Shown: positions 1 to 64,000 of the stretch, one piece after another
Layout of the letters: every line of letters begins with the position of its first letter
Position numbering within the stretch: the stretch's first letter is position 1
Position numbers and translations under genes: made by a program
Source of the DNA: Methanobacteriota archaeon
Lineage (GTDB): Archaea; Halobacteriota; Methanomicrobia; Methanomicrobiales; Methanomicrobiaceae
Assembly: GCA_016841485.1 (NCBI GenBank)
Contig: JAENZA010000001.1
Coordinates: 1 to 64,000 of the forward strand
Direction of reading: 5' to 3'
DNA length: 64,000 nt
The notes under the pieces: model-generated
Told to the model about the DNA's origin: nothing
The model's database searches: none
Seen by the model: only the letters and a program-made list of their open reading frames with translations

Positions 1-396
1 TGAGGGCTTTCGTACCTCAACCACACCTATCTCCCGGGATATCTCTGAAATTGCACGTTCAGGGCAGACGAGCTGGCATCCTCCACATGAATGGCACAAG
101 GAAGGATTGAAAAATACGCTGTTCTCCATCACGACAAGGGCTCCATACCGGCAGAAATCAGCACATTTCCCACACAGAGAACATGTTTCCCTGTCCACCA
201 GCGGGTTTGCAACACTTACCTGTGAATCAACATGCTCAGAAGGGAAAAAGAGGTGAACGTTTGGTTCTTCAACATCACAGTCAGCAAGGGTGGTATCCAC
301 CGTCTGCGAGAGGCAATAGGCAATATTTGCAGCAAGCATGGTTTTTCCTGTGCCACCCTTGCCACTTGCTATGACAATTCTAACCACAGGCGACAC
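1..396 (-). CDS. MinD-superfamily P-loop ATPase with inserted ferredoxin domain (partial, C-terminus beyond window)
   Basis: The visible N-terminal 132 residues begin VSPVVRIVIASGKGGTGKT, a deviant Walker A motif of the MinD/ParA/Nbp35 class. About residues 60-110 carry two four-cysteine clusters (CSLCGKCADFC and CHSCGGCQLVC) inserted into the ATPase fold, the pattern of the archaeal MinD ATPases with a 2x[4Fe-4S] insert. Proteins of this family are thought to act in iron-sulfur or metallocofactor assembly; the substrate here is unknown. The GTG start directly follows the TGA of the upstream NifX-like gene, so the two are probably cotranscribed; a second GTG three codons further is also possible. 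The frame is open to the window edge. Confidence 0.85.
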   Translation of the reverse strand, partial: MSPVVRIVIASGKGGTGKTMLAANIAYCLSQTVDTTLADCDVEEPNVHLFFPSEHVDSQVSVANPLVDRETCSLCGKCADFCRYGALVVMENSVFFNPSLCHSCGGCQLVCPERAISEISREIGVVEVRKPS

Positions 397-732
397 TCAC
401 TGGATGGAAGGGAGAGTGCCTGCACGGTACTTCTCTATAGCATCTTCAACTGGTACGCCCTGTTCACAGGTGAATATCTGTATCCCTGAATTCCTGAGAG
501 CAGCAAGCGCATTGCCTCCAACCTGACCAGTAATGACTGCTTTTACGTCGTTGTTCATGAGAAGCTGAACCACCTTCGGACCAACTCCCCCGGCACCATC
601 TGCGAACGGGTTGTCAAGAATCTGCTTGTCCCCTGATTCCTCATCAAAGATGTATATCTGAGGTGTGCGCCCAAAACGCTGTTCAACGGTCGGCCCAGAT
701 TCTGATGTCCGGATACTTACAGCTATCTTCAT
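397..732 (-). CDS. NifX/NafY-family dinitrogenase iron-molybdenum cofactor-type protein
   Basis: About 111 residues starting MKIAVSIRTSESGPTVEQRFG, the RNase H-like fold shared by NifX, NafY and the C-terminus of NifB. Conserved features are the early RFGR, the central GPKVVQLLMNNDVKAVITG stretch and a C-terminal helix. Family members bind iron-sulfur or FeMo-type cofactor precursors, but many methanogens carry copies unlinked to nif genes, as here. A GTG start three codons upstream (741) is possible; the ATG at 732 is preferred because a GAGTGAG element lies 5 bases before it. It sits head to tail with the MinD/ferredoxin ATPase, a common pairing that suggests a joint role in cofactor handling. 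Confidence 0.85.
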   Translation of the reverse strand: MKIAVSIRTSESGPTVEQRFGRTPQIYIFDEESGDKQILDNPFADGAGGVGPKVVQLLMNNDVKAVITGQVGGNALAALRNSGIQIFTCEQGVPVEDAIEKYRAGTLPSIQ

Positions 733-798
733 AATACTCACTCAATTATTACACAATTGTGTATAAATATATTAACCTAGTGTCAGAACGCCAGAACA

Positions 799-1374
799 TC
801 AGGGCTTTTTCTGAGATACATCGCAACACATCGCCAGAAACTTCTCCACTATCCATTCATTTCTCACCTCCGGGTGAAACATTACCCCATAACACGGCAG
901 AGATCGATGCTTCACCACCTGAATGCAGGATTCGGACTTCGCCAGAACCGCAAATTCATCCGGGAGGCATGGACCGTACCGGTGCAGCTCATATGCCATG
1001 AATTCGCCGCGATCGATGAACTCGTCCTCATGGAGTGACTTTATCAGGGTCATGCCAATTTCCGTCCTCATCTCCAGACTCCCGCCAAAGGCAAGAATCA
1101 TTGCCTGCAACCCTGCGCATACCCCCAATACCGGGCATTTAGGAGAGGACAGCCACCCAAATGCTTCTTTCTGAAAGGAAAAAGCATTATCACATAGGGC
1201 TGTCCCACAGAGGATTATCCCCTCCGCCTCGGGATAATTCATTGCATTATATTCGGAAAAGTGAACAGAAGAACAGGAAATACCGTTTCGCTGCACAATT
1301 TCCATGATGGGGGCGACAAACTCGTACCATCCAAGCGATTCTTTTGTACAGGAAAGATCGATACATACCATCAT
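799..1374 (-). CDS. class I glutamine amidotransferase-like protein
   Basis: 191 residues with the class I (triad) amidotransferase layout: a nucleophile elbow GVCAGLQ with the catalytic Cys about residue 86, and a C-terminal FHPEV with the His and Glu of the triad. It resembles the GuaA glutaminase subunit but lacks any synthetase domain and is not next to guaAB genes, so the acceptor is unknown. Its ATGATG start overlaps the TGA of the Dph6-like gene upstream, which indicates translational coupling. Because Dph6-type enzymes use ammonia to amidate diphthine, this protein could provide ammonia to its neighbour; that is an inference from coupling alone. Alternatives are a peptidase C26-like or unassigned GATase. 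Confidence 0.8.
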   Translation of the reverse strand: MMVCIDLSCTKESLGWYEFVAPIMEIVQRNGISCSSVHFSEYNAMNYPEAEGIILCGTALCDNAFSFQKEAFGWLSSPKCPVLGVCAGLQAMILAFGGSLEMRTEIGMTLIKSLHEDEFIDRGEFMAYELHRYGPCLPDEFAVLAKSESCIQVVKHRSLPCYGVMFHPEVRNEWIVEKFLAMCCDVSQKKP

Positions 1375-2063
1375 TTCTCTACCAGCTCCGCCCCGGTGAT
1401 CATGTATCGCCCATTATAGTTTGCATACATCTTTTCTGAGGAGGTTATCCTGATTCTCTTGCTGAAAAACGGTGCATCGACAACAAGAGTTTCCAGTTCT
1501 CCCCCCTCGCCCGTCAGGGATATCTTCCATTTCTCCGAAAGACGCTTCAGTTCATCGATCATGCCGGCATCGATCGTCCTTCCCAGCCAGGATGCATCGA
1601 AGGGAGACGAGAAGACCCCCGAGATGATGACCTCAAATCCCTCTGCAATAAGGTCTCTCAGATACTGTTCCTGATTGGTATGCCAGAGGGGATTATAACA
1701 GCAGAGGTCCAGCTCATGGCAGATCTGCTGAATACGTGTAGCCTGGTAGACCGAAAGGATTGCGCCGGTAGCAATCCCGTCAATTTCATAGCGATCTCGC
1801 GCAGCAGCAATGGCATTCTCCAGATCGACGAGCTCCTTCTCCTCCTCTCCCCGGGTGGGATATTCAAGAAGAGGAATACCTGCTGCTTTGGCCTGCATTG
1901 AAGTCAGATGAATGTTGGGAGTATGGAACATGTAACTCTCATCATTCCGGGACTTCAAGGTTATCAGGCATGAAACGGACTCTTTTTCCATTGCCCGCCA
2001 ACAGGCGAAAACCGAATCCTTCCCCCCGGAGAACAGTACTCCCAGCCGCATTTTCTTCTGCAT
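1371..2063 (-). CDS. Dph6-like diphthine-ammonia ligase (PP-loop ATP pyrophosphatase)
   Basis: 230 residues with the PP-loop motif SGGKDS at residues 12-17, followed by the archaeal extension with GAILSVYQATR and GEGGELETLVVDAP, which is the signature of the Dph6/MJ0570 family. The family performs the last step of diphthamide synthesis on elongation factor 2 by ATP-dependent amidation of diphthine. The start at 2063 has a GGAGAGG Shine-Dalgarno five bases upstream; a second ATG four codons in is less well placed. First gene of a coupled pair with the amidotransferase at 799-1374. The assignment is by family motifs; other members of the PP-loop family act on tRNA, but the GEGGE motif favours Dph6. 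Confidence 0.85.
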   Translation of the reverse strand: MQKKMRLGVLFSGGKDSVFACWRAMEKESVSCLITLKSRNDESYMFHTPNIHLTSMQAKAAGIPLLEYPTRGEEEKELVDLENAIAAARDRYEIDGIATGAILSVYQATRIQQICHELDLCCYNPLWHTNQEQYLRDLIAEGFEVIISGVFSSPFDASWLGRTIDAGMIDELKRLSEKWKISLTGEGGELETLVVDAPFFSKRIRITSSEKMYANYNGRYMITGAELVEK

Positions 2064-2552
2064 TATCCTCTCCCCATGACCAGGGTATTATGGTACTACA
2101 CAGGAGGTCTTTTACAATAAAATACCCGATCGCCTGCATCCCACCGGCAGGAAAGAGAGATCACCGCCATCTAAAAGGTGCAATTTCTTCTGTTGAGAAA
2201 TACATGAATAGTATTCATAATCGCTACCTGAACAGAGGTCATCATTTTGCAGGCACTCATATCAATGGAATCGCGCATAACTTTCTTCTTCAACCCATTC
2301 CAAACCTCCAAGGGGATATTTTGCCGTATTCTCTCATTTTTATCCAAAAAAAATCATAAAGAATTGCTATCGGCATTTACATTTCATTTAGGATTTTAAT
2401 CTTCTAATATTCTGTAAATTGGGACTATTGATCAATTTTAATCGTTTATTCAAGCCAGATGTACTTAAAAAATTATACCAACATATATAGCCCAAAAAGA
2501 CAAAATACTCAAAAATACGACGAATTCTGAATGCAGGAATCAGAATCGGGCG
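2064..2552. other. intergenic region, AT-rich in its second half
   Basis: No convincing gene on either strand. It separates the minus-strand Dph6-like gene from the plus-strand secreted protease and should hold divergent promoters. From about 2340 the base composition becomes strongly AT-rich, with several TATA-like stretches such as aacatatatagcc near 2480; any of these could drive the protease gene. Short open frames here lack Shine-Dalgarno sites and recognisable sequence. Confidence 0.5.
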
Positions 2553-5500
2553 GTGGAAGAATTGGTACGAAAAAAGAATACATTACTACATACTTGTATC
2601 GGACTTTTTGTCCTGATGATGATCACAACCGGCGCTGTGAGTGCATCCTCGCCCATTGCTGATGTGCCACGGGAGGCTCCCCTTAACCCGGCATTCACTC
2701 AGTCTGTCGGAAAGGTTCCTGATTTTGTCCTGATGAATATTATTCCAGGAGCGAATCATAAAGGGGCCGGAATTCCGACGGGAATCGTGCCATCCCCCAT
2801 TGACAAATCCCATTTACGTGGGGAAAAAATAAATGCCGTCTCAGGCATGCAAGCTCTCGCAGATGAACCGGATCAGGCAGCGGCAACGTCGTTCACCGGG
2901 CAGTACGATCTTCGCGAATCCGGAGAGGTGACAGAAGTAAAAGACCAGGGATCACATGGGACCTGCTGGGCGTTTGCCACCTATGGAAGTCTGGAATCTA
3001 CCCTCCTCACTGAAGAAACATGGGATTTTTCCGAAAACAATCTTGTCAACACACATGGATTCGACTGGGGCCCGGACAATGGAGGAAACATGGACATGGC
3101 CACAGCCTATCTCGTCCGGGGGGGTGGCCCGATTGACGAACTGGACGACCCCTACTTCTCCTACACCTCACCGGTAAATGTGCAGGCACAGAAAAATGTT
3201 CAGGAAGTACTCTTCATCCCGGAACGTGGAGGGCCTCTTGACAATGACAATCTGAAGTGGGTAATCCAGAACTATGGTGGCATCTACTCCTCAATGTACT
3301 GGGATAGTGCGGCATTCAACTCACAAACAGCAGGTTATTATTATTCAGGCAGTTCCGGGAGCAACCATGCAATTACCCTTGTCGGCTGGGATGACAATTA
3401 CGATGCATCAGGCTTTTCCACGAATCCGCCCGGAAACGGCGCATTTATAGCAAAAAATTCCTGGGGTACCTGGTTCGGTGATGACGGGTATTTCTATATC
3501 TCTTATTATGACGCCAGGATCGGGGAGTCAAATGCGGTCTTTACCGCCGAACCTCTTGACACCTATACCGCTGTCTACCAGTACGATCCGCTTGGCGAAG
3601 TGAGTGCCCTCGGATACGGGGATACCACGGCATGGTATGCCAATGTCTTCACCGCCGGGGCCGATGAAGAGCTGAGCGCAGTGGGATTCTATACAAACGA
3701 TCTTGACTGTCAATACGAAGTCCATGTGTATACCGACCCTACGAATGGCCCAATGGGCTCTTCCGGCCCTGCTTCATCCACGAGCGGCAGTATTGAGATC
3801 CCGGGATATCATACCGTCGATCTGACAACCCCGGTTTCTCTTGGTGCGGGTCAGGACTTTTCGATTGTGGTTAAAATCAGAACCACCGATTATGGCTATC
3901 CCATCCCATTCGAAAGCCCAATCGGCGGCTATGCAAGCGATGCGACAGCAAACCCCGGTGAGAGTTATTTTTCGCATTTCGGAACATCCTGGACTGATAT
4001 AACATCGTTCAGGGAGGATGCCAATGTCTGTCTCAAGGCATATACCGTTCAGGGTGGAAACAGAGCGCCCCATGCCATGGGTGACGTCTATTCCACGGAT
4101 AAGAACACCGCGCTTATCATCAACGGTCCCGGCGTTCTCGCCAATGATGCTGATGCAGACGGAGATGCACTTTCTGCCGTTCTTGCAACCGAGGTAACCC
4201 ACGGAACTCTTGTACTTGGTTCAGACGGCTCGTTTACCTACACCCCGGTCAACGATTTTGTCGGTTCGGATTCCTTCACCTACCAGGCAACCGATGGTGA
4301 CCTCACCAGCAATGCGGCTCAGGTAACCATCACGGTCACCGAAGTGAACCACGCCCCGACCGCCTCTCCCGACACCTATGCAACGACGGAAGACGGGTTT
4401 CTTAGTGTTGCCGCACCTGCCATCCTCGCCAATGACCAGGACCCTGACGATGACGCGCTCACCGCCGTCCTTGTTGAGGGTGTAAACCACGGCACCCTTT
4501 CCCTGAAGGCAGATGGTTCGTTCACCTACGAACCGGATACCAGGTTTTTCGGGAATGACGCTTTTAGCTACCGGGCGACCGATGGTGATCTGATTAGCAG
4601 TGTGGCAGACGTAACCATCACTGTCACCGAAGTGAACCACGCCCCGACCGCCTCATCCGATGCCTATACAGTGATAGAAGAAGGGACGCTCAACATTGCT
4701 GCACCGGGTATCCTTGGTAATGATCATGATACCGATGGTGATATTCTCACCCCTATCCTCTCCAGCGGTGCAACCCATGGAACACTCATCCTGGATACAG
4801 ACGGGTCCTTCAGCTACACCCCCAATGATGATTATTACGGCCCGGACTCATTCACCTACCGGGCATATGACGGACTATCTACGAGTGGGGTTGTGCCGGT
4901 TGCCATCACCGTTGCACCGGTGAATGATGCCCCTATCGCTCAGGACGATATTGCGACGACCACGGAAGGGGTCGCTGTGATAATACCGGTGCTGGCCAAT
5001 GACCATGATGTGGATAGTGATGCTCTCACGGTGACCGGTACAGGAACCGTGGCACATGGAACTGCATCCATCCCGGCCGATAATACCATTCGCTATGTCC
5101 CGGAAAAAGACTATTCAGGCGAAGACAGTTTTACGTACACCATCGATGACGGTGCAGGTGGTACCGCTTTAGCTACTGTCTATGTTACCATAAGTAAAGC
5201 GGCTATTACACCGGAAGCAAACTTTACCAGTTCACAAACAACAATCCTCGTCAGAGACAGAGTTCAGTTCACCGACCTCTCGCTCTATGAACCGACGTCA
5301 TGGGCCTGGACCTTCGGCGACGGGACATCGTCTTCTGCTTCCGACCCTGTGCACCAGTATAAAAAACCGGGCACTTATACCGTCAGTCTTACGGTGAGCA
5401 ATGCAGCAGGCGACGATACAAAAACCTGTTCAGGCCTTATTACGGTCCTGAAATTTGCCCTGATTCCTGATACTGACTTTACTGCCAGCCCGAACCCCGC

Positions 5501-5972
5501 CGCCCCTGGCCAGGAAATCCAGTTCACCGATCTCTCCGCGGGCAGTCCCGAGTCATGGATATGGACATTCGGTGACGGTGCCACCTCGACCGTACAAAAC
5601 CCGGTGCATACCTATCAGACAGTCGGTCAATATACCGTCACCCTGACCGCATCAAACGGATTCGGAAGTGATACAGAGACAAAGACCGAATATCTGCTGG
5701 TGACCGCAGTACCGGAAGAAAAATTGACCGCGGATTTCACGGCTGATGTCCTCTCCGGAAGTATTCCTCTTACAGTCGTATTTACCGATCTCTCAACCGG
5801 GGATCCAGAATCCTATGAGTGGGACTTCGGTGACGGCACCATCTCGACAGCACAAAACCCTGCCCATATGTATACATCCAAGGGATTCTACACAGTCACC
5901 CTTGAAATCGGTGATCGTGACGGAACCAGCGACATAATAGTCAAAAAGCGCTTCATAAAGGTCCTTCCATAA
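2553..5972 (+). CDS. secreted papain-like (C1) protease with cadherin-like and PKD repeats
   Basis: 1139 residues from a GTG start (an in-frame TTG at 2562 is also possible). A signal peptide covers about residues 8-32 (hydrophobic LLHTCIGLFVLMMITTG). The C1 peptidase domain, about 115-325, has the catalytic Cys138 in GTCWAFA, His272 in SNHAITLVGW and Asn302 in AKNSWG. A beta-rich, lectin-like segment of about 170 residues follows, as in other archaeal C1 proteases. Four tandem repeats of roughly 95 residues (about 503-885), each with APxAxxD, ANDxDxDxDxL and GSFTYTP motifs, are cadherin-like/VCBS-type domains with calcium-binding Asp patterns. Three PKD domains (FGDGT, Y.V.LT) fill about 888-1139. 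There is no C-terminal membrane anchor or sorting tail, so it is probably released or held in the S-layer by repeats. Likely role: extracellular protein degradation or surface processing. Confidence 0.9.
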   Translation: MEELVRKKNTLLHTCIGLFVLMMITTGAVSASSPIADVPREAPLNPAFTQSVGKVPDFVLMNIIPGANHKGAGIPTGIVPSPIDKSHLRGEKINAVSGMQALADEPDQAAATSFTGQYDLRESGEVTEVKDQGSHGTCWAFATYGSLESTLLTEETWDFSENNLVNTHGFDWGPDNGGNMDMATAYLVRGGGPIDELDDPYFSYTSPVNVQAQKNVQEVLFIPERGGPLDNDNLKWVIQNYGGIYSSMYWDSAAFNSQTAGYYYSGSSGSNHAITLVGWDDNYDASGFSTNPPGNGAFIAKNSWGTWFGDDGYFYISYYDARIGESNAVFTAEPLDTYTAVYQYDPLGEVSALGYGDTTAWYANVFTAGADEELSAVGFYTNDLDCQYEVHVYTDPTNGPMGSSGPASSTSGSIEIPGYHTVDLTTPVSLGAGQDFSIVVKIRTTDYGYPIPFESPIGGYASDATANPGESYFSHFGTSWTDITSFREDANVCLKAYTVQGGNRAPHAMGDVYSTDKNTALIINGPGVLANDADADGDALSAVLATEVTHGTLVLGSDGSFTYTPVNDFVGSDSFTYQATDGDLTSNAAQVTITVTEVNHAPTASPDTYATTEDGFLSVAAPAILANDQDPDDDALTAVLVEGVNHGTLSLKADGSFTYEPDTRFFGNDAFSYRATDGDLISSVADVTITVTEVNHAPTASSDAYTVIEEGTLNIAAPGILGNDHDTDGDILTPILSSGATHGTLILDTDGSFSYTPNDDYYGPDSFTYRAYDGLSTSGVVPVAITVAPVNDAPIAQDDIATTTEGVAVIIPVLANDHDVDSDALTVTGTGTVAHGTASIPADNTIRYVPEKDYSGEDSFTYTIDDGAGGTALATVYVTISKAAITPEANFTSSQTTILVRDRVQFTDLSLYEPTSWAWTFGDGTSSSASDPVHQYKKPGTYTVSLTVSNAAGDDTKTCSGLITVLKFALIPDTDFTASPNPAAPGQEIQFTDLSAGSPESWIWTFGDGATSTVQNPVHTYQTVGQYTVTLTASNGFGSDTETKTEYLLVTAVPEEKLTADFTADVLSGSIPLTVVFTDLSTGDPESYEWDFGDGTISTAQNPAHMYTSKGFYTVTLEIGDRDGTSDIIVKKRFIKVLP

Positions 5973-6165
5973 CATCCAGCCATAATTCAAATAATCCATT
6001 TTTCCACTATTGAGCCACACGGCATAACCCAAAATCCAATAGGCAGCTGTTCATTGTTGAAAGATATCCCCCATGGATACAGCAGGGAGTGCTGAACAAT
6101 ATTTGATACCGGATGATATCCTGATGTAATCCCCGACATCATTCCCCGTGTATTCTCTCATCCGT

Positions 6166-6819
6166 TCATGTCATTCCGACAATCGTATTATGGAGGATAT
6201 CGAGAGTCGAACCAAGAGCTCTTCCTGCATCACGCAGATGATGATAGATCTCCCTGCGTCTCAGGGCATCCATTGCATCTGCGGTATGCAGCAGATCCGC
6301 CATACTGAGGATGTAGATATCCTCAATCTCCCGGGTGTGATCCCGCGCTCTGCGAATACTCTGTTCAACATTCGGTTTATTGGATTTCATGACCCGGACC
6401 CCATCGGCCAGGCACTGGGTTCCAAGATACAGTGCCTTGGCCATTGAGAGAATCGGTTCATCGGGGCATACCTTAAAGGCATACATTTCCCTTGCCGTCT
6501 CATTTGAAAAGTTTAGGATGTAATCCATCTGACGTGAAAGGCCGTATATATCCTGGCGATCAAATGGCGTCGAGAACGAATTTATGAGTTTTTCCTCCAT
6601 ATCATGGCGCATATCATCCACTTCGTCCTCAATTCTTTGGAGGACAACCGGTTCGTCATAAGAGACTCCTTCGAGCCAGTGAACAAGATTGCAGACCCCT
6701 TCCAGCGTCCTGTTTGCCTGTTCTGCCAACATCAGTTCAAAATCATACTGACGAGGGAATAATGAGCTGAAGATACCTCTCTTTTTTCTGTTTCCCTGTG
6801 TTTGATAATCTTTCTCCAT
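6166..6819 (-). CDS. DUF47 / PhoU-like phosphate transport regulator
   Basis: 217 residues starting MEKDYQTQGNRKKRGIFSSLF, an all-helical protein of the DUF47 (PhoU-like) family; repeated acidic helices such as RIEDEVDDMRHDMEEK are the likely metal-binding surfaces. The open frame continues upstream to 7104 but that part overlaps the transporter gene in another frame and is not protein-like. The chosen ATG lies seven bases after the transporter stop, with a GGGGTG Shine-Dalgarno inside the transporter's last codons, so the two are an operon. DUF47 proteins beside PiT transporters are thought to modulate phosphate (or other anion) uptake. Confidence 0.88.
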   Translation of the reverse strand: MEKDYQTQGNRKKRGIFSSLFPRQYDFELMLAEQANRTLEGVCNLVHWLEGVSYDEPVVLQRIEDEVDDMRHDMEEKLINSFSTPFDRQDIYGLSRQMDYILNFSNETAREMYAFKVCPDEPILSMAKALYLGTQCLADGVRVMKSNKPNVEQSIRRARDHTREIEDIYILSMADLLHTADAMDALRRREIYHHLRDAGRALGSTLDILHNTIVGMT

Positions 6820-6826
6820 GGTACAA

Positions 6827-7855
6827 TTACACCCCTGTAAGAGTGAATAGAATAAAATACGCACAACCTGACAGCACCGCGGTGACGGGAATCGTAATGA
6901 GCATGGCAACCACCACATCCTTACCAACAGACCAGTGCACCTTTTTTGGATTTTCCGCTGCACCAACTCCGATAATCGAAGATGAGATGATATGGGTCGA
7001 AGATATCGGGGCACCTGCCAGCGTTGAAAGACCAATGGATGCTCCGGAAAAGAACTGGGAATCGAAGGAATGGATAGGTTCGATCTTGAATATTCTGTTT
7101 CCAAGTGTGTTCATAATACGCCACCCGCCCCCTATGGTCCCAAGGGCCAGTAATATTGCACAGATAAACCGTGCCCAGAATGGTATTACAATGCTGGTCG
7201 ACTGGCCAGCGGCAAAAAGGACGAGGGCAATGATACCCAGCTGTTTTTGCGAATCATTTGCTCCATTGCCAAACCCCATCGCGCCCGCTGCGATCCAGTT
7301 GAGATGCATAATCCGTCTGTTGATGGATCTCTGCGAATTTCGAAGCAGGAAATCGGATGTTTTCTGCATCCAATAACTGCCGATAAATCCGACCGCGACG
7401 GATAGAACAAGAAAAACGAGCACCTTTGCCACTCCCCCAAGTTCGTGCGGGGGCTGGACCAGTTCTATCACTCCCCAGTACACCCCTCCCAGACCGGCGG
7501 ATGCTATGCCTGCACCAATAATACCACCTATCAGAGCATGGGTCGATGAAGACGGGAGGGCATGTTTCCAGGTCAGGAGGTTCCACCCGGTAGCCACTAC
7601 TAACGCAACAAGCAGGACAAAGATCGTCTCATCGTTCGAATCTATCATCAGAAGACCGGAAAGGGTAAACGCAACAGCCGTTCCCCCCAGTAATGCACCA
7701 AGAAATACCATTGCCGCCACAAGAATGATTCCCTGGCGCGGCTGTGCCGATCGTGAAGCAATAAAGGTCGCAGCAATCGGAGCTGCATCCTGAAATCCGT
7801 TGGTAAAGGTGAAAATAAAGGCAATCAGTATTGTAATCAGAGCAATTTCAAGCAT
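6827..7855 (-). CDS. inorganic phosphate transporter, PiT family
   Basis: About 342 residues of strongly hydrophobic sequence with ten or so membrane segments. The first half has FTNGFQDAAPIAATFIASR and the second half GFGNGANDSQKQLGI, the duplicated GxNDxxN-type signature of PiT sodium- or proton-phosphate symporters. The first Met at 7876 is also possible, but the family normally begins right before the first membrane helix (MLEIALITI), so the ATG at 7855 is preferred. Followed after seven bases by the DUF47 gene, the usual regulator partner. PiT-family proteins can also carry sulfate; the DUF47 context favours phosphate. Confidence 0.9.
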   Translation of the reverse strand: MLEIALITILIAFIFTFTNGFQDAAPIAATFIASRSAQPRQGIILVAAMVFLGALLGGTAVAFTLSGLLMIDSNDETIFVLLVALVVATGWNLLTWKHALPSSSTHALIGGIIGAGIASAGLGGVYWGVIELVQPPHELGGVAKVLVFLVLSVAVGFIGSYWMQKTSDFLLRNSQRSINRRIMHLNWIAAGAMGFGNGANDSQKQLGIIALVLFAAGQSTSIVIPFWARFICAILLALGTIGGGWRIMNTLGNRIFKIEPIHSFDSQFFSGASIGLSTLAGAPISSTHIISSSIIGVGAAENPKKVHWSVGKDVVVAMLITIPVTAVLSGCAYFILFTLTGV

Positions 7856-8183
7856 GTGCACCCTTACAACGTTCATACGACAGAATGATTCATCTCCAAT
7901 ATATCAGATGAAAAATTCCTTCGCCATAATCTTATTTTAGCCCTTAAAATACATATCCCCGGAAGATAGCGGGTGTAAAAATAGGACAGCAAGTCTCAGG
8001 AATCGGGGGTTATACCCATCCCGGTTTTCGTTTATCCAACAGAAGACCTTTGATTCATATCTCCTCCTCAAATTCATTCATATTCATAGCTTTCTGAGTG
8101 AAGGTAATAAATCCTGAAGAAATCCAAATGCGCCCACGATGGGGGGGATCCATCTGCACCCACCGTCAGAGATTGATGTTTCT
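7856..8183. other. intergenic region without a recognised gene
   Basis: About 330 bases between the phosphate transporter start and the end of the YdjM-family gene, both on the minus strand. The part next to the transporter contains AT-rich stretches (on the minus strand GCTAAAATAAG near 7935-7950) that could be its promoter. I see no tRNA, conserved hairpin or coding frame in the remainder. Confidence 0.4.
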
Positions 8184-9065
8184 TCAGCCTGAAAGATCGA
8201 CACTGTAATTGGCATACTTCCGGGGATACATGATACGTCCACTCTCTCTTAGCGGATCACGGAAGATAATCCGTGAAGTATCTCTTTCCACCGTTGTAAT
8301 ATAGGAATGGTAACGGAGTCGTTGTATCTCCGGGATAGTACCATACGTCCTGGCCTCTTCCGGTGAAATATTTGAATATTTTTCAAATACTGTTGTATTT
8401 GTCACCCCATGGAACAGATGATATTCCAGAACAATGTACTCAGAATCGTCCTCCTGGATTATCAGCCAGCGTGCAGGATTGAGGCCCGGCACCGTCTCTC
8501 CGTTGGTCTGGAGGGTAACATACAGTTTCATTCCCGCACTTAAAAGAATAAAACCGATAAATATGACCATATAGGCCCGGATCTGTGTACTGCCTGCTTT
8601 ATTCAGAAGAAATAACGATAGGAGGATAATGCTGATGACCAGCAAAAACAGGCTGGGGCCGGGAAAGATGCCCGCCGTGTATTTTTCAGTTGAAAACGGG
8701 TAGAGAAGAGGAATTCCGGGATATGCCAGATAGTCCAGAAATACATGCAGGACAGCTCCGGCAAGGATCACAAAGAAGATCGAAGAGGATATGGTAAGAG
8801 GAAATTTTTCCTGAACCATGGCAAGTCTGCTCAACCCCATGATCACTATAAAGGCGACAATTGAGATCCCCGCCGCTCCCGCAAGACTATGGGTAATCCC
8901 TCCGTGGGTAAATATATAATCAGATGGATTATTCTCCGGCATCAGCTCAAACACAACATCAATATCCGGAATCACCGCCCCAAGTACCGCGAACGGAATG
9001 AGGGAGACGGAACCTAAGGCAAGAAGCGGCAGAGATACTGCAAAGGCATGCGTGAGCGAATCCAC
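8184..9065 (-). CDS. membrane-bound metal-dependent hydrolase, YdjM family
   Basis: 293 residues beginning MDSLTHAFAVSLPLLALG from a GTG codon. The N-terminal DSLTHA, the GAVIPDIDVV segment and the downstream THGGITHS are the His/Asp motifs that define the YdjM (PF04307) family, and four or five hydrophobic helices follow. The last 90 residues form a hydrophilic C-terminal domain that ends in VDLSG. Family members are inner-membrane proteins annotated as metal-dependent hydrolases, without a firmly known substrate. The gene appears monocistronic; a GGGAGA element lies about 11 bases before the GTG. Confidence 0.82.
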   Translation of the reverse strand: MDSLTHAFAVSLPLLALGSVSLIPFAVLGAVIPDIDVVFELMPENNPSDYIFTHGGITHSLAGAAGISIVAFIVIMGLSRLAMVQEKFPLTISSSIFFVILAGAVLHVFLDYLAYPGIPLLYPFSTEKYTAGIFPGPSLFLLVISIILLSLFLLNKAGSTQIRAYMVIFIGFILLSAGMKLYVTLQTNGETVPGLNPARWLIIQEDDSEYIVLEYHLFHGVTNTTVFEKYSNISPEEARTYGTIPEIQRLRYHSYITTVERDTSRIIFRDPLRESGRIMYPRKYANYSVDLSG

Positions 9066-9194
9066 ATTTCCAGATTCTCCCTAAAGGTACTAAATAATAT
9101 TGAAGGATGATGCCTGGCGACAGGAGTTTCATTTTCTTGGAAGACAGGACCGTAGATATTTCATCTGATCGTGCGCCAATGTAATTGAGTGTTC

Positions 9195-10004
9195 ATGACG
9201 TCGAATACCATGCGATGGACAGTGATTGTAATACTTCTCATGATTTCCATCATCACGATTTTTTCCATCACCCCTGCTGCAGCTTTCGGGGCGGGAGTGT
9301 CGGTCGCGCCAGCTGAGATCAACATTACCAATGCCATGGCCACTATGAATACGGCCTACGAAGAGGGAAACTGGCCAAGGGTGGCTGCCTACGCAGAACT
9401 GATAACAAATAACGATGTGAACAGCGGAGCGGATATCTGGTGCAAATGGGGGTATGCACTGATAAAAATGGGTGACTTTGAAGCAGCACTCGATGCGACG
9501 AATGCAGCTGTTGCACGTGACCCTCAAAATCACCAGTGCTACCTGAACCGGGGCTATATCCATCTTGCACTCGGCAACTGGATAGATGCCCGCAGAGATG
9601 CCGAATCAGCCCTCGAGTACGCACCGGCAGATGCGACAGCCTACAATATCATTGCCCAGGGTCTCCTGGGACAGGGTGATGAGAGTAACGCACTCATTGC
9701 CGCTGAGACGGCAGTGGGTCTCGAGCCGAATAATGCAGAATATCTGAATACCAAAGGGATGATCCTCATGAGTGTCGGGGAGTACGGAAAAGCCGTTGCA
9801 GTTCTCAGCGAGGCCGTCGAGGCTTCTGGTGAAGGTTACAATGCTCCCTACCCGGGTGCATCAACCCCCGAACAAAACCTTAATGGAGCCCAGCGTCTTT
9901 ATAACGAAAACTCAGTTCCCCCCTATCTGATATATGCAGCCGCGGGCCTGATACTCATAGTTGCTGCAGGAGCAGGTCTGATTCGTCACCGTATCAGGAA
10001 GTGA
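9195..10004 (+). CDS. membrane-anchored TPR-repeat protein
   Basis: About 269 residues. An N-terminal hydrophobic segment (VIVILLMISIITIFSITPAAA) is a signal peptide or anchor, three to four tetratricopeptide repeats fill the middle (patterns such as WxxxGYALIKMGDFEAALDA and YLNTKGMILMSVGEYGKAV), and a C-terminal membrane helix (LIYAAAGLILIVAAGAGLI) ends in a basic RHRIRK tail. The topology is therefore an extracytoplasmic TPR domain held at the membrane, suited to protein-protein contacts at the cell surface. Starts at 9189 (GTG), 9195 (ATG) and 9210 (ATG) are all possible. It ends next to the DUF99 gene. Specific partner unknown. Confidence 0.85.
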   Translation: MTSNTMRWTVIVILLMISIITIFSITPAAAFGAGVSVAPAEINITNAMATMNTAYEEGNWPRVAAYAELITNNDVNSGADIWCKWGYALIKMGDFEAALDATNAAVARDPQNHQCYLNRGYIHLALGNWIDARRDAESALEYAPADATAYNIIAQGLLGQGDESNALIAAETAVGLEPNNAEYLNTKGMILMSVGEYGKAVAVLSEAVEASGEGYNAPYPGASTPEQNLNGAQRLYNENSVPPYLIYAAAGLILIVAAGAGLIRHRIRK

Positions 10005-10006
10005 TT

Positions 10007-10573
10007 ATGCATCTGGAAAAACCGGGCATCAGGGTTCTCGGCATCGCAGAAAGCTATCGTCAGAGAGAATCATCTCTTATTTGTGGCGTAGTTATGCGAA
10101 GAGACCTGATTATCGACGGATGCGCCTTTTCACGAGCTACCGTTGGTGGAACGGATGCCACAGATGCTGTACTCACCATCTGGGATGCACTTGGACGCCA
10201 TGACATCAATGCCATACTACTGAGCGGATGTATCATTTCATGGTTCAATATTATCGACCCGGATCAGATACGAAGCAGAACCGGCATTCCGGTAATAGGT
10301 GTTTCGTATGAAGAATCCGCGGGGCTGGAAGATGATATCCGGCATCACTTTCCCGGCGATGAAGAGAGGCTTTGCAGGTACAAGAATCTTGGAACACGCA
10401 CATCCTATCCCCTTTCTACTGGAAAAACCATCTACCTGAGAGCCTGGGGAACGGACCATGCAAGCGCCGGAAGGCTTTGCAACATCTTTACCCGGCAGGG
10501 CCATATCCCCGAACCGGTAAAGGTGGCACGCCTCATGGCTCGCGGTGCCGATACCTTCCTGCGATCAGGATAA
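10007..10573 (+). CDS. DUF99 (UPF0215) family protein
   Basis: 188 residues with the archaeal DUF99 features: an early GIAESY, the GVVMRRD strand, and the central GCIISWFNIID and PVIGVSYEE segments. DUF99 proteins are related to endonuclease V in fold, but their activity is unproven. The ATG start three bases after the upstream TGA is preceded by AGGAAGTGA, a good Shine-Dalgarno that overlaps the end of the TPR gene, so the two may be cotranscribed. Its stop lies four bases from the convergent cobO stop. Confidence 0.85.
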   Translation: MHLEKPGIRVLGIAESYRQRESSLICGVVMRRDLIIDGCAFSRATVGGTDATDAVLTIWDALGRHDINAILLSGCIISWFNIIDPDQIRSRTGIPVIGVSYEESAGLEDDIRHHFPGDEERLCRYKNLGTRTSYPLSTGKTIYLRAWGTDHASAGRLCNIFTRQGHIPEPVKVARLMARGADTFLRSG

Positions 10574-10577
10574 CCAT

Positions 10578-11099
10578 CTAATATTCAATGCCTTTTCTAC
10601 CACGCACCCCTTTGGCAAAATAATGCTTAACCTTCACCATCTCAGTGACCAGATCGGCGTGCTCAATGAGGACCGGGTGGGCATAGCGTCCTGTGCAGAT
10701 GACCTCAACATGTGGGGCCCTATTTTCTAGCGCATCGATCACCTCATCGATAGTGAGAAAACCGTAATGGACGGCAATATTCACCTCATCAAGCACCACA
10801 AGATCATGCACACCCGATGATAGAATCTCCCTGCAGTTTTCAAACCCTGCACGTGCAGCAAGAATATCCTCTGGTTCGGGCCGGTTGCCTATAAACCGTC
10901 CACGGCCATATTGGACAATGGTGAACCCGTCAAAATACCCGGGCATAAGCAACTCACTGGTATCTGCACCTTTGATAAATTGGGCAAAAAAAACCCGTTT
11001 TCCGGAAAGTAAGGTCCTCAGTGCTACCCCAAGTGCCGCCGTCGTCTTCCCTTTGCCGTCACCGGTATATACATGGACATATCCTTTCCTGTCACTCAT
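10578..11099 (-). CDS. cobO: cob(I)yrinic acid a,c-diamide adenosyltransferase
   Basis: 173 residues starting MSDRKGYVHVYTGDGKGKTTAA; the GDGKGKTT P-loop at the N-terminus, the later LDEVNIAVHYG (Walker B-like) and CTGRYAHP are typical of CobA/BtuR/CobO. The enzyme transfers the adenosyl group of ATP to the cobalt of corrinoids in cobalamin synthesis or salvage. The frame is open to 11129, but the ATG at 11099 has a GGAAGA Shine-Dalgarno at good distance and matches the family start. Not linked to other cobalamin genes nearby; CfbB/CbiA lies about 51 kb away. Confidence 0.92.
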   Translation of the reverse strand: MSDRKGYVHVYTGDGKGKTTAALGVALRTLLSGKRVFFAQFIKGADTSELLMPGYFDGFTIVQYGRGRFIGNRPEPEDILAARAGFENCREILSSGVHDLVVLDEVNIAVHYGFLTIDEVIDALENRAPHVEVICTGRYAHPVLIEHADLVTEMVKVKHYFAKGVRGRKGIEY

Positions 11100-11374
11100 A
11101 AGGTCTTCCGATTCCACCATATCCCTCATTTTTCGGCCGTACCAAAAGTTAGTAAGAAAATATCATAAGAATATTCTTTTGTCCTGAAAATGCATCCCGG
11201 TCCAGCAGTCCTCCTGGAAGAATAAGAGAGGAATACCACTTCGCTGACTTCCTGCCAATCAGCAGATAGCATAACTCCACCCGGCTATCTGACCTTTCGG
11301 AATCAAAAAGGATAGATCACCGGAAAAAGCTATCCAGATATCATTTCCCGGATACATCGGTACTGACTAAATTT

Positions 11375-11656
11375 TTATTTGGTCTCGAGAACCTGGATGA
11401 CATGCCAGCCAAACTGCGTCTGCACAGGACCGGCAATAGTCCCCTCTTCTGCACTGAAGCATGCCTTCTCAAAATCCGGAACCATGACCCCTTTAACAAA
11501 CCATCCGAGGTCTCCCCCCGTCTGACCTGAAGGACAAAGGGAGCATTGTCGTGCGATTGCTGCAAACTCTTCCCCTGCTTCGATACGAACGATGATCTCT
11601 TTCGCTTCCTCTTCCTTTTTGACAAGGATATGGGATGCATGCACCTGTTCTGACAT
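11375..11656 (-). CDS. parvulin-type peptidyl-prolyl cis-trans isomerase
   Basis: 93 residues starting MSEQVHASHILVKKEEEA, a stand-alone parvulin domain: ASHILVK, the central GGDLGWFVKG and the final FGWHVIQVLE are the conserved rotamase motifs. It catalyses proline isomerisation in client proteins; without a signal peptide it should be cytoplasmic. The frame extends 13 codons upstream to an ATG at 11695 with an AGGT element, so a longer N-terminus cannot be excluded. Divergent from the HTH genes at 11994. Confidence 0.9.
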   Translation of the reverse strand: MSEQVHASHILVKKEEEAKEIIVRIEAGEEFAAIARQCSLCPSGQTGGDLGWFVKGVMVPDFEKACFSAEEGTIAGPVQTQFGWHVIQVLETK

Positions 11657-11993
11657 TAGTATTGAGTCGTCGTCGGAGAGAAAAAAACTGTTCATGTATG
11701 AACCTGTCCGGCACTACCGGATGTATACCATTCCATTGCCCCTGTCCAGTACCGCAGACGCGATGAAAGTTCCAAGAAATGCGACAGCAAATCCCTAAAA
11801 TCACCCCCAGATATAGTTCCCGTATTGCACTCCCTGCACAATAGACGGCCTGATAATCATCATTTTCATATCGAATGTTTCTTACGGCATCCGTTAATCC
11901 CTGTTTACCCCCCGCTCTTATCGATCAATGGGATGTGTCATGACAGTACATATCACGAAAGGCTTAATAGTTCACGGCGTTAACATATCCTCC
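11657..11993. promoter_or_regulatory. divergent intergenic region with a strong BRE/TATA (11956-11969)
   Basis: Between the parvulin and HTH genes. The motif cgaaaggcttaata at 11956-11969 matches an archaeal BRE plus TATA box and lies about 28 bases before the ATG at 11994, so transcription should start at or next to that codon. That makes the HTH gene leaderless and rules against the longer frame that begins at 11928. The rest of the stretch shows no gene. Confidence 0.6.
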
Positions 11994-12263
11994 ATGTCGG
12001 TAGTTAACAGCGTGAACAACATACGGCTCCCCCCCTCTTCCAGAAGAGTTCTCATCCTCCTTGAAGACGGCAAGCCAAGGACTTTCAAGGAAGTGACCAA
12101 AGAGGTGGATATTGCCCCAAGGACAATCAGATATGCAATCAAGAGACTGAAGGAATCAGGTTTGATTATTGAGAAATTCAATTTCAAAGATGCCCGTCAG
12201 GTGCTCTACCAGACAAAAAAACCAATAACATCAGAAGAAACGCAGACTGCCACCGTTGCGTGA
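11994..12263 (+). CDS. small winged-helix transcriptional regulator
   Basis: 89 residues starting MSVVNSVNNIRLPPSSRRVL. Residues about 16-75 form a MarR/ArsR-like winged helix: LILLEDGKPRTFKEVTKEVD, then the recognition helix APRTIRYAIKRLKESGLI and a basic wing (FKDARQVLY). No effector domain is present, so it probably senses its signal by dimerisation or a partner protein. The start is set by the promoter at 11956-11969 rather than by a ribosome site. It is followed immediately by a second HTH gene whose ATG lies eight bases after this stop, which suggests a two-regulator operon. Confidence 0.8.
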   Translation: MSVVNSVNNIRLPPSSRRVLILLEDGKPRTFKEVTKEVDIAPRTIRYAIKRLKESGLIIEKFNFKDARQVLYQTKKPITSEETQTATVA

Positions 12264-12271
12264 GGTCATAC

Positions 12272-12598
12272 ATGAGAGACCCTTTCTGTGACATCGTTGT
12301 TTGTGACGAAATTGTCCGGCAATATCTGCCGCAGGTGCGTGCAGAACTCGTTTCACGCCTCGTCTGCAGGAAAGGAATTTCGCAGAGAACAGTAGCAAAA
12401 TACATGGGTCTTTCTCCGGCCGCGGTTTCACAATACGTAAGCAGAAAACGAGGATGCCGTTTTATTGAGATGTCACCTGACCTGGATGATGTCATTGAAA
12501 AATGGGCCATATCTCTTATCTCAGGCGATGGTTCTGTTACAATCTGTGACATCTGTCGCTGCGTCCATAATAATTATGACCAGAATAAATCTCCCTGA
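12272..12598 (+). CDS. HTH-domain transcriptional regulator (COG2522-like)
   Basis: 108 residues. Residues about 20-62 hold a Cro/XRE-like helix-turn-helix (LVCRKGISQRTVAKYMGLSPAAVSQYVSRKRG), followed by an acidic helix and a cysteine-containing tail (ICDICRC). The arrangement matches the small archaeal predicted regulators of the COG2522 group. The ATG at 12272 has a GAGGT Shine-Dalgarno five bases upstream that overlaps the stop of the previous HTH gene. The CxxC near the C-terminus, with Cys also near the N-terminus, might bind metal. Target unknown. Confidence 0.8.
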   Translation: MRDPFCDIVVCDEIVRQYLPQVRAELVSRLVCRKGISQRTVAKYMGLSPAAVSQYVSRKRGCRFIEMSPDLDDVIEKWAISLISGDGSVTICDICRCVHNNYDQNKSP

Positions 12599-12704
12599 AG
12601 CTGTTTTTTTCCAACCCCTGTTCTCTCTCTGGGACAAACGAACATTTCCCATCACGGATTGATGGAGGGTAGTTCCATTAAAAAAAGCTAGAAGAGTACC
12701 ATTC
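12599..12704. other. intergenic with hairpin and T-run for the minus strand
   Basis: Next to the decayed minus-strand frame, an inverted repeat cctatcc-g-ggatagg (12705-12719) is followed on the minus strand by a run of seven T about 25 bases further (12679-12685). Together they look like a terminator of a once-active minus-strand gene. Nothing else is recognised here. Confidence 0.35.
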
Positions 12705-13055
12705 CTATCCGGGATAGGCTCCATCGTATGCATGAACCTGCTTCTCCATCGCAGAGGTTGGCACTCCCGTTGTTTTTACCAGCTCATATCGCTGATGTTC
12801 ACATTTGGCGTGGTGCCCTTTGCACCTGATAGTTCCACCATCATTGATCCCCTGAACCGCATTGAACGCAAAAAACGGCAACTTATCCATCTGAACTTCT
12901 TCCAGGATTCATAATCTCCGGATCATTCTTCCACCAGATCCAGTGAAACAAATTCCCTCCACCCTATCGATCCGGCACCAGGAACCTTACCAACAATTGA
13001 TGTACCATCCAGACTACCGCCGCATACCTTAATTCGTGGTGAAATATCCACTTAG
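12705..13055 (-). pseudogene. probable decayed gene of unknown family
   Basis: Protein-like sequence appears in pieces in different minus-strand frames. From about 13050 one frame reads VDISPRIKVCGG, then GTSIVGKVPGAGSIGWREF, then a stop after SLDLVEE; from 12890 another frame reads MDKLPFFAFNAVQGINDGG and ends KQVHAYDGAYPG. The residue composition and beta-rich pattern look like a real protein broken by at least two frameshifts or stops, possibly a secreted or surface domain. I do not recognise the family. The alternative is chance open frame; the hairpin plus T-run directly after the last stop argues for a former gene. Confidence 0.35.
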
Positions 13056-13235
13056 CCACACAAGTTGTGATGGGGTGTAATTTCCCATTGAAATACTGAC
13101 GTCCAGTTTTGCCGTCAGTATCCTACTCCATGGGCCTGTGAAGCACGGAAAACTTTCGACAGCGACAGCGACAACCGCCACAATATCCACCCTTATGAAC
13201 AAGGTTTTTGCTCTCCTCTCCCTATTTCAGAGTAC
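13056..13235. promoter_or_regulatory. intergenic with a perfect inverted repeat (13093-13121)
   Basis: The arms atactgacg (13093-13101) and cgtcagtat (13113-13121) are a perfect 9-base inverted repeat with an 11-base loop, 115 bases upstream of the RNase HI-TrmO gene. No T-run follows on either strand, so a regulator site or RNA hairpin is more likely than a terminator. Confidence 0.4.
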
Positions 13236-14090
13236 ATGGATGAAGGGATTGACATTTACACTGACGGTGCTTCAAGAGGAAACCCGGGAAAGGCATCATG
13301 GGCGTATATTGTAGTGCAGAAAGGAAATATTGTACTCAAAGTAGGGGAATTCGCAGGGATATGTACAAATAATCAAGCTGAATACACCGCTATCATCCAA
13401 GCACTTGAAAAAGCCGTGGAGAGCGGTTGGAAAAGCATCAATATTTATTCCGACAGCCAGCTGGTGGTCCGTCAGATTAACGGGGAATACAAAGTTCGTG
13501 ACAGATGCCTCCAGGAGCGTTTTGCCAGGGTTAAAAAGCTGTTGGGGCAGTTCGAATCGTCATCGTTTACCCATGTGCCACGGTCCAACCCCTTCATCGC
13601 CATTGCCGATGCAAAATGCAATCAGGTCCTCGATGAGATGGAGGCACAACCTAAACAACAAAAAATTTCCACAATACCTGTAAAATCCCAAAAATTGGCA
13701 TTAATCGAGCTAATTCCTATAGGCATCGTCCATTCTCCATATAAGACATCAAAGGAAGCCCCGCATCAGGGACGCCTGCATACTGATATTTCCACCATCG
13801 AACTGTTCCCTGAGTATGAGGAGGGCCTTAATGGTCTCAGTGAAGGTCAGGAACTTATTGTTCAGTGCTGGTTTGATCGTGCTGAACGTGATTTGTTAAC
13901 CGTGATCCCTCCGGGCAACATCAAAGCGCGGGGCGTCTTTTCAACAAGATCGCCGGCGAGACCAAATCCGGTTGCCCTGGAGGAGGTTGAACTTGTTTCC
14001 CACAATGGACGCTTCCTGACTGTCAGAGGTATTGATGCAATTGACGGGACGGTTGTCATCGATATCAAACCCGCCATAAAAAAAATATGA
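13236..14090 (+). CDS. fusion of RNase HI and TrmO-like tRNA methyltransferase
   Basis: 284 residues in one uninterrupted frame. Residues 1-132 are an RNase HI domain with the full DEDD set: Asp10 (IYTDGAS), Glu49 (NQAEYTA), Asp73 (YSDSQL) and Asp125 (IADAKCN). A linker rich in Gln and Lys (about 133-158) leads to a TrmO/UPF0066 domain (about 160-284): IGIVHSPYK, LSEGQELIVQCWFD and the signature GVFSTRSPARPNPVALEEV. RNase HI removes RNA from RNA-DNA hybrids; TrmO methylates N6-threonylcarbamoyl-A37 of tRNA using SAM. The two are normally separate genes. An internal ATG in the linker (DEMEAQ) could in principle give a separate TrmO, but no good Shine-Dalgarno precedes it. Confidence 0.88.
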   Translation: MDEGIDIYTDGASRGNPGKASWAYIVVQKGNIVLKVGEFAGICTNNQAEYTAIIQALEKAVESGWKSINIYSDSQLVVRQINGEYKVRDRCLQERFARVKKLLGQFESSSFTHVPRSNPFIAIADAKCNQVLDEMEAQPKQQKISTIPVKSQKLALIELIPIGIVHSPYKTSKEAPHQGRLHTDISTIELFPEYEEGLNGLSEGQELIVQCWFDRAERDLLTVIPPGNIKARGVFSTRSPARPNPVALEEVELVSHNGRFLTVRGIDAIDGTVVIDIKPAIKKI

Positions 14091-14159
14091 AAATCCAATT
14101 CCCAGCTCGGAAGGGAATGCTTTGGTGGACCATACAATGCCCTCTCCCGGAACATCAGG

Positions 14160-14243
14160 GTTGAAACCAAGTATAAGTTTATCACCCGTAAATGAAAACA
14201 TTTTACTACAATTCTGAAAGGGAATAATTTCAGGAGAGATGCA
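14160..14243 (+). promoter_or_regulatory. probable promoter of the Mrp/Nbp35 gene
   Basis: The stretch gaaaccaagtataagtttatc (14162-14182) contains a BRE-like GAAACC and TATA-like tataagttta. It lies about 60-80 bases before the ATG at 14244, and a GGAGAG Shine-Dalgarno follows at 14232-14237. No other function is visible in the gap. Confidence 0.4.
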
Positions 14244-15146
14244 ATGGCTGAGAATTCTGCAAAACAGACCCAGGAATGCGACGGAAACTGCAAAAATTGT
14301 CCGACCGCGTCATCATGTGACGATCCGAAAAAGAACAATCCTATGACTGAAAAGGTTAAAATGGACGTAAAGCACGTCATTCTGATCCTTTCCGGAAAAG
14401 GAGGAGTAGGAAAAAGTACGGTCGCCGCAAACCTTGCCATGTCCCTTGCAAACAAGGGATTCAATACCGGTCTTGTCGACCTTGACATTCACGGCCCCAA
14501 TATCCCGAAAATGCTTGGGGTTGAGGAGAAGAGACTCCAGTCATACGATGGAAAGAGAATCGAACCGGTTCAGATTACAGGCAAACTGGGCGTCGTATCA
14601 ATGGCATTCCTTCTTCCGGACACCTCTTCTCCTGTTGTCTGGCGTGGTCCGATGAAATTTACCGCAATACGTCAGTTTCTTGAAGATGTCAACTGGGGCG
14701 ATATGGAATATCTTATTGTTGACCTTCCCCCCGGTACCGGTGACGAAGCCCTCTCGGTTGCACAGCTTGCCCCTAATATTGACGGAGCGGTCATCGTCAC
14801 AACTCCCCAGGATGTTGCAGTCCTCGATTCTACCAAGGCAGTAACCTTTGTCCGCCAGCTTGGATACAGGGTGCTCGGTATTGTGGAGAATATGTCTGGC
14901 ATGGTCTGCCCTCACTGTGGTGAAGCAATCGACCTCTTCGGAGAAGGAGGAGGTAAGATAGCGGCAGAAAACCTGGGAGTCCCCTTCCTCGGCGCTATAC
15001 CCATCGACCCGGAGATGCGCAAAGCCGGCGATGAAGGCAGACCGTTTGTCCTGAGAAAATCAGGTGACAAACAGCACGAGATAACGTGGAAAAAGGTTGA
15101 TGAGGTAATGGATAATATCCTCAACCAGATAAAAAACGAAGATTGA
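14244..15146 (+). CDS. Mrp/Nbp35/ApbC-type iron-sulfur cluster carrier ATPase
   Basis: 300 residues. The N-terminus has a Cys cluster (CDGNCKNCPTASSC, about residues 12-25) as in Nbp35-type proteins, followed by the deviant Walker A SGKGGVGKST at about 50-59, the DLDIHGPNIPKMLG switch, LPPGTGDE and the C-terminal CPHCGE CxxC pair that binds the bridging cluster. Mrp-type ATPases assemble and transfer [4Fe-4S] clusters to target apoproteins in the cytoplasm. The GGAGAG Shine-Dalgarno sits seven bases before the ATG. Monocistronic by spacing. Confidence 0.93.
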   Translation: MAENSAKQTQECDGNCKNCPTASSCDDPKKNNPMTEKVKMDVKHVILILSGKGGVGKSTVAANLAMSLANKGFNTGLVDLDIHGPNIPKMLGVEEKRLQSYDGKRIEPVQITGKLGVVSMAFLLPDTSSPVVWRGPMKFTAIRQFLEDVNWGDMEYLIVDLPPGTGDEALSVAQLAPNIDGAVIVTTPQDVAVLDSTKAVTFVRQLGYRVLGIVENMSGMVCPHCGEAIDLFGEGGGKIAAENLGVPFLGAIPIDPEMRKAGDEGRPFVLRKSGDKQHEITWKKVDEVMDNILNQIKNED

Positions 15147-15255
15147 TTGCTTTGCGTTAAATGCGAACCCCTTCTGGGGTACCGCAAAATTTTTCCCCTG
15201 TCCTGCGACTGATTTTTTTGAAAGACATAAGTAATGCAAAAGCAGGAATTACACT

Positions 15256-15564
15256 ATGGACTTCATGCTTATCCTCTCTGGTGGGAGAGAGCAACTTGCA
15301 ATCTTTTCCGATATCATTCCATGTCTCGAGAATGTCAACAAACTCCCTCTTGCCATTGAGCCGATTTATCACAAGGCGATAAGCCTGAGCGCAGAAGAAC
15401 TGGATCATTTCCATTTTGGCCTCGTCCGTCTCCAGATATATACAGATATCCACCGATACGAAAATATCGATGAGATGCAGAAAATCAAGTATACCTCACA
15501 AATATTGGAAAAAGTCATCTTCGGAACTCTAATGCTTGAATCCGAACCTATGCCGTCGGAGTAA
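15256..15564 (+). CDS. small hypothetical protein, family not recognised
   Basis: 102 residues starting MDFMLILSGGREQLAIFSDI. It is soluble and mixed alpha/beta, with an acidic tail and no cysteine cluster or membrane helix. Support for a real gene: an AGGA element eight bases before the ATG and a BRE/TATA-like gaaagacataagtaa (15219-15233) at roughly promoter distance, giving a very short leader. A competing minus-strand frame of similar length covers part of the region but has neither signal. Unlinked to its neighbours by operon. Confidence 0.55.
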   Translation: MDFMLILSGGREQLAIFSDIIPCLENVNKLPLAIEPIYHKAISLSAEELDHFHFGLVRLQIYTDIHRYENIDEMQKIKYTSQILEKVIFGTLMLESEPMPSE

Positions 15565-15643
15565 TGGCACGATTTTTAGCCGCCCCCCCCGAACAATAAT
15601 TTTATCATCTCTTCATGACAGTCAGGAGTAGACGAGGGGTTGC

Positions 15644-17425
15644 ATGACAGGCTGGAGATGTAAGGTATGCGGATATATCTATGATGAAGAGAAGGGTGAA
15701 GAATCGGTAGGGATTGTACCAGGGACCATGTTTCCTGACATCCCGTCCGATTGGACGTGCCCCGTATGTGGTGCACCGAAAAGTGCATTTGAAAAAATTG
15801 ATGCCACTGATGTTCATGCAGACTCTGAGCAGACCGTCTCTGATGTAATTATCGCCGAACTGCAGAAATGGGGGGTGAAATTAGTCTTCGGTATCCCCGG
15901 AACTTCATCTCTCGGCCTGGTAGAGGCCCTGCGAAAAAACAATTCCCTCAGGTATATTGTCGTACGCCATGAGGAAAACGCGGCAATGGCTGCATCTGCC
16001 TACAATAAACTGACTGGAAACATCGCGGCATGCCTGACCATAGCAGGCCCTGGGGCAACAAACCTGACGACAGGCCTGTATGATGCGCAGGCAGATCATG
16101 CCTCGGTGCTCTCCCTCAACGGTCAGGTTCAAATACAGTACTCCGGACCCGGCGGGTTTCAGGAGATCGATCAGGATGCCTTTTTTCGCCCCATGACCGT
16201 ATACAACAATACCATCTATGACCGGGAAAAAACCGTGCTCCTCCTGACACGGGCAATGAAATATGCCACTCTGGAGCATGGGGTTGCTCAGTTATCCATC
16301 CCGAATAATATTCAGAAATTGCCCCTTAAATCTGAACACTGCAGACGGGAATCCGTCATCGCCGGCGCCAATATTCTTCCAGAACAATCCGTCATTGCCG
16401 AAGCCGCTGAAAAAATCAATGCATCTGAGCATCCGGTAATCATTGCCGGATGGGGAGCATACGACGCTGCTGAAGAAATTGTTCGGTTTGCATCGACCAT
16501 CGCCGCCCCGATTGTAACCACGTTCCGGGCCAAAGGAATTCTCCCGGAAAATCATCCATGGAGCCTCGGAATTCTGGGCTCGGTTGGCGCCCCGTCAACC
16601 CGCAACATGGTACTGGAGGCAGATCTCCTTATCACCCTTGGAGTGGGATTTTCCACCTTTACCAATGTACCTCTTGATACCGATATCATCCAGGTGGATA
16701 TCAATCCAATTAAGCTGGGGATTTCACCGGGTACCTATCCTGTGTGGGGTGCATGTTCACTGGTGATTCCTGCACTGGAAAAATTATGCAGAGTGCGGGA
16801 AACCGGACCGGTGCTCAAAACGATCGCAGATAGGAAAAACGCATGGAATGCACAGAGGGATCGCGAGGCAGATGCAACCGCGGTTCCTGTCCGACCTCCC
16901 TTCATCATGAATACCCTCTCTGAAATTATTCCGGAGGATGCAGTAATTTCAGTGGATGTAGGGGAGAACCAGTGGTGGTTCGGACGTAATTTCCGCATGC
17001 AGCACCAGCGGTTCGCCATGTCGGGGTATCTTGCGACGATGGGCTTTGGGTTGCCAGGCGCCCTTGCCGGGAAACTGGCCTACCCTGAGAGGGATGTCTT
17101 CTGCATCACCGGTGACGGGGGATTTACGATGGCCATGTCAGATTTTATCACCGCTGTAAAGTATGACCTCCCGATAGTTGTCGTAATTCTCAACAACCGT
17201 CAACTGGGAATGATACAGGTCGAACAGATGACGGAAAATTACCCCAATTTTGGCACAGAACTCCTCAATCCGGATTTTGCGGAGTATGCACGTGCATGCG
17301 GAGGATTCGGAATTACCGTCGGAAGACCCCAAGAACTAAAGCCGGCAATTATTGAGGCACTCAACTCGGGATTACCGGCTATTGTTGATGTCGCAACAGA
17401 TGCACGAAGGTTTCCCTCATCTTAA
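15644..17425 (+). CDS. rubredoxin fused to a ThDP-dependent (acetolactate synthase-like) enzyme
   Basis: 593 residues. Residues 1-52 are a rubredoxin with both knuckles: Cys6/Cys9 (CKVCGYIYD) and Cys39/Cys42 (CPVCGAP). The remainder has the three-domain fold of the acetolactate synthase/pyruvate oxidase family: an N-terminal PYR domain with the catalytic Glu in [11 protein letters not shown] (about 110), a central domain with [12 protein letters not shown], and a C-terminal PP domain with the ThDP/Mg motif [13 protein letters not shown] and its paired NNRQLGM (about 488-520). Length after the rubredoxin is usual for the family. The substrate cannot be read from the sequence. The rubredoxin implies that electrons are passed to or from a 2-oxoacid-derived reaction, so an oxidase-like or reductase-linked activity is plausible. 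The GAGGGG Shine-Dalgarno is close to the ATG. Its TAA shares three bases with the convergent KamA-family gene. Confidence 0.88.
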
Positions 17426-18513
17426 TCATTCAGATAGTCTTCAAGCCAGTAGGCCTTCGGATCTGATGGACACGAAAATATTGCCCCTATGTTCTCCGGA
17501 TCTGCCGCCTGGTGATAGCGGAACCATGTTCTTCCTGCGAAGATTCCGAGAATTTCAATTTTTCCCGTTCCATGCGACATCACAAACCGCACCCGCCGTG
17601 CAAGACCTGAACACTTCGCTATTCCGTCCCTGAAGATCTTTAATGACTCTTCAACCGGTATCGTATAGGTAAGATTTCCCTTTGACGGACGGCACTGGAA
17701 TAGGTAATATGGATGTACCCCCATATAGGCGAGTTCGTTTAAAAGGACGGCAATTGTTTCAGGATCATCATTAATCCCCCTGATAAGCGGTGTTTGATTC
17801 ATAATGACGACACCAGCGGTTTTAAGGGCTGCTATTGCCTCACGTGCTTCCAATGTAAGTTCACGCGGATGGGTGAACTGGGCCATTAGATAGATCTGCC
17901 TGTGAGAAGTGGAATATGTCCGCAACATCTGTAGAAGCTCTTCATCACCGGTTATTCTCATAGGAAGAAAAGCAGGTATTTTACTTCCGATACGAATAAT
18001 CCGGACGTGATCAATTGTACAAAGGCGGCGTAGTACATCCTCCAGTATTGAAGTTGAAAGGGTCAAAGGATCGCCCCCGGTAAGAAGAACATTTGAAATT
18101 TCAGGATGCGCTTCTATATAAGCAACTGCATCCGAGATGTCCCGTACGACTTCATCCTCATCCTGGACAAAAAGGCGCTTACGAAAACAGTACCTGCAAA
18201 ATCCACCGCACATTTCACTAATTAGAAGAAGGGCAGTTTCACGGTATTTATGCTGAAGACCAGGCGCTACGGTATATAGATCTTCAGATGATGGATTCAG
18301 GTCACCCCATTCACGAAGTTCCTCCGGAGAAGGAATAATCAACCGGCGTATTGGATCGGCCGGGTCATCCCAGTCGATTAATGAAAGATAATAGTCGCTA
18401 GCCCTAAAGGAAAACCAGTTACTAACTTCAAGAATTTTTTCCTTATCAAGAGGATCAATTCCATAAATGTCGTCGATTGAGGTATAATATTTTGAAAATT
18501 CTGTAAATTTCAT
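17422..18513 (-). CDS. KamA-family radical SAM aminomutase-like protein
   Basis: 363 residues. The radical SAM cluster motif is [12 protein letters not shown] (about residues 101-112), followed by LLTGGDPL (SAM-binding GGD) and TPLIRG. Near the C-terminus GTGKIEI provides the lysine expected to bind PLP. Family members move amino groups between carbons, best known in lysine 2,3-aminomutase that supplies beta-lysine for the methanogen osmolyte N-epsilon-acetyl-beta-lysine. This protein is shorter than AblA, and no ablB acetyltransferase is adjacent, so the substrate is open. Divergent from F420:NADP reductase, with a perfect palindrome between them. Confidence 0.88.
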
Positions 18514-18604
18514 AACACTCCCCTTTCTGGGTATCCTGAGAATAGATTCTTCGATGAGAAAGAACGGGACGGCTTCCCACCAATCTCTTTGTACTTATCA
18601 GGAC

Positions 18605-18619
18605 TATGGTATTACCATA
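18605..18619. promoter_or_regulatory. perfect 15-base palindrome in a divergent promoter region
   Basis: The sequence tatggta-t-taccata lies 91 bases upstream of the KamA-family start and 67 bases upstream of the npdG start. A perfect palindrome of this kind is a typical dimeric operator. Its core GGTA...TACC resembles the half-sites reported for NrpR in Methanosarcina (GGTA-N6-TACC), but the spacing here is one base, so another regulator is as likely. Confidence 0.45.
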
Positions 18620-18685
18620 TTGTCATCAGCTTCCATCTTACTATTGGTTACTACATTCAAATAGACTAATATCAGGAGAGGTTGT

Positions 18686-19390
18686 ATGTACAATCTAAGG
18701 GGTTTTCGATTACTGAATGTGCCCCGGAGACCAGATATGAAGATAGGTATTGTTGGAGGTACGGGAGAGATTGGCGAAGGACTGGCCAGACGACTTTCTC
18801 ATAAGTATAAGGTCATTCTCGGATCGAGGGACAGAGATCGTGCCGAGGAAACAAGTAGCTGCACCATCGATCTCCTCAAAGGGAGAGGGTGCAATAATTG
18901 TTACTGCAGTGGTGGAACAAACCAGGATGCTGTAGACGGGGGAGAAGTCATAGTCCTTTCAATACCTTTCAAACATCTCAAATCCACGATCGGCTCACTC
19001 TCCGGATTTGAAGATAAGATCATAATCTCCCCGATCAATCCCATCGCCAGGAATGATTATTTTACCTATCAGCCACCCCCGGAAGGTTCTGCTGCTCTGG
19101 CATTAAAAACAATGCTTCCGGAAAGTGCCCGCGTCGTTGTGGCATTCAATAATGTAGCGGCGAATAAATGGAAACATCTCGATGAAGAGCTGGATTACTC
19201 CGTTGCGGTATGTGGTGACGACAATGAAGCCAAACGACTCGTCATGGGGATAGTTGAAAATATCTCACATCTTAAGGCATATGATGCCGGGCCCCTTTCA
19301 ATGTCACCGATAATTGAAGGCATTACCCCGCTTGTCCTGAATATTGCACGATTAAACGGCATGAAAGATGTCGGAATTGAATTTAAATAA
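18686..19390 (+). CDS. npdG: NADPH-dependent F420 reductase (F420H2:NADP+ oxidoreductase)
   Basis: 234 residues, Rossmann protein with MKIGIVGGTGEIGEGLA (dinucleotide loop), a Cys-rich insertion (GRGCNNCYCSGG), the FAFNNVA-like VVAFNNVAANKW and a C-terminal domain matching Fno/NpdG. The enzyme transfers hydride between F420H2 and NADP+ and provides NADPH for biosynthesis. Two starts compete. The ATG at 18686 has a strong AGGAGAGG Shine-Dalgarno and adds 17 residues; the internal ATG at 18737 has GGAG seven bases upstream and matches the usual N-terminus. I list the longer form because its ribosome site is stronger. Likely controlled with the divergent KamA-family gene. Confidence 0.9.
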   Translation: MYNLRGFRLLNVPRRPDMKIGIVGGTGEIGEGLARRLSHKYKVILGSRDRDRAEETSSCTIDLLKGRGCNNCYCSGGTNQDAVDGGEVIVLSIPFKHLKSTIGSLSGFEDKIIISPINPIARNDYFTYQPPPEGSAALALKTMLPESARVVVAFNNVAANKWKHLDEELDYSVAVCGDDNEAKRLVMGIVENISHLKAYDAGPLSMSPIIEGITPLVLNIARLNGMKDVGIEFK

Positions 19391-19542
19391 CCCATTCCGT
19401 TTTCCCAATTTTCTTTTTTACCCAAAATAACGTTATTTTTCAAATTAAACTGAATTTTCTTATATTTTCAGTATATATACCCAAATATAGACTATATATA
19501 AAATGAAAACCTTTATCTACCTTTTCAGGAAAATGTATTCCT
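19391..19542 (+). promoter_or_regulatory. terminator-like T-runs, palindrome and TATA-rich region
   Basis: After npdG there is a T-rich run (19410-19419) suitable for archaeal termination and a 16-base perfect palindrome aaaataacgttatttt (19424-19439). From 19465 the sequence is extremely AT-rich with several TATA-like elements. The motif gaaaacctttatc (19505-19517) would place a start near 19540, just where the candidate structured RNA begins. Confidence 0.45.
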
Positions 19543-19616
19543 GTTTGGTATAACCCTGCCGGTGGAGATTCGTGTCGCATCCCTCCAGCACCGGTGGGAA
19601 CACAAGGGTTCCAAAC
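19543..19616 (+). ncRNA. candidate structured RNA upstream of the FMN glutamate-synthase-like gene
   Basis: Three nested pairings enclose this 74-base stretch: gtttgg (19543-19548) with ccaaac (19611-19616), aaccct (19552-19557) with agggtt (19605-19610), and ccggtg (19559-19564) with caccgg (19589-19594); gag (19565-19567) can extend the inner stem against ctc with a small bulge. Only a 3-base bulge separates the outer helices on the 5' side and none on the 3' side. A TATA-like element lies about 30 bases upstream. A second TATA (tatatattata, 19625-19636) after it could drive the downstream gene separately, so the element could be a stand-alone small RNA or a leader. I do not recognise it as any known riboswitch. 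Confidence 0.5.
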
Positions 19617-19670
19617 AATTTCCCCTATATATTATAGCGACACTTATAACTGCAATCAAAGGAGTTGACA

Positions 19671-21260
19671 ATGAATCTTAGGCAGCCTAATGCAAACGAG
19701 GCGGTTCACACCTCGAACCGTTCACGTAACGTTGCCCCGGTATCCGGTATCTGCACACGCTGTGTAGACGGATGCAAGGGGAACTGTGAAATCTGGCTTT
19801 CATCTTTCCGCGGGCGTGAAGTGCTCTATCCAGGCCCCTTCGGAGAGATTACAGCAGGTGCAGACAAGAACTACCCGGTCGATTATTCACACCTGAACAT
19901 CCATGGCTACGCCGTAGGTGCAAACGGCCTTCCCGAGGGCGTTGAGGCAAACCCAGATACCGCCGTCTTCGATGATGTTAATACTGTAACCGAATATGGA
20001 TGGGATATCAAGGTCCCGATGAAAGTACCGATCTTTACCGGTGCACTCGGTTCGACGGAAATTGCCCGGGCAAACTGGGAGCACTTTGCCGTCGGTGCGG
20101 CAATCGCGGGTATCACCCTTGTGTGCGGTGAAAACGTCTGCGGTATTGACCCAGGTCTCAAACTGGACGCGAACCATAAAGTGGTTGAATCCCCGGAGAT
20201 GGATCGCAGGATCAATACCTACAGGAAATTCCACGAAGGCTATGGAGAGATCTTAGTCCAGATGAATGTCGAGGACACGCGGCTTGGAACCGCGGAATAC
20301 GTCTCTGCAAAGCACGAACTTGAGACTCTCGAACTGAAGTGGGGCCAGGGTGCAAAGTGCATCGGCGGTGAGATCAAGGTAGGTTCACTGGATCGGGCCC
20401 TCGAACTAAAGAGACGCGGATACATCGTCCTTCCGAACCCGACCCGCGCAGATGTGCAGGCATCATTCAAGGAGGGAGCTATTAAAGAATTTGAGCGTCA
20501 TTCACGTCTCGGATTTGTGACCAAGGAAGGATTCCTCGAGGAAGTCGATCGCCTTCGTGACATTGGATTCAAGCGCGTAACGCTGAAGACCGGTGCGTAC
20601 TCCATGAAAGAGCTTGCAATGGCCATGCGCTACTGTGCAGAGGCAAAGATCGACCTGCTCACCATTGACGGTGCACCAGGCGGTACCGGCATGAGCCCGT
20701 GGCCGATGATGAACGAATGGGGTATTCCAACGTTCTATCTCCAGTCCCTCACCTACGAATTTGCACAGGAACTCGAAAAGAAGGGCCTGCGTGTGCCTGA
20801 CCTTGCTATTGCAGGAGGATTCGGCGACGAAGCAAATGCATTCAAGGCGCTTGCCATGGGTGCACCGTACTTCAAGGCGGTCTGTATGGGTCGCGGCCTC
20901 ATGATTCCGGGCATGGTCGGAAAGAATATTGGCAAGTGGCTTGAGAAGGGCGAACTCCCCAAGACCGTTTCCAAATACGGAACAACGGTTGAAGAGATCT
21001 TCGTGACCTACGAAGAGCTCAAGGAGAAATACGGCGAGAGAATCAATGAAATCCCGCTCGGTGCAATCGGTATCTACACCTACGCCCAGCGCTTCAGGAC
21101 CGGCATGCAGCAGATCATGGCAGGAAGCCGCAACTTCAGCCTCAAGTCTGTCTCCCGTAACGACGTCTTCTCCCTCACCGAAGAAGCAGCAAAGATCTCC
21201 GGCATCCCGTACGTGATGGACTCCTACCGCTCAGAAGCGTACGAGATACTTGACGGATAA
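19671..21260 (+). CDS. FMN-binding glutamate synthase-family protein (stand-alone)
   Basis: 529 residues. An N-terminal four-Cys cluster (Cys28, 31, 35, 39 in CTRCVDGCKGNC) is followed by the FMN-binding beta/alpha barrel of the GltB central domain, with PIFTGALGSTE, GQGAKCIGGEIK, TIDGAPGGTGMSPWP and AIAGGFGDEANAFKALAMGA. No amidotransferase and no GXGXG domain are attached, unlike complete glutamate synthases. The protein is common in methanogens but its reaction is not settled; another flavin-dependent amino or oxo acid conversion is possible. The ATG follows an AAAGGAG Shine-Dalgarno by six bases; an in-frame TTG at 19665 is disfavoured. It lies downstream of the structured RNA and about 3.7 kb from the main glutamate synthase operon. 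Confidence 0.85.
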   Translation: MNLRQPNANEAVHTSNRSRNVAPVSGICTRCVDGCKGNCEIWLSSFRGREVLYPGPFGEITAGADKNYPVDYSHLNIHGYAVGANGLPEGVEANPDTAVFDDVNTVTEYGWDIKVPMKVPIFTGALGSTEIARANWEHFAVGAAIAGITLVCGENVCGIDPGLKLDANHKVVESPEMDRRINTYRKFHEGYGEILVQMNVEDTRLGTAEYVSAKHELETLELKWGQGAKCIGGEIKVGSLDRALELKRRGYIVLPNPTRADVQASFKEGAIKEFERHSRLGFVTKEGFLEEVDRLRDIGFKRVTLKTGAYSMKELAMAMRYCAEAKIDLLTIDGAPGGTGMSPWPMMNEWGIPTFYLQSLTYEFAQELEKKGLRVPDLAIAGGFGDEANAFKALAMGAPYFKAVCMGRGLMIPGMVGKNIGKWLEKGELPKTVSKYGTTVEEIFVTYEELKEKYGERINEIPLGAIGIYTYAQRFRTGMQQIMAGSRNFSLKSVSRNDVFSLTEEAAKISGIPYVMDSYRSEAYEILDG

Positions 21261-21342
21261 TTTTTCACCATTCTACCCTTTTTTTACCTGAAGAACTAAT
21301 GAATACTACAAAGCGCATTTTTAGAATGCAGCTTTCATCACC

Positions 21343-23061
21343 ATGAATACCAGTACATTTCTTCCAACGTCCGCAAAAGAGATGAGAAGACGCGGCTGGG
21401 AGAGTTGCGACATTGTCATCGTCACACCCGATGCATATATCGATCACCCATCGTTCGGAATGGCGGTATTGGGCAGGTTTCTCGAGCACCATGGCTTTAA
21501 AGTCGGCATCCTTTCCCAGCCAAGGTGGAAAGAATCCGGTGCATTTCTGGAATTTGGCAGACCGAACCTTGCATTTGCAGTATCCGGCGGCGCAATGGAT
21601 TCCATGGTCATCAATTATACCGCCGTGGGAATCCCACGCAGGGATGACCCATACTGCGATGGAGGAGAACCCTATTTTTCAAAAAAGGGTGATGCAAAAC
21701 GCTATCGAATCCGCCCGGACAGGGTCGTTCAGGTTTATTCCAGTCAGATTCGGGCTGCATGTAAAGGGGTTCCCATCATCATCGGCGGCATTGAGGCCTC
21801 ACTCAGGCGCATTGCCCATTACGACTGGTGGTCGGATACCGTCAGGCGCAGCATCCTCTTTGACAGCAAGGCGGACCTCCTTATCTACGGTATGGGGGAA
21901 TACCCCCTCCTCCACACGATGTCCGCACTCCGTGACAACAAAGATCTGTCCGACCTCCGGATACCCGGAACCGCAGTCGTCAGAAAAACCACCGATGACC
22001 TCGGCGATACCATACAGCTTCCCTCCTACGAAGAAGTCCGTGATGATAAAAAGTCATTTGCGCGGGCATTCTGCCTCTTTGAAAAATCCAACAGGAATCA
22101 TATCATCTTCCAGCAACAGGACACACGGCACCTCGTCCAGTTCCCTGCACGGGTCCTGACCAGCCATGAACTAGATGCGATATACGATCTGCCTTATACC
22201 CGGATGCCACATCCAAAATACCACGATATTCCCGCATACCGGATGATCCGCGACTCCGTAACGGCCCACCGGGGATGTTATGGCAATTGTGCATTCTGCG
22301 CAATTACCGCCCACCAGGGACCGGAAATTGTTTCCAGGAGCAAAAAGTCTGTTCTGCGGGAAATCCGGACTCTTGCAAAAGTGCCGGGGTTTGGCGGCAC
22401 TATCACTGATATCGGAGGGCCCTCCGCAAACATGTATGGTTCGGGCTGCGCTATCGGCGGATGTCCCACACACGATTGCATCAAAGACGGCACCGTTTGC
22501 AGAAATCTTCTTCCCGGCACCAGGGACTATATATCGCTCCTTGATGCGGCTGCCGAATGTCCAGGAATCCGCCATGTATTCATTGGGTCGGGCCTGCGCT
22601 TCGAGGGCCCCCTGTTACCTGAACTGTTCTTGCGAAAAATCCTCAAGGGCAATATATCAGGACACATGAAAATTGCCCCGGAATCAGGAAGCGACAGTGT
22701 TCTTCGCCATATGGGAAAGTCGTCCACCAGCGCCTTCAATGAATTCTACAGGCTCTATGAGCGGATCTGCAGGGAAGAGAGAATCGCCTCACGTCTCATT
22801 CCATACATCATCGTCGGTCATCCGGGTGAACGCAGGAAGGACGTATACGCAACGAGAGATTTTCTCATCCATTACCGTCTGCAGGGAAACCAGTTTCAGA
22901 TATTTACCCCATCCCCCCTTACCCGCTCGACAGCGATGTATTACCTGGGGTATGATCCCTGTTCTGAAGAACCTGTGGAAGTAGTCAGAGAGAGAAGGGA
23001 ACTTGAAAAGAGAAAAAAAATCCTTACCGGCAGAGACCGGGGGGCACATGGGTATCAATAA
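21343..23061 (+). CDS. YgiQ-family radical SAM protein
   Basis: 572 residues. The N-terminal domain contains DIVIVTPDAYIDHPSFG and GGIEASLRRIAHYDWW, hallmarks of YgiQ. The radical SAM site is RGCYGNCAFCAI (CxxxCxxC, about residues 308-318), followed by DIGGPSANMYG and a C-terminal region with IGSGLRFEG and GHPGE. Function of the family is unknown. Separated from the glutamate-synthase-like gene by 82 bases that include short T-runs, so it is probably a separate unit. Confidence 0.9.
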   Translation: MNTSTFLPTSAKEMRRRGWESCDIVIVTPDAYIDHPSFGMAVLGRFLEHHGFKVGILSQPRWKESGAFLEFGRPNLAFAVSGGAMDSMVINYTAVGIPRRDDPYCDGGEPYFSKKGDAKRYRIRPDRVVQVYSSQIRAACKGVPIIIGGIEASLRRIAHYDWWSDTVRRSILFDSKADLLIYGMGEYPLLHTMSALRDNKDLSDLRIPGTAVVRKTTDDLGDTIQLPSYEEVRDDKKSFARAFCLFEKSNRNHIIFQQQDTRHLVQFPARVLTSHELDAIYDLPYTRMPHPKYHDIPAYRMIRDSVTAHRGCYGNCAFCAITAHQGPEIVSRSKKSVLREIRTLAKVPGFGGTITDIGGPSANMYGSGCAIGGCPTHDCIKDGTVCRNLLPGTRDYISLLDAAAECPGIRHVFIGSGLRFEGPLLPELFLRKILKGNISGHMKIAPESGSDSVLRHMGKSSTSAFNEFYRLYERICREERIASRLIPYIIVGHPGERRKDVYATRDFLIHYRLQGNQFQIFTPSPLTRSTAMYYLGYDPCSEEPVEVVRERRELEKRKKILTGRDRGAHGYQ

Positions 23062-23104
23062 TTTCAGCCCTCCCATTCACCATCAGGATTTACTTCTCTC
23101 TCAT

Positions 23105-23896
23105 TTATTTTGAAAAACCACCGTCTTCATCCAAAATTTCATGCAGATGCGCTATTGAAGGGATGATATAATCGGGATCTATACGCGATTCCCTGAACAC
23201 ATCCTCCCGGTACTTACCTGTCCGCACCAGGGCAGCATCCAACCCGGCTGCCTGTGCCCCGCCGATATCCGTGTTGATATCGTCCCCCACCATCAGGACT
23301 TCAGAAGAAGAACAATCCAGAGAAAAAAGAGCGGCATCAAAGAACTCTTTTGAAGGTTTTCCCACAATATGAGCCCGGACACCGGAGGCATATTCAAGAC
23401 CCGCCACAAAAGGGCCGGCAGAGAGGGAGAAACCATCTTCGTCCATCCAGTACCGGTCCCTCTCAAGGGCAACGAGTACAGCACCAGAGAGAAGGGCACG
23501 AAATGCCGCATTCAAAGAACTGTATGTAAACAGGTCACCAGCATCCCCGACAATTACTGCCTCGGGGTTCCGTTCTACAATTTCAACCCCCTGATTAACA
23601 AAATCTTTCTGGACATCCCTTGTCGTGAGAAGCATGCATCGAACAGCCCCTGATGAAATCAGGTAGGATCCCGCGGCAACTGCCGGAGTGAAGATATGTT
23701 CTGCCGGGATGGTAAAACCCAAGGTGGCAAGTCGCTCTGCAATGGTACTGCGGGACGAACGGGTGGTATTTGAAATGCACCTGAATGGCACACCACGGGA
23801 AGAGAGATCGGCGAGAATCGCTGACGCCCCGTCGACCACTTTGCCACCGACATGCAGCACCCCGTCAATATCGAAAAGAATGCCCCGGTAGTTCAT
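23105..23896 (-). CDS. HAD-superfamily (subfamily IIA) sugar phosphatase-like hydrolase
   Basis: 263 residues. Motif I is LFDIDGVLHVG with the nucleophile Asp; CISNTTRSSRS matches motif II; GKPSKEFFD supplies the Lys of motif III; MVGDDINTDIGGAQAAGLDAALVRTGKY is motif IV. Spacing with the large C2A cap between motifs II and III fits the NagD/phospholysine phosphatase-like group. Substrate is likely a small phosphorylated metabolite. Downstream, the end lies 44 bases from the convergent YgiQ gene. Confidence 0.9.
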   Translation of the reverse strand: MNYRGILFDIDGVLHVGGKVVDGASAILADLSSRGVPFRCISNTTRSSRSTIAERLATLGFTIPAEHIFTPAVAAGSYLISSGAVRCMLLTTRDVQKDFVNQGVEIVERNPEAVIVGDAGDLFTYSSLNAAFRALLSGAVLVALERDRYWMDEDGFSLSAGPFVAGLEYASGVRAHIVGKPSKEFFDAALFSLDCSSSEVLMVGDDINTDIGGAQAAGLDAALVRTGKYREDVFRESRIDPDYIIPSIAHLHEILDEDGGFSK

Positions 23897-24235
23897 GCCA
23901 TATTCCCCTTGGCATCAACATAGTACCTGGTTGCATATAATCGTGCTCTTCTTCCGGTCCTCTCATTTCTCACCACGTTCGAGTGGAGGGCGGCACATTT
24001 CTCCATTAAATCCTATTTATGAAGAATTAAACTGGCTAATTTCACCCGAGTCATGCTGTCCATCCTACTGCCGGAATAATGTCAATGACGGCCATTATCA
24101 CCAGAACCTGCGATATACGCATCCCTTCGCCACTTAAAAATATTCCCCTCACAAAATCCGAGATATAATTGGCAAAGGGATTCGTTTCCTTCAGGGTGAT
24201 GCAGATCTATTCTTTCCCGGAATTTAGGCAGAATT
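23897..24235. other. non-coding stretch, possibly with gene remnants
   Basis: No intact gene. On the minus strand near 24045-24110 the translation VIDIIPAVG interrupted by stops recalls the C-terminal strand of MoaD/ThiS sulfur carriers, but nothing upstream supports it. The stretch lies next to the decayed glnA copy, and its low coding content suggests general gene loss here. Confidence 0.3.
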
Positions 24236-24823
24236 TATGCTTCCATCGACTCCCCATGCTGTGCAATATCCAGTCAGACCTACTCTTCCAGAGAGTTCAC
24301 ACAAAGACATCCCCGCCATGATCGGTGAGGGCCAGATCAAGGTATCCTCCGTCGTCCTGAAATGCAGTGGTAGGCTTTCCTTCTTCCGACATCCGAAACA
24401 GGAAAAATTCAAGCTCAGGAGCATTATTAAAATTCAAATCCAATTCTTCCGCTTTAAAAAGTGTTTTTTAAGAATGTAGCGTGGATCCCCCTCAAACGAA
24501 GTATCATCCGGGAGATATGTCACAGATGAAGCGGGCGACCTTCGCCTCCTCAGGACGCCAGGGCAGAATGGTAAATGTCCGGTGATATGGTTTGAGGAGC
24601 GTATCAGATGCTCCTATCCTCGCAAAACCGGTGATCGGTGAACCATCAAATCCAATGCCTCAGTCAGGGTATTTTCAGCCAGATTTACAGGTATCGCGAT
24701 GTATTTCGGGATTCCCTGGATATCTGAGAATTGCAGGCGGATGAATTTAATATCATCCTTTCGGATGCGCTCCAGCACTTGTACAACAGCACAACCCAGC
24801 GCATAGTAATGTGCTTCCACCAT
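24236..24823 (-). pseudogene. glnA: decayed second glutamine synthetase (glnA remnant)
   Basis: The N-terminal frame reads VLERIRKDDIKFIRLQFSD, almost the same as intact GlnA at 32968-34302. It breaks after about residue 60, and the continuation is found in other frames: [18 protein letters not shown], then [17 protein letters not shown], then TSFEGDPRYILKK, then APELEFFLFRMSEEGKPTT and FQDDGGYLDLALTDHGGD before an in-frame TGA. At least three frameshifts and one stop are needed to join the pieces. Only about the first 160 residues of a 440-residue enzyme remain, and the catalytic C-terminal half is missing. The remnant differs from the intact gene at many positions, so it was an older paralogue rather than a fresh duplicate. 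It is divergent from the glutamate synthase operon. Confidence 0.85.
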
Positions 24824-24858
24824 TCATTATATAATGTTGTCGCATTATACCTATTTTG

Positions 24859-24889
24859 CAGACATTTCCTGTCTGGAAAGCTTAAAATG
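24859..24889 (+). promoter_or_regulatory. palindromes and TATA box before the glutamate synthase operon
   Basis: The sequence cagaca-tttcc-tgtctg (24859-24875) is a perfect 6-base inverted repeat, and the overlapping tttcc-tgtct-ggaaa (24865-24879) is a second perfect one. They abut the BRE/TATA element ggaaagcttaaaat (24875-24888), about 33 bases before the ATG at 24921. The position is ideal for a repressor that blocks TBP/TFB binding. NrpR, present nearby, is the obvious candidate, but its known operator (GGAA-N6-TTCC type) has the opposite half-site order. Confidence 0.55.
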
Positions 24890-24920
24890 GGGGAAGGCCC
24901 CCTTCACAATTTGTGGTAGC

Positions 24921-25967
24921 ATGTGCGGAATAATCAGCGTGATCGACCGTTCCGGGGAACCTATGAACGGGTCGGCAATAAAAAATGCCCTGTCATTGAT
25001 GAACGAACGGGGAAATGGTGAAGGAGCGGGGTACGCCGTATACGGCGCATATCCGGACTATGCTGACTACTATGCCCTCCACCTGTTCTATGACAATCTT
25101 GTCGAACCGAAAGCCATCGTAGAGCAGGAACTGGAAAAATGGGGGACTATCGAAGTAAGTGAGATGATCCCGACCTCTGAGCAGCCGCGGCTTCGCAGGG
25201 AACATATTCCCTGGAGATACTTCTATAAACCGTATCCGAAATCCATGGGTACTGCAGCTACCGAAGAAGACATCCTGATTCATATAATGAATAAGATCAA
25301 CACAGAAATCCCGGGAGCACTCCTTTTTTCGACGGGGAAAAATATCGGGATCTTCAAAGCCTCGGGATGGCCCGAAGATGTGGCCGAGTTTTACCGTATC
25401 CAGGATTATGAAGGGTACCAATGGCTTGCGCACAACCGGTACCCCACCAATACATCCGGATGGTGGGGAGGGGCCCACCCATTTAACCTTCTCGACTGGA
25501 CTGTAGTACACAACGGAGAGATTACATCGTATGGTACAAACCGGAGATATTTGGAGAGTTTTGGTTATAAATGCACGATGTATACCGACACTGAAGTGGT
25601 AGCGTATCTTACCGACCTTCTGGCCCGCAGGCATGCACTTCCTCTTGAACTTGCTCTGAAAGCACTTGCCCCCCCATTCTGGGACGAAATAGACAATATG
25701 CCAGAAAATGAACGACAATTGAATACCACTATCAGAATGGCATATGGGTCGGCTCTTATGAATGGACCCTTCGCAATCGTTGTGGCCAATTCGGAAGGCA
25801 TCGCCGGAATTACCGACCGCATAAAACTCCGGCCGCTCGTCGCCGCTGAAGCGGGAGAACGCCTCTACATTTCCAGCGAAGAAGCAGCCATACGGGTCAT
25901 GGAACAGGATTTGGAACACATATGGATGCCTCGTGCCGGCGAGCCGGTTATCGGGAGGGTGCGATAA
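24921..25967 (+). CDS. glutamate synthase, glutamine amidotransferase (class II) subunit
   Basis: 348 residues starting MCGIISVIDRSG: Cys2 becomes the N-terminal nucleophile of the Ntn-type amidotransferase after Met removal, which fixes the start although the frame is open further upstream. LAHNRYPTNTSGWWGGAHPF and VVHNGEITSYG are the glutamine-binding motifs. The domain hydrolyses glutamine and delivers ammonia to 2-oxoglutarate at the FMN subunit. First gene of a four-gene operon; its TAA overlaps the next ATG by one base. Regulation is probably through the palindromic element just upstream. Confidence 0.9.
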   Translation: MCGIISVIDRSGEPMNGSAIKNALSLMNERGNGEGAGYAVYGAYPDYADYYALHLFYDNLVEPKAIVEQELEKWGTIEVSEMIPTSEQPRLRREHIPWRYFYKPYPKSMGTAATEEDILIHIMNKINTEIPGALLFSTGKNIGIFKASGWPEDVAEFYRIQDYEGYQWLAHNRYPTNTSGWWGGAHPFNLLDWTVVHNGEITSYGTNRRYLESFGYKCTMYTDTEVVAYLTDLLARRHALPLELALKALAPPFWDEIDNMPENERQLNTTIRMAYGSALMNGPFAIVVANSEGIAGITDRIKLRPLVAAEAGERLYISSEEAAIRVMEQDLEHIWMPRAGEPVIGRVR

Positions 25968-27484
25968 TGCCAATTGGCAGCACTCCCCCTAAATACCGGG
26001 TCAGGATTGATAATGACCGATGCATGCTCTGTGAACAGTGCATCGAAAACTGCCCCTACGGAACGTTTAGGAAAGAAGGCAACAAAATTCTGGTGAATTC
26101 ACGAGCCTGTACCGGATGTCACCGGTGCATTGCAATGTGTCCCCGCGATGCCATCGATCTCGAGGAAAAGCCGGTGGATTATCGTTCCCATCCGATATGG
26201 ACACGTGAGGCGCGAGAGGCAATATACAACCAGGCAAGAACCGGGAAAATCATTCTCGCAGGCATGGGCAATATCCTTGAAGTTCCACCAATATTCGACC
26301 GGCTACTTCTCGATGCCTGCCAGGTCACCAATCCATCCATCGATCCCCTCAGGGAGCCGATGGAGCTTCGTACCTATATCGGAAAGAAACCATCAAAAGT
26401 GGAAGTGGCAACAAAACCGAATGGCGACATCGAGCTGCTGACCCACCTTGCGCCGAATCTCAAATGTGAAACGCCCATCATGATCGGGCATATGAGCTAT
26501 GGGGCTATCTCTCTCAATGCCCAACTCTCCCTTGCACGGGGTGCAGCAGCGCAGGGAACCTTTATGGGGACAGGTGAGGGAGGCCTTCACAAGCACCTTT
26601 ACCCCTACCAGGATCATATGATCGTCCAGGTTGCCTCCGGAAGGTTTGGCGTCGACATTGATTATCTCGAACGTGGGGCCGCAATAGAGATCAAGATAGG
26701 ACAGGGGGCCAAGCCGGGTATCGGAGGACACCTGCCCGGCGAAAAAGTGGATGAAAGCGTATCCGGAACCCGTATGATACCGGTTTCAAGCGATGCCATA
26801 AGTCCCGCCCCACATCATGACATCTATTCGATTGAAGACCTCGCACAACTGGTACGGGGACTCAAAGAAGCGACCGAATGGAAAAAACCGGTCTTTGTGA
26901 AGATCGCGGCAGTCCACAATGTTGCCGCCATTGCATCGGGAATTGCCCGATCCTCAGCAGACGCAGTCGTCATTGACGGATTCCGTGGCGGGACGGGGGC
27001 AGCTCCGAGAGTATTTCGGGACCATGTGGGAATTCCCATTGAAGCTGCAGTGGCTGCGGTCGATGAAAAACTCAGACACCATGGTGTCCGTAATGAAGTT
27101 TCAGTCATTGCTTCGGGAGGCATCCGTGACAGTGCAGACGTCACCAAGACCATTGCCCTGGGGGCAGATGCCGTGTATATCGGCACCGCCGCACTGATAT
27201 CCCTCGGATGCCGGGTCTGTGGAAGCTGCTATCGCGGCCTGTGCCCCTGGGGGATAGCGACCCAGCGTCCGGATCTGGTCGCACGACTGGACCCGGACAT
27301 CATGTGGGAGAATGTATCCAACCTCATCAACGGATGGACCCTGGAGATTGCAGAACTCATGGGTGCTGCCGGCATTAACTCAATTGAAAGCCTGAGAGGA
27401 AACCGGGACCGGTTACGAGCATATATGCTTGACGAAAATCTCATGGAAGTCCTTGATGTAAAGACCGTCGGAGCAGGTGCATAG
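25967..27484 (+). CDS. glutamate synthase, FMN/ferredoxin-domain subunit (archaeal GltB)
   Basis: 505 residues. About residues 15-70 carry a 2x[4Fe-4S] ferredoxin (CMLCEQCIENC and CTGCHRCIAMC). The barrel has PIMIGHMSYGAISLNAQ, GTGEGGLHKHLYPY, KIGQGAKPGIGGHLPG, IDGFRGGTGAAPRVFRD and ASGGIRDSADVTKTIALGADAVYIGT; CRVCGSCYRGLCPWGIATQ supplies the cysteines of the 3Fe-4S site near the FMN. This subunit reduces the 2-iminoglutarate formed from 2-oxoglutarate and ammonia. A GGGAGGG Shine-Dalgarno lies inside the end of the preceding gene. The next gene begins two bases after the stop. Confidence 0.92.
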   Translation: MPIGSTPPKYRVRIDNDRCMLCEQCIENCPYGTFRKEGNKILVNSRACTGCHRCIAMCPRDAIDLEEKPVDYRSHPIWTREAREAIYNQARTGKIILAGMGNILEVPPIFDRLLLDACQVTNPSIDPLREPMELRTYIGKKPSKVEVATKPNGDIELLTHLAPNLKCETPIMIGHMSYGAISLNAQLSLARGAAAQGTFMGTGEGGLHKHLYPYQDHMIVQVASGRFGVDIDYLERGAAIEIKIGQGAKPGIGGHLPGEKVDESVSGTRMIPVSSDAISPAPHHDIYSIEDLAQLVRGLKEATEWKKPVFVKIAAVHNVAAIASGIARSSADAVVIDGFRGGTGAAPRVFRDHVGIPIEAAVAAVDEKLRHHGVRNEVSVIASGGIRDSADVTKTIALGADAVYIGTAALISLGCRVCGSCYRGLCPWGIATQRPDLVARLDPDIMWENVSNLINGWTLEIAELMGAAGINSIESLRGNRDRLRAYMLDENLMEVLDVKTVGAGA

Positions 27485-27486
27485 CG

Positions 27487-28233
27487 ATGGCAGAAAAAAT
27501 TAGCATTGATGCAGAAGGACTCCACTACACTCCTCTCAATCAGCAGATCAGGGCGGCAGTTGCTGCAGGAGCCAAAGAAATTGTCCTGGACAATGTAAAT
27601 GGACAACGCTTCATCGGAAATGGTCTCAGAGGCAAGGATGTCCGTATCACCATCAACGGCGTCCCCGGAGGAGATCTCGGTATGTTCATGTCCGGACCGA
27701 CCTGTATCGTCCATGCAAATGCCGAACATGCACCTGGCAATACCATGGACGCCGGCACCATCTATATCCATGGAAATGCCGGTGACGCAGTAGCCCATTC
27801 AATGCGTGGCGGGGAAGTCTATGTAAAGGGGAACATCGGGTACCGCGGCGGCATCCACATGAAAGAATACCAGGACAAAAAACCAGTTCTTGTCGTTGGT
27901 GGCCGGACCAGAGCGTTTCTCGGAGAATATATGGCCGGCGGCCTCCTCATTGTTCTCGGCAGAGGTTATACCTGCCCCGTTGATGAGCGCGGAATCGGTA
28001 CAGGCATTCACGGAGGAGAAATTTTTATCAGAGGAGAGGTCCCTGAAAAGCATCTGGGGATCGGGGCAACGAAAAAGCCTTTCACTGAAAAAGAACGGGA
28101 ACTGATTCGCCCGTATATTAAAAAGTACTGTATTGAATTCGGCATCGATGACCCCTCACTCTTTGAGGATGAATATGTACGGATCGGACCAGCAAGCGCA
28201 CGTCCGTTCGCCGGAAAATACACCTGGGAGTGA
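27487..28233 (+). CDS. glutamate synthase, GXGXG-domain subunit
   Basis: 248 residues with the right-handed beta-helix pattern of glutamate synthase alpha domain 3: repeated GxxxGxxG units such as RFIGNGLRGKDVRITINGVPGG, IYIHGNAGDAVAHSMRGGEVYVKGNIG and GEYMAGGLLIVLG. In complete enzymes this domain is structural and helps to hold the ammonia channel. In archaea it is a separate gene, as here. The translational coupling with the upstream and downstream genes supports one complex. Confidence 0.92.
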   Translation: MAEKISIDAEGLHYTPLNQQIRAAVAAGAKEIVLDNVNGQRFIGNGLRGKDVRITINGVPGGDLGMFMSGPTCIVHANAEHAPGNTMDAGTIYIHGNAGDAVAHSMRGGEVYVKGNIGYRGGIHMKEYQDKKPVLVVGGRTRAFLGEYMAGGLLIVLGRGYTCPVDERGIGTGIHGGEIFIRGEVPEKHLGIGATKKPFTEKERELIRPYIKKYCIEFGIDDPSLFEDEYVRIGPASARPFAGKYTWE

Positions 28234-28238
28234 TGATA

Positions 28239-29273
28239 ATGAAAAGAAAAAATTACACCAATCTCAAGAAAGAGGTCTGGGATACGGGTTTGTGTTCGGG
28301 ATGCGGTGCCTGCGTTGCGATGTGTCCGGCAGATGCAATAATCTTCAGAAAAGAGGGAGAATTTAGCGGACCGGTACATACCGGGTACTGCAAAGATGAA
28401 AATGACGGTGTTCCCTGCGGTGCTTGTTATGCCGCATGCCCGAGAACAGAAGAACAGCAAATCCATCGCATGGCCACAACAGGCGTTGGCAGATATCTTC
28501 GGATTCTGTCAGCACGGTCAGGGTTTGAGGTCCAAAAGCGCCAGAGCGGCGGTGCGGTAACGGCCATCCTGGCATCCGCTCTTGAGGAGGGGACCATTGA
28601 CTGCATCGTAACTATTGCTGCGGACCCCTGGACGCACGAACCCGCCGCCGTACTTATTACGGACAGAGAAGCCCTTATCGCCAAAGCAGGAAGCCGGTAT
28701 GCATGGTGGGTCCCGCTGCTTTCTGCACTGAAAACAGCAGTGGTGACGCAAAAGAAAGAAAAGTTAGCCATTATAGGGGTTCCCTGTGCCATTTCAGCAG
28801 CACGAATCATACAATCATCAGAACATCCTTTTCTGAAACCGTACGGACGTGCAATACGACTGACAATCGGCCTCTTCTGTACAGAAACATTCGATTATGA
28901 AAAGCTGATAAAAGGAAAAATTCAAAGTGAGATCGGCATCGAATCCTGGGATATCGATCGCCTGGATGTCAGAGGCAAACTCATTTTGACACAGCACAAT
29001 GGCGCAAAAACTGAAATTCCACTTACCGAACTCCAGGACTGCGTACGTCCGGGCTGTCATGTCTGCGGAGATCTGACTGCCGCGGATGCCGATATCTCGG
29101 CAGGAGCAATCGGAAGCGGGGAGGGATGTACGACCCTCCTGATACGAACACCTACCGGTGACGGTTTTGTGGACCATGCCGTTGAACGCGGCGCACTTCT
29201 CATTGAAGGAGAAACAAATCTGAAGATCATCGAACGGTTAGCAGGCGACAAGGCCAAACGCCTTGAAAAGTAA
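28239..29273 (+). CDS. FrhB-family F420-binding iron-sulfur subunit of the glutamate synthase operon
   Basis: 344 residues. An N-terminal ferredoxin-like part (CSGCGACVAMC and the later CGACYAACPR) precedes the FrhB/FpoF-type domain, with QSGGAVTAILASALEEG, AGSRYAW, IGVPCAISAARI and the GLFCTETFDYEKLI, RPGCHVCGDLTA segments. FrhB-family proteins bind FAD and iron-sulfur clusters and oxidise F420H2. Its place as fourth gene of the operon suggests that it passes electrons from F420H2 to the GltB-type ferredoxin and so replaces the NADPH-linked GltD. The stop of the previous gene overlaps an earlier ATG; the ATG at 28239 has GGAG eight bases upstream. Confidence 0.88.
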   Translation: MKRKNYTNLKKEVWDTGLCSGCGACVAMCPADAIIFRKEGEFSGPVHTGYCKDENDGVPCGACYAACPRTEEQQIHRMATTGVGRYLRILSARSGFEVQKRQSGGAVTAILASALEEGTIDCIVTIAADPWTHEPAAVLITDREALIAKAGSRYAWWVPLLSALKTAVVTQKKEKLAIIGVPCAISAARIIQSSEHPFLKPYGRAIRLTIGLFCTETFDYEKLIKGKIQSEIGIESWDIDRLDVRGKLILTQHNGAKTEIPLTELQDCVRPGCHVCGDLTAADADISAGAIGSGEGCTTLLIRTPTGDGFVDHAVERGALLIEGETNLKIIERLAGDKAKRLEK

Positions 29274-29389
29274 TTTTCCCCGTAAGGCCCAACTTCCGGC
29301 TTTTCGAAAGAATATCTTTTTCTTTTTCTGAGTGTGACGTAAGACTACTGCAATAGAATACCCCATCTTTTAAGGATTGTGACGACATT

Positions 29390-30133
29390 ATGACCCAGCT
29401 GAAATTTATCAACCACCTCATCGACGAATATGCCCTGCAGGTATCCTACGATCCTTACCATGACGAGGGGGAGGTCATATTCAACCTCACTATGATAAAA
29501 GAGGATGATCTGGATGCGGCACGACTGATCATGAAAGAAGCATACGCAGCAGGCGTATGTGTGAGCAACCGGGTAAAATTCGCTCTTTCAGGTGAACGGA
29601 TCGGGGATTTTGCAATCCCTGCCGGCCATATTGGAGTAGTAACGATGTGCAGCATCACCGTCGATGCCATCCTTCTTCGCCAGGGGATTCCCCTGAACCC
29701 GATTGGGGGAGGCCTCGTGGAAATAAGAGATAATGTACCTAAACGTTTTACGACGATGATAAAATACGATTCCACAACGATTGATCCGACACAGGTCATG
29801 ATCGATCAGGGAACCACCCACATCACCGATGTCATCATGACCGGTACGGGCAGTATCCTTGCAAATATCAGGGAGTGCCATATGGAGGCGGAAACACTCC
29901 TTTTTAATACACTTGAAGATCTGACCAAAGCAGGAATCACCGGTGTGCTGGAAGTAGGCAATCCTAATTCCCCTCTTCTCGGTGTCCCGATTACAACGAA
30001 TTACCTCGGTCTTGCGATGATTGGCGGAACAAACCCGATCGCGGCGTTTATTGAATCGGGAAGATGGGCCGACACAAAAGCGATGAAGGGCCTGATGGAT
30101 GTTGCCCATTTTGAAACAATGGAAACCATCTGA
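29390..30133 (+). CDS. NrpR-like nitrogen regulator lacking a DNA-binding domain
   Basis: 247 residues of a single NrpR (DUF128) effector domain with GHIGVVTMCSITVDAILLRQG, GTTIDPT-type sequence (STTIDPTQVMIDQG) and MTGTGSILANIRECH. There is no N-terminal winged helix. In Methanosarcina a two-protein NrpR system is known in which one partner supplies DNA binding and the other contacts the transcription machinery; this protein probably plays the non-DNA-binding role. 2-Oxoglutarate is the known inducer of the family. It follows the glutamate synthase operon by 116 bases and is convergent with the HTH-containing NrpR. Confidence 0.85.
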   Translation: MTQLKFINHLIDEYALQVSYDPYHDEGEVIFNLTMIKEDDLDAARLIMKEAYAAGVCVSNRVKFALSGERIGDFAIPAGHIGVVTMCSITVDAILLRQGIPLNPIGGGLVEIRDNVPKRFTTMIKYDSTTIDPTQVMIDQGTTHITDVIMTGTGSILANIRECHMEAETLLFNTLEDLTKAGITGVLEVGNPNSPLLGVPITTNYLGLAMIGGTNPIAAFIESGRWADTKAMKGLMDVAHFETMETI

Positions 30134-30145
30134 TTGTATCAGATC

Positions 30146-31099
30146 TTAGTCATTCAGGAATCTGGCAAACGGGATTATTCCAGCCCCTATTTCTGTATAA
30201 ATGGGGTATCCCTTTTCTACCGCATTTGCCACAAGATTCATGCCGCTGTAAAAAACAATTGAAAGCCGGTACGGATCCGGCCTGAGATTAAATAGACCAT
30301 TCCCTATCCCTACCGGACGGACGAAACCGCATTTTACCATATGCTCAACGCACTCTTCTACCCGGCTCTTTGCCTTGTTTGTCACTTCACGGACATTGGC
30401 CAGAGCAATTCCCGTCCCAGTTGTCGCTACCTGATGGATACTGGTGAGTCCCGCATTGATGAACAGCGGAAGAGGATCGACCGTCGTCCCCTTATACCCG
30501 ATAAGGTCGACGAATCCCACCGGCTTTGAATCAATGACTGAAAATCTGCCGCCATATACCACATTCACTGCAATACCATGATTTTGGAGTACTCCGTCCA
30601 TTGTGATCGAACATGCACTCATAAACCCGGCATGACCCTCAGGAAGACGCGGGTCCTGATCGGTAATACAATATCCTTTATAAAAGGTGTAGCCCCCTTC
30701 AATGACTTCGTCGAAGGCACGTGCCACATCATCAACATATTCATATGGAACCACCGTAAGATTGTATCCGATATCCCCGGTTGCCGTTTCGGGATTAAAT
30801 GTGACATTAAAGGCCAGTTTCTCTAATTTTGAGATGACATATCCCATCCGGTCATCTATGAGGGCCAGATTTGCCTCAGCGACACCTTCATCTGTGAGAA
30901 TTCTCCCTTTATTTCCTATTTTATGGGTAAATCCCTGTTCATCCAGATACTGAAGATAATACTGAACAGCACGATCGGTTAACAGGAATCCACGTTCCGC
31001 CAATAGCTCACTAAGGCGCTTCGCCCCTATTGGCTCCTGATGCTCTGAGAGAATGCGAAGAATTTCCACACATTTCCTCTCTGAACGAATAAAACTCAT
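30146..31099 (-). CDS. nrpR: NrpR, nitrogen regulatory repressor with winged helix
   Basis: 317 residues. Residues 1-70 are a winged helix (RKCVEILRILSEHQEPIGAK, LTDRAVQYYLQYLDEQGF), followed by one NrpR effector domain with GHAGFMSACSITMDGVL, GTTVDPLPLFINAGLTSI and TTGTGIALANVREV. NrpR represses nif, glnA and amt-glnK genes at inverted-repeat operators when 2-oxoglutarate is low. It is surrounded by genes of exactly that regulon. Convergent with the DUF128-only protein (12 bases between stops). Confidence 0.9.
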   Translation of the reverse strand: MSFIRSERKCVEILRILSEHQEPIGAKRLSELLAERGFLLTDRAVQYYLQYLDEQGFTHKIGNKGRILTDEGVAEANLALIDDRMGYVISKLEKLAFNVTFNPETATGDIGYNLTVVPYEYVDDVARAFDEVIEGGYTFYKGYCITDQDPRLPEGHAGFMSACSITMDGVLQNHGIAVNVVYGGRFSVIDSKPVGFVDLIGYKGTTVDPLPLFINAGLTSIHQVATTGTGIALANVREVTNKAKSRVEECVEHMVKCGFVRPVGIGNGLFNLRPDPYRLSIVFYSGMNLVANAVEKGYPIYTEIGAGIIPFARFLND

Positions 31100-31285
31100 C
31101 GCTTACAATACCCCCCCATCGAGCAGTATGGAACATTCTCCACAAAAGACGGTGGCAGGAAAGAGAGGAATAATGATTGGTATTTTTCTTTCTGCACCCG
31201 GGATCAGAGAACTCATCCACGTATGTTATCTGGATGATAGGTAATAATCAATGTTATTCCCTCTGCCAAAGAATTGGGTGATTTA

Positions 31286-31323
31286 CTTAAAAAATAAAAA
31301 AAAGGGTGGTTACTCTTTTAACC
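31286..31323 (-). terminator. hairpin plus T-run terminator of amt-glnK
   Basis: On the minus strand, directly after the glnK stop, ggtta-aaagag-taacc (31323-31308) forms a 5-base stem and is followed by CCC and a run TTTTTTTTATTTTTT (31303-31286). The long T-tract alone would terminate archaeal transcription; the hairpin strengthens the call. Confidence 0.7.
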
Positions 31324-31325
31324 GG

Positions 31326-31640
31326 TCATGTCCGGACCGGATAGATCCCTTCAACAGGAATAATAAAGATCTTTCCGTCTCCTGCCTCACCGGTATACGC
31401 CGCCTTCTGCAGTATGGTAACAATCTTTCCTGCGGATTCATCCTCTATAACCAGTTCCAGTTTTACCTTGGGGATGAGATCCACGTTTACCTTCTTGCCG
31501 CGAAACTGGAGAGAGATCCCCCTCTGAGCACCCCTGCCGCGGACCTCAGTCACCGTCATTGCATAAAATCCGGCTTCATCAAGTGCTGTCTTGGCATCTT
31601 CGAGTTTTTCCGGACGGATGATTGCTTCAACCTTCTTCAT
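31326..31640 (-). CDS. glnK: P-II family nitrogen regulatory protein
   Basis: 104 residues starting MKKVEAIIRPEKLEDA, the canonical P-II N-terminus; GTG and ATG codons up to three codons upstream are possible. The T-loop reads RGRGAQRGISLQFRGKKVNVD: the uridylylated tyrosine of bacterial GlnB/GlnK (in the YRG..Y region) is missing, as in many archaea, so control should rest on ATP, ADP and 2-oxoglutarate binding. GEAGDGKIFIIPVE is the C-loop signature. It follows amt by 12 bases and should plug the ammonium channel when nitrogen is ample. Confidence 0.95.
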   Translation of the reverse strand: MKKVEAIIRPEKLEDAKTALDEAGFYAMTVTEVRGRGAQRGISLQFRGKKVNVDLIPKVKLELVIEDESAGKIVTILQKAAYTGEAGDGKIFIIPVEGIYPVRT

Positions 31641-31652
31641 TTTCATCACTCA

Positions 31653-32849
31653 TCAAGCATCAAGACTCTCCCCATGTTGCGAGAGGTCAAGACCAACGTA
31701 TTCTTCATTCTCTGCTACACGTAGACCCATCGTGAGGTCAACAACCTTTGCTATGACGAAGGTCACGACAAATGCGTAGCCCATCGCCACGACGGCGTCA
31801 AGCACCTGTATGAGGAACTGATCAACATTTCCGTAAAGAAGACCGTCGACACCGCCAATGACGGCCACAGCGAAGATGCCGGTCGCAAGTGCTCCGAAGA
31901 ATCCTCCTACCCCGTGAATGGCCCAGGCATCGAGCGATTCATCCAGACCCCTGCGCTGACGCCACAGGAGTGCCCGGTAACAGATCAACCCGGCAATTGC
32001 ACCGATCACAATCGCTGCAGGCATGTCGACGAATCCTGCAGCTGGGGTAATTGCTACAAGACCCGCGATTCCTCCGGATACTAAACCGAGTGTTGACGGC
32101 TTACCATTGATCCAGGATGCGCCCATCCAGGCCAGCGCACCGGCGGCGGCCGCGGTGTTGGTGACAAGGAAGGCATTTGCTGCAATGGCATCGGCGGCAA
32201 GTTCACTCCCTGCGTTAAAGCCAAACCATCCGAACCACAGGAGCGCAGCACCAAGGAGGGTGAGCGGAATGTTGGATGGTTCCATTGCATACTTCCCGAA
32301 TCCCTTCCGTGCGCCAAGCACCAGGGCGAGGGCAAGGGCACCAAAACCGGAGCTTATGTGAACAACCGTGCCTCCGGCAAAGTCAAGAGCACCTAACTGG
32401 GAGGCCCAGTCGCCGCCCCATGCCCAATGAGCCAGTGGATCATAGACGAGGGTCGTCCACAGGAGGGCAAAGACGATGAAGGCACTCAGCTTAATACGTC
32501 CGGCACCGCCGGAAGTAATAATTGCAACGGTAAGCGCTGCAAACACCAGCTGGAACACTACAAAGAGCAGATCAGGAATTCCTTCTCCTCCAAGGCCCAC
32601 TCCGTTGAGCAGTGCATAGTCCAGTCCACCGATAAATCCACCGATGTCAGGGCCGAATGCCAGGCTGTACCCAAAGAGAACCCACTGGATACTGACCACG
32701 GCGAACGCAACGAAGGCCATCCCAATCATAGAGATAATGTTCTTTTTTGGGACCATCCCCCCGTAGAATAATCCTACGCCGGGAGTCATGAGCATGACCA
32801 ACGCTGTACAGATAATGATAAAAGCGGTATCTCCGCTGTCAATAGGCAT
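31653..32849 (-). CDS. amt: ammonium transporter
   Basis: 398 residues with eleven membrane helices. The entrance [20 protein letters not shown], the first pore histidine in [14 protein letters not shown] and the second in [13 protein letters not shown] are diagnostic for Amt/Rh. It brings ammonium into the cell. Cotranscribed with glnK, here in the order amt-glnK. A GGTG element lies six bases before the ATG, and a TATA box is found 30-42 bases upstream. Confidence 0.95.
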
Positions 32850-32878
32850 AAATCACACCATTCTTAAGTTATAACACC

Positions 32879-32906
32879 GATATAATCCTTGGAATTCTCG
32901 AACCCA
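32879..32906 (-). promoter_or_regulatory. promoter region of amt-glnK
   Basis: On the minus strand GGATTATATCGG (32891-32880) is a TATA-like box about 36 bases before the amt ATG. Just upstream GGTTCGAGAATTCC (32905-32892) has the GG-N-N-six-TTCC form of an imperfect NrpR operator. The match is partial, so this is a candidate only. Confidence 0.45.
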
Positions 32907-32967
32907 TTCATTTTATGAGAATGTCCATGGGGAGGAGAGGGTGTGTCTCCTCCCACAGATTTTCATT

Positions 32968-34302
32968 TCAGAACCTTGAGAGGTACTGCTCTACTTCCCA
33001 CGGATGGACGGCTGTGCGGAACGAGTCCCATTCCATCTTAGCGATACTGTTGAGACCTTCCACAACATGACCTCCAAGCGTTTCACAGATGAGCGAATCT
33101 TCCAGAAGACACTTGTTTGCAGTAAACAGATCTCCCGGAAGTGTCTCAATGTGAGCCTGTTTGCGCTCTTCATCGGTCATGGCGAAGATGTTCTTGTCCG
33201 CGCTTGCCGGCGGTTCCATCTCTTTCTTTATACCTTCCAGACCAGCAGCGAGAATTGCCGCAAACGTCAGATATGGGTTACAGGTAGGATCCGGACTTCG
33301 TACTTCAACACGGGTAGAATTCCCACGAGGGGCCGGAACCCTGATAAGAGCGGTACGATTACTGCCACTCCAGCTCACATAGACCGGGGCTTCATATCCC
33401 GGTACCAGCCTTTTATACGAATTAACCGTCGGATTGGCAAGGCGGGTAATGGCCTTGATATGCTCAAGCACACCGGCAATAAAATGCATGGATGTCCGGG
33501 AGAGCTGCATCGGCGCTTCAGGGTCATAGAACGCGTTCTTTCCGTCCTTGAAGAGGGAAGCGTTGATATGCATTCCGTTTCCGTTGATCCCGTAAACCGG
33601 TTTTGCCATGAATGTTGCATGAAGACCGTTCATAAGGGCAATTGATTTCGTTGCAAACTTGAATGTCAGCACGTTGTCTGCCGTCGTGAGAGCATCACCG
33701 TACTTGAAATCAATTTCATGCTGACTCTCTGCGACTTCATGATGTGATGCCTCAATTTCAAAGCCCATGTTGGTGAGGGCACCGATAATCTGAGCCCTGA
33801 CGTCTTCGGCGAGGTCCGTCGGAGAAAGATCGAAATACCCGCCCAGGTCTTGGAACCCCGTTGTGGGCATCCCCTGTTCGTCTCTCTTAAAGAGGAAGAA
33901 TTCCATCTCAGGTCCGGTATTGAATTCATACCCCATAGAGGCGGCCTCATTGATCACTGTTTTCAGCACATGCCGCGGATCACCTGCAAACGGAGTACCA
34001 TCCGGAAGATAGACATCACAGATGAACCGTGCAACCTTTGAATCAACAGGCCTCCAGGGAAGGATCCTGTAGGTATTCAGATCGGGTTTCAGAACCATAT
34101 CAGATTCTTCAATCCGTGCAAATCCCTCAATGGAAGAGCCGTCAAAGCCAATTCCATTGGTAAGTGCTTTCTCTGCCTGAGTCACGGGGATTGACACATT
34201 CTTTGGCAACCCCTGGATATCAGAAAACTGAAGCCTGATAAACTTGATGTTGTCAGCTTCGATCTTCTCTAGCATTTTTGTGACATCAGATGTCTCTGCC
34301 AT
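32968..34302 (-). CDS. glnA: glutamine synthetase, type I
   Basis: 444 residues, the normal GSI length. Motifs in order: FIRLQFSDIQG, GIGFDGSSIEGFARIEESD (Mg/glutamate site), [28 protein letters not shown] (ATP site), GYEAPVYVSWSGSNRTALIRVP and NPYLTFAAILAAGLEGI. The position of the adenylylated Tyr of GSI-beta is Phe here (SADKNIFAMT), so the enzyme is GSI-alpha type and not adenylylated. It joins ammonia to glutamate with ATP. No Shine-Dalgarno precedes the ATG, and a TATA box 22-35 bases upstream implies a leaderless mRNA. A broken second copy is at 24236-24823. Confidence 0.97.
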   Translation of the reverse strand: MAETSDVTKMLEKIEADNIKFIRLQFSDIQGLPKNVSIPVTQAEKALTNGIGFDGSSIEGFARIEESDMVLKPDLNTYRILPWRPVDSKVARFICDVYLPDGTPFAGDPRHVLKTVINEAASMGYEFNTGPEMEFFLFKRDEQGMPTTGFQDLGGYFDLSPTDLAEDVRAQIIGALTNMGFEIEASHHEVAESQHEIDFKYGDALTTADNVLTFKFATKSIALMNGLHATFMAKPVYGINGNGMHINASLFKDGKNAFYDPEAPMQLSRTSMHFIAGVLEHIKAITRLANPTVNSYKRLVPGYEAPVYVSWSGSNRTALIRVPAPRGNSTRVEVRSPDPTCNPYLTFAAILAAGLEGIKKEMEPPASADKNIFAMTDEERKQAHIETLPGDLFTANKCLLEDSLICETLGGHVVEGLNSIAKMEWDSFRTAVHPWEVEQYLSRF

Positions 34303-34320
34303 GAGTATTCATATACACAC

Positions 34321-34337
34321 GGAGTATTTATATTTGG
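34321..34337 (-). promoter_or_regulatory. TATA box of glnA
   Basis: On the minus strand CCAAATATAAATACTCC is a near-perfect archaeal TATA box centred about 28 bases before the glnA ATG, consistent with leaderless transcription. A possible half-site tggaatc (34349-34355) lies upstream; no full NrpR operator is evident. Confidence 0.6.
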
Positions 34338-34472
34338 CCCCGCAGCTATGGAATCGCCCCCATAAACTATATAGAAATACATATTAATATTGTGAGCCAC
34401 AATAGTTTTATTCGTCCCTTAAAAAATGAAATAAAAGAGAAATTCAATCGGAAAACGGCAGATATCTTCGGA

Positions 34473-35480
34473 TTAAGGTTTTTCAATAACGAGATAGTTT
34501 ATGGCATTTTCTGATATGACGCCCGCATATTCCCCCACCCTCCGGAAATTTTCGATACAATATCCGATATAGACCACACCAGGAGTGCCGAGATCAAAAA
34601 GCCATCCCGAAACCTCATTGCACTTCTTCACCAGCTCACCCACTTCCAGAATCGTATCATTGGCCTTATGGATATCTTTTTCAAAAAAAGAATCAACACT
34701 TGCCTGAAAAATACTCAGCGACTCCCTGTTCTTCACCTCGATGACATCCACAATCTTCTTCTCAATGGAGACATACATGAGGCTCCTGATGCTCTCTGCA
34801 AGTTTGACGACATGATCTCCCACCCGCTCGATAACACGGGAAATCTGCAGATAGTTCAGGGCCAGCTCTATGTCGACCCCCATGTCACGGGAAAGCGATA
34901 CATTTCTAAGAAGAAGATTGAACTGGCGTGCAACAAGCCAGTAGAGCCTGTTGACATCCCTGTCCCTGAGAATTACATCCTCCACAAGCTCCTCATCACG
35001 TGTTTTCAGGGCAAGAACCGCATCACGTTGCATACCTGCAACAATAACCGCCATTCTCCGAAGAGTATTTTCAAAAGGCATCTCCCCCGGGTCCAAAAGA
35101 TCCTTAATGACTATCTTCCGGTCCGTCTGATCGGAGACCTCCTGACCAACCGTCCTTTGAGTAAACTTGCGGACCGTCTTATGCGCCCACGACGGGATCC
35201 TTCCGGGAGATTGAATCACAATCGTATCAAACCCGGTTACATACGCACCGATGAGAGAGCGATAAAGATATGAGGGATCATCCAGTACGGAGAGATCAAA
35301 AGTTTTTATCCGTTCGACGGGCTTGCCGGACAGCTTCGGCGTTATTGTCAAAGAACCATCCGGCTGGACAATCAGACCGAGAGGATCATTTTTCTTAATA
35401 TCTGATGCCTTCACCCACTCCTTCGGAAGTGAAATAATAAAGGACGATCCCCCCGTCATCTGGACTTTTCGTATTTCCAT
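34473..35480 (-). CDS. phoU: PhoU-domain regulator with AbrB-type DNA-binding domain
   Basis: 335 residues. The N-terminal 45 residues (RKVQMTGGSSFIISLPKEWV) are an AbrB/SpoVT swapped-hairpin DNA-binding domain; the rest has two PhoU helical bundles with acidic metal-binding motifs, including INRVIERVGDH-like SRVIERVGDHVVKLAE. The combination is typical of archaeal phosphate regulators. It probably controls phosphate uptake transcriptionally. Upstream, a minus-strand promoter with TATA-like runs sits at 35540-35565, close to an inverted repeat gagaat/attctc (35519-35539). Confidence 0.9.
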   Translation of the reverse strand: MEIRKVQMTGGSSFIISLPKEWVKASDIKKNDPLGLIVQPDGSLTITPKLSGKPVERIKTFDLSVLDDPSYLYRSLIGAYVTGFDTIVIQSPGRIPSWAHKTVRKFTQRTVGQEVSDQTDRKIVIKDLLDPGEMPFENTLRRMAVIVAGMQRDAVLALKTRDEELVEDVILRDRDVNRLYWLVARQFNLLLRNVSLSRDMGVDIELALNYLQISRVIERVGDHVVKLAESIRSLMYVSIEKKIVDVIEVKNRESLSIFQASVDSFFEKDIHKANDTILEVGELVKKCNEVSGWLFDLGTPGVVYIGYCIENFRRVGEYAGVISENAINYLVIEKP

Positions 35481-35588
35481 AAGCTATTGCCCCACTATAA
35501 AAAATACATTGTGCGCCAGAGAATTTAATAGCTATTCTCAAAAATATATATACTATATATTGTCCGGTCAAATAATCAGGGACACTAA

Positions 35589-36959
35589 TCAGATGGCATC
35601 ATGCAGGCGCATTAACGGCGAAGATGGATGGATAAATTCATATAAGAATTGTGAAAACTCCTCGTTCCAGCATTCGGCACCGCAGAACAGTGTGTAATTC
35701 TTCCGCATCGAACGTTCGATGTACTTTCCCATCCGTGCGGTAAAAATGTCCTCAGAAGAAAGAAGAGCCTCTACAGTCAACCATTTTCGTCTTATTTCAA
35801 CTGCATAGGTACCTGATTCAGTAATGTAAGGGCCGGCAAATACTGCCGAATCGAGATATTTGGAAACGAATTTGCCGGCATTAACAGGATGATGCACCGG
35901 CGGCCCCTTGTGGCACTTCAGGGGAGGGAGGGTATCGACGATCACCTCGAAAATAAGGATGCACTCCTTATCCCCCATATATCCTGCAGCCCTGTTGAGG
36001 ATAAAGTCATTTCTGCAAAGGAGATCCGATATACCGCCAATTGTTCTTCGAAGCTGGGGAACGATGATATCCGGGATCTGGTGAGGAGTGGGGAACACCA
36101 GAGCATACATGCTCGTTCCCCGCTCATCAAGGACAGCCTGCAACCCGGGTTGGGTAATCCTCCCGACCTTCGGACCGCCAAAAAATGCTGCCGAAGGACC
36201 GTTATTATACGCACGGCACAACTCAATGAATTCCTCAAAACGACGAAGCGAAAGAGAGGCGGCGACGTTTCTTTTCGGGTCGACCGGGTCTATGACGACG
36301 AGAGGATCGTCAAATGCCTTCTTCTGGTGGCCTTCAATGTCAATTACCATCCCTGGTTTCCATTGAGAAACCGATTCTATGAGAGGCCTGAAACCACCCG
36401 CATACAAAACAAGAATTTCACAGAGATACCCCGCTAATCCCTCGGTCATCAGATCCGATCCGTACACCCCCCCGGTCTTCGCGAATTGTTTTAAGAGCAG
36501 GACATCATCTTCCAGTCCGGCAATCCGTCCCTTTACATATCGCGTATGAAACGGCGTCCGGTCCACCGCGCTTTGGATTGAAGAGGCCTCTTCAACTGCA
36601 TAACATGGGACCAGATCGACATCCAGCCCGTCAATGATGGTGTTAATATACGGATGTTCAGCATACTTTTCAACGGGAATTGCCCCAATATCCTCAACGA
36701 TCTTCCTTGCCAGGCGGACCCCCTTCTCCTCAAGATCATCCCTTGATACCGAGGGGGAAAAAAGCATGAAAACATCAAGATCACGGTCTCCACTGATCCA
36801 TGTATCCCTGGCGACCGACCCCACGACCATCCCGTCGGCAAGACCGCTTTCCCGAATTCTTTTAATAATGACGGCCGCAATGGCGTGAATATGCTCCCTC
36901 TCCCCTGGCCGAGGCCTGAGAGATGCAAGGACATCCCCTTCAAAAGAATTACGGCTCAT
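35589..36959 (-). CDS. cca: CCA-adding tRNA nucleotidyltransferase (archaeal class I)
   Basis: 456 residues, normal for archaeal Cca. The nucleotidyltransferase signature GSVARDTWISGDRDLDVFM (about 47-66) has the two catalytic Asp residues; DLVPCYAVEE holds the third carboxylate. C-terminal domains bind the tRNA elbow. The enzyme adds the 3' CCA, needed here since neither tRNA gene in the window encodes it. Its ATG overlaps the end of the ThpR gene by four bases. Confidence 0.93.
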   Translation of the reverse strand: MSRNSFEGDVLASLRPRPGEREHIHAIAAVIIKRIRESGLADGMVVGSVARDTWISGDRDLDVFMLFSPSVSRDDLEEKGVRLARKIVEDIGAIPVEKYAEHPYINTIIDGLDVDLVPCYAVEEASSIQSAVDRTPFHTRYVKGRIAGLEDDVLLLKQFAKTGGVYGSDLMTEGLAGYLCEILVLYAGGFRPLIESVSQWKPGMVIDIEGHQKKAFDDPLVVIDPVDPKRNVAASLSLRRFEEFIELCRAYNNGPSAAFFGGPKVGRITQPGLQAVLDERGTSMYALVFPTPHQIPDIIVPQLRRTIGGISDLLCRNDFILNRAAGYMGDKECILIFEVIVDTLPPLKCHKGPPVHHPVNAGKFVSKYLDSAVFAGPYITESGTYAVEIRRKWLTVEALLSSEDIFTARMGKYIERSMRKNYTLFCGAECWNEEFSQFLYEFIHPSSPLMRLHDAI

Positions 36960-37495
36960 CCCTTCACCTCATCAAGTATCGTATACACCGGCCCCGCAGG
37001 GGTTAGAGTGCTCTCCATAAGATCTATTCTGTCAACGGTAAACCTCCCGAAAGACACCGTTTCAACATCATGGACGGCACCCTGCAGGGAGGGATCATAT
37101 TTTTTAATCCGTGCAAGAGTAACATGTGGACGAAAAGGTCGTGATTCTTTCTCAATTCCAAAAGGAGAGACCATTTCATCTATCTTCTCCTGTATGCGCG
37201 CCCCATATCCCGCGTCTTCCCCTTCCGCCCAGACAATTCTCGGACGCTTTCGGGGATTTAGAGAGACACCTGATATTTCAACAGGAAACGGGTCAAAACG
37301 CAGCGCCGCAAATGACCGCCTAATCTTTTCAAGCGTCTCCAAATTTATCTCCCCAATGAATTTCAACGTCATATGAGTGTTTGAAGGATCCACAAACGTC
37401 ATTTTTGCGGCACATGCCCTGAGGCGATCCTGAACTTCATTCATCTTTATCCTGATTTCTTCAGGCATATCAATCGCGATGAAGACCCGTACCAT
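36956..37495 (-). CDS. thpR: RNA 2',3'-cyclic phosphodiesterase, LigT/ThpR type
   Basis: 179 residues with the two HxTx motifs of the 2H phosphoesterase family, HMTLKF (about 43-48) and HVTLAR (about 125-130), which form the active site. The N-terminus VRVFIAIDMPEEIR is typical of ThpR/LigT. It hydrolyses 2',3'-cyclic ends of RNA. Overlaps cca by four bases, which couples it to tRNA end processing. Confidence 0.92.
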   Translation of the reverse strand: MVRVFIAIDMPEEIRIKMNEVQDRLRACAAKMTFVDPSNTHMTLKFIGEINLETLEKIRRSFAALRFDPFPVEISGVSLNPRKRPRIVWAEGEDAGYGARIQEKIDEMVSPFGIEKESRPFRPHVTLARIKKYDPSLQGAVHDVETVSFGRFTVDRIDLMESTLTPAGPVYTILDEVKG

Positions 37496-37610
37496 GCATC
37501 TCTATATGTATCCATCAGTACTAAGGATAACCACCTGAATCAAACCAAACAACAAAAATATATTTTGCTGCATGGTACATTTGTTTAGGAAAGCAGGGGG
37601 ATTTTTTTAG

Positions 37611-37880
37611 GTGACCGATAATGCACAAATCAATGTATACACCCTTGAAAACTGTCCAAACTGTGAACTTTTAAAGGATTACTTGGACGGGGCGGGTGTA
37701 CAGTACGATGTTCGCGATATGATGAGTGCCGAGGCACTTACCGAACTGAGGATCAATGGAGTTTTCGTCCGGGAGGCGCCAGTCCTCCAGGTTGGAAAGA
37801 CGTTTCTTATATCAAAAGACCTTTTTGATGCAAACGGCGTCATTGAGGATGTGGTCGGACCGCTCTGTAAAGGTGACTAG
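37611..37880 (+). CDS. glutaredoxin/NrdH-like redoxin
   Basis: 89 residues from a GTG start with an AGGGGGA Shine-Dalgarno about 12 bases upstream. The redox motif CPNC (LENCPNCELLKDYL, about residues 14-17) and the cis-Pro segment EAPVLQV are thioredoxin-fold features. Three bases separate it from nrdD, so it is probably the electron donor that re-reduces the reductase active site, as shown for redoxins paired with class III enzymes in Methanosarcina. A TATA-like caaaaatatattttg is at 37552-37566. Confidence 0.88.
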   Translation: MTDNAQINVYTLENCPNCELLKDYLDGAGVQYDVRDMMSAEALTELRINGVFVREAPVLQVGKTFLISKDLFDANGVIEDVVGPLCKGD

Positions 37881-37883
37881 TGT

Positions 37884-40085
37884 ATGGCACGTGAACACCT
37901 TCGTGTCGAATCCCAGCAGACTCTGGACGGATTCTATGTCCCCGCACTTCCAAAAGTGCGCACATCCAGAGGGCACATTATTGACTGGGACAGGGAAAAA
38001 ATCGTACAACAGATCCTTCAGGAAACTCAGCTCGTCGGCACATTTTATGGAGGAGAGGGAGCTGACGAAGAATTGGCACGGGAAATCAGTCTCGAGGTCG
38101 AAAATAAAATTAAAAAGCTCAAACTTAAGTATCTTTCAGGCCCGCTCATTCGTGAAATTTTAAATATAACTCTCCTCGAGCGCGATCTTACGAGTTATCG
38201 CAATGTATGTACCCGTGTAGGTACACCGGTCTATGATGCCCACCTGATTGATGTCGGCAGGGGATTTGAAGCACACGATAATGCAAATCTGCAGGAGAAT
38301 GCAGAAACTTCACACAAGAAAAAGGCCGATAAAATCAGCAAGGAACAGTACCTTCTTCAGCTGCCTCCTGAGCTTGCCGATTACCATCTCTCCGGAGACC
38401 TGCACATTCACGACCTTGAATACTTTGGCACGCGTCCGTTCTGCCAGGACTGGGATCTCAGGTACTTCTTTTATTATGGGCTGATGCCCGATGGCAGCGG
38501 CACCAAGGCATCGGTCGCAGGCCCAGCAAAAAGAGCAGAGGTTGCGGTTTTACACGCAGTCAAGGCTCTTGGAAGCGCCCAGACAAATTTTGCCGGCGGC
38601 CAGGGATACTATAACTTCCTGACTTTCCTCGCCCCCTACTTTGAAGGGTTCGGATACGACGAAATTAAGCAACTCATGCAGATGTTCGTCTACGAGATGA
38701 CCCAGATGATGGTAGCGCGGGGAGGACAGGTCGTCTTCTCCTCCGTCCAGCTCTCCCCCGGTGTTCCTACATTGTGGAAAGAAAAACCCTGCGTCTTCAA
38801 AGGAAAAATCTGGAACGGCGAACAGGCACCGCTCCGGAAGTACAATGAATTTGAACGTGAAGTCAGATTGCTCTTCAAGGCACTCATGGAGGTCATGCTG
38901 GAGGGCGATTTCTGGGGCAAACCATTTAATTTCCCCAAACCGGAGATCAGCATCGAACCCGATTTCCTTGTGGAAGACGAGGAATATAATGCAGCGCATC
39001 CGGATCTTCCGACCTATCGTGACCTGTATCTGATGACCTTTGAACTTGCCTCAAAGTACGGTACTCCCTATTACGACAATCAGATACCACCCTACCGCGG
39101 GGCGGGGGAAGGCATCTCCTGTTATCAGTGCTGTGCCTACCAGTTCTCTTCCCTTGCGGAGAACGACGATGCATTTGATGATAAAATGCACTTCCGCGGA
39201 GGGGCACATTTCTCGATGGGGTCATGGCAGGTACTCTCCGTCAATTGTCCCCGGGCAGCATATAAGGCAGATGGTGATGATGACGCCCTCTTTTCTGAAC
39301 TGAAGAAAATGATGGACGTTTCCGTTGATATATTCCGGATTAAACGCCGCTGGATGAACCATATCCGTGCAACCGGGCGGATGCCTTTTGCCATGCAGAG
39401 ACCAAAGGATCCCAACGACCCGGATTACGAGGAAAGGGGCCCCGTTGCCGTTGATCTTGAAGGACTTGTCTATACAATCGGCATCGTCGGCGTCAACGAA
39501 ATGGTTCAGCACCACACGGGCAGCCAGCTTCATGAAAGCGATGAAGCTTTTGCATTTGCCATTCGCGCGATGACTGAAATGGAGCTCTATGCACACGAAC
39601 TTTCGTCAAGGCACAACATGGAAATTGCCCTTGCACGTACTCCGGCAGAGACAACAGGTCAGCGTTTTGCCATTGCGGATCTGATTGACGAGCGATTCCG
39701 TGCCCATGCTGAAAAAGTCATCAAGGGAGATGTCGAGAAAACATTTGAAGGACTGGGAAAAAGTTTTGACCTTCCAGTCTACTACACAAATGGAACACAT
39801 GTCACACCGGGTGCGGATGTGCCTCTGACAAAGAGAATGGAGATTGAACATGTCTTCTTCCCGATTGTCGACGGAGGGAACATTTTCCACATATGGCTCG
39901 GCGAGGCACGACCAGACCCCCGGGGACTGATGGATATGGCAATGAACCTGTGCAGGAACACCCAGATCGGATATTTTGCCTTTACCCGCGATCTTACCGT
40001 TTCACTAAGGCAGTTTAAGGAATTCCGTACGGAGAAGTTGCCGGAATCCGGACTTTCAGCGGTAGATTACCGGGTAGAAGTCTAA
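37884..40085 (+). CDS. nrdD: anaerobic ribonucleoside-triphosphate reductase (class III)
   Basis: 733 residues. An ATP-cone regulatory domain fills about 20-110 (KVRTSRGHIIDWDREKIVQQIL). The catalytic barrel has HIHDLEYFGTRPFCQDWDLRYFFYYG, FAGGQGYYNFLTF, GISCYQCCAYQFSS and, near the C-terminus, the glycyl radical loop NTQIGYFAFTRDLT. It makes deoxyribonucleotides under anoxia and needs a radical SAM activase (NrdG), which is not seen in this window. The upstream redoxin and downstream DUF1786 gene form a likely operon. Confidence 0.95.
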   Translation: MAREHLRVESQQTLDGFYVPALPKVRTSRGHIIDWDREKIVQQILQETQLVGTFYGGEGADEELAREISLEVENKIKKLKLKYLSGPLIREILNITLLERDLTSYRNVCTRVGTPVYDAHLIDVGRGFEAHDNANLQENAETSHKKKADKISKEQYLLQLPPELADYHLSGDLHIHDLEYFGTRPFCQDWDLRYFFYYGLMPDGSGTKASVAGPAKRAEVAVLHAVKALGSAQTNFAGGQGYYNFLTFLAPYFEGFGYDEIKQLMQMFVYEMTQMMVARGGQVVFSSVQLSPGVPTLWKEKPCVFKGKIWNGEQAPLRKYNEFEREVRLLFKALMEVMLEGDFWGKPFNFPKPEISIEPDFLVEDEEYNAAHPDLPTYRDLYLMTFELASKYGTPYYDNQIPPYRGAGEGISCYQCCAYQFSSLAENDDAFDDKMHFRGGAHFSMGSWQVLSVNCPRAAYKADGDDDALFSELKKMMDVSVDIFRIKRRWMNHIRATGRMPFAMQRPKDPNDPDYEERGPVAVDLEGLVYTIGIVGVNEMVQHHTGSQLHESDEAFAFAIRAMTEMELYAHELSSRHNMEIALARTPAETTGQRFAIADLIDERFRAHAEKVIKGDVEKTFEGLGKSFDLPVYYTNGTHVTPGADVPLTKRMEIEHVFFPIVDGGNIFHIWLGEARPDPRGLMDMAMNLCRNTQIGYFAFTRDLTVSLRQFKEFRTEKLPESGLSAVDYRVEV

Positions 40086-40106
40086 TATCCCCAGCCCTCA
40101 CTTATT

Positions 40107-41132
40107 ATGTCACTTGCAGAACACCCGGTTCTTTTCATTGATGTCGGGAGGGGCACCCAGGATATTCTCCTATATGACCCTTCACAACCGATAGAGAATT
40201 CATACAAGTTTGTTTTACCATCACCAAACGTTGTCATAGGAAATCAGATTGAAAACGCTGCACGCAACGGTCTGCCCGTACACCTGACAGGGCCGGTCAT
40301 GGGAGGGGGCAAAAATACCCAGGCGGTGAAGGTGTGGCTTTCACGGGAGGCAAAGATCAGTGCCACCCCTTCGGCTGCTCTGACAATTAAAGACAATCTG
40401 GAGGTAGTGCAAAATCAGGGAGTGGTCATCACCGAAGAGCCCCCTGACAACGCTGTGCTGATTCATACGGGGGATTTAATGCAAACAGAACTCCGGGAAC
40501 TTTTTCATCGGTTTGCACTCCCCTTCCCGGACCATCTGGGCGTCGCGGTTCAGGATCACGGCTACAGCCCACATATGAGTAATCGCCTCTTTCGGTTTGC
40601 ATCCCTGCAAAGAACACTTGAAGAAAGAGATTGGAATCTATTCGGCCTCATCGATGATCCGCCGAATCCTGCAATGACCCGGATGCAGGCAATCAGGGAT
40701 CAATTCCCCGGTGCCCTTGTGATGGACACGGGACCGGCAGCCATTCTCGGAGCTCTGCAGGACCCTCTGGTAAAAGCACATGCAAAAACCGGAGTTACAA
40801 TTGTGAATGTAGGGAATGGCCATACATTGGCATTTACGATAAAGGAGGAAGAAGTCTGTGGTGTTTTTGAACATCATTCAGGGGCTCTGGATCCTGACCG
40901 CCTACGGATGTTCCTCCATAAACTGGAAAATGGAACACTCACAAACGAGGAAGTGTACAATGATCATGGACACGGCGCGGCAGTCAACAGACCCATGAAA
41001 TCAACCCTCACTGCAGTGACAGGTCCAAAAAGAAAAATGCTGCTCCCCGAGGCGTACCAGGCGGCCCCCTTTGGTGACATGATGCTTACCGGATGTTTTG
41101 GCCTTCTTTGCGCATGGTCAAAAGTACGGTAA
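40107..41132 (+). CDS. DUF1786-family protein with ASKHA-like nucleotide-binding motifs
   Basis: 341 residues. The N-terminus LFIDVGRGTQDILLYD looks like the phosphate-1 loop of actin-like (ASKHA) ATPases, and TIVNVGNGHTLAFTI (about residues 232-246) looks like the phosphate-2 loop. GPAAILGAL and HHSGAL follow the same logic. DUF1786 has been labelled a putative pyruvate formate-lyase activating enzyme, but it has no CxxxCxxC radical SAM motif here. It starts 21 bases after nrdD, so a role in maintaining or activating the glycyl radical enzyme is plausible; that is inference from position. Confidence 0.8.
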   Translation: MSLAEHPVLFIDVGRGTQDILLYDPSQPIENSYKFVLPSPNVVIGNQIENAARNGLPVHLTGPVMGGGKNTQAVKVWLSREAKISATPSAALTIKDNLEVVQNQGVVITEEPPDNAVLIHTGDLMQTELRELFHRFALPFPDHLGVAVQDHGYSPHMSNRLFRFASLQRTLEERDWNLFGLIDDPPNPAMTRMQAIRDQFPGALVMDTGPAAILGALQDPLVKAHAKTGVTIVNVGNGHTLAFTIKEEEVCGVFEHHSGALDPDRLRMFLHKLENGTLTNEEVYNDHGHGAAVNRPMKSTLTAVTGPKRKMLLPEAYQAAPFGDMMLTGCFGLLCAWSKVR

Positions 41133-41199
41133 GAAACGCCGATAAAGGCCGGTAATCACCACCAGATACTATTATTGTGGGGGTCTGATTACCCCTCCA

Positions 41200-41887
41200 A
41201 TGAACAGAACTGCCATCCTGCTCCTGATCTTCATAATCTTCTGTATATAGCCAGCGCCGGATTTAGTAAGGCTGATGAAGCACTTCCGACACCAACCCTT
41301 CAGCCAACCGCGATGCCAGCGGGCACCACGATCGAGACGCCTCACCGACCTCACCAGCAATGACAACGGAAGCCTCACCATCTCCTCTTCCGTTGCCGGC
41401 AGAATGGAATCCAGATGGCGTCATCGCCAATGGGGAATACCTCAATTCAATGGCCGTTGGTAATGGCATTATGGAGATCTTCTGGTCTTCGGAAACAGAC
41501 ATCCTCTACATGGCACTACACAGCCAGTATGAAGGGTGGGTGGCTGTCGGATTCCGGCCGGGTTCGTTAATGGAAGATGCGGATATCATCATGGGGGGGT
41601 CTGCAGAAGGGGAGTCCTATATTTACGACATGTATGCAACGGGACAATACGGTCCGCATCCGCCGGATTCCAATCTCGGTGGAGCGTTTAATATCATAGC
41701 ATTCCGTTCTGTTCAAACAAACACCGGCACCACCCTTGAATTCGCACGTCCGATGATCACGGGGAACAACTACGATGCAATCCTGACACCCGGTGAGACG
41801 ATCCTGATCCTCTGGGCAGTTTCGGACAATGACGAACCTTTGATAAAGCACAATAAGGGCAAAGGAAGAGTGGACTTCACTCCTTAA
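41200..41887 (+). pseudogene. DOMON-domain secreted protein, frameshifted
   Basis: Three frames together give a sensible protein. From 41200 MNRTAILLLIFIIFCI is a signal peptide that runs into TAG at a TATATA stretch (41245-41250). Another frame continues IASAGFSKADEALPTPTLQP, a Thr/Pro linker. The third, open from 41360 to 41887, is a 160-residue DOMON domain (EIFWSSETDILYMALHSQYEGWVAVGF, ADIIMGGSAEG). DOMON domains bind haem or sugar outside the cell. Two small indels are needed, so the gene is either broken or the sequence has errors; the DOMON part alone could be made from the ATG at 41360 but would lack export. Confidence 0.6.
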
Positions 41888-42196
41888 CCCTTAAAATCCC
41901 AGATAGACATAGCAGCGAGAAGTCCGTGGACCACCGCAAGGATAAACGATACCTGAGCCATCCTTATATGCCATATAATTGGAATATTTTCCTTTCTCTG
42001 GCGATTGAGTAGGGGGATTGCTGCAGTTGCACAAAGCTGAGAGGAGTCACCGCCTTGAATACCACAACAACCGGGAAGGTATATACCGCATAATACGCAA
42101 TCTCCTGTATCATACCTTTACCCGCCGATTCGGTCCCATGTGCGGGAATGAACAGGGAATCAGATAAAGGATGCTGCAATAGAACCGGAAAAAAGA
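41888..42196. other. non-coding stretch with a possible membrane-protein remnant
   Basis: No intact gene. On the minus strand, short frames give hydrophobic pieces, YYAVYTFPVVVVFKAVT (42050-42110) and MAQVSFILAVVHGLLAAMS (about 41900-41965), which could be remains of a small multi-helix membrane protein. The stretch separates the RNA polymerase operon end (NusA) from the DOMON gene. Confidence 0.3.
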
Positions 42197-42646
42197 TTAT
42201 TCGTAATCGTCCTGCACGAGCTGGACATCACTAATGTCATGCTGACGTTCTGCAAGACGCTTTGCTTTGAAGATATTCTTTCCCGCTTTGCCGATAGCAA
42301 TACCACGGTCTTCTTCAGCAACATCAATCAGAGCAACAAGTTCCCCTTCCTCATTTTCATCGATGGATACCGAGACTACTCTGGCTGGAAGGAAGCAGTT
42401 GCGCAGGAACTGTTCTGCGTCATCTGAAAACTCCACAACCTCAATTCTCATTCCCATTTCATCAGAGGCTTTCTTGATGCTGGAACCCTGTTTACCGATG
42501 GCACGACCCATCTCACCAGGATTGATAACAAATATGAGACGTTCATTGCGCTCATCTACTATGCAGTCCCGGCTGCCCGCACCAGTAATTGCTTCAAACT
42601 GGGCCATCAGCTGGAGACACTGCTCGTTCAATACTATTTCACCCAT
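42197..42646 (-). CDS. nusA: archaeal NusA-like KH-domain transcription factor
   Basis: 149 residues with two KH domains: MGRAIGKQGSSIKKA (about 46-60) and RGIAIGKAGKNIFKAKRLA (about 113-131) hold the two GxxG RNA-binding loops. Archaeal NusA lacks the bacterial N-terminal domain and has this length. It is the last gene of the RNA polymerase operon. In many euryarchaea rps12, rps7 and elongation factor genes follow here; none is present in this window. Confidence 0.93.
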   Translation of the reverse strand: MGEIVLNEQCLQLMAQFEAITGAGSRDCIVDERNERLIFVINPGEMGRAIGKQGSSIKKASDEMGMRIEVVEFSDDAEQFLRNCFLPARVVSVSIDENEEGELVALIDVAEEDRGIAIGKAGKNIFKAKRLAERQHDISDVQLVQDDYE

Positions 42647-42647
42647 T

Positions 42648-42938
42648 TCAGGCCCTCTTGAGATTTAGGATATCAGATTCCCCGGCGTCGACCACAGCCA
42701 GCGCACTGACCATGTGCGGTCTGCCGCAGGCTTTGCCAAGCTGCATGCTGGAACCCTTATATACATACATGAAAACCTCAGGTTTGTCTGCAATAAAACT
42801 GATGACGTCTTCAGGACAGTTTTTTGCAACAACAACCAGTTGTGCCGTTCCGTTTTCAATACAATCTTTGGTAGATTTCTGGCCATGAACAACATTGCCA
42901 GTTTTGATAGCGCGTCTCAGAGACGTTTCGAAATCCAT
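42648..42938 (-). CDS. rpl30e: ribosomal protein eL30 (L30e)
   Basis: 96 residues of the L7Ae/L30e RNA-binding family. KTGNVVHGQKSTKDCIENG, LVVVAKNCPEDV and KGSSMQLGKACGRPHMVSALAVVD are family signatures. It binds kink-turn RNA in the large subunit. Lies between rpoA'' and nusA with a CTAGGAG Shine-Dalgarno; one base separates it from nusA. Confidence 0.95.
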   Translation of the reverse strand: MDFETSLRRAIKTGNVVHGQKSTKDCIENGTAQLVVVAKNCPEDVISFIADKPEVFMYVYKGSSMQLGKACGRPHMVSALAVVDAGESDILNLKRA

Positions 42939-42948
42939 TGAAATTCTC

Positions 42949-46754
<3,806 letters not shown>

Positions 46755-46767
46755 ATTATTATTCCCC

Positions 46768-48588
46768 CTAAACCTGATCCTCCAGGTGCATTCTCGGGGC
46801 AATACCCATACTCTTCATCTCGTCGAGGAGGAGTTTGAACGCATAACTCATTTCAACCGGGAAGATGTCGGTTTCATTGCCACATGCAAGACAGCGCGTT
46901 ACATTGCGATTCCGGTCAAGGAAGGCTATCATTCCGCACTGTGCACAGACATACTGTTCTACCTTGTCGGATTCATCGAGCAGTCTCTCCTTCAGTGCCA
47001 TTGCAGCGCCATGACCAATCATCACATCACGCTCCATCTCACCGAACCTGAGACCACCCTCACGTGCACGACCCTCGGTAGGCTGACGTGTCAGCACCTG
47101 AACCGGTCCACGTGAACGGGCATGCATCTTTGATGAAACCATGTGGTATAGTTTCTGGTAAAAGATAACGCCGACATAAATATCCGCATGGAACTGCCGC
47201 CCGGTAATCCCGTCATACATGATTTCACGCCCATTATGCGCAAAACCAAGTTTCTGAAGGGAGGCACGAAGGTCCGTCTCTTTTTCACCGGAAAATGCTG
47301 TCGCTCCTATTCTGCGTCCTTCCAGGGAGCCGACCTTTCCCCCGAGCATCTCCAGCATATGACCTATGGTCATACGCGATGGGACGGCATGGGGATTAAT
47401 GACCAGATCCGGGGCTATACCTGCTTCGGTAAAAGGCATATTCTCCGGAGGAACAATAAGGCCGATAACCCCTTTTTGTCCATGACGTGATGCAAACTTG
47501 TCGCCAACCTCGGGAACCCTGAGATCACGGGTCCTGACCTTCACCAGGCGGGAGCTGTTCTCGCCTTCGGTGATGATGACGGTATCGACAATCCCGTGTT
47601 CATTGCTCCGCATCGTAACCGACGTATCACGACGTTTCTCAACAGTAATTAGTTCCCCGGACGGCTCTTCAAGGAACCGTGGAGGTGACGTTTTACCGAT
47701 AAGCACATCCTTCTCCTTTACAACCGTTTCCGGATTGATAACACCGTCGGTATCAATATTCTGGTAATATTCGGCGCCATGAGCCCCGGATACTTCCTCA
47801 TCCGGAACCTCGATTTTATCAACCTGGCCACCTGGATAACGTCGTTCTTCCCCATCGTAGGTACGGAAGAAATGAGAGCGACCGACACCACGGTCAATAG
47901 AAGCCCTGTTGAAAATGAGCGCATCTTCAATATTGAACCCCTCGTACGAGAGGATGGCAACAACGAGATTCTGTCCTGCCGCCCGGTCGTCAGAACCGAT
48001 CACTTCTGTGGTCTGAGTGTGAACCATCGGTTTCTGGACGTAATGAAGCATATGACCGCGGGTATCTGGCCGAAGTTTCATATTCGAGGCTGCAAATCCA
48101 AGAGCCTGCTTAATCATTCCGGCACCCATCGTCACGCGCGGAGATGCATTATGTTCGGGGAACGGAACGTGAGCAGCCCCAATTCCTAGAATGAGGGACG
48201 CATCAATCTCCAGATGAGTGTGCTCGGGGGTGATTTCGCCCTCACTCATCGCGATATAAAGGTCTTCCTCTTCCTCTGCATCAATAAATTCAACAATCCC
48301 GCGAGAAACCAGATCATTAAAATCGATCTCACCGGACTTTACCCATTCAATATCCTCATCCGTGACGAGTGGTTTGCCTTCTTCTACGACGATGAGCGGA
48401 CGGCGGGCGCGACCGCGGTCCGTATGAATGATAACATCCTCGTTGTAACGCTTGTACGAGATATTGATCTCTGTTGAGAGTTCCCCGCGGCGGCGCATCT
48501 TCCGAATGCGCTGGACCATCTCTTCGGGTTTCTCGGTCAGGCCGACCAACGCACCGTCAACAAAAACACGCGCTTTTTTCTGTTTCAT
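46768..48588 (-). CDS. rpo2C: DNA-directed RNA polymerase subunit B'
   Basis: 606 residues. Carries the C-terminal half of the second-largest subunit: [17 protein letters not shown]-like [44 protein letters not shown] and the zinc-binding [23 protein letters not shown]. Its ATG sits in ATGA overlap with the B'' stop and has a near-perfect AAGGAGGT Shine-Dalgarno. The split B'/B'' state is typical of methanogens. Confidence 0.97.
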
Positions 48589-50153
48589 AGGACCTCCTTC
48601 TTGAGCTCTTCAACCCCAACATTGTAGAGAGTGCGGATAACTGTCTGTTCATCCGGCACTCCCTTTGATATCTCAACCATCTGTGCAAAGTTTTTCACAA
48701 GACCACAGTTCGGCCCCTCCGGTGTTTCTGAAGGACAAATTCTTCCCCACTGTGTTGGATGCAGATCACGAGCCTCAAAATGGGGCTGAGAACGCGAAAG
48801 GGGAGAAATTACTCTCCGAAGATGGGAAACGACAGCCATATGATCGGTCCTGTCAAGAAGCTGGGATACACCGGTTCTGCCGCCGACCCAGTTCCCTGTG
48901 GCAAGCGGATGCAAAAGACGTTCTGTCAGAACGTCTGCACGAACGGCTGTACTGATAGAGAGATCCCGGTGTCGCATGCTGGCGCGTTCCAGCTGATATT
49001 TAACGTCACGGGTGAGCCGGTTCAGTGAGATCCTGAAGAGATCCTCCATCAGATCACCGGCGAGCTTCAGCCGTTTGTTTGAGTAATGATCCTTATCATC
49101 GATTCTCCTGTTTTCGAGAACCAGATCAAAACACGCCTCTGCCATACGACCGAGGAAATGCGCCTTTGCCAGACGAACGCTCTCCACTGCATGCTGATAA
49201 CCCGGATCCTCTTCTTTGAGTCCTTCAGGCATCAGATAATTCAGGTGCGGCAGGAGATAGTTATCAAGAACAAATTCGGCACGTTTTCTCTGATAGTCGC
49301 GCGTCTGATTGGGTGCGAGTTTCTTCCCAACATACATAATACCGTCTTCGATGGAATCACATTCGCTCTCCTCCAGATTCTGCATCATGAAGGTGAGGAT
49401 GTCCTCGTCATTAGAAACAGCATTGACAACGTCATGGTCACTGTTTAGACCCAACCCCCGCATTAGATCCACATACCTGAGATGCCCGGCAACGGATGGG
49501 AAAGAAACCTCTAGCAGGTTCTTACGGTTGCGCTCCACAATCACAAGAGCACGGTAGCCGCGATACTGGGAGAATACCTTGGCAACATAAATACGTTCGT
49601 TATACCTCTCGGTATACTCGGTCATGATCTTGTTCGATGCAAGATCCTCGAGGGTCATCAGAACGCGTTCAGACCCGTTGATGACGAAATAACCGCCGGG
49701 ATCGTGAGAATCCTCCCCTTGTGCAATTCTTTCCTCATCGGACATACCGCATAAATTACAGCACTGTGATCCGATCATCACAGGGAGCTGACCAATTGTG
49801 GTAATTACCGGCTCCTGGCGCTCATCACCCTGGACAAGAACCATTTCCAGCTGTATCGGTGCCGCATAGGTAAGATTGCGGAGTCGCGCCTCACTGGGAA
49901 AGAGGCTGGACTGCGAACCATCTGCTTCGCGGACCACCGGTTTTTTCACTTCAATCTTTCCAAGTTCAACCCAGACCGGGTCGTTGTCTTTTCCACGCTG
50001 GCCGATATCGGTTTCGATAATTCGTTGTTCATCAACGACTTTCTGAAGATTGAAATCCAGAAAATGGTTGTATGAATCCAGCTGATGGCGTGCAACGTGT
50101 TCCCGGGAAAAATAGGCTTTAGATAATACTTTTCTATCAAGCAGAGAGATCAC
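48585..50153 (-). CDS. rpo2N: DNA-directed RNA polymerase subunit B''
   Basis: 522 residues from a GTG start; contains the N-terminal half of the second-largest subunit with [21 protein letters not shown], the fork-loop region and the ending [20 protein letters not shown]. It follows rpoH by 20 bases and is coupled to B'. Confidence 0.96.
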
Positions 50154-50173
50154 CCCTGAAATCAGATATATAA

Positions 50174-50428
50174 TTACTTCTTTGGCCTCTTTACGACCAT
50201 CCTGTATGATTCAGCCCTTCCTGCAGTCTGGCTGTTGCGGACAATCCGGACAATGTCATGAATAGCCCCCCCAATGGCCTTTACGGCGGGGTCGTCATGA
50301 TATATTTTTGGTAATTGATCATGGGTAATCTTATAGGTGGAAAGTAGATCATCTACCTCCTCCTGCGTCATGATGTGATGTTCCGGAACCATCACGTGGT
50401 TTAATACAGAAAATTCTTTGGTGCTCAT
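50174..50428 (-). CDS. rpoH: DNA-directed RNA polymerase subunit H
   Basis: 84 residues starting [20 protein letters not shown], then SRxxV-type C-terminal sequence [29 protein letters not shown], the archaeal RpoH (eukaryotic Rpb5 C-domain) fold. The long upstream frame to 50650 runs through the tRNA gene and is not coding. An AGGGGC Shine-Dalgarno precedes the ATG. First protein gene of the polymerase operon. Confidence 0.95.
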
Positions 50429-50515
50429 CTTTTGCCCCTGCTCATAATGAGTTTTTTTCAGATGCATCACCGCGAAAAAATCACAGAGTGCGCCACAGTC
50501 TTCGCTTGGTGGCAA

Positions 50516-50589
50516 CGGGCCCGGAGGGATTTGAACCCCCGACCACCTGGTTAAAAGCCAGGCGCTCTGCCTAACTGAGCTACAGGCCC
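50516..50589 (-). tRNA. tRNA-Lys (anticodon TTT)
   Basis: The minus strand folds into a full cloverleaf: acceptor GGGCCTG/CGGGCCC, D arm GCTC/GAGC, anticodon stem CCTGG/CCAGG with loop CTTTTAA, a five-base variable region and T arm GGGGG/CCCTC around TTCAAAT. The discriminator is G, and CCA is not encoded. It lies 87 bases upstream of rpoH in the same direction. A TATA-like GGTATTTATATC is at about 50630-50642 on the same strand, suggesting that tRNA and polymerase operon may share a transcript. Confidence 0.95.
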
Positions 50590-50791
50590 CGCGCGTCGAT
50601 CGAATCAGCATTATTACAATGTACCGCAGATATAAATACCTTTCTGTCATTTAAATATTCAAACCCCTCATTACCTCCGGATCTGCGAATATTACGCGCA
50701 CCACAATTCCAGAAAAACAGCCAATTCAGTAAGTAAATAGGATACAAGTAATATATGGGATGAAATACCTACATCGAATCAGTGAGTGATA

Positions 50792-51235
50792 ATGAATAGG
50801 GAGAAGACCTCTTTTCAGTCAAAAATGGTCGAGATGGTATCATCAGGGACAATGGTCATCTACCTGATCATTGCAATCATCCTACTTGCACTGGCCTTTT
50901 TTTCTCTATATGATATAGCCCTCGGTTTCTGGATCATGATTACGGAAAACGGAGCAGAAGGGATGCTCCACGCATTGCATGCCGTACTTCTCACCATTAT
51001 CATCGTTGAGGTCCTGGAAACGGTCCTTGTCTACCTGAGGACCAATAGCATACAGGTTCGCCCCATCCTCATTGCAGGGATAACGGCAATGGTACGCCGC
51101 CTGCTCTTTATTGACACAGAAACCCTGACCACCCTCCTGCTATGGGAACTTACCCTCTCCATCCTTGCAATTCTGGTTCTCACCATCGCAATCTATACTG
51201 TGAACAGAGATAAGATCGAAAATAATGGAAAATAG
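50792..51235 (+). CDS. PsiE-family membrane protein
   Basis: 147 residues with four membrane helices: MVIYLIIAIILLALAFFSL, MLHALHAVLLTIIIVEVLETVLVYL, a re-entrant ILIAGITAMVRRLLF and LLWELTLSILAILVLTIAIY. This matches phosphate-starvation-inducible PsiE proteins, whose role is not known. Starts at 50786 (GTG) and 50792 (ATG) are both possible. No operon partner; convergent with the response regulator gene. Confidence 0.85.
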   Translation: MNREKTSFQSKMVEMVSSGTMVIYLIIAIILLALAFFSLYDIALGFWIMITENGAEGMLHALHAVLLTIIIVEVLETVLVYLRTNSIQVRPILIAGITAMVRRLLFIDTETLTTLLLWELTLSILAILVLTIAIYTVNRDKIENNGK

Positions 51236-51244
51236 ATGGGAAAA

Positions 51245-51871
51245 TTATTCCGGACGGATGTGTTCGTTTTTAATCTGCTCGAGACGCTCTTCCTGAAATT
51301 TAATACTCATTCCCATACTCTCAATGGCCTGCTGAATATTCTCACCTACTTTGACATTTGAGTCGTTCAGATTATAGGTGGATTCTAGGATCTTCAGGAG
51401 GCGTTTGGAGACGTCGGCGCTCTTAGACAGGCGCTCATATTCCTCAATTATCTGCGCATCAGCCCCCTTACTCCGGGCTTCCGCAATATCCGCATTGATC
51501 TTTTCCTGCCTCTTGAGGACATATTCGATTGCATCATACAACTGCCGGTGAGTCGTAGGTTTCATGATGTAATCTTCAATGTATGCTCCGTACTCCTGGG
51601 CTTCATCAGGAGTAAGCTGCTTTGCAGTGAGCATCATAACGGGAACATTGGCAGTGATGGGGTTCGACTTGATGTTTTCCAAAGTTTCCCACCCATCCAT
51701 CGGCTCCATCATGATATCAAGAAGAATTAAATCCGGGCGCACATCCTCAAGAACTTCAAGGCATTCATTTCCACTGTATGCTGCAATCGGCCGATATCCA
51801 CCTCTTTCCAGCATTGCCACGAAGACATCAACAATCATCGGGCTGTCATCAACAATTAGAATGGTATACAT
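51245..51871 (-). CDS. response regulator with C-terminal helical domain
   Basis: 208 residues. Residues 1-120 are a CheY-like receiver: acidic pair Asp8/Asp9, phospho-acceptor Asp52 (LILLDIMM), Thr82 (MLTAKQ) and Lys104 (YIMKPTT). Residues about 121-208 are helical and heptad-like (KINADIAEARSKGADAQIIEEYERLSKSADV), with no DNA-binding or enzyme domain; they probably bind a partner protein. Its ATG overlaps the TAA of the roadblock gene by one base, so the roadblock protein is the likely partner. No histidine kinase is in the window. Confidence 0.9.
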   Translation of the reverse strand: MYTILIVDDSPMIVDVFVAMLERGGYRPIAAYSGNECLEVLEDVRPDLILLDIMMEPMDGWETLENIKSNPITANVPVMMLTAKQLTPDEAQEYGAYIEDYIMKPTTHRQLYDAIEYVLKRQEKINADIAEARSKGADAQIIEEYERLSKSADVSKRLLKILESTYNLNDSNVKVGENIQQAIESMGMSIKFQEERLEQIKNEHIRPE

Positions 51872-52245
51872 TACAACTCCTCCCCTATCCTTTCACAAAT
51901 TCCTGCCAATGAACTCTTTACTGAATGTACATCAGATTGGTTATTAATAATTACTGCAATAAGTGCATTTTTTCCTGCACCACGAACCATGAGAAATTTA
52001 TCCGCCATCTCAGCCACCACCCATGATGGGGAAGATAGATGAAGGATACTGCTCGCACCCTCGGAGGATGCAAACATTGTTGCGATCATTGCAGCAAATG
52101 ATGCTGCCGAAACGCCTTCATCCATATGTCTTCCCATAATATGTCCGGTCCGGGATACAATCGCACAAGATGTGATGGCCTCCAGAGCCATCATCTCATC
52201 GATAAATTTCTGGATTTTATCCTTTAATGGACGATTTTCACTCAC
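51871..52245 (-). CDS. roadblock/LC7-domain protein
   Basis: 124 residues. Pattern AITSCAIVSRTGHIMGRHMDEGVSAASFAAMIATMFASSEGAS with a later FLMVRGAGKNALIAVI fits the roadblock/LC7 (MglB-like) alpha-beta fold. Such proteins form dimers and commonly act as partners or GTPase-activating proteins of small MglA-type GTPases, none of which is in the window. First gene of a coupled pair with the response regulator; an AT-rich divergent promoter region separates it from the 52438 gene. Confidence 0.82.
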   Translation of the reverse strand: MSENRPLKDKIQKFIDEMMALEAITSCAIVSRTGHIMGRHMDEGVSAASFAAMIATMFASSEGASSILHLSSPSWVVAEMADKFLMVRGAGKNALIAVIINNQSDVHSVKSSLAGICERIGEEL

Positions 52246-52437
52246 TCTGCAATTCCCCGTATCTAATTTTTTATTCTTAGAGGTGTTTTAAGTTTTCATC
52301 AACATATAGCTTACATTCCACGTCTCAAGGAAAAAAACCAGATTGACCCAATATTCAGTGCCAATCACCCGGCCCAGGATACAGTGAAAGAGCTATACAC
52401 TACCTTTATGTGATTACAGAAACACCATTTAAACAGG

Positions 52438-53673
52438 ATGCAGCTGCCCCGTGGATCACTTCATTCCGTGAAAAAAAATATCACAATGGCAAGTTTACTG
52501 GAAGAAATTGCCGGTACGAGGTTCACAGGCCATTGTATACTCCACATATATAATATCAAAAAAAATCTGGTTTTCAAGGGAGGACTCTGTATACTTGCCC
52601 AATCAGATCATCTGGCGGGCGATAAGGCATTCAGCGAAATAAAAGCCATTAATGATACTATTAACGCCGAACTCTACACCTTTACCCCAACGCAAATCAA
52701 CCTCAGTCTCGAATTTAATAATGACTGCATCGTAGATGATTCGGCGATAAAATATGCACCAGACACCAGTTCTCTATCGTATAATGAACCAGCGGATAAA
52801 GAAAAATCGTCTGCGGCCCCCTCAAATCAAAAAGGAAGCCCTATCATTCAGAAATATGTTGAACTGCATGCAAAGGAAGATGGGATATTCAATGAGGAGG
52901 TACATGACCACAGTGACGGCCACAATACCATAATAGGCGGGAAACGGCGAGAAATTAACAGCATTTTTGATTTTAGGCCTTCAGTAAATCCGAAAATTCG
53001 TGCACCAAAAAACACCTTTCAGCTCCCTCGGGGACGCCTGGCCGAATCAAAACATGACATTAAACTGATGAATCTGGTTTCCCATATTGAAAGTTCGGAA
53101 TTTACCGGATACTGCATTATCACCTTTGAAGGACGCCGTGCATCCCTTCTCCTGGAACGTGGCAGGTGCGTTATGATTGACTATCCCCCGCACTATGGGG
53201 AAGAAGCAGTCAAGGAGATCCAGTCAACCATTACAAAAACTATATCTGCAGATCTCTATGAATTAAGCCCTCAACAAATGGATCTTGCAATAGAATTTAA
53301 TGATGGATATTGGGCAAATAACTGGACAAAAGGAACAGGCATTTCCATTTCAGCAGTCTCGCGCGAAATATTTGATATGACTGCTACAACACCGGAGACA
53401 CTTCCCACTACACCAGGAGCCGTTGCAGATACATCGGGCACCAAAGTATCCCCGCGTGAACCGACTCCTCTTAGCCAGGAAGAACTGAATCACCTCGTCG
53501 AAGAAGAACCGATTGAAACAACGGATGAGGAGGAACTGGACGATTTTGCGCAGCAAGTCCGTAATCTGGAAAATATGAACATGGAAATTATGGAAAAAAG
53601 GATCAAGGAAAATTTCAAGGATGTCATTAAGGAACTTGATCTTGAATACCTTATCGTCGAGAAATCCGATTAA
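52438..53673 (+). CDS. duplicated-domain protein (DUF2226/PATAN-like), archaeal signalling candidate
   Basis: 411 residues with two copies of one domain. Copy one (about 1-100) starts MQLPRGSLHSVKKNI and has EIAGTRFTGHCIL; copy two (about 195-295) starts FQLPRGRLAESKHDI and has IESSEFTGYCII; both end in TPTQINLSLEFNND or SPQQMDLAIEFNDG. The copies match well in register. The fold resembles DUF2226/PATAN-type domains that occur in bacterial and archaeal signalling proteins. A Ser/Pro-rich linker (about 100-190) and an acidic coiled C-terminus (EEEPIETTDEEELDDFAQQ, 350-411) complete it. It heads a likely operon with the next gene. Confidence 0.75.
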   Translation: MQLPRGSLHSVKKNITMASLLEEIAGTRFTGHCILHIYNIKKNLVFKGGLCILAQSDHLAGDKAFSEIKAINDTINAELYTFTPTQINLSLEFNNDCIVDDSAIKYAPDTSSLSYNEPADKEKSSAAPSNQKGSPIIQKYVELHAKEDGIFNEEVHDHSDGHNTIIGGKRREINSIFDFRPSVNPKIRAPKNTFQLPRGRLAESKHDIKLMNLVSHIESSEFTGYCIITFEGRRASLLLERGRCVMIDYPPHYGEEAVKEIQSTITKTISADLYELSPQQMDLAIEFNDGYWANNWTKGTGISISAVSREIFDMTATTPETLPTTPGAVADTSGTKVSPREPTPLSQEELNHLVEEEPIETTDEEELDDFAQQVRNLENMNMEIMEKRIKENFKDVIKELDLEYLIVEKSD

Positions 53674-53689
53674 TTAATCCATACATGTG

Positions 53690-54307
53690 ATGCAAATGGA
53701 TGAAATATACCTGATTTTCATAGCAATTATTATAGGGATCCTGTTTTTTGCACTGATTGCAGTGATATACCGTGCCATCTATCTGAGGCAACCATCAAAA
53801 CCGGACACTCCCCAAACAGAGGACGGCAACACTGAAACCGAGCCGGAGTCTTCACCGATAAGTTCCGGTACAGAGAAGAAAAAGAATCCGCCCATCATCC
53901 AACCCGAAGTGTCAAATATACCAGTGCAACCACCATCTAAGAAAGAAATTACAAAGAAAGTAAAAGATAGAATTTACCCAGATATTAACCTGACAACCGA
54001 TTCCTTATCGATAATGGAGAGCATGAACCGTCTCTGCCAGAAATTCAGTATTGAAACCTGCACCCTGGCTTCTCCTGACGGGCTTGCCATTGCATCCTCA
54101 TATACGGGTGGTACAAGGGATGCAGCATATTATAGCAACCTGTTCCTTCGGGAGGACATAACCCGGGAGGGAGAAATCATCATCTCCCCCCTGAAATTTC
54201 AGAATCAGGATCTCATCTTCATCATTCGTTCGCAGCGCAATTTGAATAGCGAAGAGATCGAAGCTATTAAAAGCGATGAAAAAAGGATTTTATTATTCTG
54301 GCTTTAA
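53690..54307 (+). CDS. membrane-anchored roadblock-like protein
   Basis: 205 residues. A single N-terminal membrane helix (IYLIFIAIIIGILFFALIAVIY, about 5-27), a Pro/Glu-rich linker (35-95) and a C-terminal domain with ETCTLASPDGLAIASSYTGGTRDAAYYSNLF, which resembles the roadblock/LC7 beta-hairpin and helix. Topology puts the domain in the cytoplasm. It starts 17 bases after the duplicated-domain gene. Roadblock assignment is by pattern only. Confidence 0.65.
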   Translation: MQMDEIYLIFIAIIIGILFFALIAVIYRAIYLRQPSKPDTPQTEDGNTETEPESSPISSGTEKKKNPPIIQPEVSNIPVQPPSKKEITKKVKDRIYPDINLTTDSLSIMESMNRLCQKFSIETCTLASPDGLAIASSYTGGTRDAAYYSNLFLREDITREGEIIISPLKFQNQDLIFIIRSQRNLNSEEIEAIKSDEKRILLFWL

Positions 54308-54478
54308 ACAGGATACATAATCTCCAGAATTTCCCTATAAATTCGCTCCATTTTTAATATAAACCGCAAATTATCGAAAATAATTTTTTCCCCTTTTTGA
54401 TAAGCAATACAACATACATATTAAATATTAATAAACTGAATGATTATGTGGACAGTCCAGGAATTGTGTGAGGTATTC

Positions 54479-55270
54479 ATGGTTAAAGTCTATACAATTG
54501 CGTCAGGAAAAGGTGGAACGGGTAAAACCACCACCTCAGCAAATCTCGGAACATGCCTCGCCGAACTCGGAAAAGAAACCTACATTATGGATGCAGACAT
54601 GGGGATGGCCAATTTGGGAATCATCCTTGGGATGGAAGACGTCCCAATCACACTCCATGAGGTACTTGCGGGAAAGGCGAAAGTTTCCGAAGCAGTCTAT
54701 GAGGGGCCATGCGGAGTCAAAGTTGTTCCAAGCGGTATTTCTCTGAAAGGATTTCAGAACGCCGATCCCGACCGCCTTCGGGATGTAATGCGGGAACTCA
54801 TTGGGAAATGCGAATATCTTCTCATTGATGCCCCTGCCGGAATCAGCAGAGACGGAGTCATCCCCCTTGCGATAGCCGATGAAGTCATACTTATTGTAAA
54901 TCCGGAACTTTCATCGATGGTGGATGCCCTGAAAACAAAAATACTGACTGAACTGGTTGGGGGTAAGGTCAAGGGAGCAATTTTGACCCGTGCAACAATG
55001 GAAAATACCGAAGTTTCGAAGCAGAAGATGGAGGAAGTGCTCGGTGTGAAGGTCATTGGCATTGTACCGGAGGATCCAAATACCAGACGTGCAGCCGCTT
55101 ATAAAACCCCCATAGTGATTAAATATCCGGAAACCGATGCAGCACGGGCATATCGGCGCATCGCTGCAAATCTTGCAGGAACAACTTACAAGGATGAAAC
55201 CGAATTTATCCAATCTAAGGAAACTTTCATTGATCGCCTTGCAAGATCGATATTTAAAGGAAAAAAATGA
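54479..55270 (+). CDS. MinD-like ParA-family ATPase
   Basis: 263 residues. Deviant Walker A SGKGGTGKTTTSANLG (about 8-23), switch MDADMGMANLG, LLIDAPAGISRDGV (Walker B) and VNPELSSMVDALKTK. The C-terminus FIDRLARSIFKGKK is an amphipathic, basic helix as in MinD membrane-targeting sequences. The frame is open from 54440, but GAGGT six bases before the ATG at 54479 fixes this start. A TATA-like ttaaatattaa (54421-54431) precedes it. It probably cycles on and off the membrane and positions or activates partners; cell division itself is not implied. Its stop overlaps the next gene (ATGA). Confidence 0.88.
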   Translation: MVKVYTIASGKGGTGKTTTSANLGTCLAELGKETYIMDADMGMANLGIILGMEDVPITLHEVLAGKAKVSEAVYEGPCGVKVVPSGISLKGFQNADPDRLRDVMRELIGKCEYLLIDAPAGISRDGVIPLAIADEVILIVNPELSSMVDALKTKILTELVGGKVKGAILTRATMENTEVSKQKMEEVLGVKVIGIVPEDPNTRRAAAYKTPIVIKYPETDAARAYRRIAANLAGTTYKDETEFIQSKETFIDRLARSIFKGKK

Positions 55271-55473
55271 TAGCAATCACACCAGAGGCAATACTACTCA
55301 TCCTTTTTGGATCAGTGATTGTTTTTCTTCTCCTCGTAATGAAAATTATGCATACCCGGATTTACCAGTTGTTGGAGGAAGTCGATAAAATCAGTGGAAA
55401 AATGAATCTTACTTCAAATGAAATCGAACAACTTACAAAAAATGTTGAAGAATTCAAAACCAAAAGAATTTGA
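55267..55473 (+). CDS. small single-pass membrane coiled-coil protein, coupled to the MinD-like gene
   Basis: 68 residues. A membrane helix (AILLILFGSVIVFLLLVMKIM, about 8-28) is followed by a charged heptad-like coiled coil (LLEEVDKISGKMNLTSNEIEQLTKNVEEFK). The ATG overlaps the TGA of the MinD-like gene by four bases, so the two products are made together and a direct partnership is likely: the membrane-bound coiled coil could recruit or control the ATPase. I know of no named family. The stop is followed by the tRNA-Pro promoter. Confidence 0.75.
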   Translation: MIAITPEAILLILFGSVIVFLLLVMKIMHTRIYQLLEEVDKISGKMNLTSNEIEQLTKNVEEFKTKRI

Positions 55474-55482
55474 TTGAATTTC

Positions 55483-55501
55483 AAAAAGACAACATAAATA
55501 A
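55483..55501 (+). promoter_or_regulatory. promoter of tRNA-Pro
   Basis: The sequence aaaaagacaacataaataa carries an A-rich BRE and TATA box (cataaataa, 55493-55501), centred about 30 bases upstream of the mature tRNA 5' end. Confidence 0.6.
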
Positions 55502-55526
55502 AGGATACAAGCCAATCTATTATAGC

Positions 55527-55601
55527 GGGGCCATAGGGTAGCCTGGACCATCCTAGGAGACTGGGGGTCTTCTGACCTGCGTTCGAATCGCAGTGGCCCC
55601 A
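55527..55601 (+). tRNA. tRNA-Pro (anticodon GGG)
   Basis: Acceptor GGGGCCA/TGGCCCC, D arm GGGT/ATCC, anticodon stem GGAGA/TCTTC with loop CTGGGGG (anticodon GGG), T arm CTGCG/CGCAG around TTCGAAT, discriminator A. CCA is not encoded. Confidence 0.95.
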
Positions 55602-55628
55602 TGACTATTTTTTTGGAAGTGTTATTCT

Positions 55629-56489
55629 ATGCAACTCTTAGATACATGCTTTAATTGTCTCATGTCCCGGGTCGAGTTTGAATGCCGTCTTTCGTGCAAA
55701 GATGACTGCATTGTTGAGCAGGCCGTGAACGAATGCCAACTTCTCCTCAGGCAAATATGGCGTGAACAGGTACCTGCCCCCCACATTTCAAGCAGGATTC
55801 ACCGGTGTGCGTACTGTACTATCAATGATCCTAACCCATACCGCAGCCTCAAAGAGATGAATAACCAAGAGGCACTTGAGGCAGCGGAGGCGATGAAAGG
55901 TGAACTAACAACATTTCGCGATTATTGCCTGGCTGCAATCATTGCCAATACTCTCGACTACGGATCTGCCGAACACCAGGTCACCGATGATTTCTTGAAT
56001 TTCTTCAGGCAGGAGTATGAAAAAGGACTCAGTATCGACGATACATTGGCCATGGAAAAGTATCTGGACCGGGTGGTCTATTTTTGTGATAATTGTGGTG
56101 AAATTATCTTTGACAGCCTCCTCATCCAGTATCTGAATAACAGGGGTGCAGATGTAACGGTGGTGGTGCGCGGGGCACCGATTATCAATGATGCAACGGT
56201 GGAAGATGCCCTTTTTGCCGGGATTGACCAGCATTGCACAAAGATCCTTCCTAATACAACAGGGATTGCCGAACTCGGATACTACCCCCCCTATCTTCCG
56301 GAGGAAGTGCGGGAGGCCCTCCAATCTGCAACACTGGTAATTTCAAAAGGTATGGCAAATTATGAGTCGTTTTCTGAATTTCCCCTACCCTGCCCCGTAG
56401 TTTATCTTATGTCAGTAAAATGTCAGCCGGTGGCAGATGCGATAGGTGTCCCCAAGGGTTCAAGAATTGCACTCCTCCGCACTGAATAA
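55629..56489 (+). CDS. DUF89-family metal-dependent phosphatase (ARMT1-like)
   Basis: 286 residues. Cys-rich N-terminus (LLDTCFNCLMSRVEFECRLSC) and the DUF89 signature VVYFCDNCGEIIFDSLLI, GAPIINDATVEDA, NTTGIAELG and LVISKGMANYESFSE. The Asp/Asn residues bind a divalent metal. Family members are damage-control phosphatases for phosphometabolites. The methanogen subgroup is short. Starts 27 bases after tRNA-Pro with no clear own promoter. Confidence 0.9.
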   Translation: MQLLDTCFNCLMSRVEFECRLSCKDDCIVEQAVNECQLLLRQIWREQVPAPHISSRIHRCAYCTINDPNPYRSLKEMNNQEALEAAEAMKGELTTFRDYCLAAIIANTLDYGSAEHQVTDDFLNFFRQEYEKGLSIDDTLAMEKYLDRVVYFCDNCGEIIFDSLLIQYLNNRGADVTVVVRGAPIINDATVEDALFAGIDQHCTKILPNTTGIAELGYYPPYLPEEVREALQSATLVISKGMANYESFSEFPLPCPVVYLMSVKCQPVADAIGVPKGSRIALLRTE

Positions 56490-56512
56490 TTATTGGGAAA
56501 AACCGGGTGAAG

Positions 56513-57244
56513 TTAGAGGAGATCTTCATCTTCAGCAAAATAGGGCTTGTCAAACACTTCGTTCCAGGTAGTCTCCAGAACATAATATTCCATCATTTCT
56601 ATTACGCGCTGATTCTTGGGAGAGATCTCATAAGCTCTCTCAAGCATTTTTCCTGCCTCTTCTGGATTATTGATAGTGATATAGACCCTTGTGAGTTCCA
56701 GAAGGATATCGATATTATTGGGGTCCATACGGTGACCCCGTATAAGGAGCTTCAGCGCTTTCTGAGTATCTTTTTCAATACGCGCCAGGTGATACCATAG
56801 TGCAGGCTGATTCGGTCTCAACTTTATTGCGGTTTTCAACGCCTGAGATGCTTCTTCGGTCGTGCCCATATGTAGCAGACATATCCCTAATCCAAGCCAG
56901 ACTTCACCGTCATGATTCCGGAGCTCCTTTGCACGTAGAAAACATCCCCTGGCGTCATCGTAGTTTTCAAGCCGCATCAACGCTGTTCCCATCGATAACC
57001 ATGCACGGAAATTGTCTGCTTCGTTGTCAGCGGCCCGCTTGTAATAGTAATATGCTTCCTCATAATTTCCAAGGGATAGGTAAACATCACCTTTACCTAT
57101 AAGAAAATCCGGATTTTCCGGAAGCGCTTCCAGTGCAGTATTGATAAACTGCATCGCTTCCTCAAATTCATTTATCTTGAGATGAGCGATCCCCTCGTTA
57201 TACCAACCTAGAGCATAGAGCTTGTTTGCCGGAATTCGAGACAT
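56513..57244 (-). CDS. cytoplasmic TPR-repeat protein
   Basis: 243 residues starting MSRIPANKLYALGWYNEGIA. Six or so tetratricopeptide repeats in tandem (for example YALGWYNEGIAHLKINEFEE, LSLGNYEEAYYYYKRAADNE, YHLARIEKDTQKALKLLIRG). No signal peptide or membrane helix. The frame opens at 57337, but AGGT eight bases before the ATG at 57244 and the TPR start support the shorter form. A scaffold with unknown partner. Confidence 0.88.
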   Translation of the reverse strand: MSRIPANKLYALGWYNEGIAHLKINEFEEAMQFINTALEALPENPDFLIGKGDVYLSLGNYEEAYYYYKRAADNEADNFRAWLSMGTALMRLENYDDARGCFLRAKELRNHDGEVWLGLGICLLHMGTTEEASQALKTAIKLRPNQPALWYHLARIEKDTQKALKLLIRGHRMDPNNIDILLELTRVYITINNPEEAGKMLERAYEISPKNQRVIEMMEYYVLETTWNEVFDKPYFAEDEDLL

Positions 57245-57380
57245 GAACCGTACCTTTTCCCTTTGTATCCTGAAGTTCTGCTGTTGTAAACAACAGGGGT
57301 GTAGCATTGCCGAGATTTCCCCTGTAGCGACTCTCACATATGATATTGTCAGTCACTTACATAAATCAAACTACAAAACC

Positions 57381-58682
57381 TCATCCAAGAATATGCGGAA
57401 CCGCAATGAGAAGGACAATAATGGCTATCATGGCTGTACTAATGGCAGCCACAACATAGCGTGCCAGATCAGGTCTTCCTCTACGTTCGAATAGCCCTGT
57501 TATTCCCTCCTGCATGATATATCCACCATCAAGAGGGATGAACGGGAGTGCATTGAATGTACCTACGGCAAGGTTAAACCAGAAGCTCCAAAACACAATC
57601 TGCACGAGCCCCCAGAATCCTTTGAAAGGTACGTCCCATACGGATGCATAACTGGTATCGAATGCAAGAATTGCCATCTGCAATGAATCACCTTCAATTA
57701 CCGCGTTGATCGGCAGATACAGGAGAAACAAAGGTCCGACAGGACTTATGATATATCGTTCAAACACTTCCTTTGTGGCAGACGGAGTATAGTAGGATAT
57801 TCCCATGAACCCCGATGTTGCCCCGGGATCAAGATCCTGCGGCCACTCGGTGAGAGTCAGAGAGTATGTGAGCTCTTCTCCCCGGGATACCACCTTTAAT
57901 GTAATATCTTCACCCGGCATTGTCTGTTCAAGGATAGAACCGATCTCGCCTACTGATTCAACGGGTATTCCGTTAATTGCAGATATCACCGAATCGGGAG
58001 GCACCCCCACCATTTCAGCCGGATAATCCTTGTAAACGCCATAAATCACAGGAACCGAATTCGGGGTTGCCATTCCCATTAACAGTATCAAAAGGACAAA
58101 ACAAATCGAAGCAACAACCAGATTATTGACAATTCCGGCACCATACATCCTGATTTTCGATCTCCGGGAAGCTTTTTCGACCTCTTCTTCGTCAGGTTCG
58201 ACAAATGCTCCGATGGGAACAACGGCAAACAGGATTCCGGTGCTCTTCACCCGGATATCTTCGACCCTGCAAAGAATTGCATGCCCGAATTCATGCACAA
58301 CAAGGGTGAAAAAAAGTCCTATCAGAACAGCAATGGTGAATGGGATAAATTCATTGACACCGGGAATTGCAAGAATATTCTGAATTTCATAGATACCCTC
58401 GGGAGGCGGTGGAGACTGTATCGTCTTGTAAAATCCAAAGAGAAGAAGAACTGACATTATTGCTGAGATCACCACAACAAGAATGGCACCAAACGTTCCA
58501 TACATCCGTAAAAATCTGGAATAAGGCCTGAATGAATCGAAAAAACCAACTTTGTCGGTCTTTACTGCAAGAATTGGCCCATAAAATGCTATGTGTTCCT
58601 GCCAGAGATTATTATATTTGATATACCCCGCGATAAGAGCATACAACGCAATACAGAATATTGCAACAATGAGCCAATCCAT
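57381..58682 (-). CDS. site-2 protease family (M50) membrane metalloprotease
   Basis: 433 residues. Zinc motif VVHEFGHAILC (HExxH, about 128-132) lies in a membrane helix, a PDZ domain (GVPPDSVISAINGIPVESVGEIG) sits in the middle, and the second zinc ligand motif FIPLDGGYI is near the C-terminus. Six or so membrane helices overall. Cleaves membrane-spanning substrates, often for signalling. Alone in its transcription unit. Confidence 0.92.
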   Translation of the reverse strand: MDWLIVAIFCIALYALIAGYIKYNNLWQEHIAFYGPILAVKTDKVGFFDSFRPYSRFLRMYGTFGAILVVVISAIMSVLLLFGFYKTIQSPPPPEGIYEIQNILAIPGVNEFIPFTIAVLIGLFFTLVVHEFGHAILCRVEDIRVKSTGILFAVVPIGAFVEPDEEEVEKASRRSKIRMYGAGIVNNLVVASICFVLLILLMGMATPNSVPVIYGVYKDYPAEMVGVPPDSVISAINGIPVESVGEIGSILEQTMPGEDITLKVVSRGEELTYSLTLTEWPQDLDPGATSGFMGISYYTPSATKEVFERYIISPVGPLFLLYLPINAVIEGDSLQMAILAFDTSYASVWDVPFKGFWGLVQIVFWSFWFNLAVGTFNALPFIPLDGGYIMQEGITGLFERRGRPDLARYVVAAISTAMIAIIVLLIAVPHILG

Positions 58683-58739
58683 CCGGATATAATCTTCGCC
58701 CGCAGTCCTGATAAACCATAGGGAACAGGGAGATGACCT

Positions 58740-59384
58740 CTAAAAATCAAAGAGGGTAGACTGGGATAGACGCGCGTTAATATCCGACACCGTCCTCCAT
58801 GATCGCCGCGCAAATGGCGGCGGTGAACCATTCTCGCAAATCCATGCCTCAAGAAACTCAATCGTGACTTTATCAGAGGGATACCCACTCCCTATTGCAC
58901 CAAATTCCTCAGAAAGCGAATCAATAATCCGGTCTCTAGTGACCTTTGCCACAATGGATGCAGCACTGACAACAGGAAAACGGCTGTCAGCCTTATGCTC
59001 CGAAATAACGGTGCACGACGTTTGAAGAAGATTTGATATCGTTTCTCCATACCGCCGCGCATTTACATCACAGGCATCAACAAAAGCCATCCGTGCATCA
59101 AGTTCCTCAATAACGGCGGCATGCGCTGTCGCAACAATGGCATTCATCCCCGTCTTCAGTTCTGTGCGCATATGATCAATGTCTTGGGCATCTATGACAC
59201 GAACAGCTACCATGAAGTCCGCAGTGATTCGATCGAATAATTCTTCCCTGCGCTTTTTTGACAGAATTTTCGAATCCATGAGCCCGATGCCTTCGCACTC
59301 TTCAATATCATGTACCAGAACCCCTGCAATGACCATAGGACCAAGAACAGCTCCTTTCCCGGCTTCATCTACCCCACATATCAC
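58740..59384 (-). CDS. rnhB: ribonuclease HII
   Basis: 214 residues starting VICGVDEAGKGAVLGPMVIAG; the DEAG Asp and Glu, Asp in AFVDACDVNA and SAASIVAKVTRDRI complete the active site. The GTG at 59384 has GAGG six bases upstream and matches the family start; 59396 is less likely. Cuts RNA in RNA-DNA hybrids, including single ribonucleotides in DNA. The window thus encodes both type HI (in the TrmO fusion) and type HII. Confidence 0.93.
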   Translation of the reverse strand: MICGVDEAGKGAVLGPMVIAGVLVHDIEECEGIGLMDSKILSKKRREELFDRITADFMVAVRVIDAQDIDHMRTELKTGMNAIVATAHAAVIEELDARMAFVDACDVNARRYGETISNLLQTSCTVISEHKADSRFPVVSAASIVAKVTRDRIIDSLSEEFGAIGSGYPSDKVTIEFLEAWICENGSPPPFARRSWRTVSDINARLSQSTLFDF

Positions 59385-59442
59385 GTTTATCCTCACGACA
59401 TTTCACAATCTATATCAATACATGGTGTCGAAAACCCAATGA

Positions 59443-60108
59443 ATGTTTATCATCATCATTGGGTTGGGGGGAATTGGCCGGAACCTTGCAGCCATCTCTG
59501 TTGAGCATGGTGACTCAGTAGTCGTTATCGATCAGGACGAAGACAGATGCAATGAAGTAATCGAACACTATGATGTCATGGCAATAAACGGCAATGCCAC
59601 TGATAAATCCATCCTTGAAGATGCAGGAATTGACAGGGCACATGCTCTCGTCGCGACAACAAGTGATGATGCAGTGAATCTCATGACATGCTGGCTGGCG
59701 AAAAAATTCAATGTACCGAATGTTGTATCAATTGTTAATCAGAAGGAACATTCTGACCTCTTTAAGGAGGTAGGAGTCCACATCAGCGAAAATCCTGATG
59801 AACTCGTCGCCAACCGCCTTTATTACTGGTCTGAGAACACCGATCTTCATCAGATTGCGTCCATCCCCGGTGGAACAATCTTCCAGGTTGATGTGGATCG
59901 AAATGCACCCATGATTGACCACGAAATACTCGAACTTGAAGTAAAAGATTTCGTATTTATCGCAATCCAGCGGGAAAAGGGGGATCTCATCATACCAAGC
60001 GGCAAGATCCGTATTCGCGAGGGCGATAAAATAATCGTTTTTACAAAAAAAGAGGCAGAAAAGGACTGTCTGGCAGTCCTTAACCGTCAGCTGAAAAGTT
60101 CAGCCTAA
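59443..60108 (+). CDS. trkA: TrkA-family potassium channel/transport regulator
   Basis: 221 residues. An N-terminal RCK/Rossmann domain ([28 protein letters not shown]) and a C-terminal TrkA-C domain ([38 protein letters not shown]). It binds NAD(H) or nucleotides and gates the Trk potassium system; no trkH lies next to it. A TATA-like tatatcaa about 30 bases upstream and no Shine-Dalgarno imply leaderless expression. Overlaps the geranylgeranyl reductase gene tail-to-tail by nine bases. Confidence 0.9.
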
Positions 60109-61293
60109 TATTTTTTTCAGATTACTCATTTCCTTGAGCAGCCAAGGATTATATTTTATCAGTTCCCTGACAATTTCTTTCGTCCCGATTACTTCAAGGT
60201 CCATTTTTTGGACCGAACTGAGAATGGAGTCCATTTTTTGATCGGATAGGCGGATCATGATCTCTTTTATCTGGTAGTTTCTCTCAATGCCCTTACCCAT
60301 GGCAGATTCACGCCAGATAGTATCATATTTTTTCAGTACCGCGGCAGTCAGGTTCCCCTCTTTGATGCATTCAGCGGCAACTTCCCCGGCCAATTTTCCT
60401 GTGTACATCGCATTGATGATTCCTCCACCGGTAAGCGGGTCACTAACGCGTGCTGCATCACCCACAATCATGAGACCGTTCGCAACCGTTGATCTCAGCG
60501 GCCTGCATGCGGAAACGCCACCGACAATCAGTTCAATGATCTTACCTTTGGGGAATTTCTCCTGAACAAACCTGTCCAGATAGTCTTTCGGTCGGCTGCC
60601 ATCTTTGCACTTCTTCCCGGAGATGCCAATACCAACATTGGCTGTCCTTTCCCCCTTTGGGAATATCCAAACATATCCTTCCGGCGCCATTTCATTGCCA
60701 AGGTAAAAAACATTGACCGAAGAATCTATGTCAATATCGGTCATCAGGTACTGAACACAAGTTTCCAGTTCATTCATGGGTACCGTTGTATCGATACCGC
60801 ACCAGCGGGCAAATTTGGATTCGACACCATCCGCAGCGATGACTATTTTCGCAGATATATTCCGTATTTCTCCTGCATATTCGACCCGTGCACCCTTTAC
60901 CGCGCCATCTTCCACGATTGCATCAACGGCGCGTGTCTTGACATACACATCGGACCCTGCATTTGCCGCTCTCCAGATCAATTCGCGGTCGAACATCTTT
61001 CGATCCAGTACATAGCCGACTTCATTGCCTGCCATTTCCGAGCTGAGTTCGATAACCTGCCCATTGGGTGCGACCAGTTCGGCACTCTGTATTCTGGCAG
61101 AAACCCATTTCGGATCAAGATCGATAAAGTCATAGATCTCCTGGCCAACTCCCTCCGCACAACGTACAGGAGTCCCAATAGCCGGGCGCTTTTCAATAAT
61201 ACAGCATGAGAGCCCTGCCTCCGCAACAGCCTTGCCTGCCATTGCCCCGCCGGGTCCTCCACCGATTATGAGAACATCATAATGATCGTTCAT
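60100..61293 (-). CDS. geranylgeranyl reductase family protein (archaeal lipid saturation)
   Basis: 397 residues starting [22 protein letters not shown] with an FAD-binding GGGPGG; further [42 protein letters not shown] and [16 protein letters not shown] are typical of digeranylgeranylglycerophospholipid reductases. The enzyme saturates the isoprenoid chains of membrane lipids. A GGAGGTG Shine-Dalgarno lies inside the upstream ferredoxin gene. Reduced ferredoxin from that gene is a likely electron source. Confidence 0.92.
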
Positions 61294-61480
61294 CCGCCAC
61301 CTCCAGTGCACCAAGGGGACAGACCCTTGCACAGATTCCACAGTCGCGGCACCGATCCGCATCTACTGTGAGGTATGCGTCAATCAGTTCAAGTGCCCCT
61401 TCGGGACAGACGGAGACGCATGCTCCACAGTACCCACAGATTTCCCTGCGAATTGAAAGCATCAAGTTAGGTATGTGCAT
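61277..61480 (-). CDS. 2x[4Fe-4S] ferredoxin upstream of geranylgeranyl reductase
   Basis: 67 residues with two CxxCxxCxxxC clusters ([11 protein letters not shown] and [11 protein letters not shown]). Start [15 protein letters not shown]; an earlier ATG at 61489 is possible. Its end overlaps the reductase start by 17 bases, a strong sign of coupled expression and of use as its electron donor. Confidence 0.9.
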
Positions 61481-61489
61481 TACGGCCAA

Positions 61490-61998
61490 AAATATTTCCT
61501 AACTCCCGGAGTTTTACCTGCTCTCCATGGGTTGATCGTTTAAGAATTTTGATTTTCTACGCGCTCACGCATATGCATTGTTCAAGGAAGGTTTCACCAA
61601 TTCTTTTGAAATAAATAGCGAGATTGGTTATTTACAATAATTGCCGTTTCTCTGATTACCTATTGATTGAAATTTGATTTGAACACAAAGGACCTCGGAA
61701 CCTGCCCATCGATCCCGTTTCTGCTCTGTAAACAGGAGAAGATGATATTCTGCCAGGTCAAAACACTCTTTTTGAGAAGCAATATACCACAGATATTTGA
61801 TCAATCGTCCTAAAGAGTGCAAATAATGTGCCGATTCGAACCGATAGCCGATTTCTCAATCAAATCTAGAGGATAAATAAAATCAGGAGATAATCCTTTG
61901 GTGCCTCAATGAGAAATATTGTTGAGATCAAGAACTAACAGCAATTTACCATAACATTCCGGGTCGATGGAGAAAATATCAAAAATGGGAAAAGAAAA
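61490..61998. other. AT-rich intergenic region without a recognised gene
   Basis: About 510 bases between the divergent ferredoxin and CfbB/CbiA genes. A 64-residue minus-strand frame (61628-61822) has no Shine-Dalgarno and no recognised family; it might be a remnant. A TATA-like gaggataaataaaatc (61868-61883) faces the plus strand but lies about 115 bases before the CfbB/CbiA start, which would give a long leader. Confidence 0.4.
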
Positions 61999-63336
61999 AT
62001 GATTCCACGAATAGTTATTGCAGGCACCCATTCAGGATGCGGAAAGACCACCATCGCAAGCGGGCTGATGGCTGCGCTCATTAAACGGGGCATGAAAGTC
62101 CAGCCGTTTAAAGTAGGTCCCGACTTCATTGACCCATCCCACCATTCAGCAATCTGCAAACGCCCCTCAAGAAATCTCGATCCCTATATGATGGGGGAGA
62201 CCGGGGTTCTCGAAACATTCAGCAGGGCATCCGTGGGGGCCGATATCGCAGTTATCGAAGGAGTCATGGGCCTGTATGACGGGCTCGAGGGTGTCGACTG
62301 CGGGAGCACCGCACATGTTGCAAAGATACTGCAGGCTCCCGTCATCCTGACCGTCAATGTCAAAGGGATGTCCAGGAGTGCTAATGCAACGGTGCAGGGG
62401 TACCGGCATTTTGACGAGGAGGTGTGTCTGGCCGGCGTGATATTCAACCAGGTCGGCAGCTTCCGCCACCGGCAGATGATTGAGACATCGCTGAAGATCC
62501 CCGCATTCGGGTGGATTCCACACAATAGGGAGAATTCAGTGGAGAGTCGCCACCTGGGGCTGTGCATGGCTCATGAAACCAATGCTATGGCTGCATTCGG
62601 GCCGCTCATCGAGGAATATTGTAATATTGATGCCATCCTTGAAACTACAGCGAAGGGCCGGGACACCCCGGTTTCTTATGCAGCGTCCAGAAAAGGGAAA
62701 AACGCGGATGAAACGACCACGATTGCCGTTGCCTACGATGAGGCATTTTGTTTCTATTACCAGGACAACCTTGACAGACTCCGGGAACAGGGTGCGAACC
62801 TCATCTTTTTCAGCCCATTGCATGATGCTCTTCCCGATGCAGATGCCCTGTACCTCGGCGGAGGATACCCGGAACTGTATGCTTCGGAACTGCAAACCGC
62901 ACAGGCAACCGGTCAGATTCGTAGCGTAGCTCTCAATGGGATGCCACTCTATGCCGAATGTGGGGGCCTGACCTATCTCACCAGGGATATCACCATCGGT
63001 TCCGACACGATGAAAATGGTCGGAGTTCTTCCTGCACACACGATAAAAATGGACCGGTTTCAGGCTCTTGGATACGCGCATGCACACTGCACCACAGGAG
63101 ATGCCTTGCTCCCCCACGGACTCACCTGGCGAGGGCATGAATTTCATTATACCTGTGTCGAATGTGACAGTGATGCACGGTTCGCCCTAACACTCACCCG
63201 CGGAAGAGGAATCTGTGACGGCAAAGACGGCATGTATGAAGGAAGAACTCTTGCCGGATATACCCACGCCTATTTCAGCGATCGTTTTGCAGACTCACTG
63301 GTAAAGATTGGGAACCGCTATGAAAAAGAGAGATAA
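61999..63336 (+). CDS. cobyrinate / Ni-sirohydrochlorin a,c-diamide synthase
   Basis: 445 residues. An N-terminal ATPase domain (IAGTHSGCGKTTIASGL, KVGPDFIDPSHH, GVMGLYDG) and a C-terminal class I amidotransferase-like domain with LYAECGGLTYL (catalytic Cys) and WRGHEFHYT. CbiA amidates cobyrinic acid for cobalamin; CfbB amidates Ni-sirohydrochlorin for coenzyme F430. The two cannot be told apart by reading; most methanogens have both or use related copies. Monocistronic. Confidence 0.9.
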   Translation: MIPRIVIAGTHSGCGKTTIASGLMAALIKRGMKVQPFKVGPDFIDPSHHSAICKRPSRNLDPYMMGETGVLETFSRASVGADIAVIEGVMGLYDGLEGVDCGSTAHVAKILQAPVILTVNVKGMSRSANATVQGYRHFDEEVCLAGVIFNQVGSFRHRQMIETSLKIPAFGWIPHNRENSVESRHLGLCMAHETNAMAAFGPLIEEYCNIDAILETTAKGRDTPVSYAASRKGKNADETTTIAVAYDEAFCFYYQDNLDRLREQGANLIFFSPLHDALPDADALYLGGGYPELYASELQTAQATGQIRSVALNGMPLYAECGGLTYLTRDITIGSDTMKMVGVLPAHTIKMDRFQALGYAHAHCTTGDALLPHGLTWRGHEFHYTCVECDSDARFALTLTRGRGICDGKDGMYEGRTLAGYTHAYFSDRFADSLVKIGNRYEKER

Positions 63337-63347
63337 CTACTGAATTC

Positions 63348-64000
63348 TCAGTTCTCCACCGATTGCAGTGAAAATGTACCGTACTTCCCTCCCCCGCCGG
63401 GGTGAAGGGTGATTCTTCCTGACCTGAGGTCTTCGACACCCCCGGCAACACCAGGATTGACCTGTGCAATCTCTCCAATTGCCACATCGGTCAGAACAGC
63501 AATTTCGCACCCAAAACAGGCGATGAATTCGTCGTAGAGGGCCTGGCATTTCCGTGTATTCGGTGACGAAGTACCGAGCACGGTCTGGATGATCTCACCC
63601 AAGGGAATGGTATGAAGATACGGCGGACGTGGACTCATCGGGCCAGTGCTCATCTGCTCCGCAAGGTCACGTACCCCCACCTTAATCACTCCACCGTCAT
63701 GTGGACATCGCCATCCGTTCTCCTCTGCTTCAGAAAAATGAAACTGTCGATAACAGGTTGTACAGGCAGTCCGGTTATATTTCCCTTCTTCCGGAAAAAA
63801 TCCGGCATTAAGGAGAATATTTCCCCTGCATACCGACTCGATAACTGCAGCGGGGGTCTCATTATTAATATCAATTCTATTGAATTCCCGGCCAATCTTC
63901 AGAGGAGAGGGGCTGTGGGCATCAGAATTCGACACAAAAGGAATATTCACAAGTTCCGGGATGCCCGCCCCATACGATGAATCAGCGGAGAGGCCAAGCT
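63348..64000 (-). CDS. EndoQ-like / PHP-domain endonuclease family protein (partial, N-terminus beyond window)
   Basis: The visible C-terminal 217 residues continue the frame off the window edge. VSNSDAHSPSPLKIGREFNRI is the metal-binding Ser-Asp-Ala-His of a PHP-type active site. A zinc finger follows (CTTCYRQFHFSEAEENGWRC), then TVLGTSSPNTRKCQALYDEFI. This matches archaeal endonuclease Q, which cleaves next to deaminated bases in DNA. Ends 11 bases from the CfbB/CbiA stop (convergent). Confidence 0.82.
   Translation of the reverse strand, partial: LGLSADSSYGAGIPELVNIPFVSNSDAHSPSPLKIGREFNRIDINNETPAAVIESVCRGNILLNAGFFPEEGKYNRTACTTCYRQFHFSEAEENGWRCPHDGGVIKVGVRDLAEQMSTGPMSPRPPYLHTIPLGEIIQTVLGTSSPNTRKCQALYDEFIACFGCEIAVLTDVAIGEIAQVNPGVAGGVEDLRSGRITLHPGGGGKYGTFSLQSVEN

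Follow-up and report, generated by a model that had tools for sequence, protein, structure and literature searches.

The question raised by this locus is whether three nested pairs of complementary arms, found in front of a glutamate synthase-like gene, belong to a functional RNA and, if so, to which kind. The arms lie in the window (the whole stretch of DNA analysed here, 64 kb in length) within an intergenic gap of 280 nt, which is bounded by the end of npdG, encoding an F420-dependent oxidoreductase, at 19390 and by the start of the gltB-like gene at 19671 (Table 1). A sequence-only reading had described the arms as a single structured RNA, either a leader or a small RNA, with a promoter-like motif upstream and a second one downstream. 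Direct reading of the sequence confirms the three perfect 6-bp pairs in non-coding DNA, and both TATA-like stretches are present. The gltB-like protein lacks the glutaminase domain, and a PDB sequence search with it gave no match. The 3′ outer arm is separated from the ATG by 54 nt, a spacing of about 40–55 nt in the relatives.

Table 1. Features of the leader region and of the nitrogen genes in the window.
Feature	Position	Strand	Remark
TATA-like box TTTATCTA	19512–19519	+	TTTATTTA in congener G001; orthologues have TATA-like boxes at the same place
Palindrome CAGGAAAATGTATTCCTG	19526–19543		GGAAN6TTCC match at 19528–19541; stands where the order-wide element GGAARGNAAGNRCTTATNA would
Candidate leader RNA structure (as drawn in the sequence-only reading)	19543–19616	+	in the 280-nt gap 5′ of the gltB-like gene
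5′ outer arm GUUUGG (DNA GTTTGG)	19543–19548	+	letters equal to order-wide leader hairpin
5′ middle arm AACCCU (DNA AACCCT)	19552–19557	+	genus only; kept in G001
5′ inner arm CCGGUG (DNA CCGGTG)	19559–19564	+	partner not kept in G001
3′ inner arm CACCGG	19589–19594	+	changed in G001, pairing broken
3′ middle arm AGGGUU (DNA AGGGTT)	19605–19610	+	genus only; G001 copy lacks one base
3′ outer arm CCAAAC	19611–19616	+	letters equal to order-wide leader hairpin
Second TATA-like, AT-rich stretch	about 19625–19637	+	putative second promoter
Ribosome-binding site AGGAG	19660–19664	+	read from sequence; identical in G001
gltB-like gene (glutamate synthase domain, 529 aa)	19671–21260	+	directly 3′ of leader
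NrpR-family protein (PF01995)	29399–30115	+	PF01995 match
Second NrpR-family protein	30158–30844	-	PF01995 match in 318-aa frame
GlnK (P-II) gene	31329–31640	-	match in window
glnA catalytic domain	32983–33984	-	domain match; complete glnA about 32971–34302

About 1% of dinucleotide-shuffled versions of the 280-nt gap contain three nested perfect 6-bp arms. The strict outer pair GTTTGG..CCAAAC within 75 nt, which occurs only once in the 64 kb window, is found in 0.3% of them, and a comparable stem in 4–7% once G-U pairs are allowed. The predicted fold energy of -26.7 stands against -22.5 ± 3.2 for the shuffles (z -1.3, with 19 of 200 shuffles as good), and the opposite strand of the region is equally unremarkable. 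Since the fold energy is not significant on either strand, it is the comparison with relatives that decides. Rfam yielded no usable match, whether the window, the leader or the relatives were scanned; a permuted-tmRNA hit of 14.9 bits (E 0.42) was rejected as far under the cutoff of 47.

Only one congener (G001) keeps the gltB-like gene, with a protein identity of 96%; the third genome of the genus is 82% complete and yielded no gltB-like orthologue. Alignment of the two leaders reveals identical outer arms, a middle helix short of one base and a broken inner helix. The predicted fold of the G001 leader has the same outer stem and a different interior, the outer stem being intact despite the diverged loop between its arms. 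With a single congener and identical arms, the outer stem has no covariation inside the genus. The inner arms were seen in no relative outside the genus, and the three helices cannot be upheld as one conserved RNA.

Orthologous leaders were drawn from whole genomes and, in addition, from named contigs of Methanoregula, Methanolinea, Methanoculleus, Methanospirillum, Methanocalculus, Methanothrix and others. A promoter element is located directly after the TATA box in these leaders, with the form GGAARGCAAGCGCTTATNA in the Methanoregula and Methanolinea types and related forms elsewhere. About 44 nt downstream of the element, the gltB-like leaders carry a hairpin of the form GUUUGRG-(5–12 nt)-CYCARAC. 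When 38 leaders were picked by the element GGAARGCAAGCGCTTATNA alone, with the pairing not looked at, the hairpin was present in all of them (37 were detected automatically, and the remaining one, L111, has the same leader sequence as L025). The distance from the element to the first arm remains steady at 42–46 nt while the spacer between the arms varies from 5 to 12 nt.

Analysis of 48 such sequences shows standard pairing in 98.5% of the cells as against 17–54% in slid controls, the rows of the counting alignments having been required to contain the GTTTG stem except for the unselected 38. Shuffle comparisons of these leaders are biased upward by the relatedness of the sequences. One pair of the stem is GC in 26 sequences and AU in 21. 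Wobble pairs occupy 32 cells against 5 failures of 336, with changes from U-A to U-G at two positions, and RNAalifold returns the same helix unprompted. When the Methanospirillum-type stems GUCUGG/CCAGAC and GUUCGG/CCGGAC are added, both-side changes are seen in four of the eight pairs.

No GUUUGG hairpin was seen in genera g3, g5, g6 and g8 of the window's own family, and most Methanoculleus leaders have less than 40 nt after the element and no hairpin. Leaders of g3 and g5 (L006, L007, L013, L015 and L016; L007 and L013 on the reverse strand) show other apparent hairpins in place of GUUUGG, of the forms GGCAUGU..ACAUGCC, CAGGA..UCCUG and GUAUYGCAGG..CCUGCAAUAC. In the Methanothrix leaders of the gltB-like gene (L075, L094, L095, L102, L112 and L116), the TATA box is followed by an element that includes GGAA, often CCGGAAG..TTTCTG, and there is a GC-rich hairpin of about CUGGGCGGA..UCCGCCCGG; this arrangement is perhaps a distant form of the order-wide one.

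The same pair of signals is also present before a second gene of ammonium assimilation. In two genomes (G028 and G033) the promoter element precedes glutamate dehydrogenase, about 45 nt ahead of a hairpin with the same stem, and the covariance model R1 recovers both the gdhA and the gltB-like leaders in each. The gdhA loci with element and hairpin (L157, L162–L166, L196 and L197) belong to a Methanocalculus-like family (f6, g14). A search of 199 genomes with a composite pattern (element, 22–52 nt, GTTTGR) returned 43 matches, each in a different genome, as against 2 for the reversed control; among the 30 matched loci that were fetched, 24 are gltB-like, 6 are gdhA and none is another gene. R1 also finds, at E 3e-7, the untrained gltB-like leaders of genus g9, which is a member of the window's own family; here the arms are GUCUGG/CUGGAC, and one species has a loop enlarged to 20 nt. 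Outside the gltB-like and gdhA families, only chance-like matches to R1 or to the element were obtained. An R1 match inside a reading frame in G023 and an element match within an ABC-transporter gene (G028:C46) were both taken as chance. Across the order, a conserved paired stem is found at a fixed position in two gene contexts and is restricted to those genes.

Does the window carry a member of this group? Its outer stem, GUUUGG/CCAAAC, matches GUUUGRG/CYCARAC with standard pairs at six of seven positions, and it lies in the leader of the gltB-like gene after a promoter element. However, 62 nt separate the arms instead of 5–12 nt, and the hairpin begins 15 nt after the GGAA of the palindrome as compared with 42–46 nt elsewhere. 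The R1 score in the window is not significant (1.6 bits, E 0.89), and the best unfiltered placement of the model there is GUUUGG-[62]-CCAAAC. To judge from these letters and positions, the window quite likely contains an enlarged, lineage-specific form of the order-wide leader hairpin, the two stems being putative homologues.

The palindrome CAGGAAAATGTATTCCTG sits between the TATA-like box and the first arm, and in the aligned leaders it is identical in G001 while the flanks differ. The NrpR operator of Methanococcus maripaludis is GGAAN6TTCC (PMC2723118), and the window has this motif in the promoter, kept in G001. NrpR is encoded close by, two NrpR-family proteins with PF01995 matches being present 10 kb away; the 318-aa frame of the second extends beyond its match and leaves room for a DNA-binding domain. 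The site GGAAAATGTATTCC fits the M. maripaludis form of the operator (GGTA-N6-TACC is the form in M. mazei) and overlaps the putative transcription start, which we place at about 19541–19543. It was not found in the promoters of the remaining nitrogen genes in the window, those of glnA and glnK/amtB included, and at the corresponding position the relatives in the family carry another right half (TGTA, TATA). One other exact copy of the operator occurs in the window, at 30985–30998, within the frame that encodes the second NrpR-family protein. The palindrome was rejected as a repeated genomic operator, its second CAGGAAN6TTCCTG copy falling within a reading frame. NrpR control of the gltB-like promoter is likely, and we put it no higher because the consensus is not seen before the other nitrogen genes of the window.

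Taken with the relatives, these features lead us to regard the stretch as the 5′ leader of the gltB-like mRNA and its outer stem as a lineage-specific, enlarged version of the order-wide hairpin, probably serving post-transcriptional control; we hold this reading with some confidence. Of the two possibilities offered by the sequence-only reading, the leader stands for the outer helix, as orthologous leaders share its stem letters, covary, vary in the loop and recur before gdhA. A small RNA that responds to nitrogen and is made separately from a promoter of its own, comparable to sRNA154 in Methanosarcina mazei, would account for the TATA-like box, the GC-rich island and the second TATA-like box downstream; at the sRNA154 promoter, too, there is a putative NrpR operator (PMC3177094). 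However, sRNA154 is an independent intergenic RNA, whereas here a related element is found on the gene's own strand in the leader of the same gene in dozens of species, with the spacing from its 3′ arm to the ATG kept; a free-standing RNA is therefore very unlikely. It is also rather unlikely that the palindrome, as an NrpR operator, is all that matters in the window, with the nested arms arising by chance or as a lineage-specific fold that adds stability but has no regulatory link to the order-wide hairpin. The unexceptional z of the fold, the broken inner helix in G001, the failure of R1 in the window and the perfect retention of the palindrome between differing flanks are all consistent with such a view, but the letters of the outer stem equal the order-wide consensus (the strict-pair chance given above) and the stem is retained in G001 around a diverged loop.

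The inverted repeat GTTTGRG-N-CYCARAC could instead be a DNA operator for a dimeric protein, of which the window copy would be widely spaced or decayed. In favour of this, the inverted repeat keeps a fixed distance from a promoter element, and its left arm is nearly invariant, as expected of a binding site. However, a spacer of 5–12 nt between half-sites is unusual for a dimer, the arms in the window are 62 nt apart, and nearly all changes in the right arm still permit wobble pairing in RNA of the plus strand, whereas on the other strand they would give mismatches. We favour an RNA hairpin because the loop varies, the distance to the element is fixed, the 5′ arm is invariant and the wobble in the 3′ arm is kept on the plus strand, and we consider the operator unlikely. 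A riboswitch for glutamine, 2-oxoglutarate or ammonium would suit a leader position before two ammonium-assimilation genes, and the glutamine riboswitches (glnA RNA and Downstream-peptide) are likewise leader RNAs of nitrogen-assimilation genes. These riboswitches have an aptamer-like core architecture, unlike the leader described here, which is without an Rfam match and consists of one short hairpin, its unpaired parts showing similarity at the level of clades but no conserved core beyond that. An aptamer is unlikely because the loop is not conserved in letters or length, and as judged from the leaders a metabolite-binding riboswitch would be highly improbable.

In the preferred reading, a leader hairpin, the start of transcription would fall close to 19541, past the TATA box and bordering the palindrome CAGGAAAATGTATTCCTG; a repressor bound there, most likely NrpR, would block initiation under plentiful nitrogen. 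The transcript would open almost immediately with a hairpin closed by GUUUGG/CCAAAC. This hairpin would most likely act after transcription start, either by being recognised within the leader by a small RNA or an RNA-binding protein or as an element that affects stability or translation of ammonium-assimilation mRNAs. A nitrogen response of the leader is plausible, considering the functions of the genes, the match to the NrpR operator and the surrounding cluster of nitrogen genes. Protein-bound leader hairpins, such as the autogenous leaders of ribosomal proteins, are short, have an invariant 5′ arm and a variable loop and are common to related genes, as is the case here. Unlike those leaders, the present one is not in a ribosomal operon.

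To our knowledge, few cis-acting leader RNAs have been described in archaea, and among the papers searched there was none on such a leader in Methanomicrobiales. Tentatively, Methanomicrobiales may possess an undescribed post-transcriptional nitrogen regulon, in which a trans-acting factor would act on the GUUUGRG/CYCARAC hairpins of the gltB-like and gdhA mRNAs, coupled to a gene-specific promoter element; the window's genus would have grown the hairpin and swapped the element for an NrpR operator. A short covarying hairpin that is shared, along with a promoter element, by two genes of ammonium assimilation across Methanomicrobiales offers a concrete, testable target for studying how glutamate synthesis is tuned in hydrogenotrophic methanogens, beyond the known repression by NrpR.

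Some further features of the leaders and the locus may be recorded. Of 39 leaders, 25 have a second hairpin between the first one and the start codon, where shuffling predicts 12.6. It is lineage-specific, occurring in many Methanoregula and Methanolinea leaders (L066–L131), and is outside the core description. A conserved upstream ORF was dismissed, as by eye the ATGs of some leaders give differing frames and peptides. The window as a whole is a nitrogen locus, which also includes a GATase (glutaminase-domain) protein, with its start probably at 24921, followed by a weaker second glutamate-synthase-like match at 26921–27250. Between a TATA-like box and this probable start lies an inverted repeat TTTCC-N5-GGAAA (24865–24879), the sole copy in the window and not kept in G001. 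A decayed second copy of glnA is located at 24306–24787 on the minus strand in two frames, which show 66% and 45% identity with the second glnA of G001, an intact copy (tblastn 3e-40 and 1e-19).
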